A stretch of 32,589 bases of DNA from Flavobacteriales bacterium CG_4_9_14_3_um_filter_40_17 (lineage in GTDB: Bacteria > Bacteroidota > Bacteroidia > Flavobacteriales > Flavobacteriaceae), in NCBI GenBank assembly GCA_002790195.1, contig PFUR01000054.1, positions 2,104 through 34,692 of the forward strand, written 5' to 3'. The position numbers and the translations under genes are program-made. Below the pieces are notes generated by a model, which was not told the origin of the DNA, did no database searches, and saw nothing but the letters and a program-made list of their open reading frames with translations. Of this stretch, positions 1 to 32,589 are shown one piece after another; position 1 is the first letter of the stretch; every line of letters starts with the position of its first letter.

Positions 1-137
1 GTGTTTGCTCCATTTTTAAAACCTTCAAGGCTGGCAATGTCTTCTACTTTGGTGAGTTTGTTGCCTGTATCATACGTATAAGTTAGGTCATCCGTTATGC
101 CGTAGCCGGCAGGCCTCGGTGGGCGGTTACTCGCTTT
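1..137 (-). pseudogene. RHS/YD-repeat protein fragment (remnant, runs off the left edge)
   Basis: On the minus strand, from about 110 down to 1, the frame reads GYGITDDLTYTYDTGNKL followed by TKVEDIASLEGFKNGAN. This has the tyrosine-aspartate (YD) rhythm and the GFK(D/N)GAN ending typical of Bacteroidota RHS-repeat proteins. A TAA stop at 138-140 closes the frame upstream, and no ATG, GTG or TTG start precedes the YD-like stretch. The visible piece therefore cannot be a normal 5' end. It is either a decayed or displaced 3' fragment of an RHS gene, or the main gene is interrupted here. RHS proteins are large polymorphic toxins or surface proteins whose C-terminal ends recombine, so orphan fragments are common. 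The family call rests on recognition of about 36 residues only. Confidence 0.5.
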
Positions 138-279
138 TTATGGCACGGAAAACATTCCGAAAGCCATCGGAAGAATGCCCTGAACTTGTTTCTAGGCAAA
201 CCCTGTTTGGTAATAAATTTTTCCAAAATAGATTTTTTAAAATCAAATTCATACTTTTATAGACACACAAACTTAACTC

Positions 280-822
280 ATGAGAAAATTATTTTTAACC
301 TTAGGCATTTTATGCCTCGCCTTTCAGTCAGCAGAGGGACAAAACAAACCGGTTGCCGGAACGGTGGTCAAAGATTTCGGGAAATTTTATCCCGTTGAAA
401 ATCCGGGTTTCAAAACCGATTACACCCAAAATTTTGATGCCGTCATCGATGTGCAGGAAGCTTCGCCCAAACCGAATGAAATTCATCCTTTGCTCAACAC
501 GGCGGCTCGTTATCTGAACATGCATACCTGGGCAGGCGTGACGCTCAAAGACTTGCATGTGGCTTTGGTAGTCCACGGCGGCGCTTCCGATGCCATCCTG
601 ACAGATGAAGCTTACCAAGCAAAACACGGTATGGACAACCCCAACACTTTGCTCATCGAACAACTCAATCAGGCGGGTGTACAGCTCATACTCTGCGGAC
701 AAACAGCCGGTGCGCGCGACATCACAGACCAAAACAGAAATGCGCATGTTCAAGTAGCTTTATCCGCGCTGACCGCACTTGTTCAACTTCAAAACCAGGG
801 ATATCAACTCATCGAATTTTAA
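280..822 (+). CDS. Secreted DsrE/F-like family protein
   Basis: The 180-residue product begins with a Sec signal peptide (MRKLFLTLGILCLAFQSAEG, cleavage near residue 20). The DsrE-like fold follows at about residues 85-180: HVALVVHGGASDAIL, then GVQLILCGQTAG, which holds a single cysteine at the position of the conserved DsrE-type cysteine, and a hydrophobic C-terminal helix. Cytoplasmic DsrE/TusD proteins relay sulfur. Exported Bacteroidota versions have no established role, so a sulfur-transfer function is inference. The ATG at 280 is the first that gives an intact signal peptide, and a TAnnTTTA-like -7 box lies at 252-259. The amidohydrolase gene starts 14 bp downstream on the same strand, so the two are probably co-transcribed and both products are exported. 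Confidence 0.85.
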   Translation: MRKLFLTLGILCLAFQSAEGQNKPVAGTVVKDFGKFYPVENPGFKTDYTQNFDAVIDVQEASPKPNEIHPLLNTAARYLNMHTWAGVTLKDLHVALVVHGGASDAILTDEAYQAKHGMDNPNTLLIEQLNQAGVQLILCGQTAGARDITDQNRNAHVQVALSALTALVQLQNQGYQLIEF

Positions 823-836
823 AAAATCTTTAAACC

Positions 837-2126
837 ATGAAAAAACCAATTGTAGTATGCCTGCTGATGATATCGGCGCTTAGTTTCGGTCAAAAACTCG
901 ACAAAAAAATCAGCGATTTGTCCAAAACCGTGGAATCAAAAGTCATCGAATGGCGGCGCGATATTCATCAAAACCCGGAATTGTCTAACCGCGAATTCAA
1001 AACCGGTGAAAAAATTGTCAAGCACCTCGAAAGCCTTGGTATCGAAGTACATACCGGTGTTGCCAAAACCGGTGTTGTCGGCGTGTTGAAAGGTGGTAAA
1101 CCCGGGAAAGTAGTGGCGCTTCGCGCAGATATGGACGCACTGCCCGTGACCGAACGCGTTGATTTGCCCTTCAAATCGGAGGTGACGGCAGTTTTCAATG
1201 GCCAAACCACCGGCGTGATGCACGCTTGTGGGCACGATACCCACGTGGCCATGTTGATGGGTGTCGCAGAAGTATTGTCAAAAATAAAGAGCGACCTGAG
1301 CGGTACTGTTGTCTTTATCTTCCAACCCGCCGAAGAAGGCGCACCCGGGGACGAGGAAGGCGGTGCGGAACTTATCGTGAAAGAAGGCGTTTTAAAAACC
1401 TACAAGGTAGATGCTATTTTTGGATTGCACATCAGTTCAGGCACGCATGTCGGCAAAATTAATTACAAACCGGGTGGCGCATTGGCAGCTTCTCAAAAAT
1501 ATACCATCGATGTGAAAGGCAAACAATCACATGGCTCAACACCTTGGAAAGGCATTGACCCGATTGTGGCTTCGGCAGAAATCATCAACGGCCTGCAAAC
1601 CATCATCAGCCGCGAGTCTGAATTGACCAATGAAGCGGCTGTCATTACCGTAGGAGCAATCCACTCCGGCATCCGCAACAACATCATTCCCGAATCTGCA
1701 CAGATGATTGGGACTATCCGCACTTTGGATTACGACATGCAGAAAAAAATTAACCGAAGAATGAAAGAAATGGTGCCGGCCATCGCTGCTGCTTTTGGCG
1801 CTGTTGCCAACATCGATATTGCCAAAGGGACACCGATAACCTACAACGACCCGGATTTGACAGCCAAAATGTTGCCTTCCCTACAAAAAGTTGCGGGCAC
1901 TGACAATGTCAAATTGGTCAAAGCTATCACCGGAGCCGAAGATTTTTCATTTTACCAAGAACAAATCCCGGGCTTCTTTTTCTTTTTGGGCGGTACACCG
2001 CTCAATGTCAAAGAATCGGAAGCGCCGTCTCATCATACTCCCGATTTCTATATTGACGAAAGTGCCATGCTCTTAGGCGTGAAAGCAATGTCGCAAGTAG
2101 CAGTTGACTTTTTGAATTTGAAGTAG
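837..2126 (+). CDS. Secreted M20 family amidohydrolase (N-acyl-amino-acid / IAA-conjugate hydrolase type)
   Basis: The 429-residue protein has a signal peptide (residues 1-19, ending SFGQ) and then the M20D fold. Visible motifs are VALRADMDALPVTE (about 93-106), MHACGHDTHVAML (about 128-140; Cys131 and His133 are metal ligands), FIFQPAEEG (about 160-168, with the catalytic and metal-binding glutamates), GLHIS (about 196-200) and the C-terminal HHTPDFYIDE with the last metal histidine. Family members cleave N-acyl bonds of amino acids or small conjugates using a dinuclear metal centre. The export signal places this one in the periplasm or outside the cell, where it would scavenge N-acylated amino acids or peptides. 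The exact substrate cannot be read from the sequence. It follows the DsrE-like gene closely. Confidence 0.95.
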   Translation: MKKPIVVCLLMISALSFGQKLDKKISDLSKTVESKVIEWRRDIHQNPELSNREFKTGEKIVKHLESLGIEVHTGVAKTGVVGVLKGGKPGKVVALRADMDALPVTERVDLPFKSEVTAVFNGQTTGVMHACGHDTHVAMLMGVAEVLSKIKSDLSGTVVFIFQPAEEGAPGDEEGGAELIVKEGVLKTYKVDAIFGLHISSGTHVGKINYKPGGALAASQKYTIDVKGKQSHGSTPWKGIDPIVASAEIINGLQTIISRESELTNEAAVITVGAIHSGIRNNIIPESAQMIGTIRTLDYDMQKKINRRMKEMVPAIAAAFGAVANIDIAKGTPITYNDPDLTAKMLPSLQKVAGTDNVKLVKAITGAEDFSFYQEQIPGFFFFLGGTPLNVKESEAPSHHTPDFYIDESAMLLGVKAMSQVAVDFLNLK

Positions 2127-2132
2127 TTTTTT

Positions 2133-2197
2133 TCTTTGTGTTCTCTGTGCCTTTGTGGTTCATTAATTTTCACCACAGAGGTACAAAGTTCACAGAG
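2133..2197. repeat. Palindromic interspersed repeat (CACAGAG-type element)
   Basis: Two 26-nt arms, about 2134-2159 and 2172-2197, are inverted copies around a short A/T-rich loop. They match at 20 of 26 positions, and three of the six differences are G-T wobbles on the plus strand. The core words CTTTGTG, CTCTGTG and CCACAGAG are those of a dispersed palindromic repeat seen between genes in many unrelated bacteria; that recognition is from memory and unverified. It sits in the gap after the M20 gene, where the hairpin could also help end transcription. Confidence 0.7.
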
Positions 2198-2385
2198 CGG
2201 TTTGACAAAAAATTTCAACAACTCCGCAATTTTCATTGACTGAAGATTGCGGTTTTTTCTTTTACTAAACTGAGAATTTCACTTTTGTGGTTGTCTGTCG
2301 GGGATTTGATGTCTTTGGTAGAATTTTTTTACGTATTAGCTTTTGTTTAAATACTTTTATTGCAATAATATATGAACAAACTTTT

Positions 2386-4296
2386 ATGAAAAACTTCCTC
2401 ACACTACTCATCAGTTTTCTATGCATATCATCTTTTGCACAAGAAAATAATGGGATTGCCATCATCCCCAAACCGGTTTCGGTGACTACAAAAGCAGGGC
2501 AATTTATTCTCCCAAAACAAGTTGTTATCGAAGCGGATGCTTCCGGGGACAGTCAATATGTGGTTTCTTATCTTACCAACAAATTAAACACTTCGACCGG
2601 ATTTGAAGTCAAAACATCGCAAAACGCTGCAAACGCGAGCATCAAGTTTGTTCTTAATAAATCGGTCAACACGGCCATAGGAGACGAGGGTTACGAGCTG
2701 ATTGTCAACTCCAAACAAGTGTTAATCAAAGCGAATAAGCCCGCCGGATTGTTTTATGGTGTACAAAGCCTGCTCCAACTGTTGCCCAAAGAAATTGAAA
2801 GCCCGAACTTGGTCAATAACATCGCTTGGACTGTACCCAATGTAGAAATTACCGACTATCCGCGATTGGGATGGAGAGGTTTGATGCTCGATGTATCGAG
2901 GCACTTTTTTACGAAAGATGAGGTCAAACAGTACATCGACGCGATGGTGAAATACAAATACAACTTGTTTCATTTCCACCTGACGGATGATGAAGGCTGG
3001 CGCATCGAAATCAAAAGCCTACCCCGACTCACGGAAGTAGGTGCGTGGAATGTAAAACGCGTGGGTACTTTTGGCAATTTTATCCCTCCGACCAAAGACG
3101 AACCGAGAGATTACGGCGGATTCTATACCCAAGATGACATCAGAGAATTGGTTCAATACGCGCGCGAACGCTTTGTCAATATACTACCTGAGATTGATGT
3201 TCCCGGCCATAGTTTGGCCGCTATTGTGGCTTATCCCGACTTGTCTTGCACGGCGGAAGCCAATACCTATCAAGTGCGTTCGGGGGAGCAAATAATGGAT
3301 TGGTCGCACGGACATCCACCCTTGGCCATGGTTGACAATACTCTTTGTCCGGCCAACGAAAAAGTCTATGAATTTATGGACAAAGTAATCACGGAAGTTG
3401 CTGCTTTGTTCCCGTTTAAATACATTCATTTGGGCGGAGATGAAGCACCGATGAATTTTTGGAAAAAAAGTGATGTCGTAAAAGCTTTGATGAAGCGCGA
3501 AGGTTATACAAAAATTGCGCAAGCACAAGGGTATTTTACGGCTCGGGTTGAAAAAATCGTGGTTTCCAAGGGCAAAACCTTTATCGGGTGGGACGAAGTG
3601 TTGGAAGGTGGCGTACCCAAATCGGCCGCAGTAATGAGTTGGAGAGGCATGAAAGGCGGTATCGAAGCGGCAAAAGAAGGTCACGAAGTGGTGATGAGCC
3701 CGACTACCTTCGCTTATATAGATTATATGCAAGCCGATGCCATCACCGAACCTCGGGTATATGCTACACTGCGGTTGAGCAAAGCCTATCAGTTCGAACC
3801 CGTTCCGGAAGGTGTTGATTCGAAATACATCAAAGGCGGGCAAGCCAACCTTTGGTCAGAACAGATATACAACATCCGCCAAGCGGAATACATGACCTGG
3901 CCGCGTGGTTTTGCCATAGCCGAATCGGTTTGGTCGCCAAAAGAAAAGAAAAATTGGAAAGACTTCTTCAGACGGACTGAGCAACATTTTAAACGATTGG
4001 ATGCCGCGCAGACCAAGTACGCGCCGAGTGTATATGACCCAATCTTTAAGGTGCGGAAAAATTCGCAAGATCGATTGGTCGTTATTTTAGAATCGGAAGT
4101 AGAAGGTTTGGATTTGTTTTATACTTTCGATAATTCCTTTCCGGACGAATACTATCCGAAATATACCGAACCCTTGGTTGTCCCAATAGATGCGGATAAA
4201 CTTCGGGTAATATCGTACAGAGACGGTAAACCCATCGGAAGGATGCAGACCATGCCGATTGAAGAATTAAAAAGGCGCGTAGAAAACCCTGAATAA
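2386..4296 (+). CDS. Beta-N-acetylhexosaminidase, glycoside hydrolase family 20
   Basis: The start at 2386 is preferred over an in-frame start at 2287 because it gives a clean signal peptide (MKNFLTLLISFLCISSFAQ). The product has 636 residues. The GH20b-type N-terminal domain occupies about 20-155, and the GH20 barrel starts near RLGWRGLMLDVSRHF (160-174). Further motifs are FHFHLTDDEGWRIE, PEIDVPGHSLA and HLGGDEAP, the last containing the catalytic pair Asp352-Glu353, followed by GWDEVLEGG. A C-terminal beta domain follows the barrel. GH20 enzymes remove terminal GlcNAc or GalNAc by substrate-assisted catalysis, here probably from chitin oligomers, glycans or peptidoglycan fragments in the periplasm. 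It stands alone on this strand, convergent with folC, with only 10 bp between the stop codons. Confidence 0.96.
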   Translation: MKNFLTLLISFLCISSFAQENNGIAIIPKPVSVTTKAGQFILPKQVVIEADASGDSQYVVSYLTNKLNTSTGFEVKTSQNAANASIKFVLNKSVNTAIGDEGYELIVNSKQVLIKANKPAGLFYGVQSLLQLLPKEIESPNLVNNIAWTVPNVEITDYPRLGWRGLMLDVSRHFFTKDEVKQYIDAMVKYKYNLFHFHLTDDEGWRIEIKSLPRLTEVGAWNVKRVGTFGNFIPPTKDEPRDYGGFYTQDDIRELVQYARERFVNILPEIDVPGHSLAAIVAYPDLSCTAEANTYQVRSGEQIMDWSHGHPPLAMVDNTLCPANEKVYEFMDKVITEVAALFPFKYIHLGGDEAPMNFWKKSDVVKALMKREGYTKIAQAQGYFTARVEKIVVSKGKTFIGWDEVLEGGVPKSAAVMSWRGMKGGIEAAKEGHEVVMSPTTFAYIDYMQADAITEPRVYATLRLSKAYQFEPVPEGVDSKYIKGGQANLWSEQIYNIRQAEYMTWPRGFAIAESVWSPKEKKNWKDFFRRTEQHFKRLDAAQTKYAPSVYDPIFKVRKNSQDRLVVILESEVEGLDLFYTFDNSFPDEYYPKYTEPLVVPIDADKLRVISYRDGKPIGRMQTMPIEELKRRVENPE

Positions 4297-4306
4297 CCAA
4301 CCAAAT

Positions 4307-5527
4307 CTACAAAGCCTCCGCCACCACAAACGTACTTCCTCCCACAAAGATGAGGTCTGCTGTGGTGGCGGTTTTTTTGGCAGCATCGAATGCTTCACCC
4401 ACACTTGAATAGGCAAGTCCGATTAATCCAAATTTTTCAAAAGTTTTTTGGGTTTCAGAAGCGTCTAAACCTCTTTCTAAATTGGGTTTACAGAAATAAT
4501 AAATCGCTTTTTCCGGAAACAGCGGGATGATTTTTTCTAAATCCTTGTCTTGTACAAAACCCAAAACAAGATGAAGTTTTTGGTATGTTTCTTTGGCGAG
4601 TTGATTGACCACATAAGTCAGGCCTTCGGCGTTGTGCGCGGTGTCTGCGATGATTTTTGGCGAGTTTCCCAACACTTGCCAGCGTCCCAAAAACCCGGTG
4701 TTTGAGGAAACGTTAAGCAACCCCTTCTTGATTTGATTTTCTGTGATGCCGAACCGATAAATTTTGTTCAAAATCTCGATGGTTTGCAAACAAGTTTTGA
4801 TGTTGTGGACTTGATAATCACCCTTCAATTCAGCAGGATATGTTTGTGAAATATTCTGCGAAGCGAGATACAACTCCGCATTTTTTAACTGAGCTGTTTT
4901 CGCGAAAACCGGAAAAGTTTCGGGTTGATATTCTCCGATTACAACAGGGATATTCGGTTTGATGATGCCCGCTTTTTCTGTGGCAATCTTTTCCAAAGTA
5001 TCACCCAAAAATTGCATGTGATCAAATCCAATGTTGGTGATAACCGAGACCAAGGGCTTGAGGATGTTAGTGCTGTCCAAACGGCCGCCCATACCGACCT
5101 CAATCACGGCGATATCTATTTTTTTTTCTTTGAAATATGCAAAGGCCATCCCAACGTTCATTTCAAAAAACGAACAAGAATGTGTTTCAAAAAAAGACTG
5201 ATGTCGGGCTATGAAACTGGTGACAAACCTTTTAGAAACCATCCGTCCATTCACCCGGATTCTCTCTCTGAAATCTTTGAGATGCGGCGAGGTGTAAAGC
5301 CCGACTTTGAGTCCTGCTTCTTGCAAAACCGATGCCAGTAGGTTGCTCGTGGAGCCTTTGCCATTGGTTCCCGCCACGTGAATAGTTTTAAAAGATAAAT
5401 GCGGATGATTGAGATGCGTGTCCAAAAGCAACGTATTGTCAAGATTGGCTCGATAGGCAGATTGCCCGATTTTTTGATACATCGGCAGGCAGGCATACAT
5501 CCAATCAAGGGTTTTTTTGTAATTCAT
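4307..5527 (-). CDS. folC: Bifunctional folylpolyglutamate synthase / dihydrofolate synthase
   Basis: The Mur-ligase-fold enzyme of 406 residues contains the P-loop GTNGKGS (residues 53-59) followed by TSPHLKDFRERIRVNG, the folate-binding segment. The central-domain motif VGMGGRLDSTNI comes next, and a C-terminal Mur-ligase domain contains ADTAHNAEG. It adds glutamate to dihydropteroate and to reduced folates in the cytoplasm. The ATG at 5527 is preferred; a longer frame begins at a TTG at 5548 but adds only seven atypical residues. The length is normal for the family. It is convergent with the GH20 gene and lies 48 bp downstream of the endonuclease-like gene on the same strand. Confidence 0.96.
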   Translation of the reverse strand: MNYKKTLDWMYACLPMYQKIGQSAYRANLDNTLLLDTHLNHPHLSFKTIHVAGTNGKGSTSNLLASVLQEAGLKVGLYTSPHLKDFRERIRVNGRMVSKRFVTSFIARHQSFFETHSCSFFEMNVGMAFAYFKEKKIDIAVIEVGMGGRLDSTNILKPLVSVITNIGFDHMQFLGDTLEKIATEKAGIIKPNIPVVIGEYQPETFPVFAKTAQLKNAELYLASQNISQTYPAELKGDYQVHNIKTCLQTIEILNKIYRFGITENQIKKGLLNVSSNTGFLGRWQVLGNSPKIIADTAHNAEGLTYVVNQLAKETYQKLHLVLGFVQDKDLEKIIPLFPEKAIYYFCKPNLERGLDASETQKTFEKFGLIGLAYSSVGEAFDAAKKTATTADLIFVGGSTFVVAEAL

Positions 5528-5575
5528 CGGTTGAAGAAACTGCTGCAAAAGTAGGAGAAAGGATTCAGAATAATC

Positions 5576-6826
5576 TTACTTTCGGATGAATTTCAAAATT
5601 TCTTGCGGATGGGTATTCAACTTAATAAAATAAATTCCCGATGCAAGGTTTTGGGTATGCAGGGTGACTTCATTCTGATTTCCGATTCGCACTCTTCCGA
5701 TTTGTTGGCCTAAGGTGTTGAAAATTAGCAACTCAGTTGAGGAGTAAATTTGTTTCAAATCGATATGGAGTTTCAATTCGTCCGAAACCAAGTTGGAAGA
5801 AGCAAACTGTATCAAAACTTGTTTGTCAAAATCGACTGTTGAAAGTAAAGTTTGGCTGATTTCCAAATCCATCACAACGGGCGTGTGGTCGCTCATGTTG
5901 TGTAGGTTTTGGCGTAAACTTAGGCTAAAATCCCCGGTACAACTGGCATCGTCAATGCGTTTGTCAAAACAATTGCCATTGTTTCCAAAGGCCTTATAAG
6001 TATTGGGTATATAAAAAAAATCAGTGCTGGTGCGAAAATTTTCAGACATCATGATAAAGTCAAATCGGTCATCTATACCGCCGGTTGCCCCGCCAATACC
6101 GAATCCGACAGCTGAAGTCCGGGTTGCTTGGGTGTGAATATCCTGAAAAGTGATGTCTTTCGTCCATCGTCCGGGGCGATTGATTGGATCTACCATTACA
6201 ATAGGATTGGCGGGATTTATGATTGCTACATACGAATCTTCTGTTGAATTTTGTATATTGAAATCGCCCGCAAAAAGTACATAGCGATTGGCCGGAAGGC
6301 TGTTTAACGAATTGAGGAATACATTGACCATATCCAGACGAAGTTGGCGGTTTGCGGGGCCTGTGCTCGATTTGAGGTGTGTCACATACACTTCCAAAAA
6401 GGTTGGATTGGTGGCAATATCGGGCGTTTTGAGCTGGAATGTGATATGGTTAATATCTCTGATGGTTGTTTGGAGGACTTCTTCATCATACAGCACGAGT
6501 TTTTGGGTATTGAAGAAGACCATTTGCTGAAGTGTATCGGTCGGATTAGATGTGTTATGGACAAAAGTACTTCGGGCGTAGTTGTTGTCTATGGTTTGAA
6601 GTGCGGTGTTTAGTATCAAATTTGCCCCTGTTTCATTTTGAAGTTCAGCCACCATAAAAAGATCGGGCTTGTAACTGTTGAAAATATTTTTTAAAATAAA
6701 TTCACGGTTCGCGGGTGTTGAAGTGGGGTAACGAAAAATATTATAAAACATAGTCCGGAGGTTGTCCTGCCCGAAACCAAATTGAAAGAGAAAAAGGAAA
6801 AGTAAGCCGGCGTAAATTTTTCTCAT
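5576..6826 (-). CDS. Exported endonuclease/exonuclease/phosphatase-fold protein with T9SS sorting domain
   Basis: The 416-residue product has a signal peptide (MRKIYAGLLFLFLFQFGFGQ). An endonuclease/exonuclease/phosphatase (EEP) domain follows at about 21-325, with MVAELQNETG (metal-binding Glu), YVTHLKSS, LFAGDFNIQNS (Asp and Asn) and SDHTPVVMDLE (Asp-His catalytic pair). The last 80 or so residues form a type A T9SS C-terminal domain: LLIFNTLGQQIGRV, LASGIYFIKL and a terminal KFIRK. The protein is therefore predicted to cross the outer membrane by type IX secretion and be released or anchored at the surface. EEP enzymes cleave phosphodiesters; extracellular nuclease activity is likely, but phosphatase or lipid phosphodiesterase activity is not excluded. 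Confidence 0.93.
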   Translation of the reverse strand: MRKIYAGLLFLFLFQFGFGQDNLRTMFYNIFRYPTSTPANREFILKNIFNSYKPDLFMVAELQNETGANLILNTALQTIDNNYARSTFVHNTSNPTDTLQQMVFFNTQKLVLYDEEVLQTTIRDINHITFQLKTPDIATNPTFLEVYVTHLKSSTGPANRQLRLDMVNVFLNSLNSLPANRYVLFAGDFNIQNSTEDSYVAIINPANPIVMVDPINRPGRWTKDITFQDIHTQATRTSAVGFGIGGATGGIDDRFDFIMMSENFRTSTDFFYIPNTYKAFGNNGNCFDKRIDDASCTGDFSLSLRQNLHNMSDHTPVVMDLEISQTLLSTVDFDKQVLIQFASSNLVSDELKLHIDLKQIYSSTELLIFNTLGQQIGRVRIGNQNEVTLHTQNLASGIYFIKLNTHPQEILKFIRK

Positions 6827-6852
6827 CGTAGATGTTTAGAGATTCGATAAAA

Positions 6853-6885
6853 CAAAGATATCTATTTTGAATCAAAGAAATCAAA
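6853..6885 (-). promoter_or_regulatory. Putative promoter of the EEP/T9SS gene
   Basis: Read on the minus strand, a TTTG (6885-6882) is followed after 21 nt by TATCTTTG (6860-6853). This fits the Bacteroidota TTTG / TAnnTTTG pattern. The predicted start of transcription lies about 20 nt before the ATG at 6826. Confidence 0.55.
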
Positions 6886-6891
6886 AATAGA

Positions 6892-7734
6892 TTAATTCAC
6901 CAAGCTGAAACTGTAAATAATGAATCCGGATTGAAGTTTAGGCGCATCTGCTTTTGCCTGCCATTTGGTTGCCAAGGCAGCTATTTTAGCCTGTTCGAGC
7001 AAACAAGCAGCATTGTTGGTTGTACCTCTTGCCCCGGATTGGGCATAGGCAACATTTCCTTCCCTGTCCACATCCACGCGGACGACTACCGTGCCTTCTT
7101 CGTTGCAGAGATATTTGGGTTTGGGTTTTGTGAGTGCGCCGCGGTCGCCTAATTGGTAATCCCCGCCTGTGCCGGTTGCACTGTTTCCGTAATAACTTTT
7201 GGCATCTTTACTGCCATTTGGGTTGCCTTGGTCGCCGGCGCCGGTTTTGTCGCCATCGCTGTAGCTGTTGTTGTCGCCAGAAGTGCTGCCGCCTTTGAGC
7301 ATATTGCTGAGTGCATCAGTGGTCGATTGGGAAACGGTTGGTTTGGGAACTTCTTTTTTGGGTTGTTCGACTGCTTTTTTCTCAACCACCTTGGGCGTTT
7401 CCACCTTTTTTTTAACTTCTTTATCCGGAACAACTACCGACTCGTCCACCTCTTGGGTCAAAACCTTTTCTTGGGCTGTTTCAATTACTTTTTCCGTTTC
7501 GGGATTGGTTTTTGGCGGGGCAGTCTGAGGATTGGGAACCGTTGGTTTGGGTTGTGAAGTTTGAATGTCTCCCGATGCTGCATCTACATAACCGAAGTTG
7601 ACGGTAATCCCATTTTCCGGCGGTGGGACGAGATAAGTCATCCCGGCAATATACATCAGTAAGACTAACAGTGTCAAGGTAACCGTGGTCAGGGCAAATG
7701 ATTTTCGTTGATGGGTTGTTTCGAAGATAGACAT
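6892..7734 (-). CDS. TonB-like energy transducer
   Basis: The 280-residue protein begins at the ATG at 7734, one base after the exbD stop codon, which supports this start over an earlier in-frame one at 7785. It has a short cytoplasmic N-terminus, one membrane helix (about 14-36) and a long Pro/Lys/Glu-rich periplasmic linker. After a Gly/Asn/Ser-rich stretch comes a C-terminal domain with KPKYLCNEEGTVVVRVDVD, the TonB C-terminal pattern seen in Bacteroidota. It would carry proton-motive energy from ExbB/ExbD to outer-membrane receptors. It is the last gene of the exbB-exbD-tonB set. Confidence 0.9.
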   Translation of the reverse strand: MSIFETTHQRKSFALTTVTLTLLVLLMYIAGMTYLVPPPENGITVNFGYVDAASGDIQTSQPKPTVPNPQTAPPKTNPETEKVIETAQEKVLTQEVDESVVVPDKEVKKKVETPKVVEKKAVEQPKKEVPKPTVSQSTTDALSNMLKGGSTSGDNNSYSDGDKTGAGDQGNPNGSKDAKSYYGNSATGTGGDYQLGDRGALTKPKPKYLCNEEGTVVVRVDVDREGNVAYAQSGARGTTNNAACLLEQAKIAALATKWQAKADAPKLQSGFIIYSFSLVN

Positions 7735-7735
7735 A

Positions 7736-8122
7736 CTAATTGGGCCTGACAGCCAAGATAATTTTATATCGGTTTCGGTTGGCAATTTCCATCACGCTAA
7801 CCGCTTTCTCTATCGGAACGCTTTCTTCCACGCGCAGGATGATGGTTGGGTTTTCTTTGTTTTGTAGTTTGGCTTGCAAGGTGCTTTCTATCGAGGTTTG
7901 ATCTACCAAAGCCTGGTCAACGAAAAACTCCAATTTCTTATTGATGCTGACCGATACATTTTGGGTGCTGGTCGATTTACCCTTGGCTTTGGGCAATAAC
8001 AAATCGAGTGCGTTTGGCGCATTGGAGGTCAACATGAAGAAGATGAGCAATAAAAAAACGATGTCAGTCATCGACGACATGCTGAATTCTGGGCTCACTT
8101 TGTTTCTGCCTTTGAGTTTCAT
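7736..8122 (-). CDS. exbD: Biopolymer transport protein ExbD/TolR family
   Basis: The 128-residue protein has the ExbD layout. A short polar N-terminus ending SMTD carries the conserved membrane aspartate Asp20, which takes part in proton passage. One membrane helix (IVFLLLIFFMLTS) and a periplasmic domain ending AVRPN follow. It is translationally close to tonB (1 bp) and follows exbB by 78 bp. The gap before it shows no obvious feature. Confidence 0.95.
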   Translation of the reverse strand: MKLKGRNKVSPEFSMSSMTDIVFLLLIFFMLTSNAPNALDLLLPKAKGKSTSTQNVSVSINKKLEFFVDQALVDQTSIESTLQAKLQNKENPTIILRVEESVPIEKAVSVMEIANRNRYKIILAVRPN

Positions 8123-8200
8123 TGTTTATGTTTTCTTGTTGCTATCCTCTGGTTTCCCTTCTTGCATGCAGGAGGTATTTTATAGTATATTGCTCTGGCT

Positions 8201-8890
8201 CTAAACCGGTTCGTCCAACAAATCCAAGAAATCAACGGCATTGGCTTCCATTTGATGCACCAATTTGTCGGTTTTCACTACCAAGTGGTTGTATCCGATG
8301 TAGGCGATAATCCCTACCACAAGCCCGGCGACGGTAGTGGTCATTGCGGTGTAGATACCACCTGCCAGAGAGCCCATCTCAGCCTGGCCGCCACTCGAGG
8401 CAAGTTCATGAAAAGCGATTATCATCCCGATAACCGTTCCGAGAAAGCCTATCATGGGAGCCACACCGGCTACGGTTGCTAACACGCTCACGTTTTTCTC
8501 CAATTTATAAACTTCCAATGTCCCTGCATTTTCAATGGCTTTGTTGATGTCCTCCAATGGTTTCCCAATGCGGGAAATGCCTTTTTCAGTCAGCCGCGCA
8601 ATGGGCGAATCGGTTTTCGCACACAACATTTTGGCTGCATCGAGTTTGCCTGCTGCCACTTGGTCTTTGATTTGTTGCATGAAATTTTTGTCTATTCTGC
8701 TGGCAGCCTTGATAGCAAAAACTCTTTCGAAGTAAATAAACAACGCAATAGCCAAAAGGACAAAAAGAATGCCGATGATGAGGGTGCTTGCCGGTCCTCC
8801 ATTCAGAGCCAAGTCGAGGATGGAGAGCGTTTTCTCTTGAACATCATCAGATTCTATTCCGTCATGCGGAAGATCTTGAAAGATTAACAT
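8201..8890 (-). CDS. exbB: MotA/TolQ/ExbB proton channel family protein
   Basis: The 229-residue inner-membrane protein has three membrane spans: about 36-57 (IIGILFVLLAIALFIYF), a second within VATVAGVAPMIGFLGTV-type sequence, and a third with TAMTTTVAGLVVGIIAYIGY. The last two carry the ExbB/TolQ channel signature. With ExbD it forms the proton-driven stator that energises TonB. ExbB is the preferred call over TolQ because a TonB-like gene follows and no pal or tolB is nearby. It heads the exbB-exbD-tonB operon. Confidence 0.93.
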   Translation of the reverse strand: MLIFQDLPHDGIESDDVQEKTLSILDLALNGGPASTLIIGILFVLLAIALFIYFERVFAIKAASRIDKNFMQQIKDQVAAGKLDAAKMLCAKTDSPIARLTEKGISRIGKPLEDINKAIENAGTLEVYKLEKNVSVLATVAGVAPMIGFLGTVIGMIIAFHELASSGGQAEMGSLAGGIYTAMTTTVAGLVVGIIAYIGYNHLVVKTDKLVHQMEANAVDFLDLLDEPV

Positions 8891-8933
8891 AGATAGGGTG
8901 TCATTAGTTTAGATAATAACTTCATTTCCCAAA

Positions 8934-8941
8934 CAAAATTA
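8934..8941 (-). promoter_or_regulatory. Possible -7 box for exbB-exbD-tonB
   Basis: The minus strand reads TAATTTTG at 8941-8934, a perfect TAnnTTTG box about 43 nt before the exbB ATG. It overlaps the end of the upstream nhaD gene. No convincing -33 TTTG was found at the usual distance. Confidence 0.35.
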
Positions 8942-10276
8942 TACATTCAAAATAAAATTTCGTATAACAATAAAAGCTAAGGAACCAGCTACAAAACCCA
9001 CAACTGCCAATCCTGTGATTTTTTTGAGATACCAGAAGAAGTCTATTTTTTCCATTCCCATGGCAACCACACCCGCGGCGGAGCCAATGATAAGCATGCT
9101 TCCGCCCGTACCGGCTGAGAAGGCAATAAAATGCCAAACGTGATTGTCTAACGGCTCGGAAAACATACCCATACTGGCAGCGACCAACGGCACATTGTCT
9201 ATCACTGCGGAAGCCACACCGAGAAACATCACCACAATATCTGTGTTTGGAATGGTTTGATTCAATGCTTCTGCGAAATGAAACAACTGACCCAGCGATT
9301 CGAGTGCAGCAACCGCCATCAAGATACCGAGGAAGAAGAGGATGCTGGGTAGCTCAATCCGCCCCAAGGAATGGTGGACTGCACTGTGGTGTGAAGCCTT
9401 ATCACTTTCGGGATCGATATTTGAAGCACTGAATTTTGAGCTGGAAAAGTATTCTGCAAAAGTAGCGACAACCGCTAAGGAAAGCATCATGCCAACATAA
9501 GGTGGCAGATGGGTTACTGTTTTGAAGATAGGTACGAAAACAATCATGGCGAGGCCCAAATAAAGCATGGTAGAACCAAATTTTGATTCTTTTTTTTCGT
9601 CTTTTAAATTGATTTCATCTTCAATGATTCCCTTAAATATTTTTAAGCGGGTAGCTATCAAAATGGGCAATGCAAAGCAAATGATGGATGGTATCAAAAC
9701 ATGTTCAATCAGGACTACGGATGATACTTTTTTGCCAATCCAAAGCATGGTGGTGGTTACATCACCAATAGGCGACCATGCACCTCCCGCATTGGCTGCG
9801 ATGATAATTATTCCCGCAAACCACAAACGCAATTCCCGGTCTTTTACCACTTTTTGGAGAATCGTTATCAAGACAATGGTTGCCGTCAAATTGTCTATGA
9901 CAGAAGATAGTATAAAAGCAAGGATTCCAAAAATCCAAAGCAATTTGGTTTTTTTCTTGGTTTTGATGAAGTTTTTTATGGTAAAAAACCCGTTGAAATA
10001 GTCGATAATCTCAACAATGGTCATGGCACCGATCAGGAAAATTAAAATTTCTGACGTTTTGCCGATGTGATGCAGCAGTAGGTTTTCTAAAGTGGAGGAT
10101 TGCAATTCTTTTAAATCTGTATTGACTTCAAAAACAGGTAAATGACTCAGCGCAATTATTGCCCAAAGCAGTGACATCATCGCTAAAGCGGGAATCAGTT
10201 TGTCCACTTTAAGTTTGTGTTCGAGAGCAATGGCAAGATAACCCAATACAAACAGGACAATGACTACAGTTTCCAT
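8939..10276 (-). CDS. nhaD: Na+/H+ antiporter NhaD (copy A)
   Basis: The 445-residue polytopic protein has about a dozen hydrophobic segments and the NhaD/IT-superfamily motifs SSVIDNLTATIVLITIL, AGGAWSPIGDVTTTMLW and SAVIDNVPLVAASMGMF, with the membrane aspartates expected to bind Na+. NhaD exports Na+ (or Li+) in exchange for protons in the inner membrane and aids growth in salt and at alkaline pH. It is about three quarters identical by eye to the paralogue 57 bp upstream. The copies diverge most in the cytoplasmic loop near residues 215-235 and in a His-rich loop near 290. It belongs to the dehydrogenase-nhaD-nhaD run. Confidence 0.93.
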   Translation of the reverse strand: METVVIVLFVLGYLAIALEHKLKVDKLIPALAMMSLLWAIIALSHLPVFEVNTDLKELQSSTLENLLLHHIGKTSEILIFLIGAMTIVEIIDYFNGFFTIKNFIKTKKKTKLLWIFGILAFILSSVIDNLTATIVLITILQKVVKDRELRLWFAGIIIIAANAGGAWSPIGDVTTTMLWIGKKVSSVVLIEHVLIPSIICFALPILIATRLKIFKGIIEDEINLKDEKKESKFGSTMLYLGLAMIVFVPIFKTVTHLPPYVGMMLSLAVVATFAEYFSSSKFSASNIDPESDKASHHSAVHHSLGRIELPSILFFLGILMAVAALESLGQLFHFAEALNQTIPNTDIVVMFLGVASAVIDNVPLVAASMGMFSEPLDNHVWHFIAFSAGTGGSMLIIGSAAGVVAMGMEKIDFFWYLKKITGLAVVGFVAGSLAFIVIRNFILNV

Positions 10277-10333
10277 GATGTTTTAATAATTAGAGGTTGT
10301 TTGTTGTGGGTGAAAAAATTAGAGGTAAAAAAA

Positions 10334-11668
10334 TTAAACATTCAGAATAAAATCCCTTATCAAAACAAAAGAAACAGCTCCACCGAGAAATCCGAGAAAA
10401 GCCAACCACGATATTTTTTTAAGATACCAAAAAAAGTCGATTTTTTCTAAACCCATAGCAACTACACCGGCTGCTGAACCGATGATGAGCATGCTTCCGC
10501 CCGTACCGGCTGAATAAGCAATAAAATGCCACAAGGGGCTGTCTTCCGGATTGGGAAACATGCCCATGCTGGCCGCAACCAAAGGGACGTTGTCTATCAC
10601 AGCAGAACCGATACCCAATAGACCAATAACGATATCCGTATTCGGGATAGCCAGATTTAAAGCTTCCGCGAAGTGGAAAAGCTGGCCCAATGATTCGAGA
10701 GCCGCAACCGCCATCAGAATACCGAGAAAGAAAAGGATACTGGGAAGTTCAATACGTCCCAAGGAATGATGAACCGGACTGTGGTGGGAAGCCGTTTCAC
10801 TTTCTTCACTTATATTGGTTAGGCTAAATATTTTTCTGCTGAATACTTCAGCAAAGGCGGCAACTATGGCTAAGGAAAGCATCATCCCAACATAGGGAGG
10901 AAGATGGGTAAGGGTTTTGAAAATAGGTACAAAAATAATACCGCCCAAACCCAAATAGAGCATGGTTGCACCGTGTTTTGAGGTTTTAACTTCGTCTTGG
11001 TCTAAAATTACATCTATACTTCCTCTAAAAGGTTTCATCTTACTGACAATCAGCACGGGGATTATAAAACTCACGATGGAAGGAATCAATACATGCTCAA
11101 TCAGCTGGGCTGCTGAAACTTTTTTGCCAATCCACAACATAGTGGTCGTCACATCGCCAATCGGCGACCAAGCACCTCCTGAATTGGCAGCAATCACGAT
11201 GATGCCGGCAAACCAAAGGCGAAGTTCACGATCTTTGATTACTTTTTGCAAAATCGTGATCAAAACTATGGTAGCGGTCAAGTTGTCTATGATAGCCGAA
11301 AGAACAAAGGCAAGCAAAGAAAATATCCACAGAAGGTTTGCTTTTTTTTTGGTTTTGATGAAATTTTTAATAGTTTCAAATCCGTTGAAATAATCGATAA
11401 TCTCAACAATGGTCATGGCACCAATCAGAAAAATTAAGATTTCGGCGGTTTTGCCGATATGATGAAGCAACATCGACTCTAAATCGGACTTTTCTAATTC
11501 CCTCAATTCTGCATTTACCTCGAAAACGTTCAAGTGATTGAGCGCAATGATCGCCCATAAAATGGCCATCATGGCAAGAGCTGGGATGAGTTTGTCAATT
11601 TTTAGTTTGTGTTCGAGGGTAATCGCCAGATATCCTAAAACAAAAATAATTACGATTAAAGTTTCCAT
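10334..11668 (-). CDS. nhaD: Na+/H+ antiporter NhaD (copy B)
   Basis: The ATG at 11668 is chosen because METLIVIIFVLGYLAI aligns with the start of copy A. An in-frame start at 11695 would overlap the end of the dehydrogenase gene. The 444-residue product carries the same motifs (SAIIDNLTATIVLITIL, GGAWSPIGDVTTTMLW, SAVIDNVPLVAASMGMF) and ends with the same IRDFILNV-type tail as copy A. The pair is a tandem duplication old enough to have diverged in its loops, so the two may differ in pH range or ion preference; that is inference. It starts 19 bp after the dehydrogenase stop codon. Confidence 0.93.
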   Translation of the reverse strand: METLIVIIFVLGYLAITLEHKLKIDKLIPALAMMAILWAIIALNHLNVFEVNAELRELEKSDLESMLLHHIGKTAEILIFLIGAMTIVEIIDYFNGFETIKNFIKTKKKANLLWIFSLLAFVLSAIIDNLTATIVLITILQKVIKDRELRLWFAGIIVIAANSGGAWSPIGDVTTTMLWIGKKVSAAQLIEHVLIPSIVSFIIPVLIVSKMKPFRGSIDVILDQDEVKTSKHGATMLYLGLGGIIFVPIFKTLTHLPPYVGMMLSLAIVAAFAEVFSRKIFSLTNISEESETASHHSPVHHSLGRIELPSILFFLGILMAVAALESLGQLFHFAEALNLAIPNTDIVIGLLGIGSAVIDNVPLVAASMGMFPNPEDSPLWHFIAYSAGTGGSMLIIGSAAGVVAMGLEKIDFFWYLKKISWLAFLGFLGGAVSFVLIRDFILNV

Positions 11669-11687
11669 GGTTTTGGTTATTGAAGGG

Positions 11688-12914
11688 TTAAACAAGTTGT
11701 TTGAGTGCTATCTCAAACGCCGTTTGGCTGATATTGATTTTTGTTGGATTGATGTTGATAATTTTTTCCAAGCTTTTTCGAATGGTTTCGGAGGTGTCTC
11801 TGAAAATGGCTTCGTCAGTCATTTGAACTTTGCGCTCCATAAAATAAGCAAACACCCTTGCCATGCCGCAGTTGGAAATGAAATCGGGGATGAGCGTAAT
11901 GTGCTTATCAGCATATTCCATAACTGGACCGAAAAAGATGGCCTCATCAGCAAAAGGAACATTAGCACCGCACGATATCAATTCCAATCCGGACCCCATC
12001 ATCGAGACAACTTGTTCTTTGGTGACCAATCGTGAAGCGGCACAAGGCACGAAAATATCCGTTGGGACTTTCCAAATTTCCTCGTTTATTTCTTCAAAGG
12101 ACATCAAATCAGGATGTTGCAGGGTGTTGTTTTTTTTATTTAAAAACAGATTTTTGACTTCTTCAAAATTCATCCCATCCCGTTTGATGACCCCTCCTTT
12201 GTGGTCGATGATGCCAACAATTTTTACGCCGACTTCCGCCAAGTAGAAAGTAGCTGCCGCGCCTACATTGCCAAAGCCCTGCACGATGGCTTTTTTGCCT
12301 TCGACAGTTGTTGATGTCAATGCATAAAAATGCTTAATCGATTCGGCGACACCATAACCGGTTATCATATCGGCGACCGTAAATTTTTGGGCTACATCGG
12401 GTGAGAAATTCGGATTTTCAAGCACTTTAATTACCCCTTGGCGCAATTGACCAATCCGGTTGATTTTATCTGCTTCCGTTGGTTTGAAATGACCGTTGAA
12501 GACACCTTCCTGCGGATGCCAGACTCCGCAACTCTCCGTGATGGGAATCACTTCGTTGATTTCGTCCACGTGCAGGTCGCCGCCAGTGCCGTAATAACTT
12601 TTTAACAGAGGGGAAACCGCCTGAAACCAACGTTTGAGGACTGCTTCTTTGCGTGGGTCGGCAGGGTCGAAGTTGATTCCCGATTTAGCACCGCCGATAG
12701 CCGGACCGGAAACCGTAAATTTTACTTCCATGGTTTTGGCTAATGACAAAACCTCGTTTTTATTCAACCCTTTCCGCATGCGTGTACCACCTCCGGCTGC
12801 TCCACCTCTAAGTGAATTAATCACAACCCAGCCTTCGGCTTCTGTTTCGGGGTCGTTCCAATGAAAAACTATTTCGGGCTTTTTTTGTTCGTATCGTTGA
12901 AGTAATTTTTTCAT
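11688..12914 (-). CDS. Glu/Leu/Phe/Val dehydrogenase family protein
   Basis: The product has 408 residues from the ATG at 12914, preferred over one at 12923. Motifs include the glycine-rich GGAAGGGTRMRKGLN (about 38-52), GPAIGGAKSGINFDP (about 70-84, with the substrate/catalytic lysine Lys77), YGTGGDLHVDE, and a Rossmann NAD(P)-binding segment VQGFGNVGAAATFYLA. The family interconverts amino acids and 2-oxo acids with ammonia. Whether the substrate is glutamate or a branched-chain/aromatic amino acid is not decided by what I can see. The usual SNAGG-type motif reads SNCGMAR here. Two nhaD genes follow closely, which may hint at a link to osmotic or ammonia stress. Confidence 0.9.
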   Translation of the reverse strand: MKKLLQRYEQKKPEIVFHWNDPETEAEGWVVINSLRGGAAGGGTRMRKGLNKNEVLSLAKTMEVKFTVSGPAIGGAKSGINFDPADPRKEAVLKRWFQAVSPLLKSYYGTGGDLHVDEINEVIPITESCGVWHPQEGVFNGHFKPTEADKINRIGQLRQGVIKVLENPNFSPDVAQKFTVADMITGYGVAESIKHFYALTSTTVEGKKAIVQGFGNVGAAATFYLAEVGVKIVGIIDHKGGVIKRDGMNFEEVKNLFLNKKNNTLQHPDLMSFEEINEEIWKVPTDIFVPCAASRLVTKEQVVSMMGSGLELISCGANVPFADEAIFFGPVMEYADKHITLIPDFISNCGMARVFAYFMERKVQMTDEAIFRDTSETIRKSLEKIININPTKINISQTAFEIALKQLV

Positions 12915-12932
12915 AAAAATCATCTGTCCTTA

Positions 12933-12940
12933 CAAATATA
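12933..12940 (-). promoter_or_regulatory. Putative -7 box of the dehydrogenase-nhaD-nhaD run
   Basis: The minus strand reads TATATTTG at 12940-12933, a perfect TAnnTTTG box. The expected transcript start falls about 12 nt before the ATG at 12914, which favours that start over 12923. No well-spaced -33 TTTG is evident. The rest of the 218-bp divergent gap up to 13142 is A/T-rich and shows nothing else clear. Confidence 0.45.
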
Positions 12941-13141
12941 GTATTTTGTAAATGTAATTGGGTATTCTCAAAAAATAAATTTGATTCGTATAAATAGGTA
13001 AGTTAAATCGAATGGCTAGGTAAAGTTTGAAAAAGATTGATTTTTAAATCTTAATCATTTCTTAAGAATTTCAAGATAGGGAATAGGGAGTTTTAGTTGT
13101 TTTAAAGTAAATTTTTATTAAACACTTAACATTTATTTATT

Positions 13142-14092
13142 ATGAACAAACGCATTAATCATTCGCTCATTTTAGCCGCATTTTTAGGAATTGCAACGGC
13201 TTTTACTTCTTGCTCACCGACTTCAGCAGATGCCGATCCAAATGATATTAATCCTTCTGCTTTAGATACAGACAAAGATGGATTGATAGATACACTTGAA
13301 AAATCATTAGGCACTTCGATTAACAACCCTGACACCGATGGTGATTTAATATTAGATGGGACAGAAGATTTTAACAAAAATGGTGTTTTCGAACCCCTTA
13401 CCGAAACCAATCCATTGGTTGCCGATACCGACCAAGATTTTATTGCAGATGGTGTAGAAGATGCCAATCAAAACGGCAAAGTTGAAACGGAAGAAACTAA
13501 TCCTATAGAAGTAGATTCCGATGCTGATGGCTTGGCAGATGGAGTCGAAGATGCCAACCACGATGGTACGCAAGATGCCACCGAAACCAATCCGACTGAT
13601 GCAGATACAGACAATGATGGTTATGACGATGGAGGAGAAGATACTGACCAAGACGGTACGCGTGATGCCAATGAAACCGATCCATTAGACGCAGACAGTG
13701 ATGATAACGGCACTTTAGATGGTGACGAAGACACGGACAACGATGGCGTAAACGATGGTGCAGAATACGACAACGGAACCGATGCACATGATGCGGACTC
13801 CGACCATAATGGCACCAATGACGGTCAGGAAGATTCAGACAACGATGGTGTAAACGATGGTGCAGAAGACGACAACGGAACCGATGCACACGATGCGGAC
13901 TCCGACCATAATGGCACCAATGACGGTCAGGAAGATTCAGACAACGATGGCGTAAACGATGGTGCAGAAGACGACAACGGAACCGATGCGCACGATGCGG
14001 ACTCCGACCATGATGGCACCAATGACGGTCAGGAAGATTCAGACAACGACGGTACGGACGATGCTCATGATGACCACAATGATGGCAACTAA
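13142..14092 (+). CDS. Acidic thrombospondin-type-3-repeat lipoprotein, calcium-binding
   Basis: The 316-residue protein has a signal sequence ending in the lipobox FTSC (Cys at about residue 24). From about residue 40 to the end it is a continuous series of DxDxDG-type calcium-binding repeats (TNPIEVDSDADGLADG, TDNDGYDDGGED and so on), with no other domain. The last third consists of three near-identical 34-residue units plus a partial fourth, ending in a His/Asp tail. Such modules bind many Ca2+ ions and often join domains of OmpA-like or adhesin proteins, but no OmpA or T9SS domain is present here. A lipid-anchored calcium-binding or spacer protein on the outer membrane is likely; its biological role is unknown. 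Confidence 0.88.
   Translation: MNKRINHSLILAAFLGIATAFTSCSPTSADADPNDINPSALDTDKDGLIDTLEKSLGTSINNPDTDGDLILDGTEDFNKNGVFEPLTETNPLVADTDQDFIADGVEDANQNGKVETEETNPIEVDSDADGLADGVEDANHDGTQDATETNPTDADTDNDGYDDGGEDTDQDGTRDANETDPLDADSDDNGTLDGDEDTDNDGVNDGAEYDNGTDAHDADSDHNGTNDGQEDSDNDGVNDGAEDDNGTDAHDADSDHNGTNDGQEDSDNDGVNDGAEDDNGTDAHDADSDHDGTNDGQEDSDNDGTDDAHDDHNDGN
13736..14060 (+). repeat. 102-bp in-frame tandem repeat array
   Basis: Units start at 13736, 13838, 13940 and 14042 with the word GACAACGA(T/C)GG, giving an exact 102-bp period (34 codons). The first three units are complete and nearly identical even at silent positions, whereas the more N-terminal Asp-rich repeats are diverged. This points to recent duplication. 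Confidence 0.9.
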
Positions 14093-14118
14093 ATAACAAT
14101 TATTTATTAGCTTTTCTT

Positions 14119-14160
14119 ACCTCCTGTTCAAAATTTGAACAAGAGGTTTTTTTATTTTTT
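14119..14160 (+). terminator. Intrinsic terminator after the TSP3-repeat gene
   Basis: A stem of about 12 pairs with one mismatch (arms ACCTCCTGTTCAA and TTGAACAAGAGGT) is followed by a T-rich tract from 14147 to 14160. The following stretch up to 14387 (about 225 bp) is A/T-rich, with no gene seen. Confidence 0.85.
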
Positions 14161-14345
14161 AGATTAAAAAAACAGCTATACCAAAGATTACTACTGCCAA
14201 AGACCCGCGGTGGTTGAATATGAAACAAATCACAAAGTTTTAAACTTTCTTGGTTAAAAATGAATTATCCGTAAATTTTATAAGTTTTAATAAAAAATAT
14301 TTCATCATTTTTGAATTATGTTAAGTGTTTTTTACGAATATGTTT

Positions 14346-14353
14346 TATCTTTG
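14346..14353 (+). promoter_or_regulatory. Putative -7 box of the acyl-CoA dehydrogenase gene
   Basis: TATCTTTG is a perfect TAnnTTTG box 34 nt before the ATG at 14388. It is the same word as in the EEP gene promoter. No clear -33 TTTG lies at standard spacing. Confidence 0.4.
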
Positions 14354-14387
14354 AAAATAGACATTTCAAATCATTAACTTTGAGGCT

Positions 14388-15530
14388 ATGGACTTTAATC
14401 TTACCGAAGAACAGCAGTTTATCAAGCAGGCAGCTGCAGATTTTGCCAAAACAGTTTTGTTGCCGGGCGTAATTGAGCGGGACGAACATCAAAAATTCCC
14501 AAAAGATGAAATCAAGCAAATGGGCGAACTCGGCTTTATGGGGATGATGGCTTCTCCCGAATATGGCGGCGGCGGAATGGACACCCTTTCTTACGTCTTG
14601 GCGATGGAAGAAATATCCAAAGTTGATGCCTCTGCCTCCGTGTGCATGTCGGTTAATAATTCATTGGTTTGCTATGGGTTAAATGCCTTCGGGACGGAAG
14701 AACAAAAGAAAAAATACTTACCCGATTTGACAACTGCCAAGAAACTCGGTGCTTTTTGCCTCTCTGAACCGGAAGCAGGCAGTGATGCCACCAGCCAAAA
14801 AACAACGGCTCTTGATAAAGGTGGTTACTATATATTGAATGGAACTAAAAATTGGATTACCAACGGTAGCTCCGCCTCTGTCTATTTGGTTATCGCACAA
14901 ACACACGCCGAGAAAAAACACAAAGGCATCAATGCATTTATTGTGGAAAGAGGATGGGAAGGATTTCAAGTCGGTCCCAAGGAAAACAAGCTCGGAATAC
15001 GAGGTTCAGATACACATTCTTTGCAGTTCAACGATGTAAAAGTACCCAAAGAAAATAGGATTGGCGAAGATGGGTTCGGGTTTAAGTTTGCCATGAAAAC
15101 ACTTGCCGGCGGACGCGTCGGGATTGCTGCACAAGCCTTAGGGATTGCTGCGGGTGCGTATGAAATGGCGCTCAAATACTCGCAAGAACGCAAAGCTTTC
15201 GGGACAGAAATTTGCAACCACCAAGCCATCGCGTTTAAGTTGGCAGACATGCACACCAAGATAGAAGCGGCTCGAATGCTCGTGTACAGGGCGGCCAAAG
15301 ATAAAGACGAACAAAAAGACTATGATCTTTCCGGTGCCATGGCTAAATTATACGCTTCTCAAGTGGCGATGGAAGTAACCGTTGAAGCTGTTCAAATATT
15401 CGGAGGAAACGGATACGTAAAAGACTACCACGTTGAGCGATTGATGCGTGATGCCAAAATCACGCAGATATATGAAGGAACTTCAGAAATTCAAAGGATT
15501 GTAATATCGAGGAGTATTTTGAACAAATAA
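14388..15530 (+). CDS. Acyl-CoA dehydrogenase
   Basis: The 380-residue protein has the standard family length and order. The N-terminal helical domain starts with FNLTEEQQFIKQAA. The FAD/substrate region follows with CLSEPEAGSDA, TNGSSASVYLVIAQT and GIRGSDTHSLQFNDVKVP. The C-terminal domain contains QIFGGNGYVKDYHVERLMRD and IYEGTSEIQR, with the catalytic base Glu363. It is a cytoplasmic flavoenzyme that oxidises acyl-CoA to enoyl-CoA and passes electrons to ETF. The sequence resembles short-chain (butyryl-CoA-type) enzymes, but chain length is not certain. It is transcribed alone, convergent with the Rrf2 regulator. Confidence 0.96.
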   Translation: MDFNLTEEQQFIKQAAADFAKTVLLPGVIERDEHQKFPKDEIKQMGELGFMGMMASPEYGGGGMDTLSYVLAMEEISKVDASASVCMSVNNSLVCYGLNAFGTEEQKKKYLPDLTTAKKLGAFCLSEPEAGSDATSQKTTALDKGGYYILNGTKNWITNGSSASVYLVIAQTHAEKKHKGINAFIVERGWEGFQVGPKENKLGIRGSDTHSLQFNDVKVPKENRIGEDGFGFKFAMKTLAGGRVGIAAQALGIAAGAYEMALKYSQERKAFGTEICNHQAIAFKLADMHTKIEAARMLVYRAAKDKDEQKDYDLSGAMAKLYASQVAMEVTVEAVQIFGGNGYVKDYHVERLMRDAKITQIYEGTSEIQRIVISRSILNK

Positions 15531-15546
15531 CTTTTATATCCAGTTG

Positions 15547-15579
15547 AACCCTTTCGAGGTTTCAAACCCCGAAAGGGTT
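15547..15579. terminator. Palindrome between convergent genes, probable bidirectional terminator
   Basis: AACCCTTTCG and CGAAAGGGTT form 10 perfect pairs, and the stem continues with one mismatch through GGTT/AACC to a tiny loop. It lies between the acyl-CoA dehydrogenase and the convergent Rrf2 gene and touches the Rrf2 stop codon. Neither side has a long T run, so it may instead be a member of a dispersed repeat family. Confidence 0.5.
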
Positions 15580-16004
15580 TATAAAAATGAAGCCCCGTTT
15601 TTGAGGTCTTTCGCGTACTCGTAAAGAAGTTTACCCTTTAAGTTTTTGAGCATTTCGATGTTTTTTTCATAAACCAAATTGTGCAACGAACAGGTATGGT
15701 TTGGATTGCAGTGATTTAAACCCAATACACAGTTGGTCAATTTTTTCTTTCCTTCAATTTCTTCAATCAAATCTAATAGCGAACGATTTTTGTTCTCCTC
15801 ACACATGTAAAATCCACCACCTCTACCTTTGGAAGAATGGATAAACCCTTTTTTGGAAAGTCCTTGCAATAGTTTGGCAAGGAATGGTGTGGGAACATTT
15901 ATTTTTTCTGAAATTTCAGAAATTCCTTTTTTGTGTTCTTTGTTACTGTAAGTGGTCAAATAAAGAATTGCTAAAATGGCGTATTTGGCAGATTGTGAAA
16001 ACAT
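15579..16004 (-). CDS. Rrf2 family transcriptional regulator, probably Fe-S (NsrR-like)
   Basis: The 141-residue protein has the Rrf2 winged-helix pattern from the first residues (MFSQSAKYAILAILYL), then KINVPTPFLAKLLQGLSKKGF and the wing SSKGRGGGFYM. Three cysteines with spacing C-x6-C-x5-C in NCVLGLNHCNPNHTC correspond to the cluster-binding loop of IscR and NsrR. NsrR proteins lose DNA binding when NO attacks the cluster. Its divergent position next to the nos operon makes a nitric-oxide or redox sensor of denitrification the best guess. The shared intergenic region holds a palindrome suitable for a dimer. An IscR-like role is less likely because no isc or suf gene is nearby. Confidence 0.9.
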   Translation of the reverse strand: MFSQSAKYAILAILYLTTYSNKEHKKGISEISEKINVPTPFLAKLLQGLSKKGFIHSSKGRGGGFYMCEENKNRSLLDLIEEIEGKKKLTNCVLGLNHCNPNHTCSLHNLVYEKNIEMLKNLKGKLLYEYAKDLKNGASFL

Positions 16005-16039
16005 AAATTAGAGATAATTATACTTGTATTCTTACAAAG

Positions 16040-16047
16040 CAAATATA
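16040..16047 (-). promoter_or_regulatory. Putative -7 box of the Rrf2 gene
   Basis: The minus strand reads TATATTTG at 16047-16040, a perfect TAnnTTTG box 36 nt before the ATG at 16004. The palindrome at 16049-16066 lies immediately upstream of it, so a bound regulator could block its own promoter. Confidence 0.45.
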
Positions 16048-16048
16048 A

Positions 16049-16066
16049 AAAGATAAAAATATCTTT
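16049..16066. promoter_or_regulatory. 18-bp inverted repeat, candidate operator of the Rrf2/nos control region
   Basis: AAAGATA-AAAA-TATCTTT is a perfect 7-bp inverted repeat with a 4-bp spacer. The AAGAT...ATCTT outer edges resemble the ends of enterobacterial NsrR sites (from memory). It lies in the 136-bp gap between the divergent Rrf2 and cytochrome c genes. The gap is very A/T-rich, so chance palindromes are possible. Confidence 0.45.
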
Positions 16067-16086
16067 ATATATGATATTTGTCATGT

Positions 16087-16114
16087 TTTGTCTCAAATAG
16101 ATTGTTTAATTTTG
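16087..16114 (+). promoter_or_regulatory. Putative promoter of the nos operon
   Basis: TTTG at 16087-16090 is followed after 16 nt by TAATTTTG at 16107-16114, a perfect TAnnTTTG -7 box. The spacing is about one base shorter than usual. The predicted transcript start is about 20 nt before the ATG at 16141. Confidence 0.5.
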
Positions 16115-16140
16115 AACTATAAAAATAAACTTATCCAAAC

Positions 16141-16614
16141 ATGAAAAAAGTAATTAAAATTTCAATTGCAGTATTCTCCTTGTTTATAGCAGGATGTAAT
16201 TCATCCGGAAAGAAGGAAGAGCCCGGGTATGGCGTGCAAAAAGAATCCACGGAAGTGAAAACTGAAACCGCTTCGGATTTTCGACTCAATAAAGGGATTG
16301 GCCCGATTACTTCTGTGACACTTGATGCCGATGTTAATCAAAAACTTGCCGAAGAAGGAAAAACAATCTATGCAAATATGTGTATGGCTTGCCACAAACC
16401 CGATCAAAAATTTATCGGTCCTGCACCCAAAGGTATTCTTGAAAGAAGGTCTCCCGAATGGGTGATGAACATGATTCTCAATCCACAGGAGATGATTCAG
16501 AAAGACCCGATTGCCAAAAAATTGTTGATGGAGTTTAACGGTGCACCCATGGCCAATCAGAATTTGACCGAAGCCCAAGCCAGAGCCGTCTTGGAATATT
16601 TCAGAACCCTATAA
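16141..16614 (+). CDS. c-type cytochrome lipoprotein of the nos cluster
   Basis: The 157-residue product has a lipobox signal (FIAGC, Cys19), a Lys/Glu-rich linker, and one class I cytochrome c domain with the haem motif CMACH (81-85). A downstream methionine in GAPMANQNLTE is the likely sixth haem ligand, and a C-terminal helix ARAVLEYFRTL follows. Being lipid-anchored and the first gene of the operon, it is the natural electron donor to NosZ or a link from the quinol-oxidising complex. It stands divergent from the Rrf2 gene and is followed after 11 bp by the fasciclin gene. Confidence 0.93.
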   Translation: MKKVIKISIAVFSLFIAGCNSSGKKEEPGYGVQKESTEVKTETASDFRLNKGIGPITSVTLDADVNQKLAEEGKTIYANMCMACHKPDQKFIGPAPKGILERRSPEWVMNMILNPQEMIQKDPIAKKLLMEFNGAPMANQNLTEAQARAVLEYFRTL

Positions 16615-16625
16615 ACCTGTTTAAT

Positions 16626-17189
16626 ATGAAAACTGCTTTTCGTACAATGTTGACGATGCTGATAGGAGTTACTCTGTTTGCCTGCAACCAAAATTCAAAG
16701 GGAGCCACTGCCAAAGGGGCTACTACCGAGGAGTCTTCCCAGCCCCAAGGCCAAGCCGCTGTTAAGGATGATGTGTCTAATCCGAATGTATTGCAGATTG
16801 CTATCGGTTCAGCAAGCCACACTACTTTGGTTGCAGCCGTTCAGGCTGCCTCCTTGGAAAACGCATTGGTCAACGCAGGCCCGTTGACAGTTTTTGCACC
16901 TACCAATGAGGCTTTTGCTAAATTGCCTGCCGGAACGGTCGAAGATTTACTGAAACCGGAAAACAAGGCGGCCTTAGCAAACATTCTGAAATACCACGTT
17001 ACCCCAGGCAATTATTCCAAAGAATTTTTGATGAAATTCAAAAAATTAGGCCAAGCCAACAATGGTAGTGTTGAGGTGGAAATCAAAGGAGGGGAGATTT
17101 ATGTAGGCGGTGCAAAGATTATTGCCAGTATTCCTGCCTCAAACGGTATTATCCATGTAGTCGATCAAGTCATGTTACCCAAAGAATAA
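16626..17189 (+). CDS. Fasciclin (FAS1) domain lipoprotein
   Basis: The 187-residue protein has a lipobox (LFAC, Cys20) and a low-complexity Ala/Thr/Gln/Ser linker to about residue 50. One FAS1 domain follows, with TLVAAVQAASLENALVNAGPLTVFAPTNEAF-type sequence, LKYHVTPG and a terminal NGIIHVVDQVMLP. FAS1 domains usually mediate adhesion or protein-protein contacts. Here the gene sits between the cytochrome and nosZ (18 bp before nosZ), so a docking or stabilising role in N2O reduction is a reasonable guess, but it is not demonstrated by the sequence. Confidence 0.93.
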   Translation: MKTAFRTMLTMLIGVTLFACNQNSKGATAKGATTEESSQPQGQAAVKDDVSNPNVLQIAIGSASHTTLVAAVQAASLENALVNAGPLTVFAPTNEAFAKLPAGTVEDLLKPENKAALANILKYHVTPGNYSKEFLMKFKKLGQANNGSVEVEIKGGEIYVGGAKIIASIPASNGIIHVVDQVMLPKE

Positions 17190-17207
17190 TCAATCAAAAA
17201 CCACACG

Positions 17208-19163
17208 ATGAAAACAGTACAAAAATTTACCTTGCTCAGCCTGATTGTGCTCTTTGCGGCAGGCTGTAACAAAAATGCCAATACGGCAAACGATGGCGCA
17301 TTGGGATCCGATGCCGCTTCCAGAGTCTATGTCAAACCCGGTTCGTATGACGAATTTTACGCTTTTTTATCCGGTGGGTTCAGCGGACAAATCAGTGTTT
17401 ACGGGCTTCCTTCCGGAAGATTGTTCCGTGTGATCCCGATTTTTTCGGTAGATCCGGAAAAAGGATATGGATTTAACGAAGAAACTAAACCCATGCTCAA
17501 TACTTCTCATGGTATTGTGCCTTGGGACGATGCGCATCATCCCGAACTTTCACAAACCAACGGAGAGACAGACGGCAGATGGATTTTTATCAACGGGAAC
17601 AATACACCGCGCATCGCACGAGTTGATTTGACTACTTTCGAAACAGCGGAGATCATAGAAATACCCAACAGTGGAGGAAATCACAGTTCGCCTTTCACTA
17701 CACAAAATACGGAGTATGTGGTAGCCGGAACCCGTTTTTCCGTTCCGATTCCTCAAAAAGATATCCCAATCAAGGATTACAAAGGAAATTTTAAAGGTGC
17801 ACTCAGTTTTATCAAAGTAAACCCGGAAACCGGCAATATGAATGTCGAATTTCAAGTATTGATGCCCGGTTTTGATTATGATTTGGCACATTCCGGAAAA
17901 GGTAAATCGGACGGATGGACGTTTTTTACTACCTACAACACGGAAGAGGGCAATTCGCTTTTGGAAGTGAACGCCTCTCAAAACGACAAAGATTTTATTG
18001 CGGCTATCAATTGGAAAAAGGCAGAAGAATACATCAAAGCCGGAAAATTTAGAGAAATTCCGGCCAATTATGCTCATAATGTCTATGACGATAAAAAACA
18101 CAGTGCAACTTCCACCATGATCAAAACGGTGCGGGTATTGATACCTGAAGAATGCCCCGGATTGGTTTATTTCTTACCGACTCCAAAATCGCCACACGGT
18201 GTGGACGTTGATCCTACCGGTGAATACATTGTTGGTAACGGAAAATTGTCTACCGATTTGACTGTTCACGCATTCTCTAAGGTACTCAAGGCCATCGAAG
18301 ACAAGAATTTCGATGGCGAAGCCTATGGTATTCCGATTCTTAAAATGGATGCTATTGTTGGCGGTGTGGTGAAAGATGCTGGCCTCGGACCACTTCATAC
18401 CGAGTTTGACAACCAAGGGAACGGCTACACTTCTATGTTTATCAGTTCGGAAGTGGTGAAATGGAAAGTAGGGACTTGGGAAATTTTAGATCGTGTACCA
18501 ACCTATTATTCTATTGGCCACTTGATGATACCCGGAGGAGATTCGCAAAAACCGGATGGAAAATACATGGTAGCACTTAATAAAATTACCAAAGACAGAT
18601 TCCTTCCCACCGGGCCGGAATTGACCCAATCGGCTCAATTGTTTGATATCACAGGCAACAAGATGGAGCTTTTGTTAGACTTTCCGACCATCGGAGAGCC
18701 ACATTATGCCCAAGGAATTGCCGCATCCAAAATTCAATCTAAATCACTGAAATACTATCCACTCGCAGAAAACGAACATCCTTTTGCTGCCAAAGCGGAA
18801 AAGGATACCAAAGTGGAAAGGGAAGGCAACAACGTACACATTTATATGACGACCATCCGAAGTCATTTTGCTCCGGATAACATTGAGGGAATCAAAGTTG
18901 GGGACAAGGTGTATTTTCACGTCACCAACCTCGAACAAGATTGGGACGTACCACACGGTTTCTCAGTTATGGGTGCACAAAATGCAGAATTGCTCATCAT
19001 GCCCGGACAAACCGAAACATTGGTTTGGGAACCTAAACAAGAAGGTGTAATCCCTTTCTATTGTACGGATTTCTGTTCGGCACTTCACCAAGAAATGCAA
19101 GGTTACCTGAGGGTATCTGCCAAAAATTCCAACGTACCAATCAAATGGTCATTGGGTGAATAA
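17208..19163 (+). CDS. nosZ: Nitrous oxide reductase, clade II (Sec-dependent)
   Basis: The 651-residue protein begins with a Sec-type signal ending in a lipobox (AAGC, Cys20) and has no twin-arginine motif. This marks the Sec-dependent clade II and suggests lipid anchoring. The seven-bladed propeller carries histidine motifs for the CuZ cluster: DDAHHPELS, GGNHSSPF, DYDLAHSG, YAHNV, SPHGVDVDP, GPLHTEF and GEPHYAQG. The C-terminal cupredoxin domain holds the CuA ligands: His583 in VPHGF, then Cys619, Cys623, His627 and Met630 in CTDFCSALHQEM. It reduces N2O to N2 in the periplasm. All visible copper ligands are present, so the enzyme appears intact. Confidence 0.98.
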   Translation: MKTVQKFTLLSLIVLFAAGCNKNANTANDGALGSDAASRVYVKPGSYDEFYAFLSGGFSGQISVYGLPSGRLFRVIPIFSVDPEKGYGFNEETKPMLNTSHGIVPWDDAHHPELSQTNGETDGRWIFINGNNTPRIARVDLTTFETAEIIEIPNSGGNHSSPFTTQNTEYVVAGTRFSVPIPQKDIPIKDYKGNFKGALSFIKVNPETGNMNVEFQVLMPGFDYDLAHSGKGKSDGWTFFTTYNTEEGNSLLEVNASQNDKDFIAAINWKKAEEYIKAGKFREIPANYAHNVYDDKKHSATSTMIKTVRVLIPEECPGLVYFLPTPKSPHGVDVDPTGEYIVGNGKLSTDLTVHAFSKVLKAIEDKNFDGEAYGIPILKMDAIVGGVVKDAGLGPLHTEFDNQGNGYTSMFISSEVVKWKVGTWEILDRVPTYYSIGHLMIPGGDSQKPDGKYMVALNKITKDRFLPTGPELTQSAQLFDITGNKMELLLDFPTIGEPHYAQGIAASKIQSKSLKYYPLAENEHPFAAKAEKDTKVEREGNNVHIYMTTIRSHFAPDNIEGIKVGDKVYFHVTNLEQDWDVPHGFSVMGAQNAELLIMPGQTETLVWEPKQEGVIPFYCTDFCSALHQEMQGYLRVSAKNSNVPIKWSLGE

Positions 19164-19178
19164 AACAGTTTTTATGAT

Positions 19179-19208
19179 GGGAGGTTGTTTTTCTCAATGC
19201 AACCTCCC
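19179..19208 (+). terminator. Hairpin after nosZ, possible attenuator or partial terminator
   Basis: GGGAGGTTG (19179-19187) and CAACCTCCC (19200-19208) form nine perfect pairs around a 12-nt loop. They are followed by TTTGTT rather than a long T run. It lies 16 bp after the nosZ stop codon and before the next nos gene. It could reduce downstream transcription or protect the nosZ transcript end, giving more NosZ than maturation proteins. Confidence 0.55.
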
Positions 19209-19270
19209 TTTGTTAAAATCATTTAAAGATTCTTTGCAAAAACAATTGAATACAATTAAAATCAAACCTA

Positions 19271-19843
19271 ATGAAAGTTTTACCCAGGGTTATCATGGCA
19301 GCAGCAGCACTGTTGCTTCTATTGGTTTTTGTGTTTCCGATTTGGCAGATTACGCTGCTGGCTCCTCAATATCCCGAGGGTGTTACCCTCTATATTTGGG
19401 TTGACAAATTGACCGGAAACCAACCCTCAACGCTACAAAACATCAATATTTTGAACCACTACGTCGGGATGAAATTTATCGAACCCGATTCAATTCCCGA
19501 ATTGAGCTATTTTCCGAAAATCATTTATGGAATGATTGGTTTGGGGTTGCTCATCGCACTGATTGGCAAACGGCATTTGTATTATGTATGGAGCCTGATA
19601 TTGGGCATACTCGGCATATTGGGGCTCTACGATTTTTATTTATGGGAATACGATTATGGACACAACCTGAGCTCGACCGCACCTATCAAAGTTCCGGGCA
19701 TGGCTTATCAACCACCACTTTTCGGAGAAAAAATGCTGTTGAATTTTACAGCTCAATCCTATCCCGAAAAGGCCACCTATATTTTTGCCATCGCTATTTT
19801 TATGGGATATTTGGCATTTCGTTTTTCTAAAAAGAGAGCCTGA
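19271..19843 (+). CDS. Membrane protein of the nos cluster (NosB-like position)
   Basis: The 190-residue protein has four predicted membrane helices: about 7-28 (VIMAAAALLLLLVFVFPIW), 85-103 (IIYGMIGLGLLIALIG), 106-126 (YYVWSLILGILGILGLYDF) and 168-184 (YIFAIAIFMGYLAF). A periplasmic loop of about 50 residues separates helices 1 and 2, and the protein ends with a positive tail. It lies between nosZ and nosL, the position where clade II clusters carry a poorly understood membrane protein called NosB in epsilonproteobacteria. Homology to NosB is not established here; the call rests on topology and position. A function in NosZ assembly or electron delivery is inference. Confidence 0.8.
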   Translation: MKVLPRVIMAAAALLLLLVFVFPIWQITLLAPQYPEGVTLYIWVDKLTGNQPSTLQNINILNHYVGMKFIEPDSIPELSYFPKIIYGMIGLGLLIALIGKRHLYYVWSLILGILGILGLYDFYLWEYDYGHNLSSTAPIKVPGMAYQPPLFGEKMLLNFTAQSYPEKATYIFAIAIFMGYLAFRFSKKRA

Positions 19844-19865
19844 ATTGAAAGAGTTTTGATGCTGA

Positions 19866-19942
19866 GCCATTCCCTAAGCTCCGTCCCAATTTCTCGGGAT
19901 TGGAGGGCGAAGGTGTTCCCTGAGCGAAGTCGAAGGGGAATC
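19866..19942. repeat. Interspersed palindromic element between nos genes (CTGAGCGAAGTCGAAG type)
   Basis: This gap sequence has higher G+C than its surroundings. It contains CCCTGAGCGAAGTCGAAGGG (19918-19937), flanked by TTCCC and GGGAA arms, and a second inverted pair TCCCAAT/ATTGG at about 19884-19902. The first word is one I recognise as a widespread small dispersed repeat in Bacteroidota and other phyla (from memory). It separates the NosB-like gene from nosL and may alter transcription or mRNA stability there. Confidence 0.65.
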
Positions 19943-19985
19943 TATTTAGAATTTTTTTTACAACACAGTAACAGCCATCCTGATT

Positions 19986-20426
19986 ATGAGGTTTACAATC
20001 CAAAAAGTTATATTTTTATTTTGTTTGACGGCCATTTCCTGCAAACCCAAAGCCGAACCCATTGTTTATGGATCTGACAGTTGCCACTATTGTAAAATGA
20101 CCATCGTTTCCCAACAATTTGCTTCAGAATTAGTGACGCAGAAAGGAAGGGTTTATAAGTTTGATGCCGTTGAATGCATGGTGCAGCAATTGGCGGATGA
20201 TTCAGTTAAACAAAACAGCCTCTTCTTGGTTCATGATTATCTATCGAAGACGAATAATTTTATAGATGCTATGACTGCTTATTATGTAATTTCTGAAGAC
20301 ATTCAAAGCCCGATGGGTGCCCATCTGGCTGGGTTTAAAGACCTTCGGCAAGCTGAGCAATTTAAAGAAAAACACAAAGGCGAAATTTTCACTTGGAAAG
20401 AGCTGCAAGCCAAAATCAATCATTAA
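19986..20426 (+). CDS. nosL: NosL copper-binding lipoprotein
   Basis: The 146-residue protein has a lipobox signal (AISC, Cys19). The hallmark CHYCKMTI follows at residues 33-40, where Cys33, Cys36 and Met38 match the Cu(I)-binding NosL motif. The remaining alpha/beta domain contains KFDAVECMVQQL, THLAG-like AHLAGFKDL and a C-terminal WKELQ. NosL delivers copper to apo-NosZ in concert with the NosDFY complex at the outer face of the inner membrane. It starts 142 bp after the NosB-like gene because of the intervening repeat, and nosD follows after 22 bp. Confidence 0.93.
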   Translation: MRFTIQKVIFLFCLTAISCKPKAEPIVYGSDSCHYCKMTIVSQQFASELVTQKGRVYKFDAVECMVQQLADDSVKQNSLFLVHDYLSKTNNFIDAMTAYYVISEDIQSPMGAHLAGFKDLRQAEQFKEKHKGEIFTWKELQAKINH

Positions 20427-20448
20427 TTCTTATCTTGCTTAAAAAAAC

Positions 20449-21681
20449 ATGCTTCAGACAATCGCTGGCATCCTAATCTTTCTTGTTCAGTTGAATCTTT
20501 CGGCTCAAAATATCCGTGTTTGTAATGATTGCGAAATCAAGACTTTACAAGCAGGCATTGCCTATGCACAGCCCGGTGATACCATCTGGATAGAAAAAGG
20601 CATATACAAAGAACACGAGATTGTCATCAATAAACCGCTGACACTTATTGGAAAAGATTTTCCGGTAATTGATGGTGAAATGATAGGTGAAATTATTCGG
20701 ATTGAATCAGATAGTGTCACCATCGACGGTTTGTTTATCAAAAATGTCGGTACGAGTTACACTTCTGATTTTGCCGCTATCCGCATCAAACGGAGCAAAC
20801 ATTTCCTCATTCAAAATATCAAACTCGAAACCCTTTTTTTTGGCATCTATCTCGAAAAATCTGATAACGGTATTGTCCGAAACAATTATATAAAAGGAAA
20901 TGCAAAAGTTGAATACCAATCCGGAAACGGTATTCATTTATGGCATTGTAAAAACGTACAGGTTCTGAATAATAAAATATACAATGTTCGGGACGGTATT
21001 TACTTTGAGTTTGTTTACAACAGCCTTGTTCAGGGAAATGTGAGCAAGCACAACCTGCGCTATGGATTGCATTTCATGTTTTCGAATGATGATGAGTACA
21101 AAGGCAATTTTTTTGAAGACAACGGAGCCGGTGTAGCAGTCATGTTTTCAAAAAACATAAAAATTGAAAACAATACCTTCAAAAAAAATAAAGGGGCAGC
21201 TTCTTACGGCCTTTTGTTGAAAGAAATTAATGATGCCACTATCTTGAACAATATTTTTCAAGAAAACACGATTGGCACCTATCTGGAAGGCTGCAACCGG
21301 ATTACCTATGCAAACAACAATTTGTTGCAAAACGGATGGGCCCTAAAAATGATGGGGGCTTGTTTTGAAAACAAATTTATTCACAACAATTTTATCGGCA
21401 ACACTTTTGATGTCTCCTACAGCGGTGGCAACACCTCCGACAACCGTTTTGATTACAATTACTGGAGCGAATACACGGGGTACGATCTCGATAAGGATGG
21501 TATTGGCGATGTGCCTTTTCGCCCGGTGAAATTGTTTTCCTATATCACCACCAAAGTGCCTGAAAGCATCATACTAATCAGAAGCTCGTTTGTAGATTTG
21601 GTCAATTTTTCCGAAAAAGTGTCCCCCGTATTCACACCCGAACATGTTTTTGATTCTTTTCCTTCCATGAACAAATTTTAA
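20449..21681 (+). CDS. nosD: NosD, periplasmic copper-site maturation protein
   Basis: The 410-residue protein has a signal peptide (first 20 residues, ending LSAQ) and then a right-handed beta-helix made of CASH-type repeats. These are visible as recurrent N-N-x-hydrophobic rungs such as GIVRNNYIKGN, VQVLNNKIYNV, IKIENNTFKKN and ILNNIFQENT. A conserved YWSEYTGYDLDKDGIGD segment follows near residue 343, typical of NosD. NosD works with the NosFY transporter and NosL to build the CuZ centre of NosZ. Its stop codon is one base before the nosF start, showing tight coupling. Confidence 0.95.
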   Translation: MLQTIAGILIFLVQLNLSAQNIRVCNDCEIKTLQAGIAYAQPGDTIWIEKGIYKEHEIVINKPLTLIGKDFPVIDGEMIGEIIRIESDSVTIDGLFIKNVGTSYTSDFAAIRIKRSKHFLIQNIKLETLFFGIYLEKSDNGIVRNNYIKGNAKVEYQSGNGIHLWHCKNVQVLNNKIYNVRDGIYFEFVYNSLVQGNVSKHNLRYGLHFMFSNDDEYKGNFFEDNGAGVAVMFSKNIKIENNTFKKNKGAASYGLLLKEINDATILNNIFQENTIGTYLEGCNRITYANNNLLQNGWALKMMGACFENKFIHNNFIGNTFDVSYSGGNTSDNRFDYNYWSEYTGYDLDKDGIGDVPFRPVKLFSYITTKVPESIILIRSSFVDLVNFSEKVSPVFTPEHVFDSFPSMNKF

Positions 21682-21682
21682 G

Positions 21683-22390
21683 ATGATAGATTTTAAAAAC
21701 ATAAGCAAAAAATTTGGCAAACTTCAAGTTTTAGAACAGGTCGATTTGACGGTTGACAAGCCGGGTATTTATGCAATTTTAGGGCCGAATGGTTCCGGTA
21801 AAACCACTCTTATCAAGTGTTTGCTTGGGATGACGATTCCGACTTCCGGCCATATTTTTGTCGATGGGCAGCAAACAAAGGGAAAATGGAAATTCAGAAG
21901 TCAAATTAGCTACCTCCCGCAAATCGCCAATTTTCCAAAAAACATGACCGCTAACGAGCTTCTCCGGCTGATTAAAAACTTGCGGAATCAGCCCTCTAAC
22001 GAACATTCGCTGATAGAAGTTTTCGGGCTTAGGCCTTATCTCGACAAAAAAATGGGAACGCTCTCTGGTGGTACCAAACAAAAAGTAAATCTGGTATTGG
22101 CACTAATGACCGATAATCCAATAGTGATTTTAGACGAGCCCACTTCCGGTTTAGATCCATTGGCACTCATCGAACTCAAAAAACTCATCAAAATTGAAAA
22201 AACGAAAGGGAAAACCATCCTCATCACCAGCCACATCATGAGTTTGGTTGAAGAATTGTCAGACGAAATTGTGTTTCTTTTGGAAGGGAAAATACATTTT
22301 AGAGGAACGGTGGATGCGCTCAAATCAACGACCCAAACCAAGAATTTTGATGAAGCAATTGCGCAAATTTTAAAAACGAGCCATGTTTAA
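21683..22390 (+). CDS. nosF: NosF, ABC transporter ATP-binding protein
   Basis: The 235-residue ATPase has Walker A GPNGSGKTT (34-42), a Q-loop near SYLPQIANFP, the signature LSGGTKQK (127-134), Walker B IVILDEP (147-153), the D-loop SGLD, and a switch histidine in TSHIMS. It powers the NosDFY complex needed for copper-site assembly. It is preceded by nosD with a 1-bp gap and overlaps nosY by 8 bp, so nosD, nosF and nosY are translationally coupled. Confidence 0.96.
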   Translation: MIDFKNISKKFGKLQVLEQVDLTVDKPGIYAILGPNGSGKTTLIKCLLGMTIPTSGHIFVDGQQTKGKWKFRSQISYLPQIANFPKNMTANELLRLIKNLRNQPSNEHSLIEVFGLRPYLDKKMGTLSGGTKQKVNLVLALMTDNPIVILDEPTSGLDPLALIELKKLIKIEKTKGKTILITSHIMSLVEELSDEIVFLLEGKIHFRGTVDALKSTTQTKNFDEAIAQILKTSHV

Positions 22391-23165
22391 AATATTCAAA
22401 TACAGCCTGTCAGATTTGCTGCGCAGCAGCTGGAGTTATTTTTATCTTTCGTTCTACCTGTTGTTGGGTTTTGGCCTGCTTTTTTTTAATCCGGACGTGT
22501 CTAAATCCGTCATCACATTGATGAATGTAATTGTTGTTTTTTCATCGCTTATCGCTGTGGTGTTTGGAATTATGTACTACTACAATTCCCGCGAATTCAT
22601 TGAGTTGTTATTGGCGCAACCCATCAAGCGCTCGGATATTTTTATCGGGCAATACATGGCGGTTTCGGTTTCTTTAAGTTTGAGTTTGTTGCTGGGTGTT
22701 GGAATTCCCTTTTTAGTTTATGGTGTAGCTGATGCCGATTTGATTAAGAAATTTTTGGTGCTGATGGCTGCCGGTGTCTTTTTGAATTTTATCTTTGTCG
22801 CAGTGGCTTATAACATTGCGCTTTACCACGAAAACCGTATCAAGGGTTTCAGTTATGCTATCTTGTTTTGGTTGTTTATGACACTCATATACGATGGTTT
22901 GTTTTTGGTTTCTTTGATGACATTTAAAGAATACCCGCTTGAAAAAGCCTCCTTGGTAGCTACGCTATTCAATCCGATAGACTTGTCGCGGATATTGATT
23001 TTGCTGCAGTTAGATATTTCTGCGTTGATGGGTTATACAGGAGCCATTTTTAAAAGCTTTTTTGGGACCACTTTTGGATTTCTTATTGCCGTTTCCTGCT
23101 TGTCTCTTTGGGTGATTGTTCCAGTATCGAATTTACGTAGAAAAGGAAATAAAAAAGATTTTTAA
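22383..23165 (+). CDS. nosY: NosY, ABC transporter permease
   Basis: The 260-residue inner-membrane protein has six predicted helices, for example LSFYLLLGFGLLFF, VIVVFSSLIAVVFGIMY, SVSLSLSLLLGVGIPFLVYG, FLNFIFVAVAYNIAL, ILFWLFMTLIYDGLFLV and TFGFLIAVSCLSLWVIV. The EFIELLLAQPIKRSDIF loop after helix 2 is the typical coupling element of this permease family. It forms the membrane part of NosDFY. It is the last nos gene recognised, and a toxin-antitoxin pair follows. Confidence 0.95.
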   Translation: MFKIFKYSLSDLLRSSWSYFYLSFYLLLGFGLLFFNPDVSKSVITLMNVIVVFSSLIAVVFGIMYYYNSREFIELLLAQPIKRSDIFIGQYMAVSVSLSLSLLLGVGIPFLVYGVADADLIKKFLVLMAAGVFLNFIFVAVAYNIALYHENRIKGFSYAILFWLFMTLIYDGLFLVSLMTFKEYPLEKASLVATLFNPIDLSRILILLQLDISALMGYTGAIFKSFFGTTFGFLIAVSCLSLWVIVPVSNLRRKGNKKDF

Positions 23166-23240
23166 AACCCACATGTGGCTGTTATAGAGTTTATTGGATA
23201 GTAATCTAAAATTGACTAATCTTGCAAAAAGCCTTTAGCC

Positions 23241-23438
23241 ATAATCGATTATAAAAATATAATCAAGCGAAACCCAAATAAAAGATTCGGCAAACCATGT
23301 GTCAGAGATACAAGGATTACGGTTTATGATGTATTAAGTTGGTTGTCAGCCGGAATGAATTTCAATGAAATCATCAAAGATTTTCCTGAACTTACCGTTG
23401 AGGATATTAAAGCTTGTTTATCGTATGCAGCTGACTAA
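23241..23438 (+). CDS. DUF433 antitoxin without a standard start codon
   Basis: An open frame runs from after a stop at 23214-23216 to TAA at 23436-23438 and encodes a full DUF433-type protein of about 65 residues. It reads IIDYKNIIKRNPNKRFGKPC, then VRDTRITVYDVLSWLSAGMN, then the helix-turn-helix FNEIIKDFPELTVEDIKACL. These are the NP-x-x-FGKP-x-x-x-x-T-R and LSxG hallmarks. No ATG, GTG or TTG lies in frame before the conserved start; the likely initiation point reads ATA at 23241. Either ATA is used, the start has mutated, or there is a sequence error. DUF433 proteins neutralise DUF5615 toxins and repress their operon. The toxin gene begins 23 bp downstream. Confidence 0.75.
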   Translation: MIDYKNIIKRNPNKRFGKPCVRDTRITVYDVLSWLSAGMNFNEIIKDFPELTVEDIKACLSYAAD

Positions 23439-23461
23439 GAGCATAAACTATTAAATGCATC

Positions 23462-23749
23462 ATGAAATTGTTGTTTGATCAGAATATTTCTTTTCGGATA
23501 ACAAAGAAACTACAGGTTCATTTTTCAGATTGTGCACATGTATCGGATTGTAATTTGGATAATCGTAATGATTTGGATATATGGGCGTATGCCAGGCATA
23601 ATGGTCATTCAATTGTTACTTTTGATTCGGATTTCTATGATTTAAGCATGATTAACGGTCATCCGCCAAAAATAATTTGGATTCGGGCAGGCAATCTGAC
23701 AACAGATGAAATCGCTCATTTGATGATTAAAAATCTTGACGCAATATAG
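23462..23749 (+). CDS. DUF5615 PIN-like toxin
   Basis: The 95-residue protein starts MKLLFDQNISFRI, with an acidic residue after the first strand, and continues with NLDNRNDLDIWAYARHNGHSIVTFDSDFYDL. The second half, PPKIIWIRAGNL, is the usual end of DUF5615 proteins. Conserved aspartates (Asp6 and the FDSDF pair) match the metal-binding acidic residues of PIN-like nucleases, so it is presumably an RNase toxin. Its partner is the DUF433 frame directly upstream. The pair lies between the end of the nos operon and a terminator, typical of a mobile stability module. Confidence 0.9.
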   Translation: MKLLFDQNISFRITKKLQVHFSDCAHVSDCNLDNRNDLDIWAYARHNGHSIVTFDSDFYDLSMINGHPPKIIWIRAGNLTTDEIAHLMIKNLDAI

Positions 23750-23844
23750 TCTTTTTTGGAAAATGCTGATTTGGAAAAGGTCGCTTGTTTGGAATTGGGA
23801 TGATAAGGCAACAGCCGAGTAAAAATTCGTTTAGGGAATTAAAA

Positions 23845-23877
23845 AAACCGCCCGCAATTTCAAATTGCGGGCGGTTT
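23845..23877 (-). terminator. Strong intrinsic terminator of the M1 peptidase operon
   Basis: Two perfect 16-nt arms (AAACCGCCCGCAATTT and its complement) flank a single central base. On the minus strand they run directly into a T tract (23847-23841). This ends transcription from the M1 peptidase and may also stop the convergent toxin transcript. Confidence 0.9.
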
Positions 23878-23901
23878 GATTTTGATAAAACCTGCTGTGG
23901 C

Positions 23902-26208
23902 TTAGTTTTTAATTTGAGTTTTAAATTTGTCAAATTTGGTTTCAGTTTCTTTTTTAGGCCAGCTGTTGTTGGTCACGTCGATGTCTGCGGTTTCGAGTTT
24001 CGGGTCGATTTGTACGTTGGTAAGCTCTTTGTCGGTTACCAAAACTTTGGTCACTTCGTTGTTGCTTTTAGCCCAAATTTGTGCGGGGTAGCGCACTTCT
24101 ACTTTGCTGCCGTCAGCGTAGGTATATTCCACAATCAATGGCATCACGAGTCCGCCGGGTCTGCTAAAGGTCACTTCATACAAATACTTCGGATTGGAAA
24201 TATCGGTGTTGATTAATCTGTCCTTGTTGATCGCTATATATTCTTGCAAGGTTGTGGCAGACTGCATAAAGTGTTGCGTTTTCATGTTTGGATTGAAATC
24301 CTCTTCGTCTTCGGAAATGGTGTAAACCAAACTTGGATTTTGGGATAAATCAATACCTCTTTCGGCTGCAAAATCTTTTGCTTTTTTGGTAGGGGTAGAG
24401 GTGACATATATTTTTTTAACATCTTTTAGTGCTATATCCACATAGTCTGTAGAAAAAAACCAGCCTCTCCAAAACCAATCTAAGTCCACGGCAGAGGCAT
24501 CTTCCATGGTTCTGAAAAAGTCGTCGGGTGTGGGGTGTTTAAATTCCCATCGCCTGGCGTAGGTACTGAAAGCTTTATCAAATAATTCGTGTCCCATGAC
24601 GGTTTCGCGGAGAATATTGAGGGCAGTTGCGGGTTTTCCATAAGCGTTGTTGCCTAATTGGGTTACATACTCCGGATTGGCCATGATAGGTGTGATGAAG
24701 TTTTGGTCGCCACTCATGTACCGGACAATGTTGGCTGCGGGTCCTCTTCGAGAAGGGTACTTGTCTAATTTACCGATTGCTTCGGGATGCGCGACACCGA
24801 AATCTTGCTCAGCTAAATATTGCATAAAAGTATTGATTCCCTCATCCATCCAAGCCCATTGGCGCTCGTCTGAGTTAACAATCATCGGAAAGAAATTGTG
24901 CCCTACCTCGTGAATAATTACGCTCATCATTCCAAATTTAACACCGTCTGAATAAGTGCCGTCTTCTTCCGGTCTGCCGTAATTCCAGCAAATCATCGGG
25001 TATTCCATTCCTTGGTTTTTGGAATGAACAGAAATGGCTTTGTGATAGGGATAGTCGAAGGTGTATTTTGAATAAGATTTGAGCGTACTCGCGACAACTT
25101 TGGTCGAATAATCTCCCCAAAGTGGATTACCTTCTTTGGGATACATGGATACAGCCATTACTTTTTTACCGTTGATGTCAACAGCCATCATGTCGTACAC
25201 AAATTTACGGGAGGTAGCAAAGGCAAAATCACGTACATTGTCGGCTTTGAGTCTCCATGTTTTTTTCTTTTCTGAAAATCCTTTTTCAGCTTCGAATGCT
25301 TCGTCTTGGGTCACAATGACTACCGGTTTATCGTATGACACGGTTGCTTGTTCGTAGCGATTCAACATTTTTTTACTGAATACTTCTTTCCGGTTTTGCA
25401 GTACGCCGGTACCGTCTAAAACATGGTCGGCCGGTACGGTGATGTTTACTTCATAGTTTCCAAAAGGCAAAGCGAACTCGCCGCTTCCCCAAAATTGGTG
25501 GTTTTGCCAACCTTCCACATCGCTGTAAACAGCCATGCGCGGAAAAAATTGAGCGATTATATACAGGTTATTGCCGTCTTTATCAAAATGTTCATAGCCC
25601 GAACGTGCGCGGTCTGTCACGTGGTTGTTGATGTTGTACCACCACTTTACTTTGAAAGACACACTTAGCCCGGGAGCAAGCGGTTGGGCGATATCGACGC
25701 GCATCATGGTTTGGTTGATGGTGTAGGGAATGTCTTTTCCGTTGAGGTCTTTAACGTATTCTATGTTAAATCCGCCATCAAACGGCTCAGACAAAAAACT
25801 TTTAGAAAATCGTTCGGCAGAGGTAACCAAGGGGACTGAACTGTTTTCAATTTGTAAACTTTTAGAGTTTTTCTCTCTGACATTTTGATCGAGTTGAAGC
25901 CAAAGAAATTCTAACACATCCGGCGAATTATTTTTATAGGTGATGGTTTCTTCGCCGTATAATTTTTGATTTTTGTCATCCAACTCTACATTCATTTTGT
26001 AATCGGCTTGTTGCTGATAGTAGGCCGGGCCAGGCGCGCCGGAAGCGGTTCTGAACATATTGGGTGTTGCCAGCAAGTCATACATTTGACGGAATTTGTT
26101 GATGTCTGTGTGCCCGGACTCTTTGGTAGGCATTTCTTCTTGTCCGAAAACTATTGCCGCGGACATCAAGAATAAGAAACTGAAAAGTTTAGAAAGTATT
26201 CGATTCAT
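23902..26208 (-). CDS. Secreted M1 family zinc metallopeptidase
   Basis: The 768-residue protein has a signal peptide (MNRILSKLFSFLFLMSAAIVFGQ). A gluzincin domain contains the zinc motif HEVGH (433-437) and the third ligand Glu456 in AWMDEG, with exact HExxH-x18-E spacing. The exopeptidase GAMEN element reads GMEYP here, the variant seen in many Bacteroidota members of this family. N-terminal beta-rich (about 60-300) and C-terminal domains flank it. It is predicted to cleave peptides in the periplasm or outside; aminopeptidase specificity is not certain because of the altered GAMEN. It follows DUF6702 by 48 bp and ends at a strong terminator. Confidence 0.93.
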   Translation of the reverse strand: MNRILSKLFSFLFLMSAAIVFGQEEMPTKESGHTDINKFRQMYDLLATPNMFRTASGAPGPAYYQQQADYKMNVELDDKNQKLYGEETITYKNNSPDVLEFLWLQLDQNVREKNSKSLQIENSSVPLVTSAERFSKSFLSEPFDGGFNIEYVKDLNGKDIPYTINQTMMRVDIAQPLAPGLSVSFKVKWWYNINNHVTDRARSGYEHFDKDGNNLYIIAQFFPRMAVYSDVEGWQNHQFWGSGEFALPFGNYEVNITVPADHVLDGTGVLQNRKEVFSKKMLNRYEQATVSYDKPVVIVTQDEAFEAEKGFSEKKKTWRLKADNVRDFAFATSRKFVYDMMAVDINGKKVMAVSMYPKEGNPLWGDYSTKVVASTLKSYSKYTFDYPYHKAISVHSKNQGMEYPMICWNYGRPEEDGTYSDGVKFGMMSVIIHEVGHNFFPMIVNSDERQWAWMDEGINTFMQYLAEQDFGVAHPEAIGKLDKYPSRRGPAANIVRYMSGDQNFITPIMANPEYVTQLGNNAYGKPATALNILRETVMGHELFDKAFSTYARRWEFKHPTPDDFFRTMEDASAVDLDWFWRGWFFSTDYVDIALKDVKKIYVTSTPTKKAKDFAAERGIDLSQNPSLVYTISEDEEDFNPNMKTQHFMQSATTLQEYIAINKDRLINTDISNPKYLYEVTFSRPGGLVMPLIVEYTYADGSKVEVRYPAQIWAKSNNEVTKVLVTDKELTNVQIDPKLETADIDVTNNSWPKKETETKFDKFKTQIKN

Positions 26209-26256
26209 TTTTTATAGGTTTTAGGCATGAAAATTAATCATAATTTAACAAAGGAC

Positions 26257-26769
26257 TTAATTTGTAGAAAAATTTAACAATCCTTTTGGTTTATCCTTGT
26301 CTAAGAGTAGGCTTTTTCTGTCATCGGCACGAATGACATGTACGATGTTTTGCTGGCTGTCGATGTAATCAAAGAAGAATTTATTTTCGACAGCGATTTT
26401 GGATATCGAACTTATGTTGTTGATTTCTAAATAACAATACATCAAATCGGACTCGTAATCACGTCCGACATAGTTTATTTTGACCGGCTTTCCATCCAAA
26501 TTGATGGCGATTACTTGCTTTAGGTACGCTTTTAAAATAGCTTCTGCCTTCGGGTCTTCATTTTTGGAGGTCAGGTTGGCACGGAGTTGTTGTTTTTCTT
26601 CCAAATACCGGCTCCAATCATCCCAAAAAATGCTGAAAGTGATTTGAAGGGTGTTGTCTTTTTGTCGAATTTCCATGACCGAAACATAAAACTTGTGTGG
26701 CGGGTTGGAAAATCCGTACAGACCGGATGAAAACAACAGAATAAGAACAATCAGTCGGATGTAGTTCAT
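26257..26769 (-). CDS. DUF6702 family exported protein
   Basis: The 170-residue protein has a signal peptide (MNYIRLIVLILLFSSGLYGF) followed by PPHKFYVSVMEIRQ, the usual start of a DUF6702 family domain in Bacteroidota. It continues as an all-beta/helix domain ending KSLLLDKDKPKGLLNFS. The function of the family is unknown. Its ATG overlaps the stop codon of the XrtF-associated gene (TAATG), so it is translationally coupled to the exosortase genes, and an M1 peptidase follows. The family name is from recognition, not a search. Confidence 0.8.
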   Translation of the reverse strand: MNYIRLIVLILLFSSGLYGFSNPPHKFYVSVMEIRQKDNTLQITFSIFWDDWSRYLEEKQQLRANLTSKNEDPKAEAILKAYLKQVIAINLDGKPVKINYVGRDYESDLMYCYLEINNISSISKIAVENKFFFDYIDSQQNIVHVIRADDRKSLLLDKDKPKGLLNFSTN

Positions 26770-27227
26770 TATTTTTTTGTTGTAAAAGTATCGATTTTGT
26801 TGGTTTTTCTTCCGTAAAAAATCGCCGGGATCAACACAAAAAGCAAGAGGGGTTGAATGACAAATCTGCGGATGTAGAAAAACAGAGTGAAGGACTCCGG
26901 CAAAAAATACAGCATTAGAAACACATATATAAGGCCGAGCAGGATTCCGAAAAGCAAGTAGAGTGCAAGTAGAAACCGGATTATTTGGGTGTCAAAAATC
27001 AAAACAAGAATCAGGATGGAAGCAAAACTATTTAAAATGTATCGAAGCAACAGGTTGTAGATAAGCCTTATGGTTTCAAATCCGGGCACAGACTTAAGGT
27101 AGTCTGCTTGTTTAAAATGCGCGATAAACGGGTCATAAAACCAATTATTTTCAAAGGTCCTAACTGCAATAAGAAAACTGCCTAACAAAAGAAGTAAAAC
27201 GATTTTGACGGGTTTTGACAGTTTCAT
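26769..27227 (-). CDS. Exosortase F system-associated membrane protein
   Basis: The 152-residue membrane protein has a first helix at 8-22 (IVLLLLGSFLIAV), then the motif FENNWFYDPFIAHFK. Three or more further helices follow (YILNSFASILILVLIF, FLLALYLLFGILLGLIYVFL, QPLLLFVLIPAIFYG). This is the pattern of the small membrane partner that accompanies XrtF in Flavobacteriia. It overlaps the xrtF stop codon by 4 bp (ATGA) and its stop overlaps the DUF6702 start. Its role beside the exosortase is unknown. Confidence 0.9.
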   Translation of the reverse strand: MKLSKPVKIVLLLLLGSFLIAVRTFENNWFYDPFIAHFKQADYLKSVPGFETIRLIYNLLLRYILNSFASILILVLIFDTQIIRFLLALYLLFGILLGLIYVFLMLYFLPESFTLFFYIRRFVIQPLLLFVLIPAIFYGRKTNKIDTFTTKK

Positions 27228-27754
27228 TTTTTGGAAAATTTAATTACCCAAATCAACCACAATACGATGGTAAATCCATAAATAATTGCGGGAAACACCA
27301 ATTGGTGTAACCATTCGCTATGCTGCGGAAATTTATATAAAGTAATAGCCAAAAACGCGATCCTCAAAATGTTTATCACCGAAATTGAAAAAATTCCGAT
27401 TACTAAAAACCGGATTAAAGATTTTATTTTACCCGAAAAAGCAATGATAAAGGCTGCAAACAATATCAATATACTCGCGGCATTGCAGCCTTCTATAATT
27501 CGCGCGACATAACTGTCGTTGATGTAAAGTTGTAAGTTAGGAATTCCCGGTTCTGACAAAATGCGAGATTTGTATCCAAATAATTCGATTATCCGTTTGC
27601 TCAATTTTCCAATCCAAACCGTGAAAGGATCGACTTGCAATTCAAATGCTTTTAAATAGTAGAAATACAAGAAGCTCAACCCACCGTAAACACCAAAAAA
27701 ACGAAGCAGAAAATGAATTACTGTTTTATAGGGTTGATAAATCGCTGAGTACAT
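27224..27754 (-). CDS. xrtF: Exosortase family protein XrtF
   Basis: The ATG at 27754 gives 176 residues, the usual length of XrtF; a frame starting at 27895 would add 47 unlikely residues and collide with the divergent GAF gene. The multi-helix membrane protein holds the exosortase catalytic triad: Cys90 in EGCNAASILILFAAF, Arg131 in INILRIAFLA and His150 in WLHQLVFP. Exosortases process C-terminal sorting tripartite signals on exported proteins. The natural substrates of XrtF in Flavobacteriia are not settled, and no obvious target with such a tail is in the window. It heads the xrtF / partner / DUF6702 / M1 run. Confidence 0.93.
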   Translation of the reverse strand: MYSAIYQPYKTVIHFLLRFFGVYGGLSFLYFYYLKAFELQVDPFTVWIGKLSKRIIELFGYKSRILSEPGIPNLQLYINDSYVARIIEGCNAASILILFAAFIIAFSGKIKSLIRFLVIGIFSISVINILRIAFLAITLYKFPQHSEWLHQLVFPAIIYGFTIVLWLIWVIKFSKK

Positions 27755-27836
27755 CTGATTTTTTAACAAATTTATCACTAAAATCCGAATGTAGGTTGTA
27801 TCAAATTTCAATACTTTTACTTCAAAATAAAGATTT

Positions 27837-28286
27837 GTGAACCAACATCGAACAAAAATAAAAGAAATTCTTTCTGACAAGCAACAATCGATCAATGAAA
27901 GATTGCAACAACTCTGTGATTTTCTTCAAACAAAGATTGCGCACTACGACTGGGTAGGTTTTTATTTTGCTAATCACGACACGCAAACCCTTCATTTGCA
28001 AACTTTTGCTGGTGATCCGACCGACCATACCACCATCCCTTTTGGAAAAGGCATTTGCGGGCAGGTGGCTGTCTCTGACAAAAACTTTGTGGTGGGTGAT
28101 GTGCATGCGCAAGATAACTATATCGCTTGCAGCATCCACGTGAAGTCCGAAATAGTGGTGCCTTTATTCAAAAACGACAAAAACATCGGGCAGATAGATA
28201 TTGATTCGCGTTTGCTCAATCCTTTTACCGAAGCAGATGAACGATTTCTAGAGTTTGTCAACAGTGAGGTGGCTAAGATACTTTAG
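27837..28286 (+). CDS. GAF domain protein, free methionine-(R)-sulfoxide reductase-like
   Basis: The 149-residue cytoplasmic protein is a single GAF domain with HYDWVGFYFANHDTQTLHLQ, the substrate-pocket segment IPFGKGICGQVAVS (Cys74) and NYIACSIHVKSEIVVPLF (Cys98). These match two of the three cysteines of the fRMsr (YebR/MsrC) family, Cys98 being at the catalytic position. The upstream third cysteine is absent, so recycling may use a different route. It would reduce free Met-R-sulfoxide. The start appears to be GTG at 27837, since a stop codon lies at 27828-27830 in frame and no ATG is nearby. It is divergent from xrtF. Confidence 0.88.
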   Translation: MNQHRTKIKEILSDKQQSINERLQQLCDFLQTKIAHYDWVGFYFANHDTQTLHLQTFAGDPTDHTTIPFGKGICGQVAVSDKNFVVGDVHAQDNYIACSIHVKSEIVVPLFKNDKNIGQIDIDSRLLNPFTEADERFLEFVNSEVAKIL

Positions 28287-28295
28287 ATTTGCAAT

Positions 28296-29039
28296 CTAAA
28301 GCATCGCTAAAGCTTGCAAAACTTCGTTTTTATTACTTTTTGAAACAGGTATCAGATCGCCATTTTGCAATTCCAAAAAACCTTCGTTCAGATAAGTTTT
28401 CACTTTGTAAAGGTTGACCAAATGTGATTTGTGGACTGCAAAAAAGGAATGGTTTTCCAACATCCGAAAAAACTTGCCAATATTGTAAGAACTCAATAGA
28501 GGTTTGCCTTCATCTGTATGGATACGCGTGTAGCCGTCCACACCTTCGAAGCGGATAATTTTGTCGATTTTCAGAAAGCTGAATCCTTTTTGTGTGGGGA
28601 CAACCAAAGTGTTTTTTGTATCGTTTTTTATATTTTCCAATAGTTTGCGTGCTTTTTCTAAAGACGATTTTTTTTCTAAGTTTTGTAAGGCGTTGTGAAT
28701 GGCGATTTGTAAATCTTCCTCATCAATTGGTTTTACAATGTAGCCGATGGCGCAATGTTGAATGGCTTCTATGGCATAATCATTATGGGCAGTGACAAAA
28801 ATCACTTCCACATCGGGGTTTTCGAGTTGAGCCAGCACGTCAAAACCGCTCAAAACAGGCATGGTAATGTCTAAGAAAACCAAGTTGGGGTTTAATTCAT
28901 TGATTAAGTTGATGCCTTCTGTCGGCAATTGTGTTTTGGCTATGACCTTGATAGCGGGTTCAATTTTGCCAATTTTAATTGCCAGCATTTCCAAGGCTGA
29001 CTTTTCGTCGTCTATCAATATGGCCGTTAGGTTTTTCAT
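28296..29039 (-). CDS. LytTR-family response regulator
   Basis: The 247-residue protein has a receiver domain (residues 5-120; acidic pocket Asp10-Asp11, phospho-acceptor Asp57 in VFLDITMP, Thr in VTAHND, Lys in YIVKPID). A LytTR DNA-binding domain follows at about 140-245 (IIRFEGVDGYTRIHT, FFAVHKSHLVNL and GFLELQNGDLIPVSKSNK). It regulates transcription when phosphorylated by the partner kinase encoded just upstream. The start at 29039 lies inside the kinase gene, 65 bp before its stop codon. It ends 10 bp from the convergent GAF gene. Confidence 0.95.
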   Translation of the reverse strand: MKNLTAILIDDEKSALEMLAIKIGKIEPAIKVIAKTQLPTEGINLINELNPNLVFLDITMPVLSGFDVLAQLENPDVEVIFVTAHNDYAIEAIQHCAIGYIVKPIDEEDLQIAIHNALQNLEKKSSLEKARKLLENIKNDTKNTLVVPTQKGFSFLKIDKIIRFEGVDGYTRIHTDEGKPLLSSYNIGKFFRMLENHSFFAVHKSHLVNLYKVKTYLNEGFLELQNGDLIPVSKSNKNEVLQALAML

Positions 29040-31881
29040 ATAAACCGTGTCTAATGTTTAAAGTTATTTTGGTGCCGGTTTCGTTGTTAACACTATTATC
29101 TTCAATTTTACATTGGATGTTAAACAGTCCTACCTTATTAATCAATTCAATGCGCTCTTTTAAAATATCGGAGGAAGTAGTCGGGTGGATAAGAATTGAT
29201 TTTGATTTTATTTCCTTCGATTTTTGAATGCCTATCCCATCGTCTATGATAAATATACGGTATAGTGTTGGCAAAACATAGTCGTATTTTATCACAATCG
29301 TCCCGCCTTCTGGTTTGTGAAAAATACCGTGATTAACAGCGTTTTCAACCAAGGGCTGAAGAATCATGGTTGGAATAAAAGTGCTTTTGGTGTCTAAGCG
29401 GTTGTCTATGTCAAAGATAAAATAAAAATGTTCGCCAAAGCGCATTTTTTCCAATTCAAGGTAGTTTTTTAGCATGGCTATTTCCTGTTCTAAACTGATG
29501 GTTTTTTTACCTGTAAATTCAAAAATCATCCGGATGAGTTTGGAAAAAAGCATCAGGTATTTTTCCGATAATTCAGGGCCTTTTTCGTTTAGGTAATATT
29601 GAATAGCGTTGAGGGAATTAAAAATAAAATGCGGGTTCATCTGCGCGCGCAAGGCGTGGAGTTCAGATTCAATTTGTTTGCGCCGCTCTTCCAGCCGTTT
29701 GTTTTTTAGATGATTTTTTTTGTTGAGGTAAAGATAAACCAGCCATCCGGCAAAGCCAAATATTAGGAATAAAACGCTTAACCGAAACCACCAAGTTTGC
29801 CACCATAGCGGGACGATATCAAACTGAAGTTTCAGTGAATGTTGTTCGTTGCCCGGGTCTTTGATCTCTAAGGTGTATTTGTTGGGGCTGAGGCCAACCA
29901 AAGTGATTTCGCCTGTTTTGCTTGATCGCCAGTCCATAGCAGGCAGAAGCCGATAGTTAAATACAGGGGCTTCGTCATTCAGATAGTCTATATAACCAAG
30001 AGAAAGATTCAACTGAAGTTGAGATGTAGCTTTGAATGTTAATTTATTTTGACTGACAGAGATACCATCTAATTCAATATGCTTGATGTAAAGTGATTTG
30101 CTAGGTGATGGTGTCAGATCTTCTAATCGATAGATAACCAAGCCGTTGTTGGTGCCCAAGTAAAGCTGATTGTTCCAGACAGCGAGGGTATTTATTTCTT
30201 CATCAAAGAGCTTGAATGGCTTGCACAGGCTGAATATTTTTTTCCATTTATCAGTTTCGGGCGATTTGATATATTTGAAAATACACCCTTCGGAAAGCAC
30301 CCAAAATTTGTCCGGATTCTCTACAAATAGGTCTTTCACAGGCAAGCTGTCTAACGTGGATACCAAATCTAATTTTTTCCCTTTGGCTGTATAAACACCT
30401 TTGTGGTCTGTACCGACAAGCAGGGTGCTTGCGTCTAACTGAGTTAGAGCCGTCACAGGAGTAGAAGCTAAATGCTCATTGTTTTCAGGGGTAGTAAAAG
30501 TTTTATTCCGATATATTTTTAACCCCAAAATACCGCCTGTGTACAAGTACTCATTGGTAGTAGCACTAAGCCTTGCACCATCAAAAGGGAGTTTTTCTCC
30601 TTGGCTGAAATCTTCATTCAGCCAATAATTCCCGTTGCCTACATTCAGCCATTTTTTTTCGTAAAAACTCAGTTGTGTAGCATTTAAAAAATGAGGTTGT
30701 TTGGTTATTTTTTGAGTTTGTGAACCCTTTATCAATAAAATTTCATCGTCATTGGAAATCAAAAGAGCGTCGAGGTTTTCGAGGTTTTTGAGCACACCAA
30801 AATTTTTCCAATCCAACCATTTTTTTGTTGAGTAAGTGATGGGGTCAATCTCAAAATAACCTCCCGGCTCGGTTTTAGCAAAAATGTGCGATTGATACCG
30901 GACTAATTTCCGGATTTTCTGATTTTTGAATAAGCATTGGGTGTGCCTATCCCGCCTAGGAATGAAAAACAATCCTTGTGTGAGAGAAGTTAACCAAAGA
31001 TTTTCGTCCTTGTCTAAAAAAACAAAATCGGCATTGATAGTGTCCGGCACCTTAATTTTTTCCAACAACTTAAAATTCAAATCAAAGATCCATAAAAATT
31101 GCTTGCTTGAAATTTGAATCTGTTGGTTGAAGAAATTGACCCGCAAAGTTTGGATGGGTGTATCGATAAAATAGTCCGTAAACGCTAGGTTTATGAGATT
31201 GAGAAAATGGACGCTTTTTGGGGTTAAAAAAACACTGATGGAGTCGTTAATCTGGTTAACATCGAAAAAAATGGCTTTGGCAATTGCGGGTTTGTCTATT
31301 GTTTTTTGCAACTTCGATTGGCTGTCAATAACTTGCAATGAATCTCCCACAGCTATTAGCCAACGTTTTTTTTTAAGGTCAATCAAGATGGCTTTATCAC
31401 GGGGTGGGGAGAGTTCTTTCCATTGTTTGTCATCAAAGTAAAAGTATTTTAAAAATACGTTCGACAAAGAAGCAAAGCCTGTCAAACCACTTGTTTTATA
31501 GTATTTAGAGGGGTGGAAAACAATCTTTTTTTCATTTTCAAAAGTTTCAACAGAATCTGCTTTCACATATCCCAAACGGTTGCTTCTACCAAAAAACCAA
31601 AGCTTGCCGTCATCCGGCAGTAACATCCAAATGTCATATATAGGTAAACCATTTTGGAGGCCGAAATTTTTAAACTCTTTTCCGTTGAAACGGCTGATAC
31701 CGTTGGCGGTTGTAATCCATAGAAAGCCTCGGTCGTCCTGAATGGTTCGATAGGCATAGTTTGAAGCAAGCCCTTCTTTGGTGCCATAGTGAGAATAAGG
31801 CTGTCCGTAAATGAAACCGAATGTTCCAAAAAAGAACCAGCACAAAATAGCCCCTAAGATATTTGCAATTTTCAAAATCAA
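28975..31881 (-). CDS. LytS-type sensor histidine kinase with two-component regulator propeller
   Basis: The 968-residue protein has a signal peptide (MILKIANILGAILCWFFFGTFGF, ending FIYGQ). Periplasmic beta-propeller repeats follow from about 30 to 600 (FLWITTANGISRFNG, LYLGTNNGLVIYRLED), then a Y_Y_Y-type domain to about 700. One membrane helix (FRLSVLFLIFGFAGWLVYLYL) precedes a histidine kinase domain with AQMNPHFIFNSLNAI (phospho-acceptor His751) and an ATPase region with QPLVENAVNHG and IDDGIGI. The periplasmic part probably senses an extracellular or envelope signal and drives the LytTR regulator. The product carries an extra 25 or so charged residues after KITLNI, where related kinases usually end. 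Confidence 0.95.
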   Translation of the reverse strand: MILKIANILGAILCWFFFGTFGFIYGQPYSHYGTKEGLASNYAYRTIQDDRGFLWITTANGISRFNGKEFKNFGLQNGLPIYDIWMLLPDDGKLWFFGRSNRLGYVKADSVETFENEKKIVFHPSKYYKTSGLTGFASLSNVFLKYFYFDDKQWKELSPPRDKAILIDLKKKRWLIAVGDSLQVIDSQSKLQKTIDKPAIAKAIFFDVNQINDSISVFLTPKSVHFLNLINLAFTDYFIDTPIQTLRVNFFNQQIQISSKQFLWIFDLNFKLLEKIKVPDTINADFVFLDKDENLWLTSLTQGLFFIPRRDRHTQCLFKNQKIRKLVRYQSHIFAKTEPGGYFEIDPITYSTKKWLDWKNFGVLKNLENLDALLISNDDEILLIKGSQTQKITKQPHFLNATQLSFYEKKWLNVGNGNYWLNEDFSQGEKLPFDGARLSATTNEYLYTGGILGLKIYRNKTFTTPENNEHLASTPVTALTQLDASTLLVGTDHKGVYTAKGKKLDLVSTLDSLPVKDLFVENPDKFWVLSEGCIFKYIKSPETDKWKKIFSLCKPFKLFDEEINTLAVWNNQLYLGTNNGLVIYRLEDLTPSPSKSLYIKHIELDGISVSQNKLTFKATSQLQLNLSLGYIDYLNDEAPVFNYRLLPAMDWRSSKTGEITLVGLSPNKYTLEIKDPGNEQHSLKLQFDIVPLWWQTWWFRLSVLFLIFGFAGWLVYLYLNKKNHLKNKRLEERRKQIESELHALRAQMNPHFIFNSLNAIQYYLNEKGPELSEKYLMLFSKLIRMIFEFTGKKTISLEQEIAMLKNYLELEKMRFGEHFYFIFDIDNRLDTKSTFIPTMILQPLVENAVNHGIFHKPEGGTIVIKYDYVLPTLYRIFIIDDGIGIQKSKEIKSKSILIHPTTSSDILKERIELINKVGLFNIQCKIEDNSVNNETGTKITLNIRHGLYEKPNGHIDRRRKVSLGNAGN

Positions 31882-31944
31882 ACGTTTACCATAAAAGTAG
31901 TGAAAATGACTTTAGCCGGGCATAATTTTCGAGTTCGGTTGCTT

Positions 31945-32568
31945 TTACTGTGAAAAAACCAAATCGATATATGGCACCACAATGTTGTTTACCGGTCCGC
32001 CACTGCCGAAAAAAGTCGAGCTTAAAATCGTTAAACTCCCTTGCGTAAAGGGATATGGGATAGACAAGCTGTTTTGTATTCGCAAGCCCCTTCCGAGTTG
32101 GTCGTCCAAATCCTGCCTATTAAGTACGGTACGTAAGATGGCATATTCGTTCCCGACTACGAGTTGAATTGGATTTGGCAATTGCACGTAATCCGTTGTG
32201 GTAGCAGAAAAACTGTGTTGGTTCGAATAGAGCACATTGCTATTGGTGATATCCAAAATCTCGATGCCATACTGACCCGTAAACCCGCCCTGGCTTTGAT
32301 AGCCAAAGCCACAAATGCTTTCTGCAGATGTTACTTCAAAATTGTATTGGTGGGTGTCTAAATCCATAAACACATCGTCGATGTACTGGATTGACGGATT
32401 GTTAGCAATCGTATTGGCAATGAGTTGTTGAAAAAGAGTGGGCGAATTAGTATCGCAAACCGCTTGTGGTGGTTGAGGCGGCAAGGATGCAGGGTCATCA
32501 CTGTTGCAACTTGCTAACAGAGCAATTAGGCATAAATAAATTCTAAATGAAAGCATGATGTTTTTCAT
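31945..32568 (-). CDS. Hypothetical lipoprotein with possible surface-export signal
   Basis: The 207-residue protein has a lipobox signal (LLASC, Cys21) followed by NSDDPASLPPQPPQ, a spacer rich in Pro. An all-beta domain of about 150 residues follows, with short conserved-looking stretches such as ADESICGFGYQ-like SAESICGFGYQSQGGF and YEVEILD-like YGIEILDITN. I do not recognise the family. The S-D-D just after the lipid cysteine resembles the lipoprotein surface-export signal described for Flavobacterium. It lies 63 bp before the histidine kinase gene on the same strand and could be co-transcribed with it. A second ATG is at 32556. Confidence 0.75.
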   Translation of the reverse strand: MKNIMLSFRIYLCLIALLASCNSDDPASLPPQPPQAVCDTNSPTLFQQLIANTIANNPSIQYIDDVFMDLDTHQYNFEVTSAESICGFGYQSQGGFTGQYGIEILDITNSNVLYSNQHSFSATTTDYVQLPNPIQLVVGNEYAILRTVLNRQDLDDQLGRGLRIQNSLSIPYPFTQGSLTILSSTFFGSGGPVNNIVVPYIDLVFSQ

Positions 32569-32589
32569 AGAGATTGTTTTTAAGTTAAT

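Follow-up and report, generated by a model that had tools for sequence, protein, structure and literature searches.

Important N2O sinks are considered to include the bacteria that carry clade II nosZ, but little is known of what turns on their nos genes. One of the most similar described systems is that of NsrR in proteobacteria and bacilli, likewise an Rrf2-family regulator, whose regulon, in the portions of PMC1274295 used here, comprises hmp, dnrN/ytfE (RIC), norB, and nirK. The pairing of an FNR-like site with an NsrR site is also known, from the enterobacterial hcp promoter (PMC1274295), as is the presence of Rrf2 genes beside clade II nos genes: scaffolds with clade II nos are enriched in Rrf2 regulators, whose role in these clusters was considered hard to predict (PMC6264515). 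The locus described below shares its gene neighbourhood with those scaffolds; the portions of that study used here name no operator (PMC6264515), and the DNA element and its targets are what is added. In Nitrosophilus labii, Crp/Fnr control of clade II nosZ has been considered and FNR-type sites have been proposed before the nos genes; these sites were matched with up to two mismatches, and Rrf2 is not mentioned in the portions of the paper used here (PMC11539149). Full-text searches of a library of open-access papers turned up no description of the operator reported below. Nitrosophilus labii itself lies outside the Bacteroidota.

The window analysed here is a stretch of 32,589 nucleotides from Flavobacteriales bacterium CG_4_9_14_3_um_filter_40_17 (contig PFUR01000054.1). 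As the original prediction had it, an rrf2 gene (15579-16004, minus strand) and the c-type cytochrome gene of a nos operon (16141-16614, plus strand) diverge from a common intergenic region, which is 136 bp long and 18% G+C. The features of the locus are as follows.

15579-16004, minus strand: Rrf2-family regulator of 141 aa with Cys92, Cys99, and Cys105 (Pfam Rrf2, E 1.1e-22)
16040-16047, minus strand: predicted rrf2 -7 box, TATATTTG (from the sequence; last G 37.5 bp from the M2 centre)
16049-16066, either strand: M1, candidate Rrf2 operator AAGAY-N6-RTCTT (from sequence and conservation)
16071-16084, either strand: M2, ATGAT-ATTT-GTCAT, a box of the FNR type centred at 16077.5 (38 of 42 loci have an exact M2; FNR-like gene set)
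16107-16114, plus strand: predicted nos -7 box, TAATTTTG (36.5 bp between its last G and the centre of M2, counted as offset 37)
16141-16614, plus strand: lipoprotein of the c-type cytochrome kind, encoded first in the nos operon (Pfam Cytochrom_C; beside rrf2 in most nos-linked loci)
16626-17189, plus strand: fasciclin-domain lipoprotein (Pfam Fasciclin, E 1.3e-33)
17208-19163, plus strand: nosZ, Sec-dependent (clade II) nitrous-oxide reductase (TIGR04246, 952.8 bits, cut-off 625)
19271-19843, plus strand: nos-cluster protein without a family match (by position only)
19986-20426, plus strand: nosL (Pfam NosL)
20449-21681, plus strand: nosD (TIGR04247)
21683-22390, plus strand: nosF-like ABC ATPase (Pfam ABC_tran and position)
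22383-23165, plus strand: nosY-like ABC permease without a family match (by position)

The genome to which the window belongs (2.69 Mb, 99.5% complete) gave no match for NirK or NorB. One match for NirS was rejected: it is of the cytochrome-D1 type, scores 31.3 bits (Pfam cut-off 25.5), and lies in a 346-aa frame that spans under half of the profile. The organism is an apparent N2O reducer rather than a full denitrifier, and because NirK, NorB, and a convincing NirS were not found, the element in this genome would govern N2O reduction and not the whole chain.

The reading that we regard as quite probable is that M1, as the operator of an NsrR-like Rrf2 protein, and M2, as an FNR site, form a lineage-wide control element for denitrification with two inputs. 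Both palindromes, their conservation, their near-fixed spacing, the position of the -7 box on the nos side, and the recurrence of the pair can be read from the genomes. The palindrome of M1, AAAGATA-AAAA-TATCTTT, lies at 16049-16066, exactly as predicted, and its arms can be extended to 12 bp (11 of 12 pairs, 16044-16071). By itself it is little proof: when the 136-bp region is shuffled with its dinucleotides preserved, 33% of the shuffles contain perfect 7-bp arms (spacer up to 8), and 3% contain arms that match at 11 of 12 positions. Across its own genome AAAGATANNNNTATCTTT is present as a single exact copy, and the predicted motif, with up to 2 mismatches, is not enriched (52 places vs 77 for the reversed control). 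The form AARGAYN6RTCYTT has 6 places in this genome vs 12 for its reversed control, and no second convincing M1 site is among them, so that the M1 regulon there may consist of rrf2-nos only. What makes the palindrome acceptable as real is its conservation among orthologous loci.

A family search of 199 Flavobacteriaceae genomes gave 85 Rrf2 matches in 72 genomes. The set compared comprised 72 loci, namely 70 of the 85 family matches and two paralogues from the window's own genome, and 42 of the 72, the window included, have divergent cytochrome, fasciclin, or nosZ genes. The typical intergenic element, AAAAAGATATTTTTATCTTAAATATGATTTTTATCATAT, contains M1 (AAGAY-N6-RTCTT) followed by M2 in its general form, ATGAY-N4-RTCAT. 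Background was taken from 100 shuffles per locus, and motif forms were derived from the loci in which they were counted, except for the predicted motif, the set of other rrf2 genes, and the genome scans. M1 is exact in 22 of the 42 nos-linked loci (0.05% of shuffles) and present with at most one mismatch in 37 (4.1%), so the check proposed in the original prediction, an alignment of orthologous rrf2-nos intergenic regions, finds the palindrome kept; when up to 2 mismatches are allowed, 19 of the 41 other nos-linked loci contain the predicted motif itself, which was fixed beforehand, vs 0.8% of shuffles. A single palindrome had been predicted in the control region; M1 is indeed present, but a second, better conserved palindrome of the FNR type, M2 at 16071-16084, had been overlooked. 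This one is exact in 38 of 42 loci (0.19% of shuffles). The two centres are 20 bp apart in the window, 19-20 bp apart in 34 of the 42 loci, and 18 bp apart in 3. The exceptions are L012, L019, and L062, which have no proper M2, L056, with one mismatch in M2, and L022 and L057, with three mismatches in M1. In an alignment of 37 rows, conservation is seen in the columns of M1, of M2, and of the nos -7 box, but not in most of those between M2 and that box.

The protein encoded beside the element scores above the cut-offs of the Rrf2 superfamily (PF02082, 81 bits, cut-off 30; TIGR00738, 82.7 bits, cut-off 73.3). Its best phmmer match among solved structures is NsrR 5n07, and an AlphaFold2 model from 42 rows (pLDDT 93) has the Rrf2 winged-helix fold, with Z scores of 12-15 to CymR, IscR, NsrR, and RsrR; CymR, IscR, and NsrR fall within one Z unit, a comparison without power to separate them. 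Scores against the NCBIfam models of NsrR (PRK11014, 40.6 bits, cut-off 182) and IscR (TIGR02010, 50.6 bits, cut-off 207.55) are well below threshold. The C-x6-C-x5-C cysteines noticed in the original prediction are present, and all 42 nos-linked Rrf2 proteins, the window's included, have C92, C99, and C105 without variation; the corresponding spacing in E. coli NsrR is C-x4-C-x5-C. These cysteines suggest a cluster site rather than an NO response, and the same spacing is seen in Rrf2 proteins linked to nadA and to NO detoxification. The DNA site differs as well: M1, AAGAY-N6-RTCTT with long ATAAAAGA arms, does not match the known NsrR operator, gATGyAT-N5-ATrCATc (PMC1274295, in the portions used here). 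In a tree of 82 Rrf2 proteins, which has few columns, long reference branches, and a very long one for E. coli NsrR, there is a main nos-linked clade of 35 rows, a NO-detox clade of 12, and a 30-row clade of nadA-type proteins together with five nos-linked ones. The nos-linked proteins do not form a single clade (of 4 label changes, at least 2 are forced), and the window protein is not placed by the tree. The window regulator is probably NsrR-like and Fe-S-carrying; it is called NsrR-like, not NsrR, because it falls short of the NCBIfam NsrR cut-off, lacks a placement in the tree, and has cysteines and an M1 in common with the nadA clade.

The Flavobacteriaceae have a third Rrf2 group (L049, L050, L053, L060, L072, L078, L082), whose genes, by eye, are divergent from nadA, the gene for quinolinate synthase, an Fe-S enzyme. 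M1 often lies between the two genes and an FNR-type box sometimes does; Fe-S or NO control of NAD synthesis is a possible meaning of this arrangement. Since the nadA-linked clade has M1 too, M1 is not specific for NO.

Away from nos, M1 sites are concentrated before NO genes. A long form of M1, ATAAAAGAYN6RTCTTTTAT, has 18 sites in 395 genomes of the class vs 2 for the reversed control, and all 18 fall in the 16 loci examined. It is found before rrf2-globin (L212, L213), rrf2 (L214), rrf2-hmp (L223), and RIC-rrf2 (L219, L224) genes, before DUF2249-RIC genes (L211, L218, L221, L222), before nirK (L216), a multicopper oxidase with a cytochrome domain (L217), and a norB beside rrf2 (L225), and in a stretch containing a globin gene (L215); second sites in L221 and L222/L206 lie between rrf2 and nos. 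Two loci, L220, where the site is inside an ORF, and L226, have no rrf2, NO, or nos gene of this kind. Gene families were confirmed for L211, L213, L216, L217, L219, L223, and L225 and assigned by eye in the others. Judged by these families, the genes concerned are those of an NO regulon of the NsrR type. Among the proteins encoded downstream of long M1 in several Bacteroidia are fusions of DUF2249, ScdA_N, and hemerythrin domains (confirmed in L211; by eye in L218, L221, and L222). The NO genes hmp, RIC, nor, and nirK have M1 before them at loci across the Bacteroidia; in the window's own genome no second M1 site was convincing. There, an Rrf2 paralogue of the NO-detox type (L002; L112:2025-3567) stands in a row with truncated haemoglobin (globin) and RIC genes, and its promoter has no good M1 (3 mismatches), only a GGAC-N6-ATCC variant seen by eye.

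This evidence bears on the nature of the signal. The Rrf2 protein might sense its Fe-S cluster or the redox or iron status of the cell, as IscR or RsrR do, and not NO, an alternative that we consider somewhat unlikely. It would account for the divergent nadA genes at several loci, which share with the window both M1 and the C-x6-C-x5-C protein, it is compatible with the near-equal Z scores of CymR, IscR, and NsrR, and it would suit a genome in which NirK, NorB, and a convincing NirS were not found, a fact that weakens NO as an everyday signal. Against it stand the gathering of M1 sites elsewhere before nirK, norB, hmp, and RIC, and the L378 locus, where the paired element lies between nos and an rrf2 gene whose product most resembles NO-detox-linked Rrf2 proteins (it is 52-55% identical to those of L212, L213, L002, and L225, and no more than 42% identical to the listed nos-linked ones).

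The M1+M2 pair, taken as exact motifs with a gap of 3-6, has 27 sites in the 199 Flavobacteriaceae genomes, the window included, and none in the reversed control. This composite lies before nos genes in 25 of 27 cases, in 21 of those 25 with rrf2 on the other side; 20 of the 27 are between rrf2 and a nos cytochrome or fasciclin gene, and three (L355, L369, L375) stand before nos without an adjoining rrf2. Of the remainder, one precedes a second, nosL-type operon, one precedes nirK, and one lies between uspA and a small ORF. A scan of named genomes in GTDB yielded at least 119 composite loci, whose labels come from family queries taken from the same loci. Among the 119 matches listed, 91 precede rrf2, nadA, or a gene for denitrification or hydrogenase; 20 fall within ORFs, 18 of them, going by record titles, in organisms other than Bacteroidota; and 8 are at unlabelled places. 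The 91 consist of 35 between rrf2 and nos, 18 before nos, 1 with nos on the M1 side, 15 before nirK, 2 between rrf2 and nirK, 10 before narK, 2 at nor/RIC, 2 at nor, 1 at nadA/nor, 2 at nadA, and 1 each at a hydrogenase gene, nirS, and rrf2. In representatives, NirK, RIC, NadA, and hydrogenase scored over their cut-offs and NirS (cytochrome D1) and NorB over those of Pfam, NarK was the best match yet under its cut-off, and norC was assigned by eye. Composite-bearing organisms include Maribacter caenipelagi, Hyunsoonleella jejuensis, Yeosuana, Winogradskyella, Aquimarina, and Flavobacterium denitrificans. In Aequorivita viscosa (L342:1825-3717), a composite precedes the gene of a 600-aa protein that has no Pfam match. 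In taking in nos and narK, the element differs from the NsrR regulon as described in the portions of PMC1274295 used here. The predicted name, denitrification operator of this lineage, is fair because the palindrome is conserved and accompanies rrf2 and because the composite precedes nos, nirK, narK, and a few nirS and nor genes; for the window's own genome it is too broad, N2O reduction being the step concerned there.

The geometry of the control region indicates how the two sites might be used. A -7 box for rrf2 had been predicted beside the palindrome, and one of the Bacteroidota type, TATATTTG, is present 2 bp away (minus strand, 16047-16040). The predicted nos promoter about 20 bp from the palindrome agrees with a -33-like TTTTG at 16086-16090 on the plus strand, the -7 box of nos lying farther on, at 16107-16114. 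The last base of the nos -7 box, TAnnTTTG, is found at offset 37 from the centre of M2 in 33 of 38 loci, and a search over 70 bp on the nos side of these 38 loci found one further match; the columns of this box are conserved at 97-100% for TA and TTT and at 89% for G (37 aligned loci). On the rrf2 side, where the box of the window lies at a near-equal distance from M2 (37.5 vs 36.5 bp), TAnnTTTG at offset 36-38 is seen in just 11 of 38 nos-linked loci. Among the GTDB matches listed, a box at offset 36-38 was found for nos in 43 of 53 cases, nirK (M1 side) in 13 of 15, narK in 10 of 10, nirS in 1 of 1, nor on the M1 side in 2 of 2, and the rrf2 side in 14 of 38; it is missing for nor on the M2 side (0 of 3), nadA (0 of 3), RIC (0 of 2), and hydrogenase (0 of 1), and it was found at 1 of 20 in-ORF sites, where one side was looked at. 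A sigma-70 promoter scan gave matches no more frequent than in shuffles.

Transcription from Bacteroidota promoters starts 4-5 bp beyond the -7 box. With the start placed there, M2 lies near -41.5 of nos, a class II position; relative to this predicted start, M2 is placed like an activator site for nos. As far as the predicted promoters go, M1 falls between -33 and -7 of rrf2 and near -61 of nos, the latter no classical repressor position. It thus overlaps the predicted core promoter of rrf2, and the proposal that this single site would control both directions equally gains no support from its place at about -61 of nos.

It is rather unlikely, but worth weighing, that M1 serves in rrf2 autorepression only and that the FNR-type site alone governs nos, with an indirect effect of Rrf2 or none. 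Besides the overlap with the rrf2 core promoter, this would explain why M1 with at most one mismatch precedes 16 of the 30 rrf2 genes that have no link to nos (4.0% of shuffles) and why most nos promoters without a nearby rrf2 have M2 but not M1. The class yielded 130 genomes with nosZ, and nos promoters were compared in 60 of these. The promoters without rrf2 in the stretch have M1 at background (6 of 50; 5% of shuffles) and M2 exactly in 25 of 50 (0.1%), L160 and L168 being clear exceptions with M1 at nos despite no rrf2 nearby. Those with rrf2 have M1 in 7 of 10 (9% of shuffles), in L153 and L188 over 200 bp from nos; at these loci outside the family M2 is exact in just 1 of 10 and present in 8 of 10 when one mismatch is allowed. 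The autorepression account fits poorly, however, with the composites of the same polarity found before narK in 10 loci without a labelled rrf2, and before nos in 18, among the GTDB matches listed (rrf2 is perhaps cut off or missed in some), or with the three such nos loci among the 27 of the family. Nor does it suit L200 and L206, where rrf2 is codirectional with nos and M1 is located at the nos promoter; L206 has a second copy of M1 before a DUF2249-RIC gene. A form of long M1 also occupies a repressor-like place in L151, L153, and L154, by eye just past a -7-like box of nosZ.

The identity of M2 was approached through its other occurrences. In the window's own genome, ATGAYN4RTCAT has 39 places vs 0 for the reversed control, a weak control whose dinucleotide make-up differs. 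Of these, 19, chosen by hand, were examined in longer stretches, with gene names given partly by eye; 10 are promoter-like, and the other nine lie in or at the start of genes or at unlabelled places. The promoter-like ones are near ccoN, between fnr-like and ccoI-like genes (L102), and before hemN, NiFe hydrogenase, PEP carboxykinase, universal stress protein, GH3 enzyme, CBS protein, and secreted protein genes, as well as the L101 multihaem operon. By its TGAY-N4-RTCA palindrome before low-oxygen genes and its class II spacing to the predicted promoter, M2 is an FNR-type box. It resembles the FNR/DNR box, TTGAT-N4-ATCAA, in its core, its fixed promoter distance, and its low-oxygen genes, and differs in its outer base, A rather than T (PMC1274295, in the portions used here). 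Also unlike those boxes, it is coupled to a Bacteroidota-type TAnnTTTG promoter and lies 19-20 bp from an Rrf2-type site. The fnr-like gene (L102:1839-2585) shares its M2 box with the divergent ccoI-like gene, and its product has N-terminal cysteines 4, 7, and 29. At the positions of CRP Arg180 and Glu181 an alignment by eye gives Thr and Glu, a pair consistent with the specificity rule in the portions of PMC1274295 used here.

Since proteobacterial DNR boxes are FNR-like (PMC1274295, in the portions used here), M2 could instead be the site of a dedicated, NO-sensing activator of the DNR type and not of a general oxygen-responsive FNR. Its recurrence before several denitrification steps would agree with this, but the company it keeps in its own genome (the cbb3 oxidase, hemN, ccoI/fnr-like, and hydrogenase genes) is a low-oxygen set, and the fnr-like protein encoded there has the N-terminal cysteines, so that we hold this alternative to be unlikely. 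The 27 sites vs none for the reversed control in 199 genomes refute a chance origin of the M1+M2 pair. That the palindrome arose by chance in promoter DNA rich in A+T, for which the shuffles and the missing genome-wide enrichment might be cited, is extremely improbable given the conservation, position, and recurrence of the pair.

Returning to M1 and M2 as an element with two inputs, we infer the protein bound at each site, the repression, and the NO and oxygen signals. The Rrf2 protein encoded alongside would bind M1, and an activator of the FNR family would bind M2. As oxygen falls, the FNR-type protein at M2 would recruit RNA polymerase to nos. An Rrf2 dimer on M1, between -7 and -33 of rrf2, would close the promoter of its own gene; towards nos, where M1 is two helical turns upstream of M2, it might hinder or assist the activator. 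NO, or the loss of or damage to the cluster, would release Rrf2; in an organism that apparently reduces N2O only, neighbours or chemical sources would supply that NO.

The pair is also polar. Among the matches listed, M1 is on the gene side in 15 of 17 cases for nirK, and M2 is on the gene side in 53 of 54 for nos and 10 of 10 for narK; these counts are not independent, because, going by record titles, the nirK and narK loci are nearly all from Flavobacterium or other Flavobacteriaceae. We offer it only tentatively that the orientation of a single polar module sets the logic of Rrf2 control. With M1 on the gene side (nirK, rrf2), Rrf2 would block the core promoter; with M2 on the gene side (nos, narK), Rrf2 would be placed near -61, upstream of the FNR protein by two helical turns, and would touch that protein as an anti- or co-activator. 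If so, a single NO signal would have different effects on the step that makes NO and the one that consumes N2O, and N2O reduction could run without or before nitrite reduction. The element offers a view of regulation in N2O-only reducers and leads to base-level predictions of bases, proteins, and signals; the motif can be used for predicting denitrification regulons in uncultured Flavobacteriia.

Some further observations were made in the same genome. At L101:2634-2795 (G000:C57:13133-13294) an FNR-type box is accompanied by two identical copies of TAAGATAAAATTATCTTT, 96 bp apart, upstream of the operon for a multi-c-haem lipoprotein, which is suggestive, no more, of a second Rrf2 target. Within the window, 8939-11695 holds an apparent duplication, two similar membrane-transporter genes in tandem whose products have 445 and 453 aa and are, by eye, NhaD-type, and 13142-14092 encodes an Asp-rich lipoprotein of 316 aa with repeated units of a calcium-binding type (by eye), the C-terminal half of which consists of near-identical tandem copies.
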